From assembly GCF_016918035.1 (NCBI RefSeq), contig NZ_JAERWK010000010.1, positions 186,001-250,000 of the forward strand: a DNA stretch of 64,000 nt, in the 5' to 3' direction. The notes beneath the pieces were generated by a model. It saw nothing but the letters and a program-made list of their open reading frames with translations, ran no database searches and was not told the origin of the DNA. This DNA comes from Nakamurella leprariae (lineage in GTDB: Bacteria > Actinomycetota > Actinomycetes > Mycobacteriales > Nakamurellaceae). Of the stretch, positions 1 to 64,000 are shown one piece after another. Within the stretch, counting starts at the first letter, position 1. The number at the start of each line of letters is the position of its first letter. Position numbers and translations under genes: made by a program.

Positions 1-309
1 GCCGACGCAACCGCCGAGGTCGGGACCGGATGGACCCGGTCCGGCTCGGCGCCTCGAAGGACCGGATCGGGGTCCGCGTCCCGCCCGGCTGACTGACCGG
101 TGGTCCGTGCGGCGGGGTCGCTGGGGGGAACGCGCCGCCCGGTCGGAGGAGTGTTCCGATCGGAGGCCGAGGTGGGGTCCGGCACCGGCTGAGTTTCGCC
201 TACTTCCGCTGAGTGGGGGACTGGCTGCCTGACGAGCTGCTGGTGGCGACGGGCGACGGCCGCACCTGGGTCTCGATGCTACCGTCGCCGACCCGGTTGA
301 TCGACGACC
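1..309. other. Left-edge stretch with no supported gene
   Basis: I see no convincing gene here. Frame 1 of the + strand is open from the edge to a TGA near base 94, so a C-terminal tail of an upstream gene is possible, but its Gly/Arg/Ser-rich residues match no family I know. The rest is GC-rich spacer downstream of the minus-strand exporter genes. Confidence 0.4.
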
Positions 310-353
310 GACCGGACGCACCCGGCCTCCCGGCCGGGCCACCCGTTCCGGTC
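310..353 (-). terminator. Nested hairpin at the end of the exporter operon
   Basis: Outer arms GACCGGA (310-316) and TCCGGTC (347-353) enclose inner arms CCCGGCC and GGCCGGG around a TCCC loop. The outer arm overlaps the last codon of the permease gene. No T-tract is seen, as is common in high-GC actinobacteria. Confidence 0.5.
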
Positions 354-1155
354 ACCGGGCGGCCACCCGCTGGTACTTGCGGATGGAGAGCGGGACGAAG
401 ACCAGCAGCAGCCCGAGCATCCACAGCCCGCTGTAGAGCACGGGGTGCTGCAGCGGCCAGACGTCCGGCGGCGGCAGTTGCGGGCTGGTGTTGCCCCACA
501 GCTCGCGGACCGCCTGGACCAGCGCGGAGATGGGGTTCCACTCCGCGACCACCTTGAGGACGGTCGGGAAGTTGTTGGTCGGCACGAAGGTGTTGGCGAT
601 GAAGGTGATCGGGAAGATGACGATGAACGAGGCGTTGTTGAACACCTCCGGCGACCGGACGCTGAGACCGATCAGCGCCATCAGCCAGGACACCGAGTAG
701 GCGAACAGCAGCAGCAGCCCGAATCCGGCCAGGGCCTCCAGCACCGTGCCGTTGATCCGCCACCCGACCAGCAGCCCGGTGATGACCATGACCACCATGC
801 TCACCACGTTGATGCCGACGTCGGCGAAGGTGCGCCCGACCAGGACCGCCGACCGGGCCATCGGCAGCGAGCGGAACCGGTCGATGAGGCCCTTGGTCAT
901 GTCCTCGGCCAGCGAGGTCCCGGTGAAGCTGCTGCCGAACACCACCGTCTGCGCGAAGATCCCGGCCATGAGGAAGTCGACGTAGTCGACGCCCGGCAGC
1001 GGGATCGCGCTGCCGAAGATGTACGTGAAGAGCAGCACGAACATGATCGGCGACAACGTCGAGAAGACCAGCACGTCCGGCACACGCCTGATCTTGAGCA
1101 GGTTGCGCTTGGTGACCACCAGGCCGTCCGCGACGGCCATGCCCACGGAGCTCAT
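352..1155 (-). CDS. ABC-2 type multidrug exporter permease, DrrB-like
   Basis: This 267-residue integral membrane protein should form the channel of a drug or lipid exporter powered by the ATPase encoded just before it. It shows about six hydrophobic segments and the typical ABC-2 cytoplasmic stretch with GLIDRFRSLPM near residue 90. The ATG start at 1155 overlaps the ATPase stop codon as ATGA, so the two are translationally coupled; the frame is open further upstream but that part lies inside the ATPase gene. The family is known for daunorubicin, polyketide and phthiocerol-lipid export. The substrate here cannot be read from sequence, and no biosynthetic cluster lies beside it. Confidence 0.9.
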   Translation of the reverse strand: MSSVGMAVADGLVVTKRNLLKIRRVPDVLVFSTLSPIMFVLLFTYIFGSAIPLPGVDYVDFLMAGIFAQTVVFGSSFTGTSLAEDMTKGLIDRFRSLPMARSAVLVGRTFADVGINVVSMVVMVITGLLVGWRINGTVLEALAGFGLLLLFAYSVSWLMALIGLSVRSPEVFNNASFIVIFPITFIANTFVPTNNFPTVLKVVAEWNPISALVQAVRELWGNTSPQLPPPDVWPLQHPVLYSGLWMLGLLLVFVPLSIRKYQRVAAR

Positions 1156-2150
1156 CGGGTGACCTCCGCCCGGTCCCGGGCCGGCCGCTCGTCGGGCTTC
1201 CCGTCCGGCTGGACCTCGGCGGCCCGGCCGGTCAGGGTCAGGAAGACATCGTCCAGATCCGGACGGCGCAGACCGACGTCGATCACGGTGACCCGGTCGG
1301 CCACCCGGTCCAGCGCCTCGCGCAGCACGCCGGCACCGCCGCTGACCGGCATGCTGAACGTGCGGTTGGCCTCGTCCAGGTTGGGCCGGTCGAGTCCGAG
1401 CCCGGAGAGTGCGTCGGCCAGCACCGGCAGGTCGGCGGCGTCGGTGACGGTGAACTCGAGCCGCTCCCCACCGACCTGGGCCTTGAGCTCGTCGGCGGTG
1501 CCCCGGGCGATGATCCGCCCGTGATCCACCACGGCGATGCCGTCGGCCAGCCGGTCGGCCTCCTCCAGGTACTGGGTGGTCAGCAGGATGGTGGTGCCCT
1601 CGCCGACCAGCGCGGCGATGAACTCCCACATCGTGATGCGGCTGCGCGGATCCAGCCCGGTCGTCGGCTCGTCCAGGAACAGCACCCGTGGCCGGGCGAT
1701 GAGCGATGCGGCGATGTCCAGCCGCCGACGCATCCCGCCCGAGTAGGTCTTGCTGATCCGGTCGCCCGCGTCGGCCAGGTCGAACTGCTCGAGCAGGGAG
1801 CGGGCCCGGCTCCGGACCTCGGCGCGCGGCAGGTGGTAGAGCCGTCCGGCCATCTCCAGGTTCTCGAAGCCGGTGAGGTACTCGTCGACCGCCGCGTACT
1901 GCCCCGTCACACCGATCACCGCGCGGACCCGGTCGGCGTCCCGCAGCACGTCCAGACCCAGCACCGTGGCCCGCCCGGCGTCCGGCTTGAGCAGCGTGGT
2001 CATGATGCGCACCGCGGTGGTCTTGCCGGCGCCGTTCGGGCCGAGCAGGCCGAGCACGGTGCCCTCGGGGACCTCCAGATCGATGCCGTCCAGCGCGGTC
2101 GTCCGCTTGAACCGCTTGACCAGGCCGGACACCTCGATCGCGACGGTCAT
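1152..2150 (-). CDS. ABC exporter ATP-binding protein, DrrA family
   Basis: Cytoplasmic ATPase of 332 residues that energises the DrrB-like permease. The Walker A motif GPNGAGKT lies at residues 37-44, the signature YSGGM at 136-140, Walker B VLFLDEP at 156-162, and the switch histidine is replaced by Gln in TTQYLEEAD, which is typical of the DrrA subfamily. The C-terminal ~100 residues form the DrrA-type accessory domain that ends in LDDVFLTLTG. The gene is first in a two-gene operon. The nearly 300 bp upstream must hold the promoter, but I could not identify one. Self-resistance to a drug is the family precedent; general efflux is equally possible. Confidence 0.93.
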   Translation of the reverse strand: MTVAIEVSGLVKRFKRTTALDGIDLEVPEGTVLGLLGPNGAGKTTAVRIMTTLLKPDAGRATVLGLDVLRDADRVRAVIGVTGQYAAVDEYLTGFENLEMAGRLYHLPRAEVRSRARSLLEQFDLADAGDRISKTYSGGMRRRLDIAASLIARPRVLFLDEPTTGLDPRSRITMWEFIAALVGEGTTILLTTQYLEEADRLADGIAVVDHGRIIARGTADELKAQVGGERLEFTVTDAADLPVLADALSGLGLDRPNLDEANRTFSMPVSGGAGVLREALDRVADRVTVIDVGLRRPDLDDVFLTLTGRAAEVQPDGKPDERPARDRAEVTR

Positions 2151-2444
2151 CGGGACCGTCCCGGGTGTCGTCGACCGCGCTCGACGGTCGAGTCCGGTGC
2201 TGTGCCGACTGCTGTGGTCATGTCGCTCCCGTCGCCGGTCCGGCCCGCCTGGTGGCGGAGTGCCGGCGGTGCCCGGCCGGGCCGGGACCGCCTCACCACC
2301 GACCGCAGCCGGAGCGCCGATTCATCGCGGACGCACCCGACCGTGCCCGGGCGCCGGACGCCCGCGGAGCACCGCCGGTGGATGCGGCCAGGAGTACCAG
2401 CCGACACCGACAACCGGATCCGGGGATCCCCCGGGGCCGGGAGA

Positions 2445-3233
2445 TCAGACCATGCGCAGCAGCTGGTCCCGGCAGATCTGCCAGGCCGGCTGGTCGGGAT
2501 CGATCAGCTCCATGTGTCCGACGCCGGGCAGCACGATGAGCCGGACCGGGTCGCCGGCCGAGGACGCCGCGGTCACGTAGCGCTCGGACTGGCTCAGCGG
2601 GACGACGTCGTCGGCGTCGCCGTGCACACAGACGATCCGCGCGCCGTCCCCGACGTGCGCGATCGGCGAGGCGTGGTGGTACCGCTGCGGCATGGACAGC
2701 GCCGGGCCCTCCATCAGGGCGTCGACCGCACCGTTGCCCAGCCGTTGCTGGCTGGCCAGCACCAGGTCCAGCAGGCCGGCCTGGGAGACCGCACCCAGCA
2801 GGTTGATGCCCGGCTCGCCCGGCTGCATCGAGCCGGCCGTGCCCGCGCGCAGCGAGTGCCGGTGGGCCAACCAGGCGGCCAGGTGACCGCCGGCCGAATG
2901 GCCGACGGCGGCCACCCGGCTCAACAGCAACCGGCCCTCCGCCGCCCGCTGACCGATGGTGACCAGGGAGTCCGCCGCCCGCGCCACGTCGGCCAGGGTG
3001 GTCGGCCAGCCGCCGCCGTCGCCGACCCGGCGGTACTCGACGGCCGCCGCGGCCACACCGAACCGGGCCAGGTCGCGGGCCAACGGCTCGGCCAGCTCGA
3101 TGCCGTACCGCAACCGCCAGTAGCCGCCGTGCAGCACCAGGACGACGGGCAGGTTCGACCCGGCCGGCAGGTACAGCCGGACCATCTGACTGCTGTGCGG
3201 TCCGTACCGGTAGTCGACGGTGTCGATCTTCAC
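2445..3233 (-). CDS. Alpha/beta hydrolase, arylformamidase/esterase-like
   Basis: A 262-residue cytoplasmic hydrolase. The oxyanion-hole motif HGGYW is at residues 35-39 and the nucleophile elbow GHSAGG at 111-116 (Ser113). A likely acid residue lies in HGDADDVVP and a likely catalytic His in GVGHMEL near the C-terminus. HGGxW is shared by kynurenine formamidases and related carboxylesterases, so amide or ester hydrolysis is expected, but no tryptophan-catabolism gene is nearby. The GTG start at 3233 is chosen because GAAGGAAC sits about six bases upstream; the frame continues upstream without family similarity. It appears monocistronic. Confidence 0.8.
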   Translation of the reverse strand: MKIDTVDYRYGPHSSQMVRLYLPAGSNLPVVLVLHGGYWRLRYGIELAEPLARDLARFGVAAAAVEYRRVGDGGGWPTTLADVARAADSLVTIGQRAAEGRLLLSRVAAVGHSAGGHLAAWLAHRHSLRAGTAGSMQPGEPGINLLGAVSQAGLLDLVLASQQRLGNGAVDALMEGPALSMPQRYHHASPIAHVGDGARIVCVHGDADDVVPLSQSERYVTAASSAGDPVRLIVLPGVGHMELIDPDQPAWQICRDQLLRMV

Positions 3234-3453
3234 GCGTAGTTCCTTCTCGGGCGGCCGGGTCCGGCCGGCGCGGGGCTCGGCTGAGCGCGGTGTGGGGGGG
3301 CGGCCCAGGAGGCCGGGTGGATCGATGGGCACGGCAGCGCCCGGGACAGCACTCGGGTCGGTCGTCGGACGACCGCGGCCACCGTACCGACCGCACGGCC
3401 GTCCCCCGGGCCGCCGTTGCCGCCTGACGGGTGTCGAGTCCGGATCGGCCGGC

Positions 3454-4239
3454 TCACCGATCCGACCAGCGGCCGGTGAGGGCGGCGACCGCACCGAGCG
3501 CGACGGCGGCCGCGGTGGACGAGCGGAGCACCTCCGGACCGAGTCGTGCCGGCGTCGCACCGGCCTGCTCGAACGCGGCCAGCTCCTCCGGCGCGACCCC
3601 GCCCTCGGGGCCGACGATCAGCACCAACCGGCCGGCCCGGGGCAGGGGCAGCTCGGTGAGCGGCGCCGTCGCGGCCTCGTGCAGCACGACCGCGGTCCCC
3701 TGACCGGCCGCCTCCGCGACCAGCCGGACCACCGTGGCCGTGTCGGCCAGCTCGCCGACCGTCGGCAGGTGCGGACGCCGGGCCTGCTTGGCCGCCGACC
3801 GCGCCGTGCTGCGCCACTTCTCCACGCCGCGCCGGGCTTTGTCGGTCCCGGTCCAGCGGGCCACGCAGCGGGCGGCCGCCCACGGCACGATCGCGTCCAC
3901 GCCCGCCTCGGTGGCCAGGTCGACGGCGAGCTCGCCGCGCTCCCCCTTGGGCAGCGCCTGCACGACGGTGACCAACAGCGGCGCCAGCGGCACCGTCACC
4001 TGGTCCAGCACGTCGACCTCGACGCTGTCGCGGCCGGCGCCGACGACCCGTGCCGTCCAGCGGGATCCCCGGCCGTCGGCCAACAGCAGCAGCTCGCCGG
4101 CGCGCAACCGTTGCACGGTCGCCGCGTGCCGCCCCTCCGGACCGGTCAGCGTCCAGGACCGCCCGACCTCGGGCCGCGGAGCGGTCACGCTGCGGTCGTC
4201 GGCCGACGGGTCGATCAGGAACAGCGGCTCGCCGCTCAC
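3454..4239 (-). CDS. rsmE: 16S rRNA m3U1498 methyltransferase RsmE
   Basis: RsmE transfers a methyl group from SAM to N3 of U1498 in 16S rRNA of the assembled small subunit. The protein has 261 residues, the family length. An N-terminal PUA-like part with [17 protein letters not shown] (about 33-49) precedes a SPOUT domain with the knot motifs GPEGG (210-214) and [11 protein letters not shown] (233-243). The GTG start overlaps the dnaJ stop as GTGA, so it is the third gene of hrcA-dnaJ-rsmE, the order I recall from Mycobacterium (Rv2374c-Rv2372c). Expression probably follows the heat-shock operator upstream of hrcA. Confidence 0.93.
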
Positions 4240-5387
4240 CGCCCGGCGAGCGAGTCGCGCAGCCGCGAGAAGAAGCCGCCGTGGCCGCGCGCGGCCAGCT
4301 CCGGCTGCTCCTCGCCGCGCAGCACGGCCAGCTCGCGCAACAGCTCGGTCTGCCGGCTGTCAAGCCGGGTCGGGGTGACCACCTCGATGTGCACGTGCAG
4401 GTTGCCGGAGCCACTGCCCCGCAGCCGGGGCATGCCCTGTCCGCGCAGGGTCAGCACGGTGCCGGACTGGGTCCCGGACTGGATGACCAGGTCCTGGGCG
4501 CCGTGCAGGGTCGCCAGCGACATGGTGGTGCCCAGCGCGGCCGTGGTCATCGGCACGTGGACCGTGCAGTGCAGGTCGATGCCGTCGCGGGTGAACCGCT
4601 CGTGCACGGCCTCGCGCACCTCGACGTACAGGTCGCCGGGGGCCCCACCGCCGGGTCCGACCTCGCCCTGGCCGGCCAGCCGGACCCGGATGCCGTCGCC
4701 CACGCCGGCCGGGATGTTGGCCCGGACCACCCGCCGGGCGCGCACCCGGCCCTCGCCGTGGCACTGCTGGCAGGGCTCGGGGACGACCTCACCGAAGCCG
4801 CGGCAGACCGGGCACGGCCGGGTGGTGATGACCTGGCCGAGCAGCGAGCGCTGCACCTGCTGCAGCTCGCCGCTGCCGCCACACGTGTCGCACGTGCTCG
4901 GCGACGTGCCCGGCGCACAGCCGTTCCCGTGACAGGTCGAGCACAGCGTCGCGGTGTCGACGGTGATGTCCTTGGCCACCCCGGTCGAGCACTCCTGGAG
5001 GGTCAGCTCGACCTGGATGAGCGCGTCCTCGCCCTGCCGGGTGCGTGACCGCGGACCGCGCCGCGGGCCACCCTGCCCGCCGCCGAAGAAGGCGTCCATG
5101 ATGTCGCCGAGACCCATGCCGCCGAACGGGTCGCCGGCCGCACCGCCACCCCCGCCGGCCGGGGCCAGCGGATCCCCGCCGAGGTCGACGACCTGACGCT
5201 TGGCCGGGTCGGAGAGCACCTCGTAGGCCGCGGTCACGTCCTTGAACCGTTGCTGGGCGGCGGGATCCGGATTGACGTCCGGGTGCAGTTCCCGGGCGAG
5301 CTTGCGGTACGCCCGCTTGATCTCGTCGGCCGAGGCGCCCCGCCCCACACCCAGGAGCCCGTAGTAGTCGCGTGCCACCCTCTGCAC
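4236..5387 (-). CDS. dnaJ: Chaperone DnaJ (second actinobacterial type, DnaJ2)
   Basis: An Hsp40 co-chaperone of 383 residues that stimulates DnaK and binds unfolded clients. The J domain spans about 7-70 with HPD at 35-37. A Gly-rich linker with GDPFGG and FFGGG follows. The zinc domain has four CxxCxGxG units starting at Cys149, Cys166, Cys192 and Cys206. The C-terminal client-binding domains run to [14 protein letters not shown]. The GTG at 5387 is preferred because GGAAGGG lies six bases upstream; GTG 5378 would give MARDYYG but has no room for a ribosome site. The position right after hrcA marks it as the heat-inducible DnaJ2 rather than the DnaJ of a dnaK-grpE operon. Confidence 0.95.
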
Positions 5388-5516
5388 CAGTCGCCCTTCC
5401 GGCGGGATCTCCCCGCGTCACCCTCGATCCCGGCACCGCTGCAGAGCGGCGCCGGACACTGTCCTACGGTTCGGCCGGCGGTCCGGCCTCCGGGGTCACC
5501 CCCGGCGGTGCTCCGG

Positions 5517-6545
5517 TCAGCGACCGGCCACGATCTCCCCGACGTACCGCGCCACGGCCCGCACGGCGGCCATGGTGCCGGGATAGTCCATCCGGGTCGG
5601 CCCGACCACGGCGACGCCGCCCATCACCATCGTCCCGGTCCCGTACCCGGCCGACACCAACGCCGAGCTGGCCAGGTTCTCGTCGGCGATCTCCTGGCCG
5701 ATCGAGACGCGCACGGCGTCCGGCGACTCGAGCGCAGCCATCAGCTTGAGCAGGGTGACCTGCTCGTCCAGCGCCTCGAGCACGCCGCGGAGCGTCTCGG
5801 GCTGGTCCGCCCAGGCCCCGGTGATGTGCGAGGTGCCGGAGAGCACCAGCCGTTCCTCGTGCTGCTCGACCAGCGAGCCGAGCAGGGCGGCCACGGCCGG
5901 CTCGACGACCGGGCGCAGCGACGGGTCGGTGGTGCGGGCCAACTCGGCCACGGCGTCGGCGGCCTCGGGCAGCCGACGGCCGACGGCGTGGGCGGCGAAC
6001 AGCGCGCGCAGCCGGGTGACCATCTCGTCGTCCACCTCGACGTCGTCACCCAGGTCGACGGTGCGCTGCTCGACCCGCCCGGTGTCGGTGATGACGACCA
6101 GCAGCAACCGGCGCCGGTCGAGGGTCACCACCTCGACGTGCCGGACGTGCGAGCGGGTCAGCGTCGGGTACTGCACGACCGCGACCTGATGGGTCAGCTG
6201 GGCCAGCGACCGCACCGCCCGCCGCAGCACGTCGTCGAGGTCGACCGCCTGGGACAGGAAGGCGTGGATGGCCCGTCGCTCGCCCACCGACATCGGCTTG
6301 ACCTGCGAGAGGCGGTCGACGAAGAGCCGGTACCCCTTGTCGGTGGGGATGCGACCGGCCGAGGTGTGCGGCTGGGCGATGTAGCCCTCGTCCTCGAGCG
6401 CGGCCATGTCGTTGCGGATGGTGGCCGGGGACACGCCCAGCTGGTGTCGCTCCGCCAGGGACTTGGAGCCCACCGGCTCCCGGGTCGCGACGTAGTCGGA
6501 CACGATGGCCCGGAGCACCTCGAAGCGGCGGTCGTCCGCTGACAT
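5517..6545 (-). CDS. hrcA: Heat-inducible transcription repressor HrcA
   Basis: HrcA represses chaperone operons by binding CIRCE elements and is refolded by GroEL. The product has 342 residues, the usual size. The N-terminal winged helix holds REPVGSKSL and [14 protein letters not shown], followed by [20 protein letters not shown], all hallmark HrcA blocks; the C-terminal GAF-like and dimer parts follow. The ATG at 6545 gives the canonical start [11 protein letters not shown]; the open frame upstream contains the operator and is not coding. It is the first gene of hrcA-dnaJ-rsmE. An inverted repeat 75-100 bp upstream fits autoregulation. Confidence 0.95.
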
Positions 6546-6617
6546 GGGTGCACCTCCCGCCCGATCGTCCGCACTCCGCCCGGGGCCGCCGTCCCACCGG
6601 CGGCCCGCCGATCCCGA

Positions 6618-6644
6618 CTGGCACTCTCCGGGTCCTTGTGCCAA
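6618..6644. promoter_or_regulatory. CIRCE-like HrcA operator upstream of hrcA
   Basis: CTGGCACTC (6618-6626), a spacer of exactly nine bases, then TTGTGCCAA (6636-6644) match the CIRCE layout TTAGCACTC-N9-GAGTGCTAA at 7 and 6 of 9 positions. On the minus strand a possible -10 hexamer TACACT (plus positions 6644-6649) abuts it, so HrcA bound here would block transcription of hrcA-dnaJ-rsmE. Confidence 0.75.
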
Positions 6645-6806
6645 GTGTAGTCGCGGCGCCCCCACCGACAGGCTGATCCGCACTCCGGGCCGCGCGCGGC
6701 GGCGTCTACCCTGCTCATGGCACCGGGTGGTCCACCGGCGGCACCCGCCGGGACCGGGACCGGGCGCGCTCGGGGATGGTTCGGGACGGTTCGGGGTGGT
6801 GCGGTC

Positions 6807-7127
6807 ATGATCTTCAAGGACGTGCGGGGCGACCGCCCGTACCCGGAGCACGGCCTGTCCTCCCGCGAGTGGGCGCGCATCCCGCCGCGCCAGGTCCGGC
6901 TGGCCGAGCTGGTCACCACCAAGCGCGAGCTGATGCTGGACACCCTGCTCGACGAGACCTCGACGTTCTACGGCGACCTGTTCCCGCACGCCGTCCGCTG
7001 GCAGGGCGACCTCTACCTCGAGGACGGCCTGCACCGGGCGCTGCGCGCGGCACTGCGGCAGCGCACGATCATGCACGTCCGCATCCTCGACCTGGACGCC
7101 CCGGCCGGCCGGCCGCCCGGCGGCTGA
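6807..7127 (+). CDS. Conserved actinobacterial protein, Rv2375-like, unknown function
   Basis: A small 106-residue soluble protein opening with [17 protein letters not shown] and holding [27 protein letters not shown] and [13 protein letters not shown] recall the same blocks in M. tuberculosis Rv2375, which is also divergent from hrcA-dnaJ2-rsmE. Such proteins are sometimes labelled VapB-type antitoxins, but no toxin gene lies alongside, so I assign no function. The ATG at 6807 is chosen because conservation begins there. The conserved linkage to the chaperone operon is the only functional hint. Confidence 0.8.
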
Positions 7128-7133
7128 GGCGCC

Positions 7134-7153
7134 GGGCACCGTTGCGGTGGCCC
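7134..7153. terminator. Short hairpin between convergent genes
   Basis: GGGCACCG, a TTG loop and CGGTGGCCC form a small stem with one bulge in the 28-bp gap between the convergent Rv2375-like and hemW genes. It may serve both directions. The stem is short, so support is modest. Confidence 0.35.
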
Positions 7154-7155
7154 GA

Positions 7156-8388
7156 TCAGTCGAGCAGGTCGATGGCGATGCCGTCGGCCAGCAACCGCCC
7201 GGACAGCGTGAGCACCGCCCGTCCGGCCGCGAAGGCAGCGGCGTCCAGGGTGCCGGCGTCCACCTGCCGCCGGGCCCGGTCCCGCCCCGCCCCGCTGAGC
7301 GCGGTCAGCGGCAACCCGTCGACCAGGCGCAGCCGCAGCAGCACGTCCTCGGTGCGCCGGGCCCGCTCGTCGAGCACCTCCCGGGCCTGACCGGGTGAGC
7401 GGCCGGCGGCCAGCGCCGCGGCGTACGCGGCCGGGTGCCGGACGTTCCACCAGCGCACCCCACCGACGTGCGAGTGCGCGCCGGGCCCCACGCCCCACCA
7501 GTCGCCGCCGGTCCAGTAGGCCAGGTTGTGCCGGCACCGGCCCTGCCGCGTGCGCGCCCAGTTGGACACCTCGTACCAGGCGAACCCGGCGTCGGACAGC
7601 GCCTGCTCGGCCAGCAGGTACCGATCGGCCAGCACGTCCTCGTCCGGCATCGGCAGCGCCCCGGTGCGCACCGCGCGGGCCATCCGGGTCCCGGGTTCCA
7701 CGATGAGCGAGTAGGCCGAGACGTGGTCCACCCCGGACGCGATCGCGGCGGCCAGCGAGTCGGCGAAGTCCTGGTCGCGCTCCCCCGGCGTGCCGTAGAT
7801 CAGGTCGAGGTTGACGTGCTCGAAGCCCGCCGCGCGGGCGTGGGCGACCACCTCCAGCGGCCGGCCTGGGGTGTGCCGGCGGTCCAGGACCTGCAGCACC
7901 CGGGACGAGGTGGACTGCATGCCCAGCGACAGCCGCGTGTAGCCGCCCGCCCGCAGCGCGTCCAGCAGGGCCGGGTCGGTCGACTCCGGGTTGGCCTCGG
8001 TGGTCACCTCGACGTCGGGCGCCAGCGGGAACCGGTCGGCGATGGCACGCAGCAGTCCGGTCAGCGGTCCCGCTCCGACCAGCGAGGGCGTCCCGCCGCC
8101 GACGAACACGGTGGACACCGGACGGGTGCCGCCGGTCGGGCCGGACCCGAGCACCTTGGCGGCCAGGTCGATCTCGGCCAGGCACGCGTCCAACCAGGAC
8201 TGCGCGGAGGCGTCCGAGCCCAGCTCGCCGGCGGTGTAGGTGTTGAAGTCGCAGTAGCCGCACCGCGTCGCGCAGAACGGCACGTGCAGGTAGAACGACA
8301 GGCTGCGGTCGGCCTCGCCGACGGACGCCTGGTCGGGCAGGGATCCGTCGGCCGGGACCGGATCGCCCTCGGGCGGGGTGGACGGCAC
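7156..8388 (-). CDS. hemW: Radical SAM heme chaperone HemW
   Basis: A HemN-like radical SAM protein of about 410 residues. The cluster motif C39-x3-C43-x2-C46 (CATRCGYC) is followed by Asp-Phe, lacking the fourth Cys of true oxygen-independent coproporphyrinogen oxidases; this is the accepted HemW signature. VGGGTPSL and EANPES follow, with [11 protein letters not shown] mid-protein. HemW is known as a heme-binding protein that delivers heme to respiratory enzymes, so it is probably not the heme-pathway oxidase here. The GTG at 8388 is tentative because no clear ribosome site is visible; conserved sequence starts about 30 residues later. It lies just downstream of lepA as in mycobacteria. Confidence 0.88.
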
Positions 8389-8429
8389 GGCGTCCAGTGT
8401 GCCCGGGTTCCGGCGTGGGAGCCGCCTCC

Positions 8430-8528
8430 TCAGCGGGTGAGCGCGACCACCACTGCCACCGCGACCAGGACCACCAGCGCGATGCTCATCCAGCGCCGGC
8501 TCACCGCGGGCAGCGGCCGGCGGCTCAC
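8430..8528 (-). CDS. Tiny single-pass membrane peptide
   Basis: A predicted 32-residue peptide: a basic N-terminus (several Arg) and one hydrophobic helix rich in Val/Ala/Leu ending in ALTR. The GTG at 8528 overlaps the stop of the preceding small membrane gene as GTGA, the same coupling used by confirmed genes in this window; that overlap is the main evidence. I know no family for it. It could be a subunit or regulator of a membrane complex, or a chance frame. Confidence 0.45.
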   Translation of the reverse strand: MSRRPLPAVSRRWMSIALVVLVAVAVVVALTR

Positions 8529-8746
8529 CGCGGGTCCCCTGGCACGGACTCCCCCGGGGCACGCCGGGACCCGGCGCCCGCACCGGAGCGCCGCAGGCCC
8601 AGCACCCCGTCCACCAGTCGGTCGATCAGGCCGGCCAGCAGCCAGAGCACCGGGACCAGGACGGCCAGCAGGATCAGCACCTGCAGCCAGTAAGGCGACT
8701 CGACCAGCCACGACTCGACCGCGTCGACCGCGCGCCAGAGGTCCAT
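8525..8746 (-). CDS. Small membrane protein of unknown function
   Basis: A 73-residue protein starting MDLWRAVDAVESWLVESPYW, then one long hydrophobic helix (about residues 22-42) and a polar basic Pro/Gly/Arg tail predicted to be cytoplasmic. The ATG at 8746 is preferred over the two GTG codons just before it because GGGAG lies seven bases upstream. It sits between lepA and hemW on the same strand and overlaps the next tiny gene by 4 bp. I do not recognise a domain family. Confidence 0.6.
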   Translation of the reverse strand: MDLWRAVDAVESWLVESPYWLQVLILLAVLVPVLWLLAGLIDRLVDGVLGLRRSGAGAGSRRAPGESVPGDPR

Positions 8747-8783
8747 CACCACGCTCCCGGACGATCGGGCCGGCTGGAGCGGA

Positions 8784-10712
8784 TCACTTCTTGGCGTCCT
8801 TGCCGGCGGTGGCGGCGGGCGCGTCGGTGGACAGTGCGGCGATGAAGGCTTCCTGGGGCACCTCGACCCGGCCGACCATCTTCATCCGCTTCTTGCCCTC
8901 CTTCTGCTTCTCCAGCAGCTTGCGCTTGCGGGTGATGTCGCCGCCGTAGCACTTGGCCAGCACGTCCTTGCGCATGGCGCGGATGGTCTCGCGGGCGATG
9001 ACCCGGGAGCCGACCGCGGCCTGGATCGGCACCTCGAACTGCTGCCGCGGGATCAGCTCGCGCAGCTTGGCCGTCATCGAGACCCCGTACGAGTAGGCCG
9101 CTTCCCGATGCACGATGGCCGAGAACGCATCGACCGCCTCGCCCTGCAGCAGGATGTCGACCTTGACCAGGTCGGCGTCCTCCATGCCGATCTCCTCGTA
9201 GTCCAGCGACGCGTACCCGCGGGTGCGGGACTTCAACGCGTCGAAGAAGTCGAAGATGATCTCGGCGAGCGGCATGGTGTACCGCATCTCGACCCGGGAC
9301 TCACTGAGGTAGTCCATCCCGCCGAGGGTTCCGCGGCGCGACTGGCACAGTTCCATGATGGCGCCGATGTACTCGCTCGGCGCGATGACGGTGCAGCGCA
9401 CCATCGGCTCCTGGATCTGCTTGATCTTGCCGGCCGGCCAGTCCGACGGGTTGGTGACGACGTGCTCGGTGCCATCCTCCATCGTCACCTGGTAGACGAC
9501 CGTCGGCGCCGTGGAGATCAGGTCCAGCCCGAACTCGCGCTCCAGCCGGTCCCGGGTGATCTCCAGGTGCAGCAGCCCGAGATAGCCGCAGCGGTATCCG
9601 AACCCGAGGGCGGCGGAGGACTCCGGCTCGTAGGTCAGCGCGGCGTCGTTGAGCCGCAGCTTGTCCAGCGCGTCGCGCAGCAGCGGGTAGTCGCTGCCGT
9701 CGAGCGGGAACAGCCCGGAGTAGACCATCGGCCGCGGGTCGCGGTACCCGCCGAGCGCCTGGGTGGCCCCCTTGACCTGGGAGGTGACGGTGTCGCCGAC
9801 CTTGGACTGCCGGACGTCCTTGACCCCGGTGATCAGGTAGCCGACCTCGCCGACGCCGAGCCCCTTGGTCGGCACCGGCTCGGGCGAGATGATGCCGACC
9901 TCGAGCAGCTCGTGGGTGGCCTTGGACGACATCATCTGGATGCGTTCACGCGGGGTGATCTTCCCGTCCACCACCCGGATGTAGGTGATGACGCCGCGGT
10001 AGATGTCGTAGACCGAGTCGAAGATCATCGCCCGGGCCGGTGCGTCCGGATCGCCGACCGGGGCCGGGATCTGGTCCACCACCAGGTCGAGCAGCTCGGC
10101 CACCCCGGCACCGGTCTTGCCGGACACCCGCAGCACGTCCTCCGGCGACCCGCCCAGGATGTGCGCGATCTCCTCGGCGTACCGCTCCGGCTGGGCGGCC
10201 GGCAGGTCGATCTTGTTCAGCACCGGGATGACCGTCAGGTCGTTCTCCAGGGCCAGGTACAGGTTGGCCAGGGTCTGCGCCTCGATGCCCTGGGCGGCGT
10301 CGACCAGCAGCACCGCCCCCTCGCACGCGGCCAACGACCGGGACACCTCGTAGGTGAAGTCCACGTGCCCCGGGGTGTCGATCATCTGCAGCACGTGCTC
10401 GGTGCCGGCGCGGCTCCCGCTGCGCGGAGTCCACGGCAGCCGCACGTTCTGGGCCTTGATGGTGATGCCGCGTTCCCGCTCGATGTCCATCCGGTCCAGG
10501 TACTGCGCGCGCATGGAGCGGTCGTCGACGACGCCGGTGAGCTGCAGCATGCGGTCGGCCAGCGTCGACTTGCCGTGGTCGATGTGCGCGATGATGCAGA
10601 AGTTGCGGATCAGCTCGGGCGCCGTGAACGTCGTCCGGTGCGCGATCGATGCATTGGGGGCCAAGGCGGGACTTTCGGCTGGTCGGGCAGCTGGTCGGGA
10701 ACTCGGGTCCAT
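8784..10712 (-). CDS. lepA: Elongation factor 4 (LepA), ribosomal GTPase
   Basis: LepA is an EF-G-like GTPase that remodels stalled or assembling ribosomes. About 642 residues. A short disordered N-terminus precedes the G domain with AHIDHGKST (G1), ERERGIT (G2), DTPGH (G3) and NKIDLP (G4). EF-G-like domains follow, then the LepA-specific C-terminal domain with [21 protein letters not shown]. The ATG at 10712 is chosen; an in-frame GTG at 10736 would add eight residues and neither has a strong ribosome site. It is followed by the two small membrane genes and hemW. Identity is certain, only the start is in doubt. Confidence 0.95.
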
Positions 10713-10763
10713 CACTGTCGGGATCCATCGTCCCACGTGACGTCGCCGGCCCCGCCCGTCAGC

Positions 10764-11684
10764 TCACCGGTCCCGGGTCCGCTCGGCCAGCAGCTCGATG
10801 GCTCGCAGGATCCGGCCCAGCTGCGCCTCGAAGGTGGCCGCGGGGTCCTGCCGGAACGCCCCGCCGTACCAGAGGGCCTTGGTGGCGGGCAGGTCCGCGG
10901 TCGGCAGGTGCTCGGCCCAGAACGACCGCTCACCGGCCTCCCCCGGTGCCGCCGATCCGCGACCGAGTTCCTCCGCGTTCGGCACCCGGCCCAGCCGCCG
11001 GGCCCGCAGCGGCGCCGTGGCCGCCCGCCCGGCGGCACCGAAGACGAAGGACTCCAGCAGTTCCCGGGTGGTGGTGACGTCGAAGGTGTCGAGGCCGGCG
11101 TCGAGCAGGGCCTGCAGCATCTCCTCGGTGGCCGCCAGCACGTTCGGGCCGAACGGCCGGGCCCACAGGTCGGTGGTGAGCAGCCACGGATCGTCGAGAT
11201 ACGTCTGCCGGGTCTGCTGCACGTGCGACCGGATCCGTTCCTGCCACGGCGCCTCCCGGTCGACCCGCTGCCGGCGGCCGTAGGCCGCGTCGATCATCAG
11301 CTCGACCAGGTCGCCGCGTCCGGGCACGTACGTGTAGAGCGTCATCGCCCCGACGCCCAGCCGCTTGGCCACGGCCCGCATGGTCAGGTCCTGCAGGCCG
11401 TGCAGGCCGCCGTCCCGAGCCAGGTCGGTACCGGCGCCGACGATGTCGTCGAGAGTGAGCCGCGGCTTGGGGCCGCGGCGGCCACTGCGCACGTCCCGCC
11501 AGAGCAGGGCGAGCAGCCGCTCGGGGTCGGTGACCTGGTCGGGGTCGGCGGCCTCGACCGGACCCGTGTCACCGGGCGGCTCCGTGTCACCGGCCGGTTC
11601 GGCGGCGGGGACGTCGCTCGCGGACAGGTCGGCGTCCGACTCGTCCGCCCCGGCGTCGCCGCCGGGCTCCCTCGATCCAGTCAC
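10764..11684 (-). CDS. TetR family transcriptional regulator
   Basis: A 306-residue DNA-binding repressor. A long acidic, Pro/Gly-rich N-terminal tail (1-60) is followed by RRGPKPRLTLDDIVGAG and the helix-turn-helix MRAVAKRLGVGAMTLYTYV (about 102-120). The C-terminal ligand/dimer domain resembles the tetracycline-repressor-like class, with WARPFGPNVL and FVFGAAGRAA. The GTG start at 11684 has GGGAG seven bases upstream. The neighbours lepA and yaaA are housekeeping, so the target is unclear; the DrrAB exporter several kilobases away is a possible but unsupported target. The N-terminal extension is unusually long for the family. Confidence 0.88.
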   Translation of the reverse strand: MTGSREPGGDAGADESDADLSASDVPAAEPAGDTEPPGDTGPVEAADPDQVTDPERLLALLWRDVRSGRRGPKPRLTLDDIVGAGTDLARDGGLHGLQDLTMRAVAKRLGVGAMTLYTYVPGRGDLVELMIDAAYGRRQRVDREAPWQERIRSHVQQTRQTYLDDPWLLTTDLWARPFGPNVLAATEEMLQALLDAGLDTFDVTTTRELLESFVFGAAGRAATAPLRARRLGRVPNAEELGRGSAAPGEAGERSFWAEHLPTADLPATKALWYGGAFRQDPAATFEAQLGRILRAIELLAERTRDR

Positions 11685-11757
11685 CGCGTCACTCCCTCGT
11701 CCGCTCGGGTCTGCCGGTCCATCGTCACCCCGGCGCCGGCACGCGCCGCGGACCGGC

Positions 11758-12513
11758 TCACGTGATCAGGTCCAGCCGGTCGGGCGCCGGTCGTTCCACG
11801 GTCAACCCGGCCCGCCGGGCCACCCGCACCATGGTCGCCACGTCGCCCACCTCGGCCCGGGTGGCCAGCAACGCGCGAGCCAGCCGTCCCTTGGCCGCCT
11901 TGCTGAAGTGGCTCACCACGGTGCGCGATCCGTCGGGCCGTTCGCTGAGCACCCGGACCCCCACCGCGCCCGGGACGGGCGCGAAGGCGGCGTACGCGCC
12001 GGAGCGCAGATCGAGCACGAGGCCGTGCGTGTCGGCTGCCGCAGCCAGGACCGGCGTCAGCACCGGACGCCAGCCGGCCGGGACGGCCGGACCGCCGGGC
12101 AGCACGGAGCCGGCCGACAGCCGGTAGGCCGGGATCCTGTCGGCCCCCGCGACCACGCCGAACAGCGCCGAGCTGATCAGCAGCAACCGTCCGGCCCGTT
12201 CACGCGCCGCCGGTGGCAGCGACGGCACGTCCAGGTGGTCGAACAGCACGCCGGTGTAGCGGGCGACGGCCGGCAGCGTGGGTGCGGTGCGGACCGCGGC
12301 GGTGGCCAGCACCTCGTCGTCCTTCCCGGCGGAGACGCCCAGCGCCGCCCGCGCTGCGGGCAGGTCGGCGCACAGGGCCACGACCCGGTCGAGCTGTCGT
12401 TCCCGGGCGGCCGTCAGACCGGGTGCATCGGCCCACACCAGTCCGGCCGGATCGACGGGTGCCCCGTCGCCGCCGGTGGCCTTGGTCTCCGAGGGCGGGA
12501 GCAGGATGAGCAC
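11758..12513 (-). CDS. yaaA: Peroxide stress protein YaaA (UPF0246/DUF328)
   Basis: A 251-residue cytoplasmic protein starting with the family block ILLPPSETK (residues 2-10). It carries SSALFGVV, IPAYRLSAG and VVSHFSKAAKGRLAR, all typical of the YaaA fold, which in E. coli limits intracellular iron and DNA damage during peroxide stress. The GTG start at 12513 follows AAGG by about nine bases and places the conserved block at the N-terminus; the frame is open further upstream into the divergent promoter region. It is divergent from the first molybdopterin oxidoreductase with about 90 bp between starts. Peroxide protection is inferred from the family only. Confidence 0.88.
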   Translation of the reverse strand: MLILLPPSETKATGGDGAPVDPAGLVWADAPGLTAARERQLDRVVALCADLPAARAALGVSAGKDDEVLATAAVRTAPTLPAVARYTGVLFDHLDVPSLPPAARERAGRLLLISSALFGVVAGADRIPAYRLSAGSVLPGGPAVPAGWRPVLTPVLAAAADTHGLVLDLRSGAYAAFAPVPGAVGVRVLSERPDGSRTVVSHFSKAAKGRLARALLATRAEVGDVATMVRVARRAGLTVERPAPDRLDLIT

Positions 12514-12605
12514 GACGGCGGACCTTAGTCGCCGGACCGATGCACCATGGTCCCGCGGGCATCCCCGTCGCCTGTGCGCCCGTCCCGCCGGTCCTGGAGG
12601 CTGCC

Positions 12606-14399
12606 GTGTCGTTCTCCGTCGGGACTCCCCCGTCGTCTGGGTCCGCTCCCTCGACTCCGGTCGCACCGTCCGGCCTGTGGATGCCCGGCCGCGCCGCCGC
12701 TGTGGGCCTGGGGCTGGCCGCGGTCGCCCTCACCCTCGGCGTGGCCGAGCTGGTCGCGGCCGGCGGCCAGGCGGTCGGGCTGTTCGGTCCGGCGGCCGCG
12801 CCGCTGTCCGCGCTGGGCGCCGGATTCATCGACCTCACCCCGGGCTGGCTCAAGGACCTGGCCGTCTCGTGGTTCGGAGTGCACGACAAGACGGCGCTGC
12901 GGGTCGGCATGGGCGTGGTGCTGGTGCTGGCGGCCGCGGTGATCGGGCTCATCGGGCGGCGATCGCCCAGGATCGCCGCCGCGGTCGCCGCCGGGCTGCT
13001 GGTCGTGGCCGCCGTCGCCGTGCTGACCCGGGCGGACGCCGCGGCGTTCGACCTGGCGCCGCTCATCGTCGGGGGCACGGCCGGGCTCTGGCTGCTGCTC
13101 AGCGCGTGGCGCCGGACGGCGCTGCCGCCGGACGTGTTGGCCGCGGCCCGGAGACGGTCGGCGGACGACGGACCGGTCTGGTCCGACGATCCCGACGGCA
13201 GCACCGCGGCCGGGCCGCCCGCCGGGCCGGGCCCTCGCGACCGCGGCGGTCGGGTCGTGCTGACCGGCGACCGGCACCCGATGGGTCCGGTCGCGGGCGC
13301 GGGCGGCGGCACCGGTGTCGACCGGCGCCAATTCCTGCGGCTGGCCGGCAGTGGCGCGGTGGTGGCGGTGCTGGCCGGCGCGGTGTCGCGGCTCATCCCC
13401 AGCGGCGCCGACGTCGCCGCCAGCCGGGCCGCGTTCGGCCTCCCGGTCGCGGGTGACCTGCTCCCGGTGCCCGGCACTCCGCTCGACGTCCCGGGACTGG
13501 CCTCGTTCATCACCCCGAACGCCGACTTCTACCGCATCGACACCGCATTCACCGTCCCCCGGATGACCACCGCGGACTGGCGGCTGAACGTGCACGGGCT
13601 GGTCGACAGCCCGTTCGAGCTGACCTTCGACGAGCTGGTGGTCATGCCGTCGGTGGAACGAACCATCACCCTGACCTGTGTCTCGAACGAGGTCGGCGGC
13701 GACCTGATCGGCACCGCCCGCTGGCAGGGTGTGCGGATCGCCGACGTGCTGGCCCGGGCCGGGGTGCGGACCGCGGACGGACCCCAGGGCGGCCCGGACT
13801 GCGTGCTGTCCACCAGTGTCGACGGGTTCACCGTCACCACCCCCCTGCAGGCGCTGACCGACGGACGGGACGCGTTGCTGGCCTACGGCATGAACGGCGA
13901 GCCGCTGCCCCAGGAGCACGGCTTCCCGGTCCGCATGGTGGTCCCCGGCCTGTACGGCTACGTCTCGGCGACCAAGTGGGTGGTCGACCTCGCGGTGACC
14001 CGCTTCGAGCGGGTGTCGGCGTTCTGGTCCGATCGGGGTTGGGCCGAGGAAGGACCCATCAAGCTGTCGTCCCGGATCGACGTCCCACGTCCGCTGGAAC
14101 CGGTGCCGGCCGGCGAGGTGACCATCGCCGGGGTGGCCTGGGCCCAGCACATCGGAGTCGCCGCCGTCCAGGTGCAGATCGACGGGGGCGACTGGCAGGA
14201 CGCCGAGCTGTCCGACGCCGGCACCGCGGACACCTGGCGGCAGTGGGTGTACCGCTGGGTGGACGCTCCGGCGGGTGAGCACTGGCTGCGATGCCGGGCG
14301 ACCGACGCCGCCGGGACGGTGCAGACCGCCGACGTCGCCCCGCCGGCCCCGGACGGGTCGACCGGGTTGGACGCGGTCAAGCTCATCGTCTCGCCGTGA
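12606..14399 (+). CDS. Membrane-anchored molybdopterin-dependent oxidoreductase (sulfite-oxidase family), copy 1
   Basis: A 597-residue extracytoplasmic redox enzyme. The N-terminal ~180 residues carry about four transmembrane segments. An internal twin-arginine motif DRRQFLRLAG (Arg240-Arg241) plus hydrophobic helix precedes the catalytic part, so the molybdenum domain is probably exported folded by Tat. The sulfite-oxidase-type pterin domain includes [11 protein letters not shown] with the likely molybdenum ligand Cys358, followed by ARWQGVRIADVL and [12 protein letters not shown]; a Mo-co dimerisation domain closes the protein. The GTG start is chosen for GGAGG five bases upstream. A paralogue follows 75 bp later. 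The substrate is unknown; the absence of a heme domain argues against classical sulfite oxidase. Confidence 0.88.
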   Translation: MSFSVGTPPSSGSAPSTPVAPSGLWMPGRAAAVGLGLAAVALTLGVAELVAAGGQAVGLFGPAAAPLSALGAGFIDLTPGWLKDLAVSWFGVHDKTALRVGMGVVLVLAAAVIGLIGRRSPRIAAAVAAGLLVVAAVAVLTRADAAAFDLAPLIVGGTAGLWLLLSAWRRTALPPDVLAAARRRSADDGPVWSDDPDGSTAAGPPAGPGPRDRGGRVVLTGDRHPMGPVAGAGGGTGVDRRQFLRLAGSGAVVAVLAGAVSRLIPSGADVAASRAAFGLPVAGDLLPVPGTPLDVPGLASFITPNADFYRIDTAFTVPRMTTADWRLNVHGLVDSPFELTFDELVVMPSVERTITLTCVSNEVGGDLIGTARWQGVRIADVLARAGVRTADGPQGGPDCVLSTSVDGFTVTTPLQALTDGRDALLAYGMNGEPLPQEHGFPVRMVVPGLYGYVSATKWVVDLAVTRFERVSAFWSDRGWAEEGPIKLSSRIDVPRPLEPVPAGEVTIAGVAWAQHIGVAAVQVQIDGGDWQDAELSDAGTADTWRQWVYRWVDAPAGEHWLRCRATDAAGTVQTADVAPPAPDGSTGLDAVKLIVSP

Positions 14400-14440
14400 G
14401 CCCTCCCGGGTGACCGGACCCGGGTGATCGGCTTCGGCGC

Positions 14441-14468
14441 CCATCCAGGACGAGCACGGCGACGAAGC
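14441..14468 (+). promoter_or_regulatory. SigK-like promoter, CCATCC-N16-CGAAGC
   Basis: CCATCC (14441-14446), 16 bases, then CGAAGC (14463-14468) resembles the -35/-10 pair I recall for mycobacterial SigK (CCATCC and CGAATC). The -10 ends six bases before the ATG of the second oxidoreductase, which would give a leaderless mRNA and explains the lack of a ribosome site. A near-identical element precedes the fasciclin gene. Confidence 0.55.
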
Positions 14469-14474
14469 CCGGGC

Positions 14475-16238
14475 ATGACCCAGCGCTCCGCGCCCGCCGC
14501 CACCGCCGTGCCGCCGCCCCCCGCCGTCCGCGTCTGGCGGCCCGGGGTGGGCGTGTCCGCGCTGCTGGGCGTGGTCGCGGTCGGCCTGACCCTGGGCCTG
14601 GCCGAGCTGCTCGCCGCGCTGGGTTGGTGGTCCGGACTGCTCGATCCGGCCGCGTCGCCGGTGGCCTCGCTGGGCGCGGGCTTCATCGAGCTGACCCCGG
14701 AGTGGCTCAAGCGGTTCGCCATCGACACCTTCGGGGAGCACGACAAGACGGCGCTGCGCATCGGCATGGGCGTCACCCTGGTCGTGGTGGCCGTGGCGGT
14801 CGGGCTGCTCGGCCGCCGCAGCCCCCGCAGCGCCGCGACGGTCGCCGGTGCGCTCACCGCGGTGGCCGTCGCCGCCGTGGTGACCCGGCCGTCGGCGTCA
14901 GCGGTCGACGCGGTGCCCACCGTGGCCGGCGGACTGGCCGGGATCGCGCTGCTGATCGGCGCGCTGCGCCGGACCGTGCTGACCCGCGACCAGGTGACGG
15001 AGATCGAGCGGACTCGTCGCGGGGTCCCGCCCACCGGGACGACCCCTGAGCCGGCGGCGGGACGGTCGCCGGACCCCGCCGACCGGGCCGTGTTCACCGG
15101 GGCGCGGCACCCGATGTCGCGGGCCGGATCGGGCGCCGCGCAGGTCCGGCCCGGCGTGGACCGGCGGAGGTTCCTGCTGCTGGCCGGGACGGGTGCGCTG
15201 GTGGCCACGGCCGCGGGCGGACTGGCGCGATGGGTTCCCAGTGGCGCCGACGTGATGGCCAGCCGGGCGGCGCTGGCCCTGCCACCCGTGGTCGACGCTC
15301 TCCCGGTGCCGGGCACGCCGGTGGTGGTGGACGGCGTGACGCCGTTCGTGACGCCGGCCGACGCGTTCTACCGGGTCGACACCGCCTTCACGGTGCCCCA
15401 GCTCACCGCCGAGGACTGGCGGCTGCGGGTGCACGGCCGGGTCGGCCGCACCGTGGAGCTCTCCTTCGCCGACCTGCTGGCCATGCCCGCGGTGGAACGC
15501 ACCATCACGCTGACGTGTGTCTCGAACGAGGTCGGCGGCAACCTGGTCGGCACCGCCCGCTGGCAGGGCGTCCGGCTCGCCGACGTGCTGGCCCTGGCCG
15601 GCGTCGGCGGCGGCCCGGGCGGGGAACCGGACGCGCCCGATTGCGTGCTGTCCACCAGCGTCGACGGCTTCACTGTCACCACGCCGCTGGACGCCCTGCT
15701 CGACGGACGGGACGCGTTGCTGGCCTACGGCATGAACGGCGACCCGCTGCCCCAGGAGCACGGCTTCCCGGTCCGCATGGTGGTCCCCGGCCTGTACGGC
15801 TACGTCTCGGCCACCAAGTGGGTGGTCGACCTGGAACTGACCCGGTTCCAGGACGTCTCGGCCTACTGGACCGACCGCGGTTGGGCCGCGCAGGCACCGA
15901 TCAAGACCTCCTCGCGGATCGACGTGCCCCGCGGGTTCGCCCAGCTGCCCCCGGGTGAGGTGGTGGTGGCCGGAGTGGCCTGGGCCCAGCACCGCGGCAT
16001 CACGGCCGTGCAGGTGCAGATCGACGACGGCGACTGGCAGGACGCCGAGCTCTCCGACGCGTTCACGGTCGACACCTGGCGGCAGTGGGTGTTCCGCTGG
16101 GACGCCCGGCCGGGTCCCCACGTGGTCCGGTGCCGCGCCGTCGACGGATCCGGCGTGGTGCAGACGGCGGACCGGGTCGGCACGCTGCCCGACGGCTCCA
16201 CGGGTCTGGACTCGCGCCAGGTCACCGTCACCGCCTGA
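14475..16238 (+). CDS. Membrane-anchored molybdopterin-dependent oxidoreductase, copy 2
   Basis: A 587-residue paralogue of the preceding gene with the same plan: about four N-terminal membrane helices, an internal twin-arginine motif [10 protein letters not shown], a pterin domain with [11 protein letters not shown] (Cys348 as likely molybdenum ligand) and a C-terminal dimerisation domain ending in DGSTGLDSR. Long stretches, for example around [17 protein letters not shown], are identical in both copies while the membrane part has diverged, which indicates tandem duplication with catalytic constraint. The ATG at 14475 is chosen because a SigK-like promoter ends just before it. The next gene encodes a fasciclin lipoprotein, so electron transfer or binding partners on the outer face are plausible. 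Confidence 0.88.
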
Positions 16239-16271
16239 GACCACCCGATCCGGTGATGGTCGCATCGACAC

Positions 16272-16299
16272 CCATCCGCACCGGACGAGGCACCGAACC
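16272..16299 (+). promoter_or_regulatory. SigK-like promoter, CCATCC-N16-CGAACC
   Basis: CCATCC (16272-16277) and CGAACC (16294-16299) are separated by 16 bases, close to the mycobacterial SigK consensus as I recall it. In M. tuberculosis SigK drives mpt83/mpt70, which encode fasciclin proteins; the gene downstream here also encodes a fasciclin lipoprotein. The implied leader is about 120 bases. Confidence 0.6.
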
Positions 16300-16425
16300 A
16301 CTGTCACACAACGGAAGTCGGCGGGATGTCACCGAGAATGCTGCGGTGACAAGCGCTTCCGGACGGCGGGCCGGTCGCCCGCCGACAGCACGGTCGAACC
16401 GCACCGTCCACGACAGGAGAGCATC

Positions 16426-17142
16426 ATGATCGTCAAGCGCACCGCCACCCTGCTGGCCGGCCTCGGCCTGGCCGCCACCCTGGCCGCCTGCGGCTCCGGC
16501 TCGGACGCCGGCTCCGGCAGCATGACGACCTCGCCGTCGTCGAGCATGTCGAGCTCGTCCGACATGTCGAGCCCCATGTCGAGCCCGATGTCGAGCCCGA
16601 TGTCGTCGTCCGCCCCGATGTCGAGCTCGGGCGGCGCCATGGCCGAGGGTGACCTGGTCGGCCCGGGCTGCGCGGACTACGCGGCGGCGGTGCCGTCCGG
16701 CGCCGGTTCGGTCGAGGGCATGGCCGCCGATCCCGTCGCCGTGGCCGCCTCGAACAATCCGCTGCTGACCCAGCTGACCGCGGCGGTGTCCGGCCAGCTG
16801 AACCCGCAGGTGAACCTGGTCGACACCCTGAACAACGGCGAATTCACCGTCTTCGCCCCGGTCGACGACGCCTTCGCGGCCCTGCCGGCGACCACCGTCG
16901 ACACGCTGAAGACCGACAGCACCCTGCTCACCGGCATCCTGACCTACCACGTGGTGCCGGGGCAGCTGTCCCCTGATGCGGTGGTCGGCACCCACACCAC
17001 GGCCAACGGCGCCACGCTGGAGGTCACCGGCTCCGGCGATGCGCTCATGGTCAACGGCGCCTCGGTCATCTGCGGCGGCGTCACCACCGCGAACGCGACC
17101 GTCTACCTGATCGACCAGGTGCTCACCCCGCCGGCGAGCTGA
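16426..17142 (+). CDS. Fasciclin-domain surface lipoprotein (MPT83/MPB70-like)
   Basis: A 238-residue lipoprotein expected on the outer face of the membrane. The signal peptide [12 protein letters not shown] ends in the lipobox LAAC (Cys22). A low-complexity Met/Ser/Pro segment (about 41-68) forms a spacer, then [15 protein letters not shown] leads into one fasciclin domain (about 103-236) with [30 protein letters not shown] and LTYHVVPGQ. These blocks are those of mycobacterial MPT83/MPB70. AGGAGAG lies six bases before the ATG. It follows two molybdopterin oxidoreductases, and the shared promoter type suggests one regulon. Fasciclin domains mediate adhesion; a role with the redox enzymes is inference. 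Confidence 0.93.
16546..16629 (+). repeat. Met-Ser codon repeat inside the fasciclin gene
   Basis: ATGTCGAGC-type units recur, including three consecutive 12-bp copies of ATGTCGAGCCCS at 16564-16599, encoding MSSP repeats with Met every four residues. In-frame copy changes would lengthen or shorten the spacer between lipid anchor and fasciclin domain. Confidence 0.85.
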
Positions 17143-17166
17143 CGGGCAGATCGCTCGATCCCAGCC

Positions 17167-17199
17167 GTCCGGGCCGTCCCGATCAGGGGCGGCCCGGAC
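17167..17199. terminator. Hairpin between convergent fasciclin and DoxX genes
   Basis: GTCCGGGCCG (17167-17176) pairs perfectly with CGGCCCGGAC (17190-17199) across a 13-base loop. The right arm overlaps the 3' end of the minus-strand DoxX-like gene, so the stem could stop transcription from both sides. Confidence 0.6.
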
Positions 17200-17623
17200 C
17201 CACGCCCGCCGCCTTGAGTGACCACCAGATCAACGGCAGTTGCAGCGGCAACCGAGCCAGCGTGAGGGCCTGGGCCTGGGCCGGCACCCGGTGCCGCACC
17301 GCAGTGACGGCCATGTCGATGTTCGCCGGGAACACGCCGACCATGAGCGCGGCCGACGCCCAGCCGCCCACCCGTCGGGTGGCGGGCATCGCGAGCAGCC
17401 CGGCACAGCCGATCTCGGCCACCCCGCTGACCGCGACCACCGTCGGCGCCGCCGGGAACCACGACGGCACGAACGCCTGGTAGGTGTCGGGCTTCACGAA
17501 GTGGGCGACGCCGGCCCCGCCGAGCAGGGCCACCATGAACCAGGTGGTGGCGGTGGCCTTCGGCGGGCCGTCGGCCCGGGACACGGCCGAGCGGACACGG
17601 GACGTCAGGGAGCGGAGCGGCAT
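17183..17623 (-). CDS. DoxX-like integral membrane protein
   Basis: A 146-residue membrane protein with four predicted helices. Family-like features are GGAGVAHFVKPDTYQAFVP near residue 36, GVAEIGCAGLLAMP and GVFPANIDMAV. DoxX-type proteins in actinobacteria are implicated in membrane redox or thiol stress, but the exact activity of this subgroup is unknown. The ATG at 17623 is the first in frame. It is convergent with the fasciclin gene and divergent from rpsT with about 235 bp between them. No ribosome site stands out. Confidence 0.75.
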   Translation of the reverse strand: MPLRSLTSRVRSAVSRADGPPKATATTWFMVALLGGAGVAHFVKPDTYQAFVPSWFPAAPTVVAVSGVAEIGCAGLLAMPATRRVGGWASAALMVGVFPANIDMAVTAVRHRVPAQAQALTLARLPLQLPLIWWSLKAAGVGPGRP

Positions 17624-17679
17624 CGCAGCAGTGTGCGGGATGCGATCAGCGGGACGACGACCCGGACCGGTCGCTGTTG

Positions 17680-17685
17680 TATGCT
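17680..17685 (+). promoter_or_regulatory. Probable -10 element for rpsT
   Basis: TATGCT matches the housekeeping -10 consensus in an otherwise GC-rich divergent region; a weak GACGAC lies about 18 bases upstream. Transcription from here would give a leader of roughly 165 bases before rpsT, leaving room for autogenous control. Confidence 0.5.
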
Positions 17686-17857
17686 GTTCTGTCGGTGCGT
17701 CTGCTGATGCACCTGATGGTCTGCCTCAGCGGTGGTGCGCGCTGTGCCGGCGCCCGGGACTCCCGGGTCCGATGCGGTGCACCCCCGGTCCACGGCGGAC
17801 CCGACCAGGCGTGCAGAGCATCCACCAGCAACGAGAGAGATTGAAGGCAGATCCCGC

Positions 17858-18118
17858 GTGGCCAACATCAAGTCGCAGATCAAGCGCATCCGGACCAACG
17901 AGCTCGCCCGGCAGCGCAACAAGTCGGTGAAGTCGGCTCTGAAGACGGCCGTCCGCAAGGTGCGCACCGCGGTCGACGCCGGTGACAAGGACGCGGCGCA
18001 GGTCGAGCTGCGCGCCGCCGGCCGCAGCCTGGACAAGGCCGTCTCCAAGGGCGTCATCCACGCCAACCAGGCCGCCAACCGCAAGTCCGCGCTGGCCCAG
18101 CAGGTCAACGCGCTCTGA
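17858..18118 (+). CDS. rpsT: 30S ribosomal protein S20
   Basis: S20 binds 16S rRNA early in small-subunit assembly. The product has 86 residues, the normal length, starting [20 protein letters not shown] after the initiator, then [17 protein letters not shown] and [17 protein letters not shown], rich in Lys, Arg and Ala as expected of this three-helix RNA-binding protein. The GTG at 17858 is chosen because all S20 proteins start there; a GAAGG about ten bases upstream is the likely ribosome site. It is convergent with holA, an arrangement also seen in mycobacteria, with a strong hairpin between. Confidence 0.97.
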
Positions 18119-18157
18119 CGCGGCGGTCGGGCCGAGCAGCCCGGCACCTGAGCATCC

Positions 18158-18197
18158 GACGAACGCCACGGCCCCACCACGGGCCGTGGCGTTCGTC
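18158..18197. terminator. Strong bidirectional terminator between rpsT and holA
   Basis: A perfect 17-bp stem: GACGAACGCCACGGCCC (18158-18174) pairs with 18181-18197 across the loop CACCAC. It lies between convergent genes and can terminate both. Confidence 0.85.
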
Positions 18198-18209
18198 GTC
18201 GCCGGGTGG

Positions 18210-19226
18210 TCAGGCGCCGCGCAGCTCGGCGATCCGCCGCACCGCCGACTCCAGGGCGTACTCGACGTCCGTGGCGGCGCCTTTCACGTCGGCGTTCACG
18301 GTCGCGACCACCGACAGCGCGGTGAGCAGCGCGGGCGGCGACCAGTGCCGGGCCACGCCGCGGGCCTTGTCGATCTTCCACGGCGGCATGCCCAGCTCCC
18401 CGGCCAGCGACACCCCGCTGCCCGGGCGGGCACCGCGCACCTTGGCCACGGTGCGCACCCCGTCCGCCAGGGCGTCGGCGACCAGCACCGGCGCCACCCC
18501 GATGGCCATCGCCCAGCGCAGCGCCTCCAGCGCCGCGGGCAGGTCCCCGGCCACGGCCAGATCGGCCACCGCGAACCCGCTGACCTCGGCCCGGCCGCTG
18601 TAGTACCGGTGCACGGCGGTCTCGTCCACCCGTCCCCCGCTGTCGGCGACCAGCTGCGACGCGGCTGCGGCCAGCTCACGCAGGTCGGACCCGACCGCCT
18701 CGACCAGCGCCGCCACCGCATCCGGCGAGGCCCGCCCACCGGCCTCCCGGATCTCGGCCCTGACGAAATCCAGCCGCTCCGCGGGCCGGGTGATCCTCGC
18801 GCAGGTCAGCACGGTGGCGCCGGCCTTGCGCAGCCCGTCGGCCAGTGGCTTGTTCCGGGCCGCGCCCGAGTGGTGGACGACCAGGGTGGTCGACTCGTCC
18901 GGGGCCGCCGCGTACCGCAGCAGTTCCGCGGTCAGGTCCTTGTTCGCGTCCTGGGCGTCGCGCAGCACGACCACCCGGGGCTCGGCGAACAGGCTGGGTG
19001 CGGTCAGATCGGCGAACTCGGCCGCCGTCAGCCCGGAGACCGTCGCGTCCCGGCGCTCGGCCTCCGGCGTGACCGCACGGATCGCCAGGACGACCCGTCG
19101 GGCGGCCCGATCGACGAGCAGTTCCTCGTCCCCGGAGAGCAGGACCAGCGGACCCGGGGACGCGACGGCCCCGGACGACCGGCCGGCGGCCCGGGGACCA
19201 GACGAGGCGGGGGACACGCCGCCCAT
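18210..19226 (-). CDS. holA: DNA polymerase III delta subunit HolA
   Basis: HolA is the clamp-opening wrench of the replicative clamp loader. The product has about 338 residues. The N-terminal AAA+-like part holds PLVLLSGDEELLVDRA, LFAEPRVVVLRDAQD and TTLVVHHSG; the middle has VEAVGSDLRELAAAASQLVAD; the C-terminal oligomerisation part has LRWAMAIGVAPVLVADAL and GMPPWKIDKAR, all typical of actinobacterial HolA. The ATG at 19226 gives a short 25-residue lead; earlier in-frame codons exist but fall in the spacer before the divergent cyclophilin gene. Linkage rpsT-holA-comE is a conserved actinobacterial arrangement, although here 16 kb of other genes separate holA from comEA. Confidence 0.9.
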   Translation of the reverse strand: MGGVSPASSGPRAAGRSSGAVASPGPLVLLSGDEELLVDRAARRVVLAIRAVTPEAERRDATVSGLTAAEFADLTAPSLFAEPRVVVLRDAQDANKDLTAELLRYAAAPDESTTLVVHHSGAARNKPLADGLRKAGATVLTCARITRPAERLDFVRAEIREAGGRASPDAVAALVEAVGSDLRELAAAASQLVADSGGRVDETAVHRYYSGRAEVSGFAVADLAVAGDLPAALEALRWAMAIGVAPVLVADALADGVRTVAKVRGARPGSGVSLAGELGMPPWKIDKARGVARHWSPPALLTALSVVATVNADVKGAATDVEYALESAVRRIAELRGA

Positions 19227-19309
19227 GCTGCCAGCCGGGGCCGACACCCGACCGCGCGGCGCGTCCGCGGTGCCGGACCGGGCTGCGGTCCGGCGTCTAC
19301 GGTGCTCCG

Positions 19310-20137
19310 GTGCCGACCCGCCTGCTCGTCGTCCCCGATCCGTCCCCGAGCGGTGCAGCCGCCGCACCGACCGCGCCGGCCGCCGCTCACCGGCGGCGGA
19401 CGGGCCGGCGCCGGCTGGCTCCCGTCGCCGCCGTGCTCGCGGTGCTGTCGGTGAGCGCCTGCGGCAGTGATGCGCCGACCACGGACCCGGCCGGATCCGC
19501 CCCGGGTGACGCGGCCGCGGGAGCCCGCAGCACCGACGCGTCCGGCACCGTCACCGCGACCTGCGAGTGGACACCCAGCGGCCGGGAGGCCGCGCGGCCG
19601 GTGGATCCACCGGCCACCTCCCAGCCGGCGTCCGGCACGGTCACGACCACGCTCGACTTCGCCGGCGGACCGGTCGAGGTCACCCTGGACCGCGCGGCGG
19701 CGCCGTGCACGGTCGGCAACTTCGTCAGCCTGGCCGAGCAGGGCTGGTTCGACGCCGCCAGCTGCCACCGGCTCACCGCCCACCCCGGCCTCACCGTGCT
19801 GCAGTGCGGCGACCCGACACGCACCGGTCGCGGCGGCCCGCCCTGGGTGTTCGACGACGAGGTGCCGGCCGACGCCGGGACCGAGGCGGTTCCCTATCCG
19901 CGCGGCACGGTGGCCATGGCCAACGCTGGCCCGGACACCAACGGCTCCCAGTTCTTCCTGGTCATCGGCGACTCCCGGCTGCCCCCGGCCTACACCGTGT
20001 TCGGCAGCGTCACCGGAGGCCTGGAGGTGCTCGACGGGATCGCCGCGGCGGGCATCAACGGTGGCGGCCGGGACGGGCTGCCCGCCGGTGACGCCACCAT
20101 CGACGCGGTCAGCGTCGCCGGCGCACCGTCCCCCTGA
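19310..20137 (+). CDS. Lipoprotein peptidyl-prolyl cis-trans isomerase, cyclophilin type
   Basis: A 275-residue membrane-tethered foldase. A cytoplasmic Arg-rich stretch (about 28-35) precedes a hydrophobic helix ending in the lipobox SVSAC (Cys51). A Ser/Ala/Asp-rich linker leads to a cyclophilin domain (about 105-272) with TVGNFVSLAEQGWFD, CHRLTAHPGLTVLQCGDP, GTVAMANAGPDTNGSQFFLV and YTVFGSVTGGLEVLD. The usual catalytic phenylalanine region FHRV..F is altered to CHRLTAHPG, so isomerase activity could be reduced; the GSQFF core is intact. The GTG at 19310 starts an unusually long pre-signal segment, so a later start is possible. It is divergent from holA and monocistronic. Confidence 0.88.
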   Translation: MPTRLLVVPDPSPSGAAAAPTAPAAAHRRRTGRRRLAPVAAVLAVLSVSACGSDAPTTDPAGSAPGDAAAGARSTDASGTVTATCEWTPSGREAARPVDPPATSQPASGTVTTTLDFAGGPVEVTLDRAAAPCTVGNFVSLAEQGWFDAASCHRLTAHPGLTVLQCGDPTRTGRGGPPWVFDDEVPADAGTEAVPYPRGTVAMANAGPDTNGSQFFLVIGDSRLPPAYTVFGSVTGGLEVLDGIAAAGINGGGRDGLPAGDATIDAVSVAGAPSP

Positions 20138-20273
20138 CCGGACGCACCCCACCGGACGCTCCCGATCGGCCGCCCGGTCGAGCGGTCGGGCCGCCCCCGG
20201 CGGTCGGCTAAGCTGATCGCCGGACATCCGGCTCCCACCGCGGCGGTCCGGGCACCGACCACAACTGAACACA

Positions 20274-20424
20274 CCTCATCCAGAGGGGCAGAGGGACACG
20301 GCCCGATGAAGCCCCGGCAACCACTGATGATGTTCCGACCAGCGGCCCACGGGTCCGCGCGGCGGGGCCGATCATCGGCAGGTGCCACTTCCGTCCCGGA
20401 GCAGGCGCCCCGGGGAAGATGAGC
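20274..20424 (+). promoter_or_regulatory. SAM-I (S-box) riboswitch upstream of the threonine-synthase-like gene
   Basis: The S-box core is clear: AGAGGGGCAGAGGGACACGG, then GGCCCGATGAAGCC and CGGCAACC, and downstream GGTGCCACTTCC. The closing helix P1 can form between CTCATC (20275-20280) and GATGAG (20418-20423). That puts the 3' strand of P1 directly against the ribosome site GAAGGG (about 20427-20432) and the ATG at 20440, so SAM binding probably shuts off translation. A candidate -10, TAAGCT, lies at 20209-20214. Confidence 0.88.
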
Positions 20425-20439
20425 CAGAAGGGCCTCGCC

Positions 20440-21726
20440 ATGACCAGCACCATCACCACCGCCGCCGGAACCACCGACAATGTGGGCGGTCTCGACCTCG
20501 GACCCGCTGTCGCGTTGTCCTGTCGCGAGTGCGGCAACCGGGTCGACCTCGGTCCGTACTACGCCTGTTCCGAGTGTTTCGGTCCGCTCGAGGTCTCCTA
20601 CGAGTTCACCCTGGCCCGCGAGGAGCTGCGCCGGGCGATCGAGCGCGGCCCGCAGAACATCTGGCGCTACGCCCCGCTGCTGCCGGTGCCGGCCGGGATC
20701 GCTGACACCCCCAACATCAACCCGGGCTGCACCAAGCTCGTCCGCGCCGACAACCTGGCCCGTGAGCTCGGTCTCAAGCGGCTGTGGGTCAAGGACGACT
20801 CGGGCAACCCGACGCACTCGTTCAAGGACCGGGTCGTGGCCGTCGCCCTGGCCGCCGCCCGCGAGCTGGGCTTCTCGGTGCTGGCCTGCCCGTCGACCGG
20901 CAACCTGGCCAACGCGGTGGCCGCCGCGGCCGCCCGGGCCGGCATCCGCTCCGTGGTGCTGATCCCGTCCAACCTGGAGCAGCAGAAGATCCTGACCACC
21001 GCCGCCTACGGCGGGACGCTGGTCGCGGTCGAGGGCAACTACGACGACATCAACCGGCTGGCCGGCGAGATCGCCGCCGAGCAGGACGACTGGGCGTTCG
21101 TGAACGTCAACGTCCGGCCGTACTACGCCGAGGGTTCCAAGACGCTCGCGTACGAGGTGGCCGAGCAGCTGGGCTGGCGGCTGCCGCAGCAGGTCGTGGT
21201 CCCGATCGCCTCCGGCGCTCAGCTGGTGAAGATCGACAAGGGCTTCACCGAGCTCGGCAACCTGGGCCTGGTCGAGCCGACGCCCTACCGGGTGTTCGGC
21301 GCGCAGGCCACCGGGTGCGCCCCGGTGGCGCACGCCTTCAAGGACGGGCACGACACGGTCCGGCCGGTCCGGCCGGACACCATCGCCAAGTCGCTGGCCA
21401 TCGGCAACCCGGCCGACGGACCGTACGTGCTGGACACGGTGCGGCGCACCGGCGGGGCCATCGAGGACGTCAGCGACGACGAGGTCATCGAGGGCATCAA
21501 GCTGCTGGCCCGCACCGAGGGCATCTTCGCCGAGACCGCCGGTGGGGTGACTGTCGCGACCCTGCGCAAGCTCCTGGCCACCGGCCAGCTCGACCCCGAG
21601 GCCGAGACCGTCATCTTCAACACCGGCGACGGCCTCAAGACCCTGGACGCGATCGCGGACGTGGTCGGCCCGACCGCGACGATCGCCCCGACGCTGAAGG
21701 CCTTCGACGCCGCCGGCCTGGCCTGA
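20440..21726 (+). CDS. Threonine synthase-like PLP enzyme under SAM control; possible homocysteine synthase (MetM-type)
   Basis: A 428-residue fold-type II PLP enzyme of the threonine synthase family. An N-terminal zinc-ribbon-like block SCRECG...YACSECFGPLE (about 22-47) precedes the PLP domain with DDSGNPTHSFKDR (likely Schiff-base Lys), CPSTGNLANA and ETAGGVTVATL. The ATG at 20440 is preferred over the one at 20419, which would lie inside riboswitch helix P1; GAAGGG lies eight bases upstream. Threonine synthase acts on O-phosphohomoserine. Control by SAM suits methionine synthesis better, and I recall that a Streptomyces homologue (MetM) makes homocysteine from the same substrate. No hom or thrB lies nearby. 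Confidence 0.82.
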   Translation: MTSTITTAAGTTDNVGGLDLGPAVALSCRECGNRVDLGPYYACSECFGPLEVSYEFTLAREELRRAIERGPQNIWRYAPLLPVPAGIADTPNINPGCTKLVRADNLARELGLKRLWVKDDSGNPTHSFKDRVVAVALAAARELGFSVLACPSTGNLANAVAAAAARAGIRSVVLIPSNLEQQKILTTAAYGGTLVAVEGNYDDINRLAGEIAAEQDDWAFVNVNVRPYYAEGSKTLAYEVAEQLGWRLPQQVVVPIASGAQLVKIDKGFTELGNLGLVEPTPYRVFGAQATGCAPVAHAFKDGHDTVRPVRPDTIAKSLAIGNPADGPYVLDTVRRTGGAIEDVSDDEVIEGIKLLARTEGIFAETAGGVTVATLRKLLATGQLDPEAETVIFNTGDGLKTLDAIADVVGPTATIAPTLKAFDAAGLA

Positions 21727-21745
21727 TCCCACGGCGCTGTCGACA

Positions 21746-21778
21746 GGCCCCGATCACCACGTGCCGGTGATCGGGGCC
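21746..21778 (+). terminator. Terminator after the threonine-synthase-like gene
   Basis: Perfect 13-bp stem: GGCCCCGATCACC (21746-21758) and GGTGATCGGGGCC (21766-21778) with a 7-base loop, 20 bases after the stop codon. Confidence 0.85.
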
Positions 21779-21924
21779 CGTCGGCGTCTGCGGGTCCGGA
21801 CGGTGGCCGCCGGCCACGCCGGGGCGATGACCGAGCGCCGCGGTCGCGGGGCCGGCACCGCCCGAACGGGTGGAAGGGGGATGACCGTTCGTCGGAGCGT
21901 AGCCAGGAGACGCCTGGATGAGGG

Positions 21925-24900
21925 ATGGTTGCGCGCCTGCTCTCCCGTTCGAGTCCGATGGGTCCCCGCGTGCGCGCTCTCCGGTTGTTCCTCGCCCTGG
22001 CCCTGACGGTCGGGATCGTTTCGCCCGTCACCCTGTCCGCCACCGCCCCACCCGCTGTGGCGGCGGTGCCGCCGACCTACACCGATGCCCTGGTCGGATC
22101 GCTGGACTACGCCCTCGATCTGGCCGTGCTGTCCGACCGGACCGTGCTGGTGGCGACCAAGGCCGGCGTGGTGCGCAGCGTGCGCAACGGCGCCCTGCAG
22201 CCGGCCCCGGTGCTGGACCTGTCCGCTCGGCTGTGCGGCAACTACGAGCGTGGCCTGCTCGGCATCGCCACCGACCCCGCCGCCGCGACCGGCTCGACGC
22301 AGTACCTCTGGGCGTTCTGGACGGCCCGGGACGCGGGCGGCACCTGCGCCGCCCGCACCGACGGCGCCGGGCCGAACCCGGCCACCGCTCCGCGCAACCG
22401 GGTCTCGCGGTTCACGCTCCGCCCCGACGGCACCGCCGACCCGGCCAGCGAACGGGTGCTGCTCGACGGCATCTACTCCAGCTCCGGCTACCACAACGCC
22501 GGCGACATCGACCTGGGCCGGGACGGCCTGCTCTACATCGCCACCGGCGACGGGATGTGCGACTACCGCGGCGATGTCCGCTTCCCGGGCGGCAGCGGCT
22601 GCGGCCCGGCCAACGACACCGCCCGTGACCGGAACGTGCTGAACGCCAAGATCCTGCGGATCACCCAGGACGGCGGCATCCCCGCCGACAATCCGTTCCA
22701 GGGGCCCGGGACCGCGAGCTGCGCCACCGCTCCGGCCGCGGACGGCGTGACCTGCCAGGAGACGTTCGCGACCGGGCTGCGCAACCCGTTCCGGCTGGCG
22801 TTCGACCCGGACGCGGGAGGCACCTCGTTCCGGATCAACGACGTCGGCCAGGACACCTGGGACGAGATCGACCAGGGCGTCCGGGGCGCCGACTACGGCT
22901 GGAACCTCCGGGAGGGGCACTGCCAGCTGACCAACTCCGAGACGAACTGCGGCGCAGCGACACCGGCCGGGCTGACCGACCCGGTCTTCGACTACGGGCA
23001 GAGCACCGGGTGCACCTCGATCACCGGCGGGGCGTACGTGCCCAGCGGGACCTGGCCGGCGTACGCGGGCAGCTACCTGTTCGCCGACTACACCTGCGGC
23101 ACGATCTTCGCCCTCTCGCCGGACAACGTGCGGACGGAGTTCGCCACCGGCCTGGATGCCCCGCTGACCATCGAGTTCGGGCCGGACGGCGCCGGGCAGG
23201 CCCTGTACTACGCCACCCCGACCGAGCTGCGCAGGATCACCGCCACCGGCAGCGCGAACCGGGCCCCGACCGCCGTCGTCACCACCGCGACCGGCCCCGG
23301 CGCCACCGAGATCTCGTTCGACGGCACCGGCAGCACCGACCCCGACGGTGACGCGCTGAGCTATCGCTGGACCTTCGGCGACGGCACCCCCACGGTCACC
23401 ACCACCACGCCGAGCACGACGCACACCTACGCGAGCGTCGGCGCGTACACCGTCACCCTGCAGGTCACCGATCCCGGCGGGCTGAGCAGCCAGGCCACCG
23501 CGTCGGTGCAGGCCGGCAACGCCGCCCCGGTGCCGACGATCCTCTCGCCCACCGCGACCGACCTGTTCTCGGTCGGCACCACGTACACGCTCCGCGGCAG
23601 CGCCACCGACGCGGAGGACGGCACCCTGCCCGCGTCGTCGTTGAGCTGGACGGTGATCAAGCACCACGCCACGCACACCCACCCGGTGATCGGACCGGTC
23701 AGCGGCGCCACCACCACGATCACCGGCCCGGCGCCCGAGGACCCGGCGTCGACGACGGACAGCTGGCTCGAGATCCAGCTCACCGCCACCGATTCCCGGG
23801 GCGTGAGCACCACGGTCCGACAGGACTTCCGCCCGCGCACGGTCCCGGTCACCGTGGCGAGCGACCCGGCCGGCCTGAAGGTCACGCTGAACGGCACGGT
23901 GGTGTCCACCCCGACCACGATCACCTCGTGGGCGAACTGGGCGGTGCCGGTGAACGCCGCGCCGCAGACCGACGGCAGCGGCCGGGCCTGGACGTTCACC
24001 CGGTGGTCCGACGGCGGCGCGGCGTCACACGCCTTCATCACACCGGCCACCCCGACCACGCTGACCGCCACGTTCACCGCGGCCGGCCCGACCGCCCCGC
24101 CGGCGCCGTCCAGGGTCACCGCGACCCAGACCGGGAACGGCGCCGCCACGCTCACCTGGTCGCCGTCGAGCCTGCCCGCCGGGCAGACGGTGACCGGGTA
24201 CCGGGTCGCCCGGGACGGCGTCGACAGCACCGGGTACGGGGCCTTCAGCACCGTCGTGCCGGCCACCAGCCGGTCGTTCGGCTTCGGCCGGCTGGTGGTG
24301 GGTCGTACCTACACGCTGACCGTGCAGGCGGTGACCGCGGCCGGAACCGGCACCCCGGCGACCGCGACGGTGGCGGTCCGGGCGTGGACGCTCCCGGCCG
24401 GCCCGACCGCCGTCACCGTCGTTCCCACCGGCGGCAGCGCAGCCACGATCTCCTGGTCACCGCCGACCGACAGCGGCGGGCAGCCGATCACCGGCTACCG
24501 CGTGACCCGGGACGGGACCGACAGTTCGGGGACGGGGCCGTGGTCCACGGTGCTGCCGGCGTCGGCGACCCGCTTCGTGGTCAGCAAGCTGGTCGCCTGG
24601 CGCACCTACACGCTGACGGTCTCGGCGATCACCGCCGTGGGTTCCTCCCCCGCGCACGGTGCGCAGGTGCTGGTGGGATCGCAGCAGGGTGTCCCGGCGC
24701 CGACGAAGGTGACGGTGGTGCAGGCCACGGGCACGACGCAGCGGATCAGCTGGGAGCCACCGACGGTCCCGGCCGGGATCACCCTGATCGGCTGGACCGT
24801 CACCCGGGACGGCAAGGACTCCAACGCGTTCGGGCCGTGGTCGACGACCGTCGGACCGTCCGCCCGGAGTGTGACCGTGCGCAACCTGGTGCCCGGCCGG

Positions 24901-24978
24901 ACGTACACGATGACGGTGCAGGCCAGGACCACCAGCTGGTTCTCGGCGATCGCGCATGGCAGCGCGGTCATCCGCTGA
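21925..24978 (+). CDS. Secreted PQQ-type sugar dehydrogenase with PKD and three Fn3 domains
   Basis: A 1017-residue exported protein. The signal peptide hydrophobic core LFLALALTVGIVSPVTLSA ends near AVAA (about 47). A glucose/sorbosone dehydrogenase beta-propeller (about 50-440) shows ERGLLGIATDP, YHNAGDIDLGRDGLLYIATGDG, NAKILRI and ETFATGLRNPFRLAFDP. A PKD domain (about 450-530), a bacterial Ig-like segment and three ~100-residue Fn3 repeats (from about 722, 824 and 923) follow; each Fn3 carries a variant of RDGxDSxGxGxxST. Such tails usually bind polysaccharide or place the enzyme at the surface. No membrane anchor is visible. The start codon is uncertain: better ribosome sites precede two out-of-frame ATGs at 21881 and 21918. 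Confidence 0.85.
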   Translation: MVARLLSRSSPMGPRVRALRLFLALALTVGIVSPVTLSATAPPAVAAVPPTYTDALVGSLDYALDLAVLSDRTVLVATKAGVVRSVRNGALQPAPVLDLSARLCGNYERGLLGIATDPAAATGSTQYLWAFWTARDAGGTCAARTDGAGPNPATAPRNRVSRFTLRPDGTADPASERVLLDGIYSSSGYHNAGDIDLGRDGLLYIATGDGMCDYRGDVRFPGGSGCGPANDTARDRNVLNAKILRITQDGGIPADNPFQGPGTASCATAPAADGVTCQETFATGLRNPFRLAFDPDAGGTSFRINDVGQDTWDEIDQGVRGADYGWNLREGHCQLTNSETNCGAATPAGLTDPVFDYGQSTGCTSITGGAYVPSGTWPAYAGSYLFADYTCGTIFALSPDNVRTEFATGLDAPLTIEFGPDGAGQALYYATPTELRRITATGSANRAPTAVVTTATGPGATEISFDGTGSTDPDGDALSYRWTFGDGTPTVTTTTPSTTHTYASVGAYTVTLQVTDPGGLSSQATASVQAGNAAPVPTILSPTATDLFSVGTTYTLRGSATDAEDGTLPASSLSWTVIKHHATHTHPVIGPVSGATTTITGPAPEDPASTTDSWLEIQLTATDSRGVSTTVRQDFRPRTVPVTVASDPAGLKVTLNGTVVSTPTTITSWANWAVPVNAAPQTDGSGRAWTFTRWSDGGAASHAFITPATPTTLTATFTAAGPTAPPAPSRVTATQTGNGAATLTWSPSSLPAGQTVTGYRVARDGVDSTGYGAFSTVVPATSRSFGFGRLVVGRTYTLTVQAVTAAGTGTPATATVAVRAWTLPAGPTAVTVVPTGGSAATISWSPPTDSGGQPITGYRVTRDGTDSSGTGPWSTVLPASATRFVVSKLVAWRTYTLTVSAITAVGSSPAHGAQVLVGSQQGVPAPTKVTVVQATGTTQRISWEPPTVPAGITLIGWTVTRDGKDSNAFGPWSTTVGPSARSVTVRNLVPGRTYTMTVQARTTSWFSAIAHGSAVIR

Positions 24979-24997
24979 CCGTCGGCACGACCGAGGC

Positions 24998-25034
24998 CCG
25001 AGGCCCGAGCCCCGCACGGGGACTCGGGCCTCGG
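24998..25034. terminator. Bidirectional terminator between the sugar dehydrogenase and hemA
   Basis: CCGAGGCCCGAG (24998-25009) pairs with CTCGGGCCTCGG (25023-25034); CCCC and GGGG extend the stem around a small loop. It lies between two convergent genes, 16 bases before the hemA stop side. Confidence 0.85.
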
Positions 25035-25049
25035 TCGGCGATCAGGTGG

Positions 25050-26366
25050 TCAGCGGGCGGCGTGCGGATCGCTGCCGTCGAGGCTGACCTCGATGCCGAA
25101 CAGCGTGTGCAGCGCCTGCACGTAGCCGGCACCGTCCCCGGTGCGGGCCAGCTCGCGGGCGCGCAGGGTCGGCGTGTGCAGCAGCGTCTGGGTGATCCGG
25201 TGCATCGACAGCTCGACGTCGGCGGCCACGTCGTCGTCGTACTTGGCCCGCAGCCGGTCCATCTCCTTGCGGACGGTGCGGGTCACGTGCTGCCGCAGCG
25301 CCACCACGGCCGGATCCAGCTGGCGCATGACCAGCTGCTCCTCGAACGCGGCGACCGCGGCGATGACGATGTCCTGCGCCGCCATCACCTCGACGGCCGG
25401 GGCGCCGGCGACGGTCCGGTCGGACACCGAGTTCAGGTCGACGACGAACACCCCGGGGACCTCGCGGGCCGGCCGGCCGACGTCCGGACGCAGGGCCAGA
25501 TCGACGACCGGCAGGTCACGGTCCCGGCGTGCGGTGGCCGCCGCCATGACGTCGGCGTTCAGGCTCTCGGTGGCGCCGCCACTGCAGGTGACGACCAGGT
25601 CGACCTTGGCCAGCACGTCGACCAGGTCCGCGTGACCGACCGGGGCGGCGGCGTGCCGGACGGCGAACGACTCGGCCCGCCCGGACGGCGAGTGCACCGA
25701 CAGGTCGATCTGGCCGCGCCGGCGCAGCTCGGCGGCGACCACCCGGGCGTACGCACCGGTGCCGACGATCAGGGCGCTGGCCGGGGCGCCGAAGCGGTCG
25801 GCGGCGATGTCGAGGGCGACGGAGGCCACCGAGCGACCGGCCGCACCCAGCGAGGTGCTGGAGGTGACCTGCTTGGCCGTACGGGCCGAGGCCTGGAACA
25901 GCGCGTTCAGCGTGGGGGTGGTGGTCCCGGCCAGCTGGGCCTGCCGGAACGCGCGGGTGGCCTGGCCGGCGATCTCGGCCTCGCCGACCACCATCGAGTC
26001 CAGCCCACTGACCACGGTGAACAGGTGGGCGGCCACCGGGGCGCCCACGCGGACCTTGAGCAGGGAGCCGACCTCCTCCGCCTCGACCCCGCACGCGGCG
26101 GCCACGGCGGCGGTGACCGCGTCGATGGCGTCGTGGAAGCGGTTCGCGTCGAGGTAGATCTCCACCCGGTTGCAGGTGGACAGCAGCACGAAGCCGCGGA
26201 CGGCTGGCGCGTGGTCGTCGAGCACGGGAGCGGTGCCGGACTCGGAGGGAGCGTCTGAGCGGACCATGTCGACCAGATCGCGGTGCAACCGGTCGACACC
26301 GACGGTCAGCCGCTCGAGATGCGTCAGCTCCAGGTCGTGGTGGCTGGCACCGAGAACCATGAGCAT
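25050..26366 (-). CDS. hemA: Glutamyl-tRNA reductase HemA
   Basis: HemA reduces glutamyl-tRNA(Glu) with NADPH to glutamate-1-semialdehyde, the committed step of heme synthesis. The product has 438 residues. The catalytic block holds [11 protein letters not shown] with the nucleophilic Cys; [10 protein letters not shown] and AFRQAQ follow; the NADPH domain has [16 protein letters not shown]; the C-terminal dimer helix has [15 protein letters not shown] and [16 protein letters not shown]. GSGxM in the nucleotide motif is changed to GTGAY, common in actinobacteria. The ATG at 26366 has no ribosome site but sits seven bases after a TAACAT -10, so a leaderless transcript is likely. It is divergent from the hemE operon, which supplies the rest of the pathway. 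Confidence 0.95.
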
Positions 26367-26373
26367 GACATGG

Positions 26374-26379
26374 ATGTTA
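26374..26379 (-). promoter_or_regulatory. Probable -10 for leaderless hemA
   Basis: On the minus strand TAACAT ends seven bases before the hemA ATG. With no ribosome site visible, transcription probably begins at the A of the start codon. I found no good -35 and no recognisable Rex site in the 262-bp divergent region. Confidence 0.45.
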
Positions 26380-26628
26380 CGGACGGCGACGCTCCGAATT
26401 CCACGAAGGCGACCCTTACCCGCGCGCCGTCCGATCGTCCCGCCCGGCCGCCGGATCACCGCGTTGAGCTGCGACGACGCCCCGAGACCGGCCGGCCGTG
26501 GCGATCATGACGGACCGGGACGCGATCTGCATCACCCGGGCGCGCCCGGCCCGGCCCATCCCGGAACCGACCGGCTCCTCACCCGTTCGGCAGGTCGGCT
26601 CGGCCGGCTCTGCCACCATGGACCCACC

Positions 26629-27768
26629 ATGAGCGAGCGCAGCACGACCGACACCGACCTTGATCCGAACGCCGACCCCGCCCCCGCTCCGGCGGACGGC
26701 CGGTCGGTCCTGGCACTCCCGGCCGATCACCCGTTGCGGGACGGACGGACGTCGGGCAGCCCGCTGGTGGCCGCCTTCACCGGTGGCGCCCCGACCCGCC
26801 GCCCGGTGTGGTTCATGCGGCAGGCCGGGCGGTCGCTGCCGGAGTACCGGGCCGCCCGCGCCGGCGTGGGCATGCTGGAGTCCTGTCTGCGGCCGGAGCT
26901 CGCCGCGGAGATCACCCTGCAGCCGGTGCGCCGGCACGACGTGGACGCCGCCGTGCTGTTCAGCGACATCGTGGTGCCGCTGAAGCTGGCCGGGGTCGAC
27001 GTCGACATCGTCGCCGGGGTCGGCCCGGTCATGGGGAGCCCGGTGCGCACCGCTGCCGACGTGGCGGCGCTGCCCGAACTGGACCCGGCCGCGCTGGCCC
27101 CCGTCGCCGCGGCGGCCGCCCTCACGGTGGCCGAACTGGGCGGCGTGCCGCTGGTCGGGTTCGCCGGGGCACCGTTCACCCTGGCCTCCTACCTGGTCGA
27201 AGGGGGCCCCAGCCGGGAGCACCTGCACACCCGGGCGCTCATGCACGCCGACCCGGACACCTGGCACCGGCTCGCCGCCTGGACCGCGCAGGTCACGGGG
27301 GCGTTCCTGCAGGCCCAGGTGCAGGCCGGCGCGTCCGCCGTCCAGCTGTTCGACTCCTGGGCGGGCGCGTTGTCCCTGCCCGACTACGAGCGCTTCGTGC
27401 GACCCCACTCCGCCGCGGTGCTGGCCGCGATCGGCCGAACCGGCGTGCCGCGCGTGCACTTCGGGGTGAACACCGGCGAACTGCTGGTGGCCATGCGGGA
27501 CGCCGGCGCCGACGTCATCGGCGTCGACCACCGGGTGCCGCTCGACGTGGCCAGCGCCCGCCTCGGCCACCGGACGCCGGTGCAGGGCAACATCGATCCG
27601 GCCCTGCTGTTCGCGGGCGACACCGCGCTGCACGAGCACACCCGGGACGTGCTGCGGCGCGGGCGCTCGGCGCCGGGTCACGTGGTCAACCTCGGGCACG
27701 GCGTGCCGCCGGAGACCGATCCCGAGGTGCTGACCCGGCTGGTCGCCTTCGTGCACGACCAGCCGTGA
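26629..27768 (+). CDS. hemE: Uroporphyrinogen decarboxylase HemE
   Basis: HemE removes four carboxyls from uroporphyrinogen III to give coproporphyrinogen III. The product has 379 residues, with a ~30-residue acidic lead. Hallmarks are [19 protein letters not shown] (substrate-binding Arg), [43 protein letters not shown] and [11 protein letters not shown]. The ATG at 26629 gives the lead [12 protein letters not shown]; no ribosome site is obvious. It is the first gene of the heme operon and its stop overlaps the hemY start as GTGA. The 262-bp divergent region with hemA should carry the regulatory signals for both arms of the pathway. Confidence 0.95.
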
Positions 27769-29243
27769 CCGACCCGACCGCCGCGCCTCGCCCCGTCGAC
27801 GTGCCCGTGGACGTGCCCGTGGCCGTGGACGTGGCCGTGGTCGGCGGCGGCATCTCCGGGTTGCTGAGCGGTTGGGACCTGGCCCGGGCCGGCTTGCGCG
27901 TGGTGGTGCTGGAACGCTCCGATCACCCGGGCGGCGCGGTGTCCTCCCACGTGCTGGCCGGCCTGACCCTGGACGCCGGGGCCGACTCGTTCGCCACCGC
28001 CCGACCGGCGGTCCGCGAGCTGATCGACGAGCTCGGCATGGGCGACCGGGTCGTCTCCCCCGATCCGCGGGGCGCGTGGGTGCAGCACACCGCCGGCCCG
28101 GCCCCGCTGCCCCGGGCCGGACTGCTCGGCATCCCCGGCCGGCCGTGGGCGGCCGACGTCCGCCGCGCGGTCGGCTGGGTCGGGGCCGCACGGGCGACGC
28201 TGGACCGGGTGCTGCCGGCGTCGGTCGGCACGTCCGACCACACCCCGACGGTGGGTTCGCTGGTCCGGGCCCGGATGGGTCGCCGGGTGCTGGACCGCCT
28301 GGTCGGTCCGGTGGCCGGGGGCGTCTACGCCGCGGACCCGGACGTGCTCGAGGTCCGCACCGTCGCGCCGACCCTGCTCGAGCAGGTTCGGTCGACGGGC
28401 TCGCTGGCCGCGGCCGTCCGCGAGGTCCGCGGCGTCCGACCCGGTGCGGTCAAGGCCGGCTCGGCGGCCGACGGCCTGACCGGCGGGATGCACACCCTGG
28501 CCACCGGCCTGGCCGCGGCGGCCGGTGCGGCCGGGGTCGAGATCCGCTGCGATGTCGACGTGCTCGGCCTGACACCGTCCGATGCCGGCGGGTGGCGGGT
28601 GCGCCTGCAGCCCGGCGGGACGCTGGACGTGCGGGCGGTGGTGCTGGCCGCGCCGGGTCCGGTGACCGCCGGCCTGGTGCAGGCGCTCGCCACCGACGGA
28701 GCCCTGCCGCGGGAGGCCGTCGACGCGGTCCGCACACCGAGCAGCGAGGTGCTGCTCGCCTCGCTCGTCATCCGTTCCGCGGCGCTGGACGGCGCGCCGC
28801 GCGGCACCGGCGTGCTGGTCGCCGAGGGGGTCCGCACCGTGCGGGCCAAGGCGCTGACCCACGCGACGGCCAAGTGGCGGTGGCTGGCCGAGGCGGCCGG
28901 CCCGGGTCGGCACGTGCTGCGCCTGTCCTACGGCCGCACCGCCGACGGTTCGGACCTCCCGGACGAGGCCGATCTGCCGGAGATCGCCCGCCGCGACGCC
29001 GAGGTGCTGCTCGGCGTCCCGTTGCCGGCCGCGGACGTCGAGGCGACGGACGTGATCCGATGGACCTCGGCGCTGCCCACTCCCGTCCCCGGGCACCGGG
29101 CGGCCGTCGCCGCCCTGCGGGAACGGCTCGCCGACCGGGACGTGGCCGTGGTGGGCGCCTTCGCCGGTGGGACCGGGCTGGCCGCCGTGGTGGCCGACAC
29201 CCGCACCGCGGCCGCCGCGCTGGCCGTCCGCCTGCAGCCCTGA
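27765..29243 (+). CDS. hemY: Coproporphyrinogen III oxidase HemY/CgoX (protoporphyrinogen oxidase family)
   Basis: An FAD enzyme of 492 residues that oxidises coproporphyrinogen III to coproporphyrin III with oxygen in the coproporphyrin-dependent route. The FAD-binding Rossmann motif [19 protein letters not shown] lies near residue 26, followed by LERSDHPGG. Further blocks are [30 protein letters not shown], a substrate-domain [10 protein letters not shown], and a C-terminal FAD block [18 protein letters not shown] repeated [10 protein letters not shown] stretch near the N-terminus is odd and suggests a small expansion. The GTG overlaps hemE by 4 bp. The function is assigned as CgoX because ChdC and an actinobacterial ferrochelatase follow. 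Confidence 0.92.
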
Positions 29244-29453
29244 CGCACGTCCGCCGACACGGGCGGTGACCGCAGGGCTCGATCAGGAGCACCCACGTGG
29301 CGCGCGGCACACCCATCGGACACACCTCGGTGGCCCGGACTGTCGAGCGGGAGAGACACAATGGAGACCGGGGTCCACCACCCCGGACGCTCCGGGGCGC
29401 GCGCGGCCGCCCCGGACGAGCTTCCGTGGCCGCGCGACGAGAGGACCTCGGCG

Positions 29454-30215
29454 ATGAGCTCGGCGACCGGCACCCCTGACCAGGCTCCCAACGGCGACGC
29501 CGCGGGCCACACCTACGGCGCCGCCGCGTCCGGCCCGAGCGCCGAGGAGATCAACGCGGGCATCCGGTACACCGGGTTCGCCGTGTACGCCCGGGCCACC
29601 GAGCTGGACGCCCCGGCCGACAAGGCGACCGCCGAACTGGCCGAGCTCACCGCGCAGCTGGCCGAGCAGGACGTCGTCGTGCGCGGGTACTACGACGTCT
29701 CGGCCCTGCGCGCCGACAGCGACGTGATGATCTGGTGGCACGGCCCGACCGCCGAGTCCCTGCAGATGGCCGGCCGGGGGTTCCGCCGGACCGCGGTGGG
29801 TCGCACGCTGCGGCCGTTCTGGTCGGCCTTCGGCCTGCACCGCCCGGCGGAGTTCAACCGCGGGCACGTGCCCGCCTTCCTGGCCGGGCTGGAGGCCCGG
29901 CAGTGGGCCACCGTCTACCCGTTCGTCCGGTCGTACGAGTGGTACCTGCTGCCCGACGAGGAGCGGCGCCAGATGCTCGCCGAGCATGGCCGGATGGGCC
30001 GCGAGTACCCGCAGGTGCTGGGCAACACCGTCGCGGCGTTCGCGCTGGGCGACTACGAGTGGCTGCTGGCCCTGGAGTCCGACGAGCTGCACGACACCGT
30101 GGACCTGATGCGGCACCTGCGGGCCTCCGGCGCGCGCCGCCACGTCCGCGAAGAGGTCCCGTTCTTCTCCGGTCGGCGGATCGACGAGGCAGGCGTGGTC
30201 GAGGTCGTGCAGTGA
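29454..30215 (+). CDS. chdC: Coproheme decarboxylase ChdC (HemQ)
   Basis: ChdC converts coproheme to heme b using hydrogen peroxide, the last step of the Gram-positive route. The product has 253 residues of the chlorite-dismutase fold. Key blocks: IRYTGFAVYAR, VVVRGYYDVSALRADSDVMIWWHGP, FNRGHVPAFLAG, FVRSYEWYLLPDEERRQMLAEHGRMGREY (with the likely proximal His region) and NTVAAFALGDYEWLLALESD. The ATG at 29454 is chosen for AGAGGA eight bases upstream; an in-frame ATG at 29361 also has GGGAGAG before it and would add 31 non-conserved residues. It follows a 210-bp gap after hemY, so it may have its own promoter, and overlaps the ferrochelatase gene by GTGA. Confidence 0.94.
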   Translation: MSSATGTPDQAPNGDAAGHTYGAAASGPSAEEINAGIRYTGFAVYARATELDAPADKATAELAELTAQLAEQDVVVRGYYDVSALRADSDVMIWWHGPTAESLQMAGRGFRRTAVGRTLRPFWSAFGLHRPAEFNRGHVPAFLAGLEARQWATVYPFVRSYEWYLLPDEERRQMLAEHGRMGREYPQVLGNTVAAFALGDYEWLLALESDELHDTVDLMRHLRASGARRHVREEVPFFSGRRIDEAGVVEVVQ

Positions 30216-31474
30216 CGTCCGGGCAGGCCGCCGCGGCGGCGACCGACACGGCCGGCGATGGTCACCGGCCCGTCGACCTCGGGTACGACGCCGTGCTGCT
30301 GGCCGGGTTCGGCGGTCCGGAGGGCCCCGACGACGTGATGCCGTTCCTGCGCAACGTCACTCGCGGGCGGGGCATCCCGGACGAGCGCCTGGTCGAGGTC
30401 TCGCACCACTACCGGGCCCTCGGTGGCGTCTCCCCGATCAACGAGCAGAACCGCCGGCTGCGCCGTGCCCTCGAGCAGGAACTGCAGCGGCGCGGCGTCG
30501 AGCTGCCGGTGCTCTGGGGCAACCGCAACTGGGCGCCGTACCTGCCGGACGTGCTCACCGACGCGGCAGCCGCCGGTCACCGGCGGCTGCTCGGACTGGC
30601 CACGTCGGCGTACTCCAGCTACTCGTCCTGCCGGCAGTACCGCGAGGACTTCGGGATGGCGCTGGCCAGCACCGGTCTCGTCGGCCGGGTCGGCATCGAC
30701 AAGATCCGGCCGTACTACGACCAGCCGGGGTTCCTGGCCCCGTTCGTCGACGGCACCGCAGCCGCGCTGCGGGACGCGCTGAGCGAGGGCCTGACCCCCG
30801 CGGACGTCGAGATCGTCTTCACCACCCACTCCATCCCGGACGCGATGGCCGACGTCTCGGGTTCGGCCACCCTGGGCGACCACCGACCCGGCGGCGCCTA
30901 CGTGACGCAGCATCTGGCCGCGGCCGAGTCCGTCATCGGTCAGGTCACCGCCGAGCTGGCCGATCTCGGTGGCACCTCGCTGTCCTGGCAGCTGGCCTAC
31001 CAGTCGCGGTCCGGGCCGCCGAGCCAGCCGTGGCTCGAGCCGGACATCAACGACGTCCTGACCAGCGTGCACGGCGCCGGGCGGCGCGGGGTCGTGGTCG
31101 TCCCGATCGGCTTCGTCTCCGACCACGTCGAGGTCGTGTGGGACCTGGACCACGAGGCGGCCGAGACGGCCGAGGAGCTCGGGTTGTTCTTCCGCCGGGT
31201 GACCACCCCGGGCACCGATCCCCGGTTCCTGGCTGCGCTCGCCGACCTGGTCCAGGAGCGGCTGACCGGAGACCCGCAGCCGGCCGGGGTCCGGTCCACC
31301 GGGCTGCCGCTGCCCGCCCGTCCCGACTTCTGCGCCCCGGAGTGCTGTGTCAACCTGCGCGCGGTGAGACCGACGACCGCCGCGGTGGACTCGGCCGCGG
31401 ACTGGCCCCGGACCGAGTTCCCCGGCTGCGACGTCGATCCCGCGCGGCTGGCCGCCTCCGGGATCGGAACGTGA
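30212..31474 (+). CDS. cpfC: Coproporphyrin ferrochelatase CpfC (HemH), [2Fe-2S] type
   Basis: It inserts Fe(II) into coproporphyrin III. The product has 420 residues. Blocks: AVLLAGFGGPEGPDDVMPFL, VSHHYRALGGVSPIN, WGNRNWAPYLPD, TSAYSSYSSCRQYRED, VFTTHSIPDAM with the active-site His, and YQSRSGPPSQPWLEPD. The C-terminal motif FCAPECCVNLRAV together with the Cys of SYSSC matches the four-Cys [2Fe-2S] set of actinobacterial ferrochelatases such as that of M. tuberculosis. A C-terminal extension of about 40 residues follows the cluster motif. GTG start overlaps chdC; its own stop overlaps hemC as GTGA. Confidence 0.95.
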   Translation: MTSGQAAAAATDTAGDGHRPVDLGYDAVLLAGFGGPEGPDDVMPFLRNVTRGRGIPDERLVEVSHHYRALGGVSPINEQNRRLRRALEQELQRRGVELPVLWGNRNWAPYLPDVLTDAAAAGHRRLLGLATSAYSSYSSCRQYREDFGMALASTGLVGRVGIDKIRPYYDQPGFLAPFVDGTAAALRDALSEGLTPADVEIVFTTHSIPDAMADVSGSATLGDHRPGGAYVTQHLAAAESVIGQVTAELADLGGTSLSWQLAYQSRSGPPSQPWLEPDINDVLTSVHGAGRRGVVVVPIGFVSDHVEVVWDLDHEAAETAEELGLFFRRVTTPGTDPRFLAALADLVQERLTGDPQPAGVRSTGLPLPARPDFCAPECCVNLRAVRPTTAAVDSAADWPRTEFPGCDVDPARLAASGIGT

Positions 31475-32469
31475 CCGTGTCCCAGGCTCCCGACGCCGGG
31501 GGGCCACTGCTGGTCGGCACCCGCGGGAGTGCCCTGGCGCTGGCCCAGTCCGGCCAGGTGGCGGCCGCGCTGGCCGCCACCGCCGGGCGCGGCCACGAGC
31601 TGGTGCGGATCCGCACCGAGGGTGACGTCAACCTGGGTCCGCTGGCCAGCATCGGCGGCACCGGGGTGTTCGTCACCGCGGTCCGCGACGCGCTGGCCGC
31701 CGGGTCGGTGGACGTGGTGGTGCACTCGCTCAAGGATCTGCCCACCGCACCGGCCCCCGGACTCACGCTGGGAGCGGTCCCGACCCGGGAGGACCCACGC
31801 GACGCGGTGTGCGCGCGCAACGGCTGGACCCTGGCCACCCTGCCGCGCGGCGCCTCGGTCGGCACCGGGTCGCCACGGCGGGCCGCCCAGCTGCTGCGGC
31901 ACCGTCCCGACCTGCAGATCCACGCCATCCGGGGCAACGTCGACACCCGGCTCGGCCACGTCGGCGACGGTCGACTGGACGCGGTGGTGCTGGCCGCCGC
32001 CGGTCTGGCCCGGCTGGGGCGGTCCGCCGCGGTCACCGACCTGCTCGACCCGGAGGTCATGCTGCCGGCCCCGGCCCAGGGCGCGCTGGCCGTCGAGGCC
32101 CGCACCGACGCGGTGACGGGTGGGTCGCCCTCCTGGTACGCCACGGCACTGGCCACGGTCGACTGCGGGGACACGCGCGCCGCCGCGGTCGCCGAACGCT
32201 CCCTGCTGGCCGCGCTGGAGGCGGGCTGCACCGCACCGGTCGGTGCGTACGCGACGGTCCAGCCGGCGCCCGGATCGGACACGCCGGAGCTGGTGCTCAC
32301 CGGGACGGCCATCGCGCTCGACGGCAGCCGCGAGTTCCGCGGCACCGTTCGCGGTCCGATGGACCGGGCGGCCGCCCTCGGCCGGGACCTGGCCGCCCGA
32401 CTGCTCGACGACGGCGCCGCGGTGGTGCTGGCTCCCCCTCCGGACTCGGGTCCGGCGGGCCGGCCGTGA
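31471..32469 (+). CDS. hemC: Porphobilinogen deaminase HemC
   Basis: HemC polymerises four porphobilinogens to hydroxymethylbilane. The product has 332 residues. N-terminal [22 protein letters not shown], then [35 protein letters not shown] and [10 protein letters not shown] form the catalytic core; the dipyrromethane cofactor Cys lies in [13 protein letters not shown]. The GTG start overlaps cpfC and the stop overlaps the hemD frame (GTGA), so the chain chdC-cpfC-hemC-hemD is tightly coupled. In many actinobacteria hemC follows hemA directly; here hemA is separated and on the opposite strand. Confidence 0.96.
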
Positions 32470-34406
32470 CCGACCCGGCCGGCCGCGGCCGGTCGGGTCC
32501 CGGCCGGCCGCTCGCCGGGTGGCGGGTGCTGGTCACCCGACCGGCCGACCGGGCCACCGGCCTGGTCGCCCTGCTCGAGGCGGCCGGCGCCACCACCGAG
32601 GTCGTCCCGTTGATCGGGATCGAGCCGCCCGACGACCCGGCCCCGCTGGACCGGGCCGCCGCGCAGGTGCAGGCCGGCCGGTTCGACTGGATCGGTCTCA
32701 CCTCGGTGCACGCCGTCGCCGCCCTGGTCGCGGCGCTGGACCGGGCCGGCGGCCGAACGGTGCCGGCCACCCGGATCGCGGTGGTCGGCGCCGGCACGGC
32801 CGCCGCCGCCCGGGCCGCGGGACTCCGCGTCGACGTGATGCCCGACCGCGGCGGGTCGGCGGCCGAACTGGCCGCCTGCTGGCCGGCCGAGCCGGGTCGG
32901 ACCGTGCTGCTGCCGCGCTCCGACCAGGCCGCGCCGACCCTCCCGGATGCGTTGCGCAGCAAGGGGTTCATCGTGACCGAGGTGCTCGCCTACCGGACCG
33001 TCGGCCGACCGGTCCCACCGAGGACGGTCCGCGCCCTGCGGACCGGGCGGGTCGGGGCGGTGCTGCTGGCGTCACCCAGCGCGGCCCAGGCGCTGGCCGC
33101 TGCGGTGGTCCCGGGCGGCGGGGCCGACGAGCTGGTCGTCGGGACGATCGGCAGCCCCACCCGGGCCGCTGCCGAGGCCGCCGGCCTGACCGTCACCTTC
33201 ACCGCCGCTGCACCGTCCGACGCGGCACTGGTGGCTGGGCTGTGCGCGGCCGTCCGGGACCTGGCCCCCCGACCGGTGCGAGGGTCCTCGGTCGCGGGGA
33301 CCACACTGGAGCCCGCGGCCCGCCGCCGCCCACCGGCCCTGGACCAGGACAGCGCCGGTCCGCCCGTGATCCACCCGACCGCACGGACGCGTCAGGAAGC
33401 CGAACCCATGCCCTATCCCACCGAACGCCCCCGCCGACTCCGCCGCACCCCGGCCATCCGCCGGCTGGTCGCCGAGACCCGACTGCACCCGCGCGATCTG
33501 GTCCTGCCGATGTTCGTGAAGGAGTCGCTCACCGAGCCGGTGCCGCTGCAGTCGATGCCGGGCGTCCTGCAGCACACCCGCGAGTCCCTCCGGCGGGCCG
33601 CGGTCGAGGCCGTGGAGGCCGGCATCGGCGGGCTCATGCTCTTCGGCATCCCCACGCACCGGGACGCGGTGGGCAGCGCGGCCACCGATCCGGACGGCAT
33701 CCTCAACGTGGCCATGGCCGACCTGCGCGCCGAGGTGGGCGCCGAGACCGTGCTCATGGCCGACCTGTGCCTGGACGAGTTCACCGACCACGGGCACTGC
33801 GGCGTGCTCACCGCCTCGGGTGCCGTGGACAACGACGCCACCCTGGTCCGCTACCAGGACATGGGTCTGGCGCTCAGCGCAGCCGGGGCTGACCTGGTGG
33901 GCACCTCCGGGATGATGGACGGCCAGGTGGCCGCGGTGCGCTCCGCGCTGGACGGGGCCGGTGCGCTCGACACCGGCATCTTCGCCTACGGGGCCAAGTA
34001 CGCCTCGGCGTTCTACGGCCCGTTCCGCGAGGCGGTCGACTCGGCCCTGCAGGGCGACCGCCGCACGTACCAGCAGCAGCCCGGCAACCGTCGCGAGGCG
34101 GCCCGCGAGGTGGCCCTGGACATCGCCGAGGGCGCCGACCTGATCATGGTCAAGCCGGCCATGAGCTACCTGGACGTGCTGGCGGACGTGGCCCGCGACC
34201 CGGCGGTGACCGTGCCGGTGGCGGCGTACCAGATCTCCGGCGAGTACGCGATGATCGAAGCGGCCGCCGCCAACGGCTGGATCGACCGGGACCGCGCCGT
34301 CATGGAGTCGCTGGTGTCGATCAAACGGGCCGGCGCGCAGATCGTGCTCACCTACTGGGCCGTCTCCGTGGCCCGGCGGCTGACCGCCGGGGAGGACCTG
34401 GGATGA
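32466..34406 (+). CDS. HemD-HemB in one reading frame: uroporphyrinogen-III synthase fused to porphobilinogen synthase
   Basis: One uninterrupted frame of 646 residues. The N-terminal part (about 16-265) is HemD-like: [70 protein letters not shown] and [13 protein letters not shown] Pro/Ala/Arg-rich linker (about 266-314) leads without a stop into full-length HemB (315-646). HemD cyclises hydroxymethylbilane with ring-D inversion, and HemB makes porphobilinogen two steps earlier. GTG overlaps hemC. An internal ATG at 33408 with AGGAAG eight bases upstream could also make separate HemB, so the locus might give a fusion, free HemB, or both. Loss of a hemD stop by sequencing error is the main alternative. 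Confidence 0.82.
33395..33410 (+). promoter_or_regulatory. Internal ribosome site and ATG for HemB
   Basis: AGGAAG followed by eight bases and ATG (33408-33410) lies in frame inside the HemD-HemB open frame, exactly where conserved HemB sequence starts. Its quality is better than that of several confirmed starts in this operon, so internal initiation is likely. Confidence 0.6.
33408..34406 (+). CDS. hemB: Porphobilinogen synthase HemB (internal start within the hemD frame)
   Basis: HemB condenses two 5-aminolevulinates to porphobilinogen. Read from the internal ATG it has 332 residues, the normal family length. Blocks: [42 protein letters not shown] (metal site with Cys, Asp, Cys, the variant I recall from Mycobacterium, not the three-Cys zinc site), [26 protein letters not shown] and [14 protein letters not shown], the last two holding the two catalytic lysines. 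Its stop overlaps hemL as ATGA. This entry describes the possible stand-alone product; the same codons are also the C-terminal half of the HemD-HemB frame. Confidence 0.75.
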
Positions 34407-36070
34407 GCCCCGCCGACGAACCCACCACCGACAGGAGCCCCGAACTGGACGCCATGGGACCCGACTCGTCCACCGATCCGTCCGGGAGCGACACCGGGCT
34501 GGGCGATCTCGTGGACGATGCCACGGCGGGCGAGGACCTCGCCGCGGGCGCGGGCGACGTCCCGCCGCCCGCCGACGATCTGGCGGCCGGCGGCGACGAC
34601 CGGATCGAGCCCGTCGACGATCTCGCCGCCGGGGCCGATGCCGGTGCCGAGGACGCGGTGGACGACACCGACGCCCACGTGGCGCCGGCCTCCAGCGCTC
34701 CGGTGGAGGACACCCCACTCGACCCGCAGGACGTCCCGGAGGCGGCCGTCGCCGCCGAGATGGCCGACGCCCCGGCCAGTCAGGCGTTGTTCGACCGGGC
34801 GCTGGCCGTCATCCCGGGCGGGGTCAACTCGCCGGTGCGGGCGTTCCGCTCGGTGGGCGGCACGCCCCGGTTCATGGTCTCCGGCACCGGCCCGCGGATC
34901 ACCGATGCCGACGGCCGCGAGTACGTCGACCTGGTCGGCTCCTGGGGTCCGATGATCCTGGGCCACGCCCACCCGGACGTCCGGGCGGCCGTGGACACTG
35001 CCGTGTCCCGCGGACTCTCGTTCGGCACCCCGGGTGAGGGCGAGGTCGCGCTGGCCGAGGAGATCGTCCGCCGGGTCGACCCGGTGGAGCGGGTCCGGCT
35101 GGTGTCCTCCGGCACCGAGGCGACCATGTCGGCCATGCGACTGGCCCGCGGCTTCACCGGCCGGTCCAAGGTGGTCAAGTTCGCCGGCTGCTACCACGGC
35201 CACGTCGACGCGCTGCTGGCCTCGGCCGGATCGGGCATCGCCACCTTCGCGCTGCCCGACTCGGCCGGCGTCACCGCGGCCACCACCGCGGAGGTGATCG
35301 TGCTGCCCTACAACGATCTCGACGCGGTGCGTGCGGCGTTCGCCGCCCACCCGGGCGAGATCGCCGCGGTCATCACCGAGGCCGCCGCGGCCAACATGGG
35401 CGTGGTGCCGCCGCTGCCCGGCTTCAACGCCGGCCTGGCCGAGATCACCCACGCCGACGGCGCGCTGCTCATCACCGACGAGGTGATGACCGGGTTCCGG
35501 GCGAGCCGGGCGGGCATGTGGGGACTGGACGGCGCGCAGGAAGGCTGGCGTCCCGACCTGATGACATTCGGCAAGGTGATCGGCGGCGGACTGCCCGTGG
35601 GGGCGTTCGGCGGCCGGGCCGACATCATGGCCCACCTGGCTCCCGAGGGGCCCGTCTACCAGGCCGGCACGCTGTCCGGGAACCCGATCGCCACCGCAGC
35701 CGGCCTGGCCACGCTGCGCGGCTGCACCGACGAGATCTACGCCCACCTGGACGCCACGGCCCGCACGGTGGGCGAGCTGGTCGCCGCGGCCCTCACCCAG
35801 GCCGGAGTGCCGAACCGGTTGCAGCGGGCCGGGACCCTGTTCTCGGTGTTCTTCACCGACGCGGCGGTCACCGACTACGACCTGGCCCGCACCCAGTCCA
35901 CCGCAGCCTTCGCCGCGTTCTTCCACAGCATGCTGCGGGACGGGGTGTACCTACCGCCGTCCGCGTTCGAGGCCTGGTTCGTCTCGGCCGCGCACGACGA
36001 CGCCGCGCTGGAGCGGATCGAGGCTGCGCTGCCGGCCGCCGCCCGGGCCGCCGCGGCGGTCCTGGGCTGA
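34403..36070 (+). CDS. hemL: Glutamate-1-semialdehyde 2,1-aminomutase HemL with long acidic N-terminal extension
   Basis: HemL moves the amino group of glutamate-1-semialdehyde to form 5-aminolevulinate; PLP-dependent class III aminotransferase fold. The product has 555 residues, about 120 more than usual. The extension is Asp/Ala/Pro-rich with repeated DDLAAG and is probably disordered. Family sequence starts at [21 protein letters not shown] (about 126), followed by [50 protein letters not shown] and [16 protein letters not shown] with the PLP lysine. The ATG overlaps the hemB stop as ATGA, supporting the long form; an ATG at 34760 would give the usual size but has no ribosome site. Confidence 0.93.
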
Positions 36071-36204
36071 GTCACCGCCGGAGCTCGGACGGGTCGGTCC
36101 CGGGTCGACCTCCGGCCGGGCGCCGGTCCCGGCCGTCAGGTGACCGGCCGGTGACCGCCAGATGACCGCCGGGACGGCCGCACCGGCCGCCAGGTGGCGA
36201 GCCG

Positions 36205-36210
36205 TAATGT
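36205..36210 (+). promoter_or_regulatory. Probable -10 for a leaderless nitroreductase transcript
   Basis: TAATGT ends seven bases before the ATG at 36218, the same geometry as at hemA. No ribosome site is present. The -35 is not recognisable. Confidence 0.4.
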
Positions 36211-36217
36211 CCCGTCG

Positions 36218-36880
36218 ATGGGAACTCCCTTCGACGAGGCAGCCGGTGCTCCCTTCGACCTGGCCGTCACCGACCGTCTCCTGTCCACCACCCGAGCGGT
36301 GCGCAAGCGCCTCGATCTGGATCGTCCCGTCGAGGAGTCGGTGATCCTGGAGTGCCTGCAGTTGGCCACCCAGGCGCCGACGGCCAGCAACAACCAGGGC
36401 TGGCGCTTCGTGGTGGTGCTGGATCCCGAGCAGCGCAAGGCACTCTCGGCGATCTTCCGCAAGGGTGGCGCCTTCTACAAGGAGATGCCGCAGCCGGACG
36501 ACCCGCAGGACCGTCGGGTCCGCGCGTCGGCCGAGTACCTCATCGACATCATCGACCAGGTGCCCGCCCTGGTCATCCCCTGTCACGAGGGCCGGCCCAC
36601 CGACGCCAAGTCGGCGGCCATCTACTACGCCTCGATCCACCCGGCGATCTGGAGCTTCCAGCTGGCCCTGCGCTCCCGCGGTCTGGGCTCGGCCTGGACC
36701 ACCTTCACGCTCGCGCTGGAGGAGGAGGTCGGTGAGCTGCTCGGCATCCCGAACACGGTGACCCAGGCGGCGCTGCTGCCGGTGGCGTACACGGTCGGGA
36801 CCGACTTCAAGCCGGCCAAGCGGCGGGACGTCCGGGAGATCACCTTCATCGACCACTGGGGCGCCACCCCGACCGACTGA
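36218..36880 (+). CDS. Nitroreductase family FMN oxidoreductase
   Basis: A 220-residue cytoplasmic flavoenzyme. The family start block LLSTTRAVRKRLDLDRPVEESVILECLQLATQAPTASNNQGWRFVVV contains the FMN-binding Arg and the ASNNQ stretch; SIHPAIWSFQLALRSRGLGSAWTTF and LGIPNTVTQAALLPVAY form the C-terminal half. Such enzymes reduce nitro groups, quinones or enones with NAD(P)H, and the substrate cannot be inferred. The ATG at 36218 follows a -10-like TAATGT; an in-frame GTG at 36194 would add eight residues. It lies after the heme operon on the same strand but about 150 bp away, so it is probably separate. Confidence 0.85.
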   Translation: MGTPFDEAAGAPFDLAVTDRLLSTTRAVRKRLDLDRPVEESVILECLQLATQAPTASNNQGWRFVVVLDPEQRKALSAIFRKGGAFYKEMPQPDDPQDRRVRASAEYLIDIIDQVPALVIPCHEGRPTDAKSAAIYYASIHPAIWSFQLALRSRGLGSAWTTFTLALEEEVGELLGIPNTVTQAALLPVAYTVGTDFKPAKRRDVREITFIDHWGATPTD

Positions 36881-36994
36881 CGTCCCGTCGACGGGGTTGC
36901 CGGCTGCCCCGGCGACCATGATGACGCCGTGCGTCCTGGTGTCGCGGCCCGGTGTCGCGGGCCCGCTGTCGGTGTCGTGCGCCACGATGAGGGC

Positions 36995-37918
36995 ATGTCT
37001 GCACCGACTCCGGCCCGATCCACCCGACGGTCCCGCGCCCAGCCCGAACTGCCCTTGGACGTCGACGCCGCCCGCGCGGCGGTCGAGGCGGGCAAGTCCG
37101 TGCGAGTGCGGCTGGCGCCGTCGGCGGCGTTCCCGGCCGACACCGTCGGCCGGGTGCGGTCGGTCGGGGATCCGGCGGTCGACGGACCGGAGTTCGTCGC
37201 CGTGGAGGTGACGGTGAACGGCAGCAAGGACGTGCTGCCGTTCGCGCCGGCCGACCTGCGGCCGGCGGTCCGGGGACGCGCGGGCGCTCCGGCCCCGGAC
37301 GAGCTCCCGTCCGCGCGACGGGGGCGCAGTGCGGATCCCGCGGCCACCCGGAGCGCCTCCAGGCCCAGCGCGCCGACCGCCGGGACCGCCGCGCCGACTC
37401 CCCCGCGGCAGCCCGGCCCCGTGCCGTCCACACCGGCAACCGCACCGGCAGCTGCGCGGCCGACGGCACCGCCCGGACCGCCGTCCGCACCGGCCCCGTC
37501 GGCCGCCCGCACCGGGACGTCGTCCGGCGCAGCCGGATCCGGGGCCGGCGGGTCGGCCGCGGCGGCGGGGCCGGACGGTCCCACCGGCGGCACCCGCACG
37601 CCCGCGCGTCGTGCCGCGCGGTCCGGGCACCGACCCACCCCCGTGCGGATCACCGTGGCCACCGATCCGGACGACGCCACCCGGTGGACGGTGGACGCCA
37701 CCATCGGCCCCCGCCGGGTCATCCGCACCGAACCGGCCGTGCCGGCCCGGGTGTGGGAACTGGTCACCGCGCTCGGCCATCCGGCACTGTCGGAGGCCGT
37801 CGCCGCGGTGCTGGACGAACACCGCCGGGCCACTCAGGCCCGGGCCGCTGCCCTGGAGGCCGAACTCCAGGCGGTCCGCGCCGAGCTCGACCAGCTCCCC
37901 CGCCCGGACGAGCGCTGA
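36995..37918 (+). CDS. Proline/alanine-rich protein of unknown function (possibly DUF6319-like)
   Basis: A 307-residue protein in three parts. The N-terminal ~95 residues have LDVDAARAAVEAGKSVRVRLAPSAAFPADTVGRVRSV and KDVLPFAPADLRPA, reminiscent of small actinobacterial proteins with a translation-factor-like barrel. A long Pro/Ala/Gly/Ser-rich disordered linker follows (about 100-220). The C-terminus has VRITVATDPDDATRWTVDATIGPRRV and a short coiled coil with ARAAALEAELQAVRAELDQL. I recall a family numbered DUF6319 with a similar start but am not sure. The ATG at 36995 is chosen from composition; the frame runs upstream. No functional context is visible. Confidence 0.65.
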   Translation: MSAPTPARSTRRSRAQPELPLDVDAARAAVEAGKSVRVRLAPSAAFPADTVGRVRSVGDPAVDGPEFVAVEVTVNGSKDVLPFAPADLRPAVRGRAGAPAPDELPSARRGRSADPAATRSASRPSAPTAGTAAPTPPRQPGPVPSTPATAPAAARPTAPPGPPSAPAPSAARTGTSSGAAGSGAGGSAAAAGPDGPTGGTRTPARRAARSGHRPTPVRITVATDPDDATRWTVDATIGPRRVIRTEPAVPARVWELVTALGHPALSEAVAAVLDEHRRATQARAAALEAELQAVRAELDQLPRPDER

Positions 37919-37945
37919 GCGGGACCCGACGGCGCACTCGGCGGA

Positions 37946-38914
37946 TCAGTGGCGCTCGCGCGTCCAGGCGTCCGTGACCCCGGCGGTGCGGGCGCAGACC
38001 CGCTCCCACGGCGTCGGGGCCAGATCGAGCTCCCGCTGCGCCAGCGAGGAGTCCAGGACGTACCCCCGGGTGCGTTGGTACCGCAGCTCGCGCACCTCCC
38101 GCATCATCGGGTTGATCCGTCCGATCGCCGCGACGATCGGGTCCGGGACGGAACGGATCCGTCCCGGCGGCCGGCCGGCGGCGGCCAGCACGTCCGTGAC
38201 GGCCTGCCGCAGGGTGCGCGGCTCGTTGGTCGGCACGTGCCAGATCCGGCCCCAGGTGTCCGGGCGGTCGGCCACCGCGGCCAGGGTGCGCGCGACGTCT
38301 AGCACGTCGGTCCACGAGTGCGGCAGGTCCGCCGAGTCGACGGCCCAGCCGGTCCGCCCACGCAGCAGCGCGGGCAGCAGCCGCGTCACGTGCCCGTTGG
38401 GCCCGACACCGGGGCCGACGTAGTCCGACCCGCGCACCTCGACCGCCCGCAGCCGGCCGGCCCGGTGCGCCTGCGCCAGGTCCGCCCACATCCGCGCCCG
38501 CAGCCGGCCCTTGTGGTCGGTCGCCGCGTCGGGCATGCCCTCGACCATCGGGCGGTCGACCGGGCCGTACGGATACAGGTTGCCGGTCACCGCCAGCACC
38601 GTGCCCGTGCGCTCGGCGGCCGTCATCAGCGCCGCGTGCACCGGCGGCCACAGCCGTTCCCACTGCGGATAGGCAGCCGGGTTGATGCAGTTGTAGAACG
38701 CGGTGGCGCCGTCGACCAGCCGGGTGAGCGCCTCCGCGTCGGATGCGTCGAGCGCCACCGCCGTGATCGATCCGCCAGCCGGAGCGGCCGTCGGCATCGG
38801 CACCGCCGTCGCCCGCCGAGTCGCGACCTGGACCTCGTGGCCGCGCGCGGCGAGCACCTGGGCCAGGTGGGTGCCCACCGGCCCGGCGCCGAGGACGACG
38901 TGTCGATCGGTCAT
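37946..38914 (-). CDS. NAD-dependent epimerase/dehydratase family protein
   Basis: A 322-residue extended short-chain dehydrogenase-like protein. The N-terminal Rossmann motif is HVVLGAGPVGTHLAQVLAARGHEV, a GxGxxG variant. AVTGNLYPYGPVDRPMVEGMP holds a possible Tyr, and EVRGSDYVGPGVGPNG and SWTDVLDVARTLAAV are typical of this branch. The usual YxxxK pair is not obvious, so it may be an atypical reductase or sugar-modifying enzyme. AGGAGGAG lies about nine bases before the ATG. It is divergent from a TetR gene across a 169-bp region with two matching operators and a clear promoter, so it is very probably induced by the ligand of that TetR, perhaps its own substrate. Confidence 0.82.
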   Translation of the reverse strand: MTDRHVVLGAGPVGTHLAQVLAARGHEVQVATRRATAVPMPTAAPAGGSITAVALDASDAEALTRLVDGATAFYNCINPAAYPQWERLWPPVHAALMTAAERTGTVLAVTGNLYPYGPVDRPMVEGMPDAATDHKGRLRARMWADLAQAHRAGRLRAVEVRGSDYVGPGVGPNGHVTRLLPALLRGRTGWAVDSADLPHSWTDVLDVARTLAAVADRPDTWGRIWHVPTNEPRTLRQAVTDVLAAAGRPPGRIRSVPDPIVAAIGRINPMMREVRELRYQRTRGYVLDSSLAQRELDLAPTPWERVCARTAGVTDAWTRERH

Positions 38915-38936
38915 GTCCTTCGCTCCTCCTGATCAA

Positions 38937-38953
38937 CGAGAGCACCGCTCTCG
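38937..38953. promoter_or_regulatory. Palindromic operator 1 (CGAGAGC-ACC-GCTCTCG)
   Basis: Perfect 7+3+7 palindrome just downstream of the epimerase promoter. It shares the core AGAGC-N3-GCTCT with a second site 53 bp away, centre to centre, about five DNA turns. Likely bound by the divergent TetR protein. Confidence 0.7.
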
Positions 38954-38963
38954 ATCCGCCTCC

Positions 38964-38992
38964 ACTGTGGCCCGATCCGTCCGGCCCGTCAA
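38964..38992 (-). promoter_or_regulatory. Epimerase promoter, TTGACG-N17-CACAGT
   Basis: On the minus strand a -35 TTGACG (plus 38987-38992) and -10 CACAGT (plus 38964-38969) have the ideal 17-base spacing. The -35 touches operator 2 and the start site lies near operator 1, so repressor bound at either site would block polymerase. Confidence 0.65.
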
Positions 38993-39004
38993 GAGCAGTG
39001 CTCT
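38992..39004. promoter_or_regulatory. Palindromic operator 2 (AGAGCA-G-TGCTCT)
   Basis: Perfect 6+1+6 palindrome with the same AGAGC-N3-GCTCT core as operator 1. It overlaps the last base of the epimerase -35 and lies 80 bp upstream of the TetR start, so it could also mediate autoregulation. Confidence 0.7.
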
Positions 39005-39083
39005 CGCATCGGAGCAGAGACCCGGGATGCGATCGACGCCCGCGACGGTTGTCACCGCTCCGGCCGGCAGGCAGGCTGAGGGC

Positions 39084-39863
39084 ATGACCGCTGCGTCCGC
39101 CGCTCCTGGGCCCGCCCGCTCGGCACGGGAGCGCGCCCGGGCCGAGATCACGGCCGAGATCCTGGCGTCCGCGCGCGCACAGCTCGCCGAGGTCGGCCCG
39201 GCCGCGCTGTCGCTCCGGGCCGTCGCCCGGGACATCGGCATGGTGTCGTCGGCGGTGTACCGCTACTACCCGAGCCGGGACGATCTGCTCACCGACCTGC
39301 TGGTCACCGCCTTCGACGAGCTCGGACAGGCTGCGGAGGACGCCGCCCACCGCGCCCGGGCCCGGCCAGTGGCCGCGCGCTGGCTGGCCACCGGCCGCGC
39401 CGTCCGGGCGTGGGCGCTGGCCCATCCGCACGAGTGGGCGCTGCTGTACGGGTCGCCGGTCCCCGGCTACCGGGCGCCCCGGACGACCGTCGGGCCGGCG
39501 ACGCGGGTGATCGCGGTCCTGGTCCGGATGGCCAGGGGCGGCGCGCTCGACGCGACCCCGGCGTGGGTGGACCGCCGGACGGTGCGGGCGGTGGCCTCGG
39601 CCCGCGAGCACGCCCGGAACTGGCGACCCGACGGAGGAACGACCGGCTCATCGTCCGACCGACCGGAGTCAACGACGGCGGAGCCGGCCGACGACGGATC
39701 GCACGAGACCGCTGTGACGGTGCGGGTGATGGCGGCGTGGGCCACCCTGTTCGGCACCATCTCCTTCGAGCTGTTCGGGCACCTGGTGGGATCCATCGAC
39801 GACCTGGACCAGTACTTCGACGCGGTCTGCCGGATGACCGCGTCGGACCTCGGGCTGACCTGA
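39084..39863 (+). CDS. TetR family regulator with WHG-type C-terminal domain
   Basis: A 259-residue repressor. The N-terminal HTH is LSLRAVARDIGMVSSAVYRYYPSRDDLLTDLL (about 46-77). The C-terminal domain carries HPHEWALLYGSPVPGYRAP and FGTISFELFGHLVGSIDDLDQYFD, as in the WHG-type TetR group. The ATG at 39084 is chosen at the start of family-like sequence; GAGGG lies very close to it. It is divergent from the epimerase gene; the two AGAGC-N3-GCTCT palindromes between them are its likely binding sites. A Ser/Thr/Glu-rich insertion near residue 195 is unusual. The ligand is unknown. Confidence 0.88.
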   Translation: MTAASAAPGPARSARERARAEITAEILASARAQLAEVGPAALSLRAVARDIGMVSSAVYRYYPSRDDLLTDLLVTAFDELGQAAEDAAHRARARPVAARWLATGRAVRAWALAHPHEWALLYGSPVPGYRAPRTTVGPATRVIAVLVRMARGGALDATPAWVDRRTVRAVASAREHARNWRPDGGTTGSSSDRPESTTAEPADDGSHETAVTVRVMAAWATLFGTISFELFGHLVGSIDDLDQYFDAVCRMTASDLGLT

Positions 39864-39876
39864 CCCCGTCACCAGC

Positions 39877-39893
39877 GCCGTCCCTCGGACGGC
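39877..39893. terminator. Hairpin between convergent TetR and comEC genes
   Basis: GCCGTCC, CTC loop, GGACGGC: a perfect 7-bp stem in the 66-bp gap between two convergent genes. Confidence 0.5.
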
Positions 39894-39929
39894 ACCCGTT
39901 CGCGGTCGATCGGATCGGCCACGCCGTGG

Positions 39930-42386
39930 TCATGGCGTCCTCGCCGTGGCGCCTCGCACCGCCGTGACCAGGCTCCCGCCGCGCAGTCCGACGGCCACGT
40001 CGCCGTCCAGATCGGTGCGCAGCACCGCCCTGGCCCCGGCCCGGTGCACGGCGGCGAGCATGTCGGGATCGGGATGGCCGTAGTCGTTGTCGCGACCGAC
40101 GCCGATGAGCACCACCGGCGCGGCGACGGCGCGGACGAAGGTCGGCAGCAGGTTGCCGGAGCCGTGGTGCGGCGCCTTGAGCACGTCCGCGGTGAGGTCC
40201 ACGCCCGCGTCGAGCAGCGCCTGCTGCGCCTCCCGTTCGATGTCGCCGGTCAGCAGGACCCGCAGCCCGTCCACCGTGGCCGTCAGCACCACCGACTCGT
40301 TGTTCACCGCGCCCTCCGATCCGCCCCAGCTCCCGCGCGGCCCCAGCACCTCCAGGACGACACCGCCGGTCCACCAGCGGGTCCCGGTGGGCAGTGGCAC
40401 CACCGGGACGCCGGCCGCGTCGGCGTCGTGCAGCACCGCCTGCCACGCGCCGGCCGGCTCCCGGCCCGGACCGACCCCGACGGCGCCCACCGTGCGGCCG
40501 TCCAGCACACCGGGCAGTCCGTCGACGTGGTCGGCGTGCAGGTGGGTCAGCACCACCAGCGGCACCACGGTGATCCCGAACCGGTCCAGGCACGCGTCCA
40601 TCAGATGGGGGTCGGGACCGGTGTCGACCACGACCGCGGCGTCCGGCGCCTCGGTCCGCAGCAGGATCGCGTCGCCCTGGCCGACCTCGCACAGCGCCAC
40701 CCGCCACGACGGCAGCGGCCACCCGGGCGACATCCACTGCGCGGGCAGCAGGACGACCACGGCGCCGAGCCCGGTGGCCGCCACCAGCGCCCGCACCCGT
40801 CGGGCCCGCAGCACCAGCAGGCCGACCCCGGTGCTCCCCACCAGCAGGACGATCCCGGCCGGCGTCGCCGGCCACGGCAGGTGGGCCAGGGGCCAGCGGG
40901 CCAGGGTCCGGGCCACCCAGGCGGTCCACTCCAGCAGGGGCGCACAGGCCGTCGCGAACACCGACGCTGCGTCGGGCCACCACGGTGCGGTGACCGCACA
41001 GCCGACGCCCGCCAGCAGGGCGACCGCGGTCACCGGGGCGACCAACAGGTTGGCCAGCACGCCGACCAGCGACACCCCTCCACCGATCCCGGCGATCAAC
41101 GGCATCGTGGCCAGTTGCGCCGCCACCGGCACCACGACCAGCGCGGCCCATCCGGGCGGCCAGCCGCGCCGCTGCAGCGCGTGCGTCCACGGCGGAACGA
41201 GCAGGACGAGCGCCGCCGTGGCCGCCACCGACAGGGAGAACGCGACCGACACCGCGAACCGGGGCTCGAGGAGCAGCAGCACCGTCACCGCCGCGAGCAG
41301 CGCCGGCACTCCGGCCCGCTCCCGTCCGGACAGCAGCGCCAGCAGGGTGACCAGGCCCATGGCGAACGCCCGCACCACCGACGGTTCCGGGCCGACGACG
41401 ACCACCATGGCCGCCATCACCGTGCCCGCGCCCACCGCCGCCACGCGCAGCCCGACCGGGCGGAGCAACAGCAGGACCGCCCCGCCGACCAGGGTGAAGT
41501 GGGATCCGGACACGGCCAGCAGGTGCGCCAGTCCGGTGACCCGGGCGTCCTGCAGCAGGGCTTCGTCGATCCCCGCGGTGTCGCCCACCACCAGCCCCGG
41601 CAACAGGCCCCGGGCGTCGGGCGACAGGGCCGCCGCCTGGTCGACGACGCCGGCCCGCACCGTGCCGGCGATGCTCGACCACACCGGCGCGTCGCCGAGC
41701 ACCACCGGGGCGCTGCGCGATCGCAGCACCAGCCCGTCCAGCCCGGCCCAGGTCTCGACGGTCACGGTGCCGCTCACCCGCAGCCGCTCCCCGGGCTGCA
41801 CGTCGCCGAGCCGCGGTGCGCTGCCGGACAACTCGACCGAGGCGTGCGAACTCCACCGTCGCCCGTCCACCGTCACCTCCGCGGCCCGGGCCGGCACCAG
41901 CCAGCGCACCTCCGATCCGCCGGTCGGGCTCGCCTCCTCGCCCTCGGTGGCGAACGCCGCCCGGCGCTCCGGCCAACCGCTCACCTGCACCACGGCCGAC
42001 ACCCAGCGACCATCGACGCCCGCCCGCGTCATCGGATCGGCGGCCTCGGCCGCCAGCCGCGCCGCCGCGGCCAGTCCGGCAGCCAGTGCACAGGCGGCCA
42101 GCACGGTGAGCACCCGGACGACCACCCGTCGGCGTCCCACGGCCTCGGCAGCCGTCCCACCGGTCCGGCGACGGGCGCGCAGGCAGGTCGCCAGGACCAC
42201 CAGCGTGACGAGACCTGCCGCCAGCAACGAGGTCCCGCGCACCAGCACGGCGGCCAGGCTCCCCGACCACACCCCGGCTGCGGCGCCCAGCAACCGGAGA
42301 TCGACCGGTGGCCGCGGGCGTTCGTCGTCCTGCAGCCCGCCGCCGGGCGGGGCCGGATCGACACCACCGGTCCCCCGGCGGGTCAC
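39930..42386 (-). CDS. comEC: ComEC/Rec2 family competence membrane protein
   Basis: The DNA-uptake channel protein, 818 residues. N-terminal helices and an OB-like extracellular part (GERLRVSGTVTVETWAGLDG) precede the Competence domain, which includes DEALLQDARVTGLAHLLAVSGSHFTLV, typical of ComEC. About ten membrane helices in total. The C-terminal metallo-beta-lactamase-like domain has VGQGDAILLRTEAPDAAVVVDTG, LTHLHADHVDGLPGVL and LLTGDIEREAQQALL, so nuclease activity is plausible. The GTG start overlaps comEA as GTGA. DNA uptake is not proven in most actinobacteria, although the gene pair is conserved next to holA. Confidence 0.93.
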   Translation of the reverse strand: MTRRGTGGVDPAPPGGGLQDDERPRPPVDLRLLGAAAGVWSGSLAAVLVRGTSLLAAGLVTLVVLATCLRARRRTGGTAAEAVGRRRVVVRVLTVLAACALAAGLAAAARLAAEAADPMTRAGVDGRWVSAVVQVSGWPERRAAFATEGEEASPTGGSEVRWLVPARAAEVTVDGRRWSSHASVELSGSAPRLGDVQPGERLRVSGTVTVETWAGLDGLVLRSRSAPVVLGDAPVWSSIAGTVRAGVVDQAAALSPDARGLLPGLVVGDTAGIDEALLQDARVTGLAHLLAVSGSHFTLVGGAVLLLLRPVGLRVAAVGAGTVMAAMVVVVGPEPSVVRAFAMGLVTLLALLSGRERAGVPALLAAVTVLLLLEPRFAVSVAFSLSVAATAALVLLVPPWTHALQRRGWPPGWAALVVVPVAAQLATMPLIAGIGGGVSLVGVLANLLVAPVTAVALLAGVGCAVTAPWWPDAASVFATACAPLLEWTAWVARTLARWPLAHLPWPATPAGIVLLVGSTGVGLLVLRARRVRALVAATGLGAVVVLLPAQWMSPGWPLPSWRVALCEVGQGDAILLRTEAPDAAVVVDTGPDPHLMDACLDRFGITVVPLVVLTHLHADHVDGLPGVLDGRTVGAVGVGPGREPAGAWQAVLHDADAAGVPVVPLPTGTRWWTGGVVLEVLGPRGSWGGSEGAVNNESVVLTATVDGLRVLLTGDIEREAQQALLDAGVDLTADVLKAPHHGSGNLLPTFVRAVAAPVVLIGVGRDNDYGHPDPDMLAAVHRAGARAVLRTDLDGDVAVGLRGGSLVTAVRGATARTP

Positions 42387-43558
42387 GTGCGCACCAGCGG
42401 GGCCAGCGTCGCGTACCGCGCCGGGCCGATGCCTGGCACCTCCTGCAGCTGGTCGACCGAGGTGAACGGTCCGTTGGTCTCGCGGAAGGCGAGGATGTTG
42501 CCGGCCATCACCGGCCCGACGCCGGGCAGCGCCTCCAGAGCGGCCTGGTCGGCGGCATTGAGATCCAGCACCGCCGCACCGTCCGGCGTGCCCGGCCCGG
42601 CGGGAGCACCGCCCGGCACCGGTCCGCCGGCCGGACCCGCCACGTCACCGGCGCCGGCCACCGCACCCACCACCACGGAGCTCTCGTCGGTGAGCCGGGC
42701 GGCCAGGTTCAGTCCGGTGAGATCAGCACCATCCGCCGGGCCGCCCGCCGCGGCGATCGCATCCGCCACCCGGGCGCCGGCGGGCAGGGTGACGACGCCC
42801 GGACTGCGGACCAGGCCGGTGACCGACACCAGGATCGGCTGGTCGGCCGAGGTGGACGGAGCCGGACCGTCCGGCGATGCGGCTGCGGCTGCGGCTGCGG
42901 CTGCGGCTGCGGCTGCCGCATCGGCGGTCCCGGGAGCTCCGTCGACCGGCGCCGGGACCGCGGCCGCGATCGGCTCGAGGCCCGGCACCGGCAACTCGGT
43001 GGGTCGCTGCCACCAGACCCCCACCGCAGCGACGACCGCCGCCACGGCGGCCACCGCCACCAGCAGGCGGGAGCCCCGCCGACCGGGGTCGACCCGCGCA
43101 CCCCGCAACGGCTCCGGCACCCACTGTTCGACCAGCCGCCGACGCCAGCGCGCCGTGCGCAACCGGATCCGGCGCACCGGCAGCTCGCCGGGTGGCGCGT
43201 CGGCCGGCGAGTCGGACGACGACCCGGGCAGCGGGTCGGCCGGCCCGCTCGATCCGCGCGGCGGGGAAGGGTGTCCGCTGTCGTCGGGCTCCGGAGCCAG
43301 GGCCGGTCCGGCGCGGTGGGGTCGGCCGGGTCGGAGGGCGTCGAACGCGTGCCCGCCTGACAGGGGTGCGCCCGCTGCGGCCCCGGAGCCGGCACCCCGC
43401 ACCGGCATCCGCCCGGCCGGCCGGACGGGCGCGTCGGGGGTCCAGCCGGCCGGCGACGGAGCGCTGCGGTCGACGGGCACTCCGGCAGTGTCGAGGCCTG
43501 TGCATCGCCGGGTGCGGTCGCCGGCCGCGGCTGTGGACAGCTCCGGGCATGGGGACAA
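42383..43558 (-). CDS. comEA: ComEA family DNA-binding competence protein
   Basis: A membrane-anchored DNA receptor. A long Pro/Gly/Ser-rich N-terminus is followed by the actinobacterial block EQWVPEPLRGARVDPGRRG, one membrane helix ([19 protein letters not shown]), a poly-Ala linker, an SLBB domain (ILVSVTGLVRSPGVVTLPAGARV) and two helix-hairpin-helix motifs (LDLNAADQAALEALPGVGPVMAGNI, VPGIGPARY). The listed start is a TTG and gives 391 residues; neither it nor the in-frame ATG at 43408 (341 residues) has a ribosome site, so the N-terminus is uncertain. It overlaps comEC by 4 bp. The upstream neighbour mscR is a separate unit. Confidence 0.88.
   Translation of the reverse strand: MSPCPELSTAAAGDRTRRCTGLDTAGVPVDRSAPSPAGWTPDAPVRPAGRMPVRGAGSGAAAGAPLSGGHAFDALRPGRPHRAGPALAPEPDDSGHPSPPRGSSGPADPLPGSSSDSPADAPPGELPVRRIRLRTARWRRRLVEQWVPEPLRGARVDPGRRGSRLLVAVAAVAAVVAAVGVWWQRPTELPVPGLEPIAAAVPAPVDGAPGTADAAAAAAAAAAAAAASPDGPAPSTSADQPILVSVTGLVRSPGVVTLPAGARVADAIAAAGGPADGADLTGLNLAARLTDESSVVVGAVAGAGDVAGPAGGPVPGGAPAGPGTPDGAAVLDLNAADQAALEALPGVGPVMAGNILAFRETNGPFTSVDQLQEVPGIGPARYATLAPLVRT
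42879..42914. repeat. Hexanucleotide repeat (GCGGCT)x6 in comEA
   Basis: Six exact copies of GCGGCT encode the Ala-Ala units of the linker between membrane helix and SLBB domain. Length changes would remain in frame and alter only linker length. Confidence 0.9.
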
Positions 43559-43634
43559 CTGCCCGGATCCGTCCTGCCGCTGCGCCCACCCGGTGGTCCC
43601 GCCCGGATCGATCCGGAGGTGACCGGCCGGGGTG

Positions 43635-44741
43635 TCACTGCGGGTCGAGCACCACCACGGACCGCAGCACGTCGCCGCCGTGCATCTTCTCGAACGCCTC
43701 GTTGATGTCGTCGATCCCGATCCGCTCGGTGACGAACTTCTCGAGCGGCAACCGGCCCTGCAGGAACAGGTCGATCAGCACCGGGAAGTCGCGGGTCGGC
43801 AGGCAGTCGCCGTACCAGGACGACTTGAGCGCCCCGCCCCGGCTGAAGATCTCCTGCAGCGGGATCTCCAGCTGCATCGACGGTGTCGGCACGCCGACCA
43901 GCACCACGGTGCCGGCCAGATCGCGCAGGAAGAAGGCCTGCTTCCACGTCTCCGGGCGGCCGACCGCGTCGATGGCGACGTCCACCCCGAACCCGTCGGT
44001 CAGCGCCTGCACCTCGGCGATCACGTCCTCGTCACTGCGGCCGCCACCGGCCAGCACCGTGTGCGTGGCGCCGAACTCCTTGGCCCAGTCCAGCTTCCGC
44101 TGGTCGGTGTCGATGGCCACGATGGTGTGCGCACCGACCAGCGCGGCCCCGGCGATGGCCGCGTCCCCCACGCCCCCGCAGCCGATGACCGCGACCGAGT
44201 CGTTCCGGGTGACGCCACCGGTGTTCAGGGCGGCGCCGATGCCGGCCATCACCCCGCAGCCGAGCAGTCCGGCCACATCGGCGGGCGCGGCCGGGTCCAC
44301 CGTGGTGCACTGTCCGGCGGCGACCAGCGTCTTGTCGGCGAAGGCACCGATGCCCAGGGCCGCGGACAGCTCGGTGCCGTCGGTCAGGGTCATCTTCTGG
44401 GTGGCGTTGTGCGTGGCGAAGCAGTACTGCGGCCGCCCCCGCTTGCACGCCCGGCACTCGCCGCAGACCGCGCGCCAGTTGAGGATCACGAAGTCGCCCG
44501 GCGCCAGGTCGGTGACGTCCGGACCGACCGACTCGACCACGCCGGCGGCCTCGTGGCCGAGCAGGTACGGGTAGTCCTGGCCGATGCCGCCCTGCTGGTA
44601 GTGCAGGTCGGTGTGGCACACGCCGCACGCCTTGATCGCCACCACGGCCTCCCCGGGCCCCGGATCGGGCACGACGATCGTGGTCACCTCGACGGGCGCG
44701 TCCTGGCTGCGGGCGATGACGCCCCGGACTTCCTGCGGCAT
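43635..44741 (-). CDS. mscR: S-(hydroxymethyl)mycothiol dehydrogenase (formaldehyde dehydrogenase)
   Basis: A zinc- and NAD-dependent alcohol dehydrogenase of 368 residues that oxidises the mycothiol-formaldehyde adduct; it also reduces S-nitrosomycothiol in mycobacteria. Catalytic zinc Cys lies in [12 protein letters not shown]; the structural zinc cluster is [48 protein letters not shown] is characteristic of the mycothiol-dependent subgroup. The nucleotide motif is [22 protein letters not shown] precedes the ATG at 44741 by six bases. It implies mycothiol production. The metallo-beta-lactamase gene often paired with mscR is not adjacent here. Confidence 0.92.
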
Positions 44742-44873
44742 GGCCTGTCTCCTCGCTGTCCAGCGGCCGGCGGTCGGCACGGGCACCCGGCCCGGGCTCG
44801 GACCGGGCGCCGCCGCCGCCGCGATCGTGTCATGCCCTGGGCCACGGCCGCCGCCCCGGAGCGGCCGGCACGG

Positions 44874-45539
44874 TCAGACGCCGGCGACCTCGTCCTCACC
44901 GCTGGGCAGCACGACGCCGCCGAGCCCGGCGTTGTAGGCGTGCAGCCGCCACGGCGCCCCGGGCACCGGGCCGTCCACCCGGTGCAGCCCCACCCAGTGG
45001 CAGTTGCCCACGCCGATCAGCGTCGACCAGGCCTCCTCCGGCAGCTGCAGCAGCTCGCCGGTCAACCCGACGATGAGTCCGCCGTGCGCGACCAGCAGCG
45101 CCCGCCGGGCCGTGGTGCCGGCGTCGAGCTCGTCGACCACGGCCCGCGCGCGCTGCGCGACCTGCCACCGCGATTCGCCGCCGGGCGGGGCGAGCCGGCT
45201 GCTGCTGGTCCGCCAGGCCGCCCACTCGCCGGGCCACCCGGCCTCGACGTCGGCGCGGGTGAGCCCCTCCCAGTCCCCCAGCGAGGTCTCCCGCAGCCGG
45301 GCGTCCGTGGCCAGCGGCAAGCGGCACCGGGCCGCCACCACCTCGGCGGTCTCCCGGGCGCGGGACAGGTCGGAGGAGACGATCAGCTCGGGTTGCAACG
45401 CCGCGACCGACGGTGCCGCCTCGGCCGCCTGGCGACGACCCAGCTCGTTGAGCGGGACGTCCCGGTGACCCTGCATGCGGCGCGCGCGGTTCCAGTCCGT
45501 CTCGCCGTGCCGGAGCACGATGAGGTGCTCCAGCGTCAT
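44874..45539 (-). CDS. gpgP: Histidine phosphatase, GpgP-like (glucosyl-3-phosphoglycerate phosphatase)
   Basis: A 221-residue phosphoglycerate-mutase-fold phosphatase. The phosphohistidine motif is RHGETDW (10-16, His11); LRETSLGDWEGLT and VAHGGLIVGL supply the other active-site residues. In M. tuberculosis the gene after rsfS (Rv2419c) is GpgP, which removes phosphate from glucosyl-3-phosphoglycerate in methylglucose lipopolysaccharide synthesis, and the same order here supports that call. The ATG overlaps the rsfS stop as ATGA, making it the last gene of the obgE-proB-proA-nadD-rsfS-gpgP chain. The substrate is inferred from synteny. Confidence 0.82.
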   Translation of the reverse strand: MTLEHLIVLRHGETDWNRARRMQGHRDVPLNELGRRQAAEAAPSVAALQPELIVSSDLSRARETAEVVAARCRLPLATDARLRETSLGDWEGLTRADVEAGWPGEWAAWRTSSSRLAPPGGESRWQVAQRARAVVDELDAGTTARRALLVAHGGLIVGLTGELLQLPEEAWSTLIGVGNCHWVGLHRVDGPVPGAPWRLHAYNAGLGGVVLPSGEDEVAGV

Positions 45540-45991
45540 CGGACGGTGTCGGCCTCGTCGGTGCTCGGGGTCGGCTCCAGATCGCCCGTCGCAGCCGCGG
45601 CCGGCGATCCATCCGCATCGTCACCCGGTGAGGCTGCATCGACGAAGGGGATGATCGGGCAGTCCCGCCACAACCGGTCCAGCGCGTAGAAGACGCGCTC
45701 CTCGGCGTGCTGCACGTGCACGACGACGTCGAGGAAGTCGAGCAGCACCCACCGGCCGTCCCGCTCCCCCTCGCGACGGACCGGCTTGACCCCCTCGAGC
45801 CGGAGCCGTTCCTCGACGGCGTCGACGATGGCCCCGACCTGCCGCTCGTTGGCGCCGGTGACGATCACGAAGCAGTCGGTGATCGCGAGGCGGTCCGACA
45901 CGTCGACGATGAGGATGTCGCTGGCGAGCTTGTCGGACGCCGCCTGGGCGGCGATGCGGGCCAGGTCCAGGGCGTGGTCGGTGGCGGTCAC
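45536..45991 (-). CDS. rsfS: Ribosome silencing factor RsfS (iojap family)
   Basis: RsfS binds L14 and blocks subunit joining under nutrient limitation. The product has 151 residues; the core (about 5-115) has [62 protein letters not shown] and [12 protein letters not shown] ~35-residue acidic C-terminal tail is additional. The GTG at 45991 overlaps the nadD stop as GTGA, the conserved nadD-rsfS coupling. Regulation should follow the upstream proline and GTPase genes as one transcript. Confidence 0.95.
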
Positions 45992-46773
45992 AGATCTCCT
46001 CGGTGCGCGGACGGGGTCCGGTGGGGCGGGACGGGGCCGCCGCCGGGCGGCGCGTCGTGGTCGCCGGCCGGCGGCTGCAGGCGGCGGTTGGTGGTCCGGT
46101 CGGCCAGTGCCGTCCCGGGCTGGTAGAGCCGGTGCTTGGCGATGTACTGCACCACCCCGTCCGGGACCAGGTACCAGACCGGTTGGCCGGACTCCACCCG
46201 CCGACGGCAGTCGGTCGACGAGATCGCCATGGCCGGCACCTCGACCAGCGTGGCCGCGCCCCGGGGCAGCGCACTGTCGCTGAGCTGGAAGCCGGGCCGG
46301 GTCACGCCGATGAAGTGCGCCATGGCGAAGACCTGGTCGACGTCCTTCCAGCTGGCGATGGCCTCCAGGGCGTCGGCACCGGTGATGAAGAACCACTGCG
46401 CGTCCGGCTCGGCGCCCCGCAGGTCGGTGAGCGTGTCCTTGGTGTACGTCGGCCCTGGGCGGTCGATGTCGACACGGGAGACGGTGAACCGCGGGTTCGC
46501 CGCGGTCGCGATGACCGACATCAGGTAGCGGTGCTCGGCCTTGCTGACCCCGCTCTTCTGGTACGGGTGACCGGTCGGGACGAAGATCACCTCGTCCAGT
46601 TCGAACCGGTCGGCGACCTCGGACGCGGCGACCAGATGGCCGTGGTGGATGGGGTCGAACGTCCCGCCCATGACGCCGATCCGGCGCCCGCCGCGGCGGT
46701 GCGCTCCGGCGGTCCCGGTCACGTGGCCGTCGCCGTCCGCCCCGGTCATCGGGGCGGTCACGGGGCCGCTCAC
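45988..46773 (-). CDS. nadD: Nicotinate-nucleotide adenylyltransferase NadD
   Basis: NadD makes deamido-NAD from nicotinate mononucleotide and ATP. The product has about 261 residues. The nucleotidyltransferase motif is [53 protein letters not shown] and the C-terminal [24 protein letters not shown] are typical. A non-conserved C-terminal tail of about 45 Pro-rich residues follows. The GTG at 46773 overlaps the proA stop as GTGA; the ATG at 46749 is an alternative that would drop eight residues. Neither has a clear ribosome site, consistent with reinitiation after proA. Confidence 0.94.
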
Positions 46774-48146
46774 GAGGCCGACCGGGTCTGGCCGGTGCCG
46801 GTCACCACGTACTTGGTGCTGGTCAGCTCGGGCAGCCCCATCGGCCCCCGGGCGTGCAGCTTCTGGGTGGAGATGCCGATCTCGGCGCCGAACCCGAACT
46901 CGCCGCCGTCGGTGAACGCGGTGGAGGCGTTCACCATCACCGCGGCCGCGTCGACGCCGGCGGTGAACCGCTGCGCCGCGGCCAGCGACCCGGTGACGAT
47001 GGCCTCGGTGTGACCGGTGCCGTGCGCGGTGATGTGCTCGACGGCCGCGTCCAGGTCGTCCACCACCGCGGCCGCGATGTCCAGCGACAGGTACTCGGTG
47101 TCGAAGTCCTCGGCGGTCGCCGGGACGACGGCCGGGACGAGGGAGGCGTCGTCGCCGGCGGCTCCGATGACCCCGGCGATCTCGAGCACCGCCGGGTCGG
47201 CGTGCACCGTCACCCCGACGGCCTGCAGCGCCCGCACCGCCGACGGCACGAACGACGCCGCGATGTCCCGGTGCACCAGGAGGGTCTCGGCCGCGTTGCA
47301 CACAGACGGACGGCGGGCCTTGGAGTTGACCAGGATGTCGAGCGCCATCTCCAGGTCCGCGGACTCGTCCACGTAGACGTGGCAGTTGCCCACCCCGGTC
47401 TCCAGCACCGGCACGGTGGAGTGGTTGACCACGGTCTGGATGAGCCCGGCGCCGCCACGCGGAATGATCACGTCGACCAGACCGCGGGCGGTCATCAGGT
47501 GGGTGACCGACGCCCGGTCCGTGCCCGGCACCAGCTGCACCGAGTCGGCCGGGAGCCCGGCCGACTCGGCCGCCGCCTGCAGGATGTCCACGAGCACCCG
47601 GTTCGACCGGAAGGCCGACCCGGACCCGCGCAGCAGTGCGGCGTTCCCGGACTTCAGCGCAATGCCCGCCGCGTCCACGGTGACGTTCGGCCGGGCCTCG
47701 TAGATCATGGCCACGACACCGAGCGGCACCCGCACCTGGGTCAGCTGCAACCCGTTGGGCAGCACCGACCCGCGCACCACCTGACCGATGGGATCCGGCA
47801 GTCCGATGAGGGTCTGGAGTCCGCCGGCCATCGCCTCGATCCGCGACGGGGTGAGCCGGAGCCGATCGACCAGGGCCGGGCCGGTGCCGGCCGCCTCGGC
47901 GGCGGCGACGTCCTGGGCGTTGGCCGCCAGCACGTCAGCCTGCTGGGCACGCAGCGCTGCGGCCATGGCGAGCAGCGCGGCGTTGCGGACCGCACCGGAC
48001 ACCTGGGCCAGCGCCCGGGCCGCGACCCTGGCCCGCTCCGCCGTGGCCAGGACGGCCTCCCGCGAGGCTGGACCCGCTCCGTCCACGGTCGGCACTGCCG
48101 GGGCCGGCGCGGGCGCAGCGGCGGTGGTCTCGGTGCTGGCGGTCAT
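46770..48146 (-). CDS. proA: Gamma-glutamyl phosphate reductase ProA
   Basis: ProA reduces gamma-glutamyl phosphate with NADPH, the second step to proline. The product has 458 residues; a ~25-residue Ala/Pro-rich lead precedes the aldehyde-dehydrogenase-like fold. Blocks: [69 protein letters not shown] with the catalytic Cys, and [30 protein letters not shown]. The ATG start overlaps the proB stop as ATGA. Co-transcription with proB and nadD matches mycobacteria, although there the genes are spread further apart. Confidence 0.96.
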
Positions 48147-49543
48147 CGCGGACTCCCTGGGTGTTCGTCGTCCGGGGCTCCGGTGCCACGGTCGGTGTCG
48201 GGATCGATGTGCTCGTCGGAGGGCTCGGCGCGGCGGTCGTCGGCCCGGTCGGGACCGGGACGGCCGCCCGGCGCGGCGCTGCTCCCGGTCAACCGGACCA
48301 GGTCGTCGGCGTGCACCACGGGGTGGCGCAGCTCCTCGGCCACGTCGGCCAGCGACCGGCCCCGGATCCCCGCGACCTCGCCGGCGTCGTGCCCGGCGAA
48401 CCCCCGCGCCACCACGACACCGTCCGGACCGATCAGCTCGATGACGTCTCCGGCCCCGAAATCGCCGTGCACGGCGATGATCCCGGCGGGCAGCAGCGAC
48501 TTGCGCCGTTCCAGCACCGCACGCACCGCACCGGCGTCCAGGGTCACCGATCCGGTGGCGTCGGCCGCGTGCCGCAACCAGAACAGCCGCGCGGAGGTGC
48601 GCCGCGCCGCGGGGGCGAACACCGTTCCGACCGCGCGGACCGTGGCCCCGGCCGTCGCGGGTGCGTCGGTGCGCAGGGCCTGGGCCGCGTCGGCGGCCGC
48701 GGCCAGCAGCACCGGGATCCCGGCTCCGGTGGCGGTGAGCGCCGACGTGAGCTTGGACGCCATCCCACCGGTGCCGACATCGCTGCCGCTGTCGGCGATC
48801 CCGATGCCCACCAGTGCCCGGGCATCCGGCACGAACGGGATGCGGGCGGACTCCGGCAGCCGGGGGTCGCCGGTGTACAGGGCGTCGACGTCGGACAGCA
48901 GCACCAGCGCCTCCGCCCCGACCAGGTGGGCGACGAGGGCGGCCAGTCGGTCGTTGTCGCCGAACCGGATCTCGGCGGTGGCGACCGTGTCGTTCTCGTT
49001 CACCACCGGCACCACCCGGTCGAACGACAACAGCCGGGCGAAGGTGTTCTGCGCGTTGCGGTAGTGCGCCCGACGCACCACGTCGTCACTGGTCAGCAGC
49101 ACCTGGCCGACCAGCACCCGGTGCCGGGCGAAGGACCCGGCGTACCGGGCCGCGAGCTGCTGCTGCCCCACCGACGCGGCCGCCTGCTGGGTGGCCAGGT
49201 CCCGGGGGCGGCGCCGCAGGTTGAGCGGGGCCAGGCCGGCCGCGATCGCACCGGAGGACACCAGCACCACGTTCGAGCCGGTGTCCACCCGGTCGGCGAT
49301 GGCGTCGACGAGGGCGTCCAGCCGGGCCGGGTCCAGGCCGCCGTGCGACGTGGTGAGCGAGGACGACCCGACCTTGACCACGATGGTCCGGGCCTGGGCG
49401 ATGCGGTGCCGCACCGACGCCTCGGTGTCGGGATCGCCGGTCACCCGGTCGGCCTCGGTGGAGTCGGCGGCGGCAGCGGCAGCGGCAGCGACGTCGGTGG
49501 CCGGCACCGCCGGCCCGGTCGACCGCAGCGACGCCGAGGTCAC
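48143..49543 (-). CDS. proB: Glutamate 5-kinase ProB
   Basis: ProB phosphorylates glutamate, the first and feedback-controlled step of proline synthesis. The product has 466 residues, longer than the usual ~370. An N-terminal Ala/Asp-rich lead (about 1-50) precedes the amino-acid kinase domain with [56 protein letters not shown] and [26 protein letters not shown]; a C-terminal PUA domain has [21 protein letters not shown]. An acidic tail (about 50 residues) ends the protein. The GTG overlaps the obgE stop as GTGA. Confidence 0.95.
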
Positions 49544-51051
49544 GACGTCGCGTCCCGATCCGAGCGGGCTTCGTCGGCGGCGGGATCCAGCCGGTCGGCC
49601 AGCAGGTCGTCGAACTCGTGCCCCTCGACCGGCAGCCCACGCCGGAGCCGGTGCAGCGCCTTGCGTTCCGCGGCGCCGATGCGGGTGTTGGGCTCCAGCC
49701 GGACGTCGCTGCCCCGGCCGCCCAGCGGCTGGTTGGCCGCGATGGCCGACACGGGTTCCCAGTCGAAGGTGACGTCGCCGATGGTGACCGGCGCCCCGGG
49801 CCGGGCACCGGCCGCGGCCAGGGCGTCCTCGACGCCGAGCCGGGCCAGACGATCGGCCAGGTAGCCGACGGCCTCGTCGTTGTTGAAGTCGGTCTGCCGC
49901 ACCCACCGCTCCGGCCGGACGCCGGAGACCACGAAGGCGCCGTCCTCCTCGGGATCGGCGGTGACGCGGAAGTGTTCCTCGTTGAACGCCTTCGGCCGCA
50001 GCACGACCCGCGCGGGCGGGGCGGCGGGACGGTTGCGCCGGTCGGCGGCGACCGTCTCGGCCAGGGCGTACCGCAGCTCGGACAGCCCCTCGTGGGTGGC
50101 CGTGGAGACCAGGAACACCCGATGACCGGTGGCCTCCAGGTCCGCCCGCACGAACTCGGCCAGCTCGCGGGCCTCCGGCACGTCGACCTTGTTCAGCACG
50201 ACCAGCCGGGGCCGGTCGGTCAGGTCGGTGGACAGCGACGGAGTGTACTGAGCGAGTTCGGCCTCCAACGCCTCGATGTCGCTGGCCGGGTCGCGGCCCG
50301 ACTCGAACGTCGCGCAGTCGACCACGTGGACGAGCACCGCACAGCGTTCGATGTGCCGCAGGAACTCCAGGCCCAGCCCGCGGCCCTGGCTGGCCCCGGG
50401 GATGAGACCGGGCACGTCCGCGATGGTGAAGACCTCGCTGCCCGCCGACACCACACCCAGGTTCGGTTCCAGCGTGGTGAACGGGTAATCGGCGATCTTG
50501 GGACGCGCGGCCGACAGCACCGAGACCAGTGACGACTTGCCGGCGCTGGGGAAGCCGACCAGACCGACGTCGGCCACCGACTTGAGCTCGAGCACGACCT
50601 CGGCCGCCTCGCCGGGCTCGCCGAGCAACGCGAAGCCGGGCGCCTTGCGGGTGCTGGAGGCCAGCGCCGCGTTGCCCAGGCCACCACGGCCGCCACGGGC
50701 GGCGACGTACGTCGTCCCGGCGCCGGTGAGGTCCGCCAGCATCTCGCCGTCCAGCCCGAGCACCACGGTGCCGTCCGGGACGGCCAGCTCCAGATCGGTG
50801 CCGTTGGCCCCGTCCCGGTGGTCGCCGGCCCCGGGACGGCCGTTGCCGCCGCGAGCGTGCGGCCGGAAGTGGAAGTCGAGCAACGTGTGCACGTTGGGGT
50901 CGACGACCAGCGTCACGTTGCCGCCGTTGCCGCCGTTGCCGCCGTCCGGCCCACCCAACGGCTTGAACTTCTCCCGGTGCACCGACGAGCAGCCGTGCCC
51001 GCCGTCACCGGCCTGCAGGTGCAGGACCGCGCGGTCGACGAACCGAGCCAT
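49540..51051 (-). CDS. obgE: Obg family GTPase (CgtA)
   Basis: An essential GTPase in large-subunit assembly and stress signalling; 503 residues. The glycine-rich Obg fold includes [20 protein letters not shown] and [18 protein letters not shown]. The G domain has [10 protein letters not shown] (G1), DVPGLI (G3) and NKVDVP (G4). The actinobacterial C-terminal OCT domain has [43 protein letters not shown] and FDWEP. GGAGG lies eight bases before the ATG. It heads the chain obgE-proB-proA-nadD-rsfS-gpgP. The usual upstream partners rplU and rpmA are absent from the next half kilobase, which instead holds G/C homopolymers. Confidence 0.96.
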
Positions 51052-51159
51052 GCCTCTCTCCTCCCGGCGGTGCCGGATCCGCTCCGGCCGGTTGCGTGTG
51101 GTGCAGCGCCCGGCCGGCCGACCGGGTCGCTGCCCGGTCCACCGACCGCGACAACGCAC
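51052..51159. other. Spacer upstream of obgE
   Basis: About 110 bp of ordinary GC-rich spacer containing the obgE ribosome site. No rpmA coding sequence can be found on the minus strand here, although L27 normally precedes obgE closely. Confidence 0.5.
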
Positions 51160-51295
51160 AGGGGCGGGGCCCGGCGGCCGGGGGCGCCCCGCGCGGGGGG
51201 GTGGGGGGGGGCGGGGGCGGGGGGGGGCGCCGGGGCGACCCCGCGCCCCCCCCCCGGGGGGGGGGGGGCGGGGGGCGCCCCCCGCCACCCGGGAG
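51160..51295. other. Anomalous homopolymeric G/C block
   Basis: Almost only G and C, with long single-base runs including ten C followed directly by thirteen G (51246-51268) and several runs of five to nine G. It does not resemble coding sequence, a terminator or any repeat family I know. Runs of G like these are typical of failed cycles in two-colour sequencing, so a mis-join or badly resolved gap is likely; real G-quadruplex DNA is the alternative. The change of gene content across it supports the artefact or a breakpoint. Confidence 0.7.
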
Positions 51296-51316
51296 CGGAT
51301 GAAGCCGGGCCTGTAG

Positions 51317-51405
51317 GTGGACCTGGCCACCTCCTCGGAGCGGGCCGGCTTCGACTTCCTGTTCATCGAGGACACGGCGATGATCGAGGGCACCTACCGG
51401 CGGTC
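51317..51405 (+). pseudogene. Fragment of an LLM-class flavin monooxygenase gene
   Basis: About 28 codons read [20 protein letters not shown] followed by AMIEGTY. They align with residues 38-64 of the first monooxygenase downstream (VEMARSLERGGFDYLMLEDS then SMVSDGY). Similarity stops abruptly on both sides: left at the G/C block, right at about 51400. No start region, FMN site or C-terminus is present, so this is a remnant of a third paralogue or a piece from an assembly join. It is not identical to either intact copy. Confidence 0.6.
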
Positions 51406-51611
51406 AGCGCCGCGGCAACCGCACCGCCGCTACGGCGTAACGCCACCGCAACACCGTCCCGACCAGCGAGAACGAGCCCCGAACGGGGCGTTCCGCCGCT
51501 CGACCTGCTGGTTCCCCGGAGTCCGGTCCCTCAGCCGCGACCGGCAACGGCGTAACTGGATGCTTACCGACCGGACCCGAACCCGTTTCCAAGGGTGGAT
51601 TGGATAGCAGC
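51406..51611 (+). promoter_or_regulatory. Leader of the ABC/monooxygenase island
   Basis: Non-coding stretch before the first ATPase. It holds a hairpin at 51470-51493 (GAACG..CCCC, loop GAAC, GGGGCGTTC) and two copies of ACGGCGTAAC at 51432-51441 and 51547-51556, 115 bp apart, which could be operator half-sites. The AT content rises toward TAACTGGATGCTTACC near 51554, a likely promoter area, but I cannot fix -35 and -10. No S-box or other known riboswitch core is present. Confidence 0.4.
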
Positions 51612-52496
51612 ATGGAAGCAACGCTGACCCGATCGGCCGCCGACCTCGACCTCGACCCGGCGGCCCAGAACGCCGTCGTGACCGTCCGCGACCTGCGGGT
51701 CAAGGCGGCCAACAGTCGTGGCACCAACGAGCTGCTGCACGGCGTGTCCGTGGCCGTGGCTCCCGGCACCATGCACGGCCTGGTCGGTGAGACCGGCTCC
51801 GGCAAGTCGATCACCGCGGCCGCGATCATGGGCCTGCTGCCCAAGGGGGTGACCGTCACCTCCGGCTCGATCAAGCTGGGCGACCGGGAACTGGTCGGTC
51901 TGGGCCACAACGAACTGCACGAACTGCGCGGGCCGGCCTTCGGCATGATCTTCCAGAACCCGCGCACGGCTCTGCATCCCATGTACTCGGTGGGCAAGCA
52001 GATGGGCCGGGTGCTGGCCGAGCACATGGAGCTGGGCCGCAAGGAGCGCACCGAGCGGGTGCTGCACTACCTGCGGCTGGTCGGCATCCCGGACGCCACC
52101 CGCATCGCCCACGCCTTCCCGCACGAGCTGTCCGGCGGTCTGGCCCAGCGCGTGGTCATCGCCACCTCGCTGCTGTGCGACCCCACCTTCCTGATCGCCG
52201 ACGAACCGACCACCGGCCTGGACGCCACCGTGCAGCGGCAGATCCTGGAGCTGCTGGCCCGGCTGCAGGAGGACCTCAAGCTCTCGGTCCTGATGATCAC
52301 GCACGACCTGTCGATCGTGGCGCAGTACTGCGCGACGGTCAGTGTGATGTACCAGGGCAACGTCGTCGAGGACGGCACGGTCCGCCAGGTGCTGCGCAGC
52401 CCGTCGGCGCCGTACTCCCGCAACCTGCTCAAGGCGTCCCGGCTGGAGTTCGTCACCCAGCGCGAGCGCTCCGGCCTGACGGCGATGTCGGCATGA
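51612..52496 (+). CDS. Oligopeptide-type ABC transporter ATP-binding protein (DppD-like)
   Basis: First ATPase of a peptide/nickel-class importer; 294 residues. Walker A GETGSGKS, Q-loop FQNPRTALHPMYSVGKQ, signature LSGGLAQR and Walker B LLIADEP-like FLIADEPTTGLDATVQRQI are intact, with the switch His in MITHDLSIVAQYC. The C-terminus lacks the full Cys-rich oligopeptide cap that the partner ATPase has. The ATG at 51612 is chosen; a TTG at 51600 would add four residues. It overlaps the second ATPase as ATGA. It works with the fused permease and the two lipoprotein binding proteins of the island. Confidence 0.93.
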   Translation: MEATLTRSAADLDLDPAAQNAVVTVRDLRVKAANSRGTNELLHGVSVAVAPGTMHGLVGETGSGKSITAAAIMGLLPKGVTVTSGSIKLGDRELVGLGHNELHELRGPAFGMIFQNPRTALHPMYSVGKQMGRVLAEHMELGRKERTERVLHYLRLVGIPDATRIAHAFPHELSGGLAQRVVIATSLLCDPTFLIADEPTTGLDATVQRQILELLARLQEDLKLSVLMITHDLSIVAQYCATVSVMYQGNVVEDGTVRQVLRSPSAPYSRNLLKASRLEFVTQRERSGLTAMSA

Positions 52497-53488
52497 CGCT
52501 CATCGACCAGCGGGGTCCGGCGACACCGGAGTCCCGCGACGTGGTGGTGCTGCGCAACCTGCGCAAGACCTTCCGCGGCCGGGGTGGGTCCGCCGACGTG
52601 GTGGCCATCGACAACACCTCGATGCGGATCGAGCGCGGCTCGACCCTGGGCATCGTGGGGGAGTCGGGCTCGGGCAAGTCGACGCTGGCCCGCACCCTGC
52701 TCGGGCTGATCGCCGCCGATTCGGGCGAGGCCAACGTGCTGGGCGTCAACACCGTCGGCGCGACCGAGCGCAGCCTGCGACCACTGCGGCGCAGGGCCGG
52801 CATCGTCTTCCAGGAGCCCTACGAGGCGCTCGACCCGCGGATGAAGGTCGGCGACCTCATCGGCGAGCCGCTCAAGCTGCACCGCGGTCTGCGCGGGACG
52901 GCGCTGCGGGAGCGGGTGACGGAGCTGATGCAGCTGGTCGTCCTGGACCCGGCCCTGGCCGAGCGGTATCCGCACCAGATGTCCGGCGGTCAGCAGCAGC
53001 GCACCAACATCGCCCGGGCGCTGGCCACCGAGCCGGAGCTGCTGGTGCTGGACGAACCGACCTCGGCACTGGACGTCTCGGTCCGCTCCGAGATCCTGAG
53101 TCTGCTGGTGTCGCTGCAGAACCGGCTCGACATGACCTACGTCCTGGTCTCCCACGACCTGCCGACCATCCGCGCCGTGTGCTCGCACCTGGCCGTGATG
53201 TACCTCGGCCGGGTCGTCGAGCAGGGCACCGTCGAGCAGGTGCTGGGCTCGCCGTCCCACCCGTACACCCGCTTCCTGCTCGGATCGGCGCTCTCGCTCG
53301 ATCCGGACGAGAAGACCGCCCCGCCCGCGGTGAACTCCGTCGGCCTCGACGGCAAGGTCGACCGGCGGGGGTGCTGCTTCGCCCCGCGCTGCGTGTACCG
53401 CGTCGACGAGTGCACGACCAGCATCCCGAAGCTGATGCACCGGAACACTCCGTCCGAGGCCGCCTGTCACCGCGCCGGCACCGTCTGA
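52493..53488 (+). CDS. Oligopeptide-type ABC transporter ATP-binding protein (DppF-like)
   Basis: Second ATPase, 331 residues. Walker A GESGSGKST, Q-loop FQEPYEALDPRMKVGDLI, signature MSGGQQQR and Walker B LLVLDEPTSALDVSVRSEIL are intact; the switch His lies in LVSHDLPTIRAVC. The C-terminal oligo_HPY-type cap has HPYTRFLLGSA and a Cys-containing GCCFAPRCVYRVDEC, a pattern that binds an Fe-S cluster in some DppD/DppF proteins. It is coupled by ATGA to the first ATPase. A 158-bp gap with a hairpin separates it from the permease gene. Confidence 0.93.
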   Translation: MTLIDQRGPATPESRDVVVLRNLRKTFRGRGGSADVVAIDNTSMRIERGSTLGIVGESGSGKSTLARTLLGLIAADSGEANVLGVNTVGATERSLRPLRRRAGIVFQEPYEALDPRMKVGDLIGEPLKLHRGLRGTALRERVTELMQLVVLDPALAERYPHQMSGGQQQRTNIARALATEPELLVLDEPTSALDVSVRSEILSLLVSLQNRLDMTYVLVSHDLPTIRAVCSHLAVMYLGRVVEQGTVEQVLGSPSHPYTRFLLGSALSLDPDEKTAPPAVNSVGLDGKVDRRGCCFAPRCVYRVDECTTSIPKLMHRNTPSEAACHRAGTV

Positions 53489-53522
53489 GCCAGGCACCCG
53501 CAGCAGTTCCGCTCGCCGAGAA

Positions 53523-53546
53523 CCGTCGTGCACCGGGGCACGACGG
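53523..53546 (+). terminator. Intra-island hairpin between ATPase and permease genes
   Basis: CCGTCGTGC, loop ACCGGG, GCACGACGG: a perfect 9-bp stem. In the middle of a co-directional cluster it may attenuate or protect mRNA ends rather than end transcription fully. Confidence 0.45.
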
Positions 53547-53646
53547 CAGCGTGGTGTGCCGCCCAGCGCGGCCTCGACACGCATGTCCGTCCGAACGACC
53601 GGTCCGGTCCGCCCCGCCGGGGCCGGTGAAGGGAACACCCACCACG

Positions 53647-55854
53647 ATGGTCACCACACTGCCCGAGCAGGCGCCCCCACCCAGCGGACCGACGCCGCCC
53701 GGATCGACGACCGTCGTCCCCGACGGCAAGCCGGCCAAGCAGTCCGTCATCCTGCCGATGATTCTGCGGCGGCTGCTGGTGATGATCCCCACCCTGCTCG
53801 GCGTCGTGACCATCACCTTCATCCTGACCCGGGCGCTGGGCGGCAACCCGGCCAAGCAGATCGCCGGCCAGGCCGCCGACCCGGCCACCATCGCCGCCAT
53901 CGAGGCCGAGTACGGCTTCGACAAGCCGTTGATCGTGCAGTACTGGAACTACATCACCGGCCTGTTCCGCGGTGACCTCGGCACCTCGACGGTGACCAAC
54001 GAGCCGGTGCTCGACGATCTGGTCGCCCGGTTCCCCGCCACCCTCGAGATGATCATCCTGGCCATCGCGGTCGCGCTGGTCATCGGCATCCCGCTGGGTG
54101 CCTGGGCGGCCCGGACCAAGCGCAAGGCCATCGGCGGCGCGATCAGCGCGGTCACCTTCTTCACCCTGGCGGTGCCGGACTTCTGGCTCGCCCTCATGGC
54201 CATCTATGTGTTCTTCTTCGTGCTCGGCTGGCTGCCCGCACCCACCGGCCAGGTGAGCCTGAGTGCGACCGGACCGGAGAACATCACCGGTGCCGCGCTG
54301 GTCGACTCGGTCATCACCGGTGACTGGGTCGCCTTCAGCGACGCGTTCCTGCACGCCGTGCTGCCCATCGGGGTGCTCGGCATCCTGCTGTCGGCGCCGA
54401 TCGCCCGGCTCATGCGCGGCGCCATGATGGTCGCCCTGGAGTCGGACTTCATCCGGTTCGGCACCTCGATCGGCCTGAGCCGACTGATGCTGTGGCGCTA
54501 CGCGGTCCGCGGGTCCATCCCGACGGTCATCACCTTCACCGGAACGTTGTTCGTGCTGCTCTGCGGCGGCGCGATCCTCATCGAGACCGTGTTCAGCTGG
54601 GGCGGTGTCGGCCAGTACGCGGCCCAGGCCATCCAGCGCAACGACTACGACGCCACCGCCGGCTTCGTGCTGGTCTCCGGGATCATCGCGATGGTCGGCT
54701 TCCTGGTCATCGACCTGATCCAGATGAAGGTCGACCCCCGCATCCGGGTCACCGGGCGCACCCGCCCGCTGCGCACCCTGTTCACCTGGCGCGCCGCCCG
54801 CTCCGAGGCTGAGCTGCCGGTGGCCGTGCCGGTCTCGATCGACCGCCCCGGTGAGCCGATCACTGCGGGTCCGGTCGACGAGGCGGCGCTGGACGAGGAG
54901 GAGCGGGTCGATCCGGAGCCGGTCCGGCCCAAGCGGTCCATGGCCGATCGGTTCGCCCCGGTGACCGAGCTCGGCTCGGTGCTGTGGGAGATCGTCCGGG
55001 ACCTGCGCCCGCAGCGCATCCCCGGCGCCATCTGGCGGACCATCCGCAGTGGCAACGTCCCGCTGCTGGCCGGCGGCGCGATCATCGCGCTGATGGTGCT
55101 GGCCGCCTTCATCGTGCCGACGTTCTGGAAGTTCGACGTGCTGGCGCCGGACGTGCTCAACCCGCTGGCCGAGCCGAGCGCCGAGCATCCGTTCGGCACC
55201 GACAACTCCGGCTTCGACGTCTTCATCCGGGTCATCTACGCGGCGCGCACCGACCTGTGGATCGCCTTCGCCGGCGTGGCCATCTCCGCGGTGCTGGGCA
55301 TCTTCCTCGGCATGCTGGTCGGCTATTCGCGCAAGCGCTGGGTGGACGACGTGGCGATGCGCATCGTCGACATGATCCAGGTCTTCCCGGTCCTCATCGT
55401 GGCCGTGGCCATGGTCGCCTTCTCCGGCAACAGCCTGACCAACGTCATCTGGGCGCTGGTGTTCATCAACGCGCCGATCTTCATGCGGCTGGCCCGCGGT
55501 GAGGTGCTCACCGTCCGTGAGCACCGCTACATCGAGGCCGCCGGGGCGATGGGCAACAGCCGCATCCGCACCCTGGTCAAGCACGTGCTGCCCAACATCA
55601 TGAGCCAGGGCATCGTGCAGATGGGCATCCAGCTCGGCTACGCCATCCTGACCGTCGCCGGCCTGGCCTTCCTGGGCGTCGGCGTGCAGGCACCCACCGC
55701 GGAATGGGGTTCGATGATCCTGTCCGGCAAGGACAACATCGTCACCGGGCAGTGGTGGACCGTCACCTTCCCGGGCCTGGCCATCCTCGTCGCCGTCGCA
55801 GGGTTCAACCTGCTCGCCGACGGTGTGGCCAAGGCCCGCGACATCTACCGCTGA
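53647..55854 (+). CDS. Fused DppB-DppC ABC transporter permease
   Basis: One 735-residue chain holds both permeases that normally form a heterodimer. The N-terminal half (about 35-375) is DppB-like: LRRLLVMIPTLLGVVTITFIL, YGFDKPLIVQYWNYITGLFRGDLGTS and the EAA-type loop LESDFIRFGTSIGLSRLMLWRYAVRGSIPT. A charged linker (about 380-460) with Glu/Asp and Pro follows. The C-terminal half is DppC-like: NPLAEPSAEHPFGTDNSGFDVFIRVIYAARTDLWIAF and EHRYIEAAGAMGNSRIRTLVKHVLPN. Around twelve membrane helices in total. The start ATG has a distant GAAGGG only. Stop loss between two genes is the probable origin, but both halves look intact. Confidence 0.93.
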   Translation: MVTTLPEQAPPPSGPTPPGSTTVVPDGKPAKQSVILPMILRRLLVMIPTLLGVVTITFILTRALGGNPAKQIAGQAADPATIAAIEAEYGFDKPLIVQYWNYITGLFRGDLGTSTVTNEPVLDDLVARFPATLEMIILAIAVALVIGIPLGAWAARTKRKAIGGAISAVTFFTLAVPDFWLALMAIYVFFFVLGWLPAPTGQVSLSATGPENITGAALVDSVITGDWVAFSDAFLHAVLPIGVLGILLSAPIARLMRGAMMVALESDFIRFGTSIGLSRLMLWRYAVRGSIPTVITFTGTLFVLLCGGAILIETVFSWGGVGQYAAQAIQRNDYDATAGFVLVSGIIAMVGFLVIDLIQMKVDPRIRVTGRTRPLRTLFTWRAARSEAELPVAVPVSIDRPGEPITAGPVDEAALDEEERVDPEPVRPKRSMADRFAPVTELGSVLWEIVRDLRPQRIPGAIWRTIRSGNVPLLAGGAIIALMVLAAFIVPTFWKFDVLAPDVLNPLAEPSAEHPFGTDNSGFDVFIRVIYAARTDLWIAFAGVAISAVLGIFLGMLVGYSRKRWVDDVAMRIVDMIQVFPVLIVAVAMVAFSGNSLTNVIWALVFINAPIFMRLARGEVLTVREHRYIEAAGAMGNSRIRTLVKHVLPNIMSQGIVQMGIQLGYAILTVAGLAFLGVGVQAPTAEWGSMILSGKDNIVTGQWWTVTFPGLAILVAVAGFNLLADGVAKARDIYR

Positions 55855-55864
55855 CCCCTCGGAC

Positions 55865-55898
55865 GGTCCGGCCGGTGCCTGCGGGTGTCGGCCGGACC
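55865..55898 (+). terminator. Intra-island hairpin between permease and monooxygenase genes
   Basis: GGTCCGGCCG (55865-55874) pairs with CGGCCGGACC (55889-55898) across a 14-base loop. Like the other hairpins in the island it could uncouple expression of the transporter and the enzymes. Confidence 0.45.
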
Positions 55899-55958
55899 GC
55901 GTCCCCGTTGTGTCCTCCTTTCGTCATCCGCCGGCCCGATCCGGCGAGAGAGGTTCTC

Positions 55959-57266
55959 ATGAGCGACGCGCGTTTCCATCTGGCCTGGTTCCTCAACTTC
56001 AGTTCCCCGGCCTGGAACGGCACCTTCACCGGTTCGGACGGAGCGACCTGGACCGACGGCCGCGTGCACGTGGAGATGGCGCGCTCGCTGGAGCGGGGCG
56101 GCTTCGACTACCTGATGCTCGAGGACTCCTCGATGGTCTCCGACGGCTACGAGGGAAGTTCCCGGGTCGATCTGAAGTACGGACTGTACGCACCGAAGCA
56201 CGACCCGATGCCGCTGATCCCGCTCATGGCGGACGCGACCCGGCACATCGGCATCGTCGGCACGGCCTCCACCACGTTCTACCCGCCGTACCTGCTGGCC
56301 CGGCGGATGAGCACGCTCGACCACCTCACCGGAGGCCGGGTCGGCTGGAACATCGTCACCTCCAGCGAGGACCGCGCCGCCCAGAACTTCGGGATGGACA
56401 CGCTGTTCGAGCACGACCACCGGTACGACCGGGCGGACGAGTACGTCGACCTGGTCACCCGGCTCTGGGAATCGTGGGAGCCGGACGCGGTGGTCAAGGA
56501 CGCGGCCACCGGCACCTTCGTGGATCACACCAAGGTCCACACGGTGGACTTCGACGGCAAGTTCTTCGCCAGTCGCGGCCCGCTGAACACGATGCCGCCC
56601 ATCCAGGGGCGCCCGGTCATCTGTCAGGCCGGCGGCTCGCCGCGGGGCCGTCAGTTCGCTGCGACGCACGCCGACACGCTGTTGGCCTCCGCGTACGGCG
56701 TGGAGAAGATGAAGGCCTACCGCGATGACATCCGCGCTCGGCGCGCGGACCTCGGTGGCGACCCGGACTCGGTCAAGGTCATGTTCATCGTGTCCCCGGT
56801 GCTGGGCGAGACGATGCAGGAGGCTCAGGAGAAGGCGGATGCGATGGCTGCTGACTCGGCGGACAAGGTCGAGGCGGCGCTGGGGCACCTGTCCGCCCTC
56901 ACCGAGAACGACTTCTCCACGTTCGATCTGGACGCGCCGGTGCCCACGGTGACCACCAACGGGCACCGGTCCACGTTGGCCGACTTCCTCAGCCTGGGGG
57001 AGGGGAACACCCGCACGCTCCGCGAGATCGCCAACGCCTGGACGATCAACTCGCTGCCGCTGGTGGGGACCCCTGATCACGTGGCCGGCCTGATGGGCGA
57101 GGCCATGCAGGAGGTGGGCGGCGACGGCTTCCTGATCACCGGCAAGCCGAACCGGCGCTACATCAGCGAGATCGCCGACGGCCTGTGCCCCGAACTGCGT
57201 CGTCGCGGACTGATCCGCGACGGCTACGAGCACCGCACCTTCCGCGAGAACCTCATGGCCTTCTGA
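55959..57266 (+). CDS. LLM-class flavin-dependent monooxygenase (NtaA/SnaA/DszA family), copy 1
   Basis: A 435-residue TIM-barrel monooxygenase expected to use reduced FMN from a separate reductase. The start is RFHLAWFLNFSSPAWNG; SLERGGFDYLMLEDS, LKYGLYAPKHDPMPLIPLMA, GIVGTASTTFYPPYLLARRMSTLDHLTGGRVGWNIVTSSEDRAAQNFG and GRPVICQAGGSPRGRQFAATHAD are the family blocks. Enzymes of this family cleave C-N or C-S bonds in nitrilotriacetate, EDTA, dibenzothiophene sulfone and pristinamycin precursors. GAGAGG precedes the ATG. The linkage to an oligopeptide-type importer recalls the EDTA-degradation loci of Gram-negative bacteria. No flavin reductase is present in the window. Confidence 0.9.
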   Translation: MSDARFHLAWFLNFSSPAWNGTFTGSDGATWTDGRVHVEMARSLERGGFDYLMLEDSSMVSDGYEGSSRVDLKYGLYAPKHDPMPLIPLMADATRHIGIVGTASTTFYPPYLLARRMSTLDHLTGGRVGWNIVTSSEDRAAQNFGMDTLFEHDHRYDRADEYVDLVTRLWESWEPDAVVKDAATGTFVDHTKVHTVDFDGKFFASRGPLNTMPPIQGRPVICQAGGSPRGRQFAATHADTLLASAYGVEKMKAYRDDIRARRADLGGDPDSVKVMFIVSPVLGETMQEAQEKADAMAADSADKVEAALGHLSALTENDFSTFDLDAPVPTVTTNGHRSTLADFLSLGEGNTRTLREIANAWTINSLPLVGTPDHVAGLMGEAMQEVGGDGFLITGKPNRRYISEIADGLCPELRRRGLIRDGYEHRTFRENLMAF

Positions 57267-57332
57267 CCGATCACCCACCGATCACCGACCGCTCCGGCAG
57301 TTGTCCGGCCGGGAAACGGAGCCTTCCACACC

Positions 57333-58613
57333 ATGTTTCACCTGGGTGCCTTCACCTCGTTCAAGCCGGTCAACTGGGCCGGGCCGTGGAGCGGTGATTC
57401 GGCCGACACATGGGCCGACGGGTCGTTCTGGATCGACATGCTGGTCGCCCTGGAGCGGGCCAAGTTCGACTACGTGATGTTCGAGGATTCCTCCATGGTG
57501 TCCGACGCCTACGGCGGCACCATGGAGAACGATCTGAAGTACGCGCTGTACGCGCCGAAGCACGACCCGATGATGCTGATGCCGCTGCTGGCCAAGTACA
57601 CCGACCACATCGGCCTGATCGCCACCGGGTCGACCACGTTGTCGCCGCCCTGGATGCTGGCCCGCACGCTGGTCACCCTGGACCACATCAGCCACGGGCG
57701 CAGTGGATGGAACGTGGTGACCTCCAGCGAGGACCGGGCGGCGCAGAACTACGGACTGCCGACGTTGCCCGAGCACGACGACCGGTACGACCGCGCCGAG
57801 GAATTCGTCGAGCTGGTCACCGCGCTGATGGCGTCGTGGGATCCGGACGCCCTGGTCATGGACCGTGACACCAACACCTACGTGGACGCCGCCAAGGTGC
57901 ACACGATCGATTTCCAGGGCCGCTACCACAGCAGCCGGGGCCCGCTGAACACGCTGGCACCGCCGAACGGCAAGCCGATCTACTGCCAGGCCGGCAGTTC
58001 GCCGCGCGGCCGGGACTTCGCCGCCAAGCACGCCGACACCATCCTGGTGTCCATCCACGGCGTCGAGCAGATGGCCGCCTACCGCGTGGACATGCACCGG
58101 CGGATGGAGGCGATCGGCCGCGACCCGTCGACCTGCAAGCTGCTGTTCGTGGTCATGCCGGTGCTCGGCGACACCGAGCGGGCCGCGACCGCCAAGCGGA
58201 CCCGGTCCACCCGGAACATCGACGCGGCGCTGGGCAGTCTGTCCGCCATCACCGAGATCGATTTCTCCGCCTTCGATCTGGATCAGCCGTTGCCGGCGGT
58301 CACCACCAACGGTCACGCCGGATACCTGGCCGAGTTCGCCCGAGTGGGTGCCGCCCAGTCCACGTTGCGTGAGCTGGTGAACAACTGGTCGATCAGTTGC
58401 CTGGACCTGGTCGGGACGCCGGAGACGGTGGCCGAGCAGATGGCCGAGACGATGGAGATCGTGGGTGGTGACGGATTCCTCATTGCCGGGGTCAGCAGCC
58501 GCCGGTATCTGACCGAGGTGGTCGACGGCCTGGCGCCCGCACTGCAGGCGATCGGCGCCACGCGGTCGGAGTACTCGTCCACCACGCTGCGTGGCAACCT
58601 CATGGAGTTCTGA
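57333..58613 (+). CDS. LLM-class flavin-dependent monooxygenase, copy 2
   Basis: A 426-residue paralogue of the preceding enzyme with the same blocks: ALERAKFDYVMFEDSSMVSDAYGG, LKYALYAPKHDPMMLMPLL, GRSGWNVVTSSEDRAAQNYG and PIYCQAGSSPRGRDFAAKHAD. The N-terminus starts at MFHLGAFTSFKPVNWAGPW, the normal family beginning. Divergence near the substrate mouth (TSFKPVNWAGPW against LNFSSPAWNGTF) suggests a related but different substrate, or a heteromeric enzyme. GGAG lies about 15 bases before the ATG, so translation may be weaker than for copy 1. It is followed by 256 bp of spacer before the binding-protein genes. Confidence 0.9.
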   Translation: MFHLGAFTSFKPVNWAGPWSGDSADTWADGSFWIDMLVALERAKFDYVMFEDSSMVSDAYGGTMENDLKYALYAPKHDPMMLMPLLAKYTDHIGLIATGSTTLSPPWMLARTLVTLDHISHGRSGWNVVTSSEDRAAQNYGLPTLPEHDDRYDRAEEFVELVTALMASWDPDALVMDRDTNTYVDAAKVHTIDFQGRYHSSRGPLNTLAPPNGKPIYCQAGSSPRGRDFAAKHADTILVSIHGVEQMAAYRVDMHRRMEAIGRDPSTCKLLFVVMPVLGDTERAATAKRTRSTRNIDAALGSLSAITEIDFSAFDLDQPLPAVTTNGHAGYLAEFARVGAAQSTLRELVNNWSISCLDLVGTPETVAEQMAETMEIVGGDGFLIAGVSSRRYLTEVVDGLAPALQAIGATRSEYSSTTLRGNLMEF

Positions 58614-58869
58614 CGCGACAACGCGTCTCGCCGGACCCGCCTGATCGACGGCGCAACCGTCCGGTAACGAGGACGAATCCTGCGACATCATCGACGTTGT
58701 CAGACTGCTCGTCGTAGCCCCCGCATCACCCGACGGTTCCCCTGGTCCCGTCGTGATCCCCCTCCAGCACGCGGCACCACCCCGTGGAGTTCCGTTGGAC
58801 CACCCGGAGCCCGGTGTCACGGCCACCGTGCGCACCCCGCACGGCTCGAGAAAGAGCGCGCGAACTCAC
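58614..58869 (+). other. Spacer before the binding-protein genes
   Basis: 256 bp without a supported gene. It contains GACATCATCGACGTTGTC (imperfect inverted repeat) near 58684 and is slightly less GC-rich there, so a separate promoter for the two binding proteins is possible. I could not identify convincing -35 and -10 elements or a terminator. Confidence 0.35.
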
Positions 58870-60588
58870 ATGGCAGAGATGAAGGACGACCTGACGTCGC
58901 TGGCCAACGCGGCGTCGACCGCCCTGACGGTCAAGGCGCTGAACCGGCGCTCGCTGTTCCGCATCGGCGGATCCGCGCTGGCACTCGGTGGTGCCAGCGC
59001 CTTCCTGGCCGCCTGCGGCGGCAATCCTGCCGGCAACCGGGGTGGGACGTCCAGCGGGGGCAGCGCCGCCGCGTCCGGCGGTGCCGCCGGGGGGACCGAC
59101 ACGCTCACCGTCTCCACCTCGCTCGGCGGCACCGTCTTCGACCCCGAGCTCCCGGCCGGCAACTTCCAGTTCCCGATGCTGTACGACTCGCTGTTCGACA
59201 CCGACACCCCGCCGGACTCGGCCGAGGCGCAGGCGTTGCTGGCCGACTTCGAGCCGCAGCCGGCGCTGGCCACGAAGTGGGAGTCGAACGAGGACAACTC
59301 GGTCTGGACGATCACGCTGAACACCGAGGCGACCAGCCCCTACGGCAACAAGCTCACCTCGGCCGACATCCTGTGGACCTTCGAGCGCCACCTGGCCATG
59401 AAGTGGTACGGCGGGATCTTCCTGAACCGGGTCGGTGTCACCGACATCAGCCAGATCGAGGCGCCCACCCCGGACACGTTCGTGATGAACCTGGCCGGCC
59501 CGGTGGGCCGCACCTATTTCCTGCTGGTCATGGGCTGCTTCATCGTCCCGATCTTCGACTCGGTCGAGGGTCAGCAGCACGTCACCGCCGAGGATCCGTG
59601 GGCCTCGGACTGGATCAGCAAGAACGCCTGCGGGTTCGGCCCCTACACGCTCAAGTCGTCGTCCCCGGACGGTGCGCTGAACGTGTTCGAGGCGAACCCG
59701 AACTACTACGGCGAGACGCCGATCCAGACGGTCACCTTCCGTCAGACCACGGAGACCAGCACCCAGCTGCAGCTGCTGCTGCGCGGGGAGGCCCAGCTGA
59801 TCGACTCGCTGTCGCCGATCCAGGTGGCCGAGGTCGAGAACAGCGACTCCGCCAAGATCACCCGGGTAGCCAACACCGGCTACACGTTCATCGGGTTCAA
59901 CAACAGCCAGGACAACTACAAGGAGGTCGCGCTGCATCAGGGCATGGCCTACGCGCTGCCGTTCGGGGACATCGTGGACAGCGTCTACAAGGGCCTGGCC
60001 ACGCCCATGCAGAGCGTGCTGCCCGACTTCTTCCAGGGTGCCACCAACGAGTTCTGGACCTACGAGCAGGATCTCGATCGGGCGCGCGAGCTGCTGGCGC
60101 CGTTCGCCGACGCCGGTCTGGTGCTGCAGTACAAGGCCGGCGACACGGTCATCCAGACCCTGGCCGTGCTCATCCAGAGTTCGCTGCAGGCGGTCGGCCT
60201 GCCGATCGAGCTGAACGCGATGGATCCCGCTTCCTTCCAGCAGCAGCTGACCGGGGCCACGCTGTCGATGTGGATCGACAACCAGTCGACGCCGCTAGTG
60301 CCGGACTCGCTGTACGGCCTGCAGCTGCTGTTCCCCAGCGAGCCGACGCAGGTGCTCATCCACTACTCGAACCCGATCGTGGACGAGGCCGTGGGCGCCC
60401 TGGCCAGCTCGTTCGACCCGCAGGAGCAGGTCGAGCTGATCCGCACCGCTCAGGAGCAGATCATGAAGGACCTGGCTGTGCTGCCGCTGGCCCAGACCGG
60501 TGGGCTGGTGCCGACCGCGAACAACGTCACCAACATCAAGGGCCACGGCGCCAACCTGGCCTGGGCCAAGGGTCTGCAGTACAGCTGA
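58870..60588 (+). CDS. Tat-type lipoprotein solute-binding protein (SBP family 5), copy 1
   Basis: Extracytoplasmic receptor of the island importer; 572 residues. The signal has a long n-region, the twin-arginine motif NRRSLFRIGG (Arg26-Arg27) and the lipobox FLAAC (Cys49), so it is exported folded and lipidated. A Gly/Ser/Ala linker precedes the family-5 fold: FPMLYDSLFD, ALATKWESNEDNSVWTITLN, SADILWTFERHLAMKW, CGFGPYTLKS and IGFNNSQDNYKEVALHQGMAYALP. Folded export suggests a bound cofactor or metal chelate. The ATG at 58870 is chosen; a second in-frame ATG lies nine bases on. A near-copy follows. Confidence 0.93.
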   Translation: MAEMKDDLTSLANAASTALTVKALNRRSLFRIGGSALALGGASAFLAACGGNPAGNRGGTSSGGSAAASGGAAGGTDTLTVSTSLGGTVFDPELPAGNFQFPMLYDSLFDTDTPPDSAEAQALLADFEPQPALATKWESNEDNSVWTITLNTEATSPYGNKLTSADILWTFERHLAMKWYGGIFLNRVGVTDISQIEAPTPDTFVMNLAGPVGRTYFLLVMGCFIVPIFDSVEGQQHVTAEDPWASDWISKNACGFGPYTLKSSSPDGALNVFEANPNYYGETPIQTVTFRQTTETSTQLQLLLRGEAQLIDSLSPIQVAEVENSDSAKITRVANTGYTFIGFNNSQDNYKEVALHQGMAYALPFGDIVDSVYKGLATPMQSVLPDFFQGATNEFWTYEQDLDRARELLAPFADAGLVLQYKAGDTVIQTLAVLIQSSLQAVGLPIELNAMDPASFQQQLTGATLSMWIDNQSTPLVPDSLYGLQLLFPSEPTQVLIHYSNPIVDEAVGALASSFDPQEQVELIRTAQEQIMKDLAVLPLAQTGGLVPTANNVTNIKGHGANLAWAKGLQYS

Positions 60589-60623
60589 CCGACTCGTCCG
60601 CGACCGTCCCGCAGTCCCGCCTG

Positions 60624-60664
60624 CCCGGCGGCCCGCCGGTCTCCCCGACCGGTGGGCCGCCGGG
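60624..60664 (+). terminator. Long hairpin between the two binding-protein genes
   Basis: CCCGGCGGCCCGCCGGT (60624-60640) and ACCGGTGGGCCGCCGGG (60648-60664) pair over 17 positions with one mismatch and a 7-base loop. It may end most transcripts after copy 1 or stabilise that mRNA, giving unequal amounts of the two receptors. Confidence 0.55.
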
Positions 60665-60758
60665 ACGGTGACGCACGCGAACACCGCACCGGAGCAACCC
60701 CTCTCGATCCACACCCCTGCCGGCCTGACGGCCGCGACCGACTTGGAAGGTGGCCGCG

Positions 60759-62483
60759 ATGGCCGAGATCCGTCCCGACCTGGCGCTGTTGGCCTCGCTG
60801 AACGCTCAGGCGTCCACGGAGTCCAATCTGCGGGCCCTGACCCGGCGTTCCGTGCTGCGCGGGGCGGGTGCCCTGCTCGCGGCGGGCGGCGCGAGCGCCT
60901 TCCTGGCCGCCTGTGGCGGCGGCAATCCCGCCGGCAACGTCGGCGGCACCTCGGGTGCCGCGGCGACCGCGGGCGGGGCTGCTGCCGTCTCCGACACCCT
61001 GACCGTCGCCGCCGCCTCCAGCGGCACCATCTTCGACCCGGACGTGCGGGGCAACACCTCGCAGTACCAGATGCTGTACGACACCCTGTTCGACACCTCG
61101 ACCCCGCCGGACGCCACCGAGGCGCAGCAGTACCTGGCCGATTTCGAGCCGATGCCGTCGCTGGCCACCAAGTGGGAGTCCAACGATGACAACTCGGTGT
61201 GGACGATCACGCTGAACACCGAGGCGACCAGCCCGTTCGGCAACAAGCTGACCTCGGCCGATGTGCTGTGGTCCTTCGAGCGGCACCTGGCGCTCAAGTG
61301 GTACGCCGGGATCTTCCTGAACCGGGTCGGGGTCACCGACATCAGCCAGATCGAGGCGCCCAGCGACGACACCGTCGTGATGAACCTGGCCGGCCCGGTC
61401 GGCCGCAGCTACTTCCTGTTGCTGATGGGCTGCTACATCGTGCCCATCCTGGACTCGGTCGAGGGCAAGAAGCACGTGACCGGCGACGACCCCTGGGGGT
61501 CGGAGTTCATCAAGACCAACGCGTGCGGGTTCGGCCCGTACACGCTGGCCAGCTCGGCCCCGGACGGTTCGATGAACGTCTTCGAGGCCAACCCGAACTA
61601 CTACGCCGAGGTGCCGATCAAGACGATCACCTGGCGTCAGACCACGGAGACCAGCACCCAGCTGCAGCTGCTGCTGCGCGGCGAGGTCCAGCTGATCGAC
61701 GGGCTGTCCCCGATCCAGGTCGACCAGGTGGATGCCAGCGACATGGCCAAGGTGACCCGGGTGGCCACCACCGGCAACGTCATCCTGGGCTTCAACCACG
61801 ATCAGGAGCACTACGGGGACGTCGAGCTGCACCAGGGCATCGCCTACGCGTTGCCGTTCGACGACATCATCAACAGCGTCTACCGCGGTCAGGCCACGCA
61901 GATGAAGAGCGTGCTGGTCGACTTCCTGCTCGGCGCCACCGACGAGTACTGGGTCTACGAGCGGGATCTGGACAAGGCGCGGACGCTGCTGGCGCCGTAC
62001 GCGGACGCCGGCCTGGTGCTGCAGTACCAGGGTGGTGACACGCTGGTGCAGACCCTCGCCGTGCTCATGCAGAGCTCGCTGGCCGAGGCCGGTCTGAACA
62101 TCCAGCTCGAGGCGTTGGACCCCAGCACCTATCAGACCAAGATCACCGAGGCGACCATGTCGATGTGGATCGACTCCAAGACCGCGCCGCTGGTGCCGGC
62201 CTCGCTGTACGCGCTGCAGCTGCTGTACCCGACCGCGCCCACCCAGGTGCTGCTGCACTACTCGAATTCGGTGGTGGACGAGGCCGTGGGTGCGCTGGCC
62301 AGCGCGTCCGACCAGGACGAGCAGATCGAGCTGATCCGCACTGCGCAGGAGCAGCTCATGAAGGATCTGCCGATCGTGCCGATCGCGCAGACCGGCCAGC
62401 TGGTCCCGACCGCGATCAACATCGAGAACGTCCGAGGGCACGGTGCCAACGCCGTGTGGCCCAAGGGGCTCGAGTACAGCTGA
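60759..62483 (+). CDS. Tat-type lipoprotein solute-binding protein (SBP family 5), copy 2
   Basis: A 574-residue paralogue of the preceding receptor. Twin arginine TRRSVLRGAG (Arg29-Arg30) and lipobox FLAAC (Cys52) are conserved. Most of the fold matches closely, with shared TTETSTQLQLLLRGE, FEANPNYY and ALHQG-type blocks, while the linker and several loops differ. The ATG at 60759 has GGAAGG eight bases upstream; the GTG nine bases before it is in frame but poorly placed. Two receptors sharing one permease parallel the two monooxygenases, which suggests two related substrates. A hairpin ends the cluster before convergent leuA. Confidence 0.93.
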   Translation: MAEIRPDLALLASLNAQASTESNLRALTRRSVLRGAGALLAAGGASAFLAACGGGNPAGNVGGTSGAAATAGGAAAVSDTLTVAAASSGTIFDPDVRGNTSQYQMLYDTLFDTSTPPDATEAQQYLADFEPMPSLATKWESNDDNSVWTITLNTEATSPFGNKLTSADVLWSFERHLALKWYAGIFLNRVGVTDISQIEAPSDDTVVMNLAGPVGRSYFLLLMGCYIVPILDSVEGKKHVTGDDPWGSEFIKTNACGFGPYTLASSAPDGSMNVFEANPNYYAEVPIKTITWRQTTETSTQLQLLLRGEVQLIDGLSPIQVDQVDASDMAKVTRVATTGNVILGFNHDQEHYGDVELHQGIAYALPFDDIINSVYRGQATQMKSVLVDFLLGATDEYWVYERDLDKARTLLAPYADAGLVLQYQGGDTLVQTLAVLMQSSLAEAGLNIQLEALDPSTYQTKITEATMSMWIDSKTAPLVPASLYALQLLYPTAPTQVLLHYSNSVVDEAVGALASASDQDEQIELIRTAQEQLMKDLPIVPIAQTGQLVPTAINIENVRGHGANAVWPKGLEYS

Positions 62484-62488
62484 CACCG

Positions 62489-62519
62489 CCGCCCGGGCCG
62501 TAGCTCCGGGCCCGGGCGG
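62489..62519. terminator. Terminator between the island and leuA
   Basis: CCGCCCGGGCC (62489-62499) pairs with GGCCCGGGCGG (62509-62519) across nine bases, in the gap between the convergent binding-protein gene and leuA. Confidence 0.75.
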
Positions 62520-62557
62520 ACCGGCGCGACGATGCGTGGCCCGCCCGGGCTCCGGGA

Positions 62558-64000
<1,443 letters not shown>

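Follow-up and report, generated by a model that had tools for sequence, protein, structure and literature searches.

The App, Dpp and Opp systems of B. subtilis each possess two separate membrane subunits, as described in the available part of a survey of the ABC transporters of this bacterium (PMC11466899). In the window, i.e., the whole stretch of 64,000 nucleotides of Nakamurella leprariae DNA that was analysed here, a first-pass annotation noticed a single open reading frame in which a DppB-like and a DppC-like permease seem to be joined. This raises the question of whether the two subunits are really encoded as one chain and, if so, what kind of importer this chain would belong to. We consider it likely that the explanation developed below holds as a whole: a lineage-specific fusion would yield a single-chain BC permease, which works together with two ATPases and a binding protein and whose substrate is oxidised by monooxygenases.

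Domain architecture of the fused permease

The fused permease of 735 amino acids is encoded at positions 53647-55854 of the forward strand and was delimited by its open frame, domain matches, coding statistics and predicted fold. The frame runs over 735 codons without a stop, from the ATG at 53647 to the TGA at 55854. The DppB/OppB-class half comprises approximately residues 35-372 (53749-54762, + strand) and the DppC/OppC-class half approximately residues 455-735 (55009-55851, + strand); both were assigned using Pfam, NCBIfam, hydropathy and the model, and each contains six hydrophobic peaks. Pfam detects BPD_transp_1_N once and BPD_transp_1 in two stretches, one per half, and the NCBIfam profiles Opp2B and Opp2C match residues 42-367 and 501-729, respectively. 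A sequence search of solved structures returned nine sequences up to an E-value of 0.001, all of which are Dpp/Opp-class permeases; the B half matched E. coli DppB with 1.3e-52 and the C half matched DppC with 2.6e-43. Since both halves are homologous to DppB and DppC over almost their full length, chance resemblance is of no concern. With the open frame of 735 codons and both domains found, the initial description of DppB/DppC-class permeases in one frame is borne out.

The naming as a dipeptide permease did not hold. All 25 listed NCBIfam matches of the fused permease (27 in total) fell short of their curated cut-offs; the scores for DppB and DppC were 203.6 of 590 bits and 170.2 of 483 bits, respectively. 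As the Dpp cut-offs are far from being reached, the label "dipeptide" is unsupported; moreover, two NtaA/DmoA-family monooxygenases are encoded next to the permease. Several features of a PepT-class importer are present: the B part contains BPD_transp_1_N and BPD_transp_1 and the C part BPD_transp_1 (Pfam), genes for a family-5 binding protein and for two ATPases of the OppD/OppF type are located close by, and B and C fold like the DppB and DppC subunits in the predicted model.

Predicted structure, topology and coupling loops

The structure of the fused chain was predicted with AlphaFold2 from an alignment of 28 rows, namely the query, five other sequences spanning both genes, in which the stop was read as Trp, and 22 B-only sequences; the C half of the alignment rested on six rows. 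Alignments mixing B and C rows were dropped, because B rows landed on the C half, and 61 of 127 rows were still misplaced when rows spanning both genes were added to the mixed alignment. The model has a mean pLDDT of 80.2 and a pTM of 0.79 and shows both permeases as ordered folds connected by a disordered linker: pLDDT values are below 50 for residues 1-32, 368-442 and 453-457 and above 80 for most of both permease halves. In superpositions with VIA-align 2, residues 40-367 of the model match E. coli DppB (8z1y_A; Z 27.1, 2.2 Å over 326 residues), and residues 456-735 match DppC (8z1w_B; Z 29.0, 2.1 Å over 276 residues).

A hydropathy scan revealed twelve peaks, with six on either side of the linker. 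The membrane orientation of DppB and DppC is established, with B ending and C starting on the cytoplasmic side. From the peak count and the DppB/DppC folds, the linker is predicted to be cytoplasmic. The first-pass annotation had placed it there as well, which agrees with the six hydrophobic peaks per half, the disordered loop of the model and the superposition of the halves on DppB and DppC.

Both coupling (EAA) loops had been described as preserved, which is correct for the C half and applies to the B half mainly with regard to one residue. The C-side loop (residues 627-650; 55525-55596, + strand; located using the alignment and the model) contains the canonical motif YIEAAGAMG at residues 628-636. 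The B-side loop, which was located in the same way (residues 267-285; 54445-54501, + strand), is degenerate; of the majority sequence, its stretch DFIRFGTSIGLS (residues 267-278) retains hardly more than the invariant Gly276. Some unfused relatives, for example those at loci L075 and L090, also diverge from the majority EAA sequence in B.

Coding properties of the linker

The two halves are connected by an acidic, proline-rich linker of approximately 77 amino acids (residues 374-450; 54766-54996, + strand), which was defined by its composition, coding statistics and the model. It contains 10 Glu, 5 Asp, 10 Pro, 8 Arg and 1 Lys and has a net charge of -6, in agreement with its earlier characterization as charged and rich in Glu, Asp and Pro. 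The GC content at third codon positions (GC3) is 0.92 in the linker and 0.96 in each permease half. A codon model, for which eight genes of the window other than the permease served as training set, gave the linker a log-odds score of +42.6 in the reading frame, compared with -89.0 and -91.3 in the two alternative forward frames; the reverse frames scored -22.8, +4.9 and -131.5, one of them being slightly positive. The five intergenic stretches beside the gene, which are 156, 104, 66, 256 and 170 bases long, are negative in all six frames.

The same picture emerges at finer resolution. In 18-codon windows over the junction (residues 366 to 458), the score of the reading frame is always at least +3.9; for the 472 forward-strand windows of this length taken from four intergenic stretches, the 95th percentile is 0.1. 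The highest intergenic score is 4.9, and some intergenic windows lie above the weakest one of the junction, with the two ranges just touching. The weakest 18-codon window of the entire reading frame, with a score of -1.8, is located within the B half at residue 193. Residues 374-391 score +8.9 in the reading frame, compared with -29.7 and -24.1 in the two alternative forward frames. Judged from its codons, the linker appears to be translated in frame with the permease, with no frame change and no clear non-coding gap, and these in-frame coding statistics make a missed stop or frameshift unlikely.

Unfused permease pairs and the search for other fusions

A search for the same fusion in related genomes, proposed as a check in the first-pass annotation, yielded no second case in the sets searched. 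All candidates were scored in 16 of the 17 genomes of the genus and 64 of 77 candidates in the remaining one (G016), and no second fusion was found. The same applies to the matches listed for 41 relatives (up to 26 candidates scored per genome), 148 genomes of the class (up to seven each), 200 genomes of the order (five each) and 396 genomes of the phylum (two each). Likewise, no fusion was present among the matches listed for 35 genomes of the family of G838 (up to 31 candidates each) and 349 genomes of the phylum of G434 (up to three each), and no second one in the 11 genomes behind the named loci, for which all candidates were scored. These sets overlap and are not additive, the own genome was counted wherever it belonged, and the listed matches are subject to an E-value limit per search; fusions that are distant in sequence or rank low among the candidates of a genome could be missed. 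A contig scan led to 11 loci, and a frame check over 70 loci flagged the window alone. Among plasmids, 4078 records matched; in 1253 of them, 80% or more of the query was covered at a single place, and six of the 40 matches listed (H5, H6, H21, H25, H33 and H35) aligned unbroken over both halves.

Several apparent fusions were rejected. In the plasmid candidates H5, H21, H25, H33 and H35, B and C are separated by one or two in-frame stops. Apart from the window, the listed genome matches that extend well into both halves come from one genome of the genus (G011), two of the phylum (G047 and G165) and two of the order (G1189 and G1084), and every one of them has a stop inside. A pair in the own genome (C26:90777-92654) seemed to be fused, as its matches were given with a frame of 719 amino acids; its translation revealed a TGA between B and C. 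Literature matches listed for fused oligopeptide-class or other permeases contained no recognisable report of a B-C fusion: in the parts available, the "fused permease" of PMC3608642 and PMC4338557 refers to TRAP transporters, and the accessible portion of PMC10569065 describes no permease fusion.

All 16 other B-C pairs found in the own genome are separate genes. Across 112 loci, 81 neighbouring B/C pairs were identified, two of which represent the window itself; none of the other 79 is fused. Among the 69 unfused pairs in B-C order, 58 are out of frame, nine are in frame and separated by one stop, and two by two stops; eight of the ten pairs in C-B order are out of frame, and the other two are in frame with two stops. 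In-frame pairs are over-represented in these counts, since joined matches were picked deliberately. With mechanically called starts, the genes overlap in 47 of the 69 pairs in B-C order, 34 of them at -4 bases. Some unfused C subunits carry N-terminal tails before the matched core whose upper length estimates are comparable to that of the linker. Among the closest permeases (approximately 38-41% identity for B and 42-45% for C), several are encoded at loci with the order SBP-C-B-ATPase-ATPase.

Gene neighbourhood and putative substrate

The fused permease is the third of seven genes on the + strand, which are arranged in the order ATPase-ATPase-permease-monooxygenase-monooxygenase-SBP-SBP and, judging from this order and the common strand, would form one operon. 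The first gene (51600-52496, + strand; Pfam, NCBIfam) encodes an OppD/DppD-like ABC ATPase of 298 amino acids when read from a TTG start, with the ATG at 51612 as a possible alternative; no oligo_HPY domain was found in it using Pfam. Its signature reads LSGGL, not LSGGQ, and Walker A and B seem intact by eye. The overlapping second gene (52478-53488, + strand) encodes an OppF/DppF-like ATPase of 336 amino acids with a C-terminal oligo_HPY domain. The C-terminal end of this protein (53369-53485) is cysteine-rich (GCCFAPRC...C...C), a stretch which we take to resemble the iron-sulphur motif of Opp/Dpp ATPases. A very G/C-rich, imperfect inverted repeat is located upstream of the gene cluster at 51221-51290.

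Downstream of the permease, two NtaA/DmoA-family FMN-dependent monooxygenases are encoded at 55959-57266 (435 amino acids, + strand; Pfam, NCBIfam) and 57333-58613 (426 amino acids, + strand), followed by two family-5 solute-binding proteins at 58870-60588 (572 amino acids, + strand; Pfam, NCBIfam) and 60759-62483 (574 amino acids, + strand). The two monooxygenases are 56% and the two binding proteins 68% identical to each other, which suggests tandem duplication. At the start of both binding proteins, a twin-arginine stretch precedes a lipobox-like LAAC (58870-59022 and 60759-60920), and their N-termini presumably resemble those of Tat-exported lipoproteins. The monooxygenases score 425.9 and 388.0 bits, respectively, against TIGR03860 (NCBIfam cut-off 279.7). 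DszA (5tlc) is the best solved relative of both, and for monooxygenase 1, dimethyl-sulfide monooxygenase and YtnJ are almost level with it. Among the seven genes, no flavin reductase was found using Pfam. The presence of two adjacent NtaA/DmoA monooxygenases indicates a substrate other than a dipeptide, which is probably a small organic molecule destined for oxidative cleavage.

Many relatives of the NtaA/DmoA family are found in the own genome (e.g., on contigs C13, C25 and C32). With five of 82 candidates scored, four copies are 56-62% identical to monooxygenase 1, one of them being monooxygenase 2, and there are numerous weaker DNA matches to the monooxygenase 1 gene. At another locus of this genome (L024, on C26), a monooxygenase of this class, which is 33% identical, directly precedes a separate B-C pair.

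Proposed explanation and alternatives

There is, in our view, a high probability that the B-C fusion is real, and it is apparently lineage-specific. Two adjacent permease genes of a PepT-class, type I ABC importer would have merged into one frame; a small mutation at a junction with a short B-C overlap would be the simplest route, and the linker may mostly correspond to the former N-terminal tail of the C subunit. The product would be a chain of 12 helices whose two halves pack into an intramolecular DppB:DppC pseudo-heterodimer; the linker would form a flexible and most likely passive strap in the cytoplasm. The two separate ATPases may dock onto the two coupling loops of the chain, the substrate would be delivered by one of the two binding proteins, and, inside the cell, the two flavin monooxygenases would oxidise it. 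Production of one intact chain, its topology and its assembly with the ATPases are presumed from the sequence and the model.

The frame could also be the result of a sequencing or assembly error, in which case B and C would be separate and one wrong base would have removed a stop or a frame change. A single event would be enough, as 11 codons between residues 367 and 431 are one substitution away from a stop; the brief overlaps common among unfused pairs mean that a small indel could fuse them, and the sets searched contain no second genome with the fusion. However, codon usage favours the reading frame before, across and after the junction, so that neither a frame switch nor a clear non-coding gap is visible, and the source genome is 99.01% complete in 39 contigs; we regard an error as quite improbable. 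Marginally less improbable is internal initiation within the linker, by which the C half would also or mainly be made as a separate protein. In-frame start codons are present where a C subunit could start (ATG at 54940, GTG at 54820 or 54826), and the sequences at these three starts match AGGAGG at four of six positions, as opposed to three of six at the annotated start. This comparison, however, is non-discriminating here, and the codon signal upstream of these starts (+8.9 for residues 374-391) is as positive as that after them, as if translation came from the start of B.

If the fused gene is translated as a whole, the chain could still be cut in the linker to give ordinary separate subunits. 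Such a cut would be compatible with the length, acidity, high proline content and predicted disorder of the linker; we know of no precedent, however, for linker cleavage in oligopeptide-class permeases, and this fate appears very improbable, more so than the alternatives above. A role for the tie itself is somewhat easier to imagine, albeit still unlikely: it might insulate the system by fixing a 1:1 pairing of B and C and blocking mixing with paralogues, of which there are at least 16 other pairs, and the strap may touch the ATPases and tune the cycle. The preferred reading remains a real fusion, most likely with a passive strap.

Comparison with known systems

The closest structural reference is the E. 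coli dipeptide importer (DppBCDF and DppABCDF, PDB 8z1v-8z1z), whose DppB and DppC are matched by the two halves in sequence and predicted fold; the permease gene is likewise accompanied by genes for two separate ATPases and for family-5 binding proteins. In contrast to E. coli, where DppB and DppC are separate chains, the N. leprariae permease is a single chain with a linker of approximately 77 amino acids.

A similar set of genes, in the order ATPase-ATPase-B-C-SBP-monooxygenase-monooxygenase, occurs at loci L088, L089 and L090, which belong to three genomes from another family of the class. These loci share the kinds of genes with the N. leprariae cluster, and ATPases, permeases and the monooxygenase pair follow a common order. 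However, their B and C are separate, the only binding-protein match precedes the monooxygenases, and the permeases are 29-39% identical; the identity between their B parts and the B half is only about 29-30%, so that orthology is not clear. A combination of uptake and oxidation is also found in Chelativorans sp. BNC1, where, according to the part of the source that was available, the genes for ABC-dependent EDTA uptake and the FMNH2-dependent EDTA monooxygenase are located in one operon (PMC7312458). Monooxygenase 1, in contrast, matches the EDTA monooxygenase (5dqp) with 4.3e-39 and DszA (5tlc) with 1.2e-75. The match of binding protein 1 to 6wm6, which we take to be EppA, is just 4.7e-06.

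A single-chain permease is represented by chain A of 9j4r, presumably FbpB, the two-permease chain of the Thermus thermophilus ferric importer FbpBC. It aligns to both permease halves of the model (residues 52-731; Z 21.5, 4.2 Å over 436 residues with VIA-align 2), but shares 13% identity and belongs to a different importer family; Foldseek returned it with an E-value of 4.6e-05 and a poor superposition (rmsd 14.7 over 658 columns). Like FbpB, the fused permease contains two BPD permease domains in one chain, as seen with Pfam and in the model, and it would work like an FbpB-type single chain, while membership in the FbpB type is not claimed. FhuB and ThiP are further fused permeases. Membrane domains are also fused in some exporters, according to the available part of the B. 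subtilis survey (PMC11466899), and since one-chain permeases are thus known from other ABC families, the principle is not new. The N. leprariae protein provides a natural single-chain form of a permease pair that is otherwise separate in the matched solved Dpp and Opp structures. In structural or mechanistic work, this protein could be used as a ready-made tool for fixing subunit pairing, and it offers a test of whether fusing the membrane halves alters an importer of the oligopeptide class. Compared with these systems, it is a rare variation on a well-known importer rather than a new machine.
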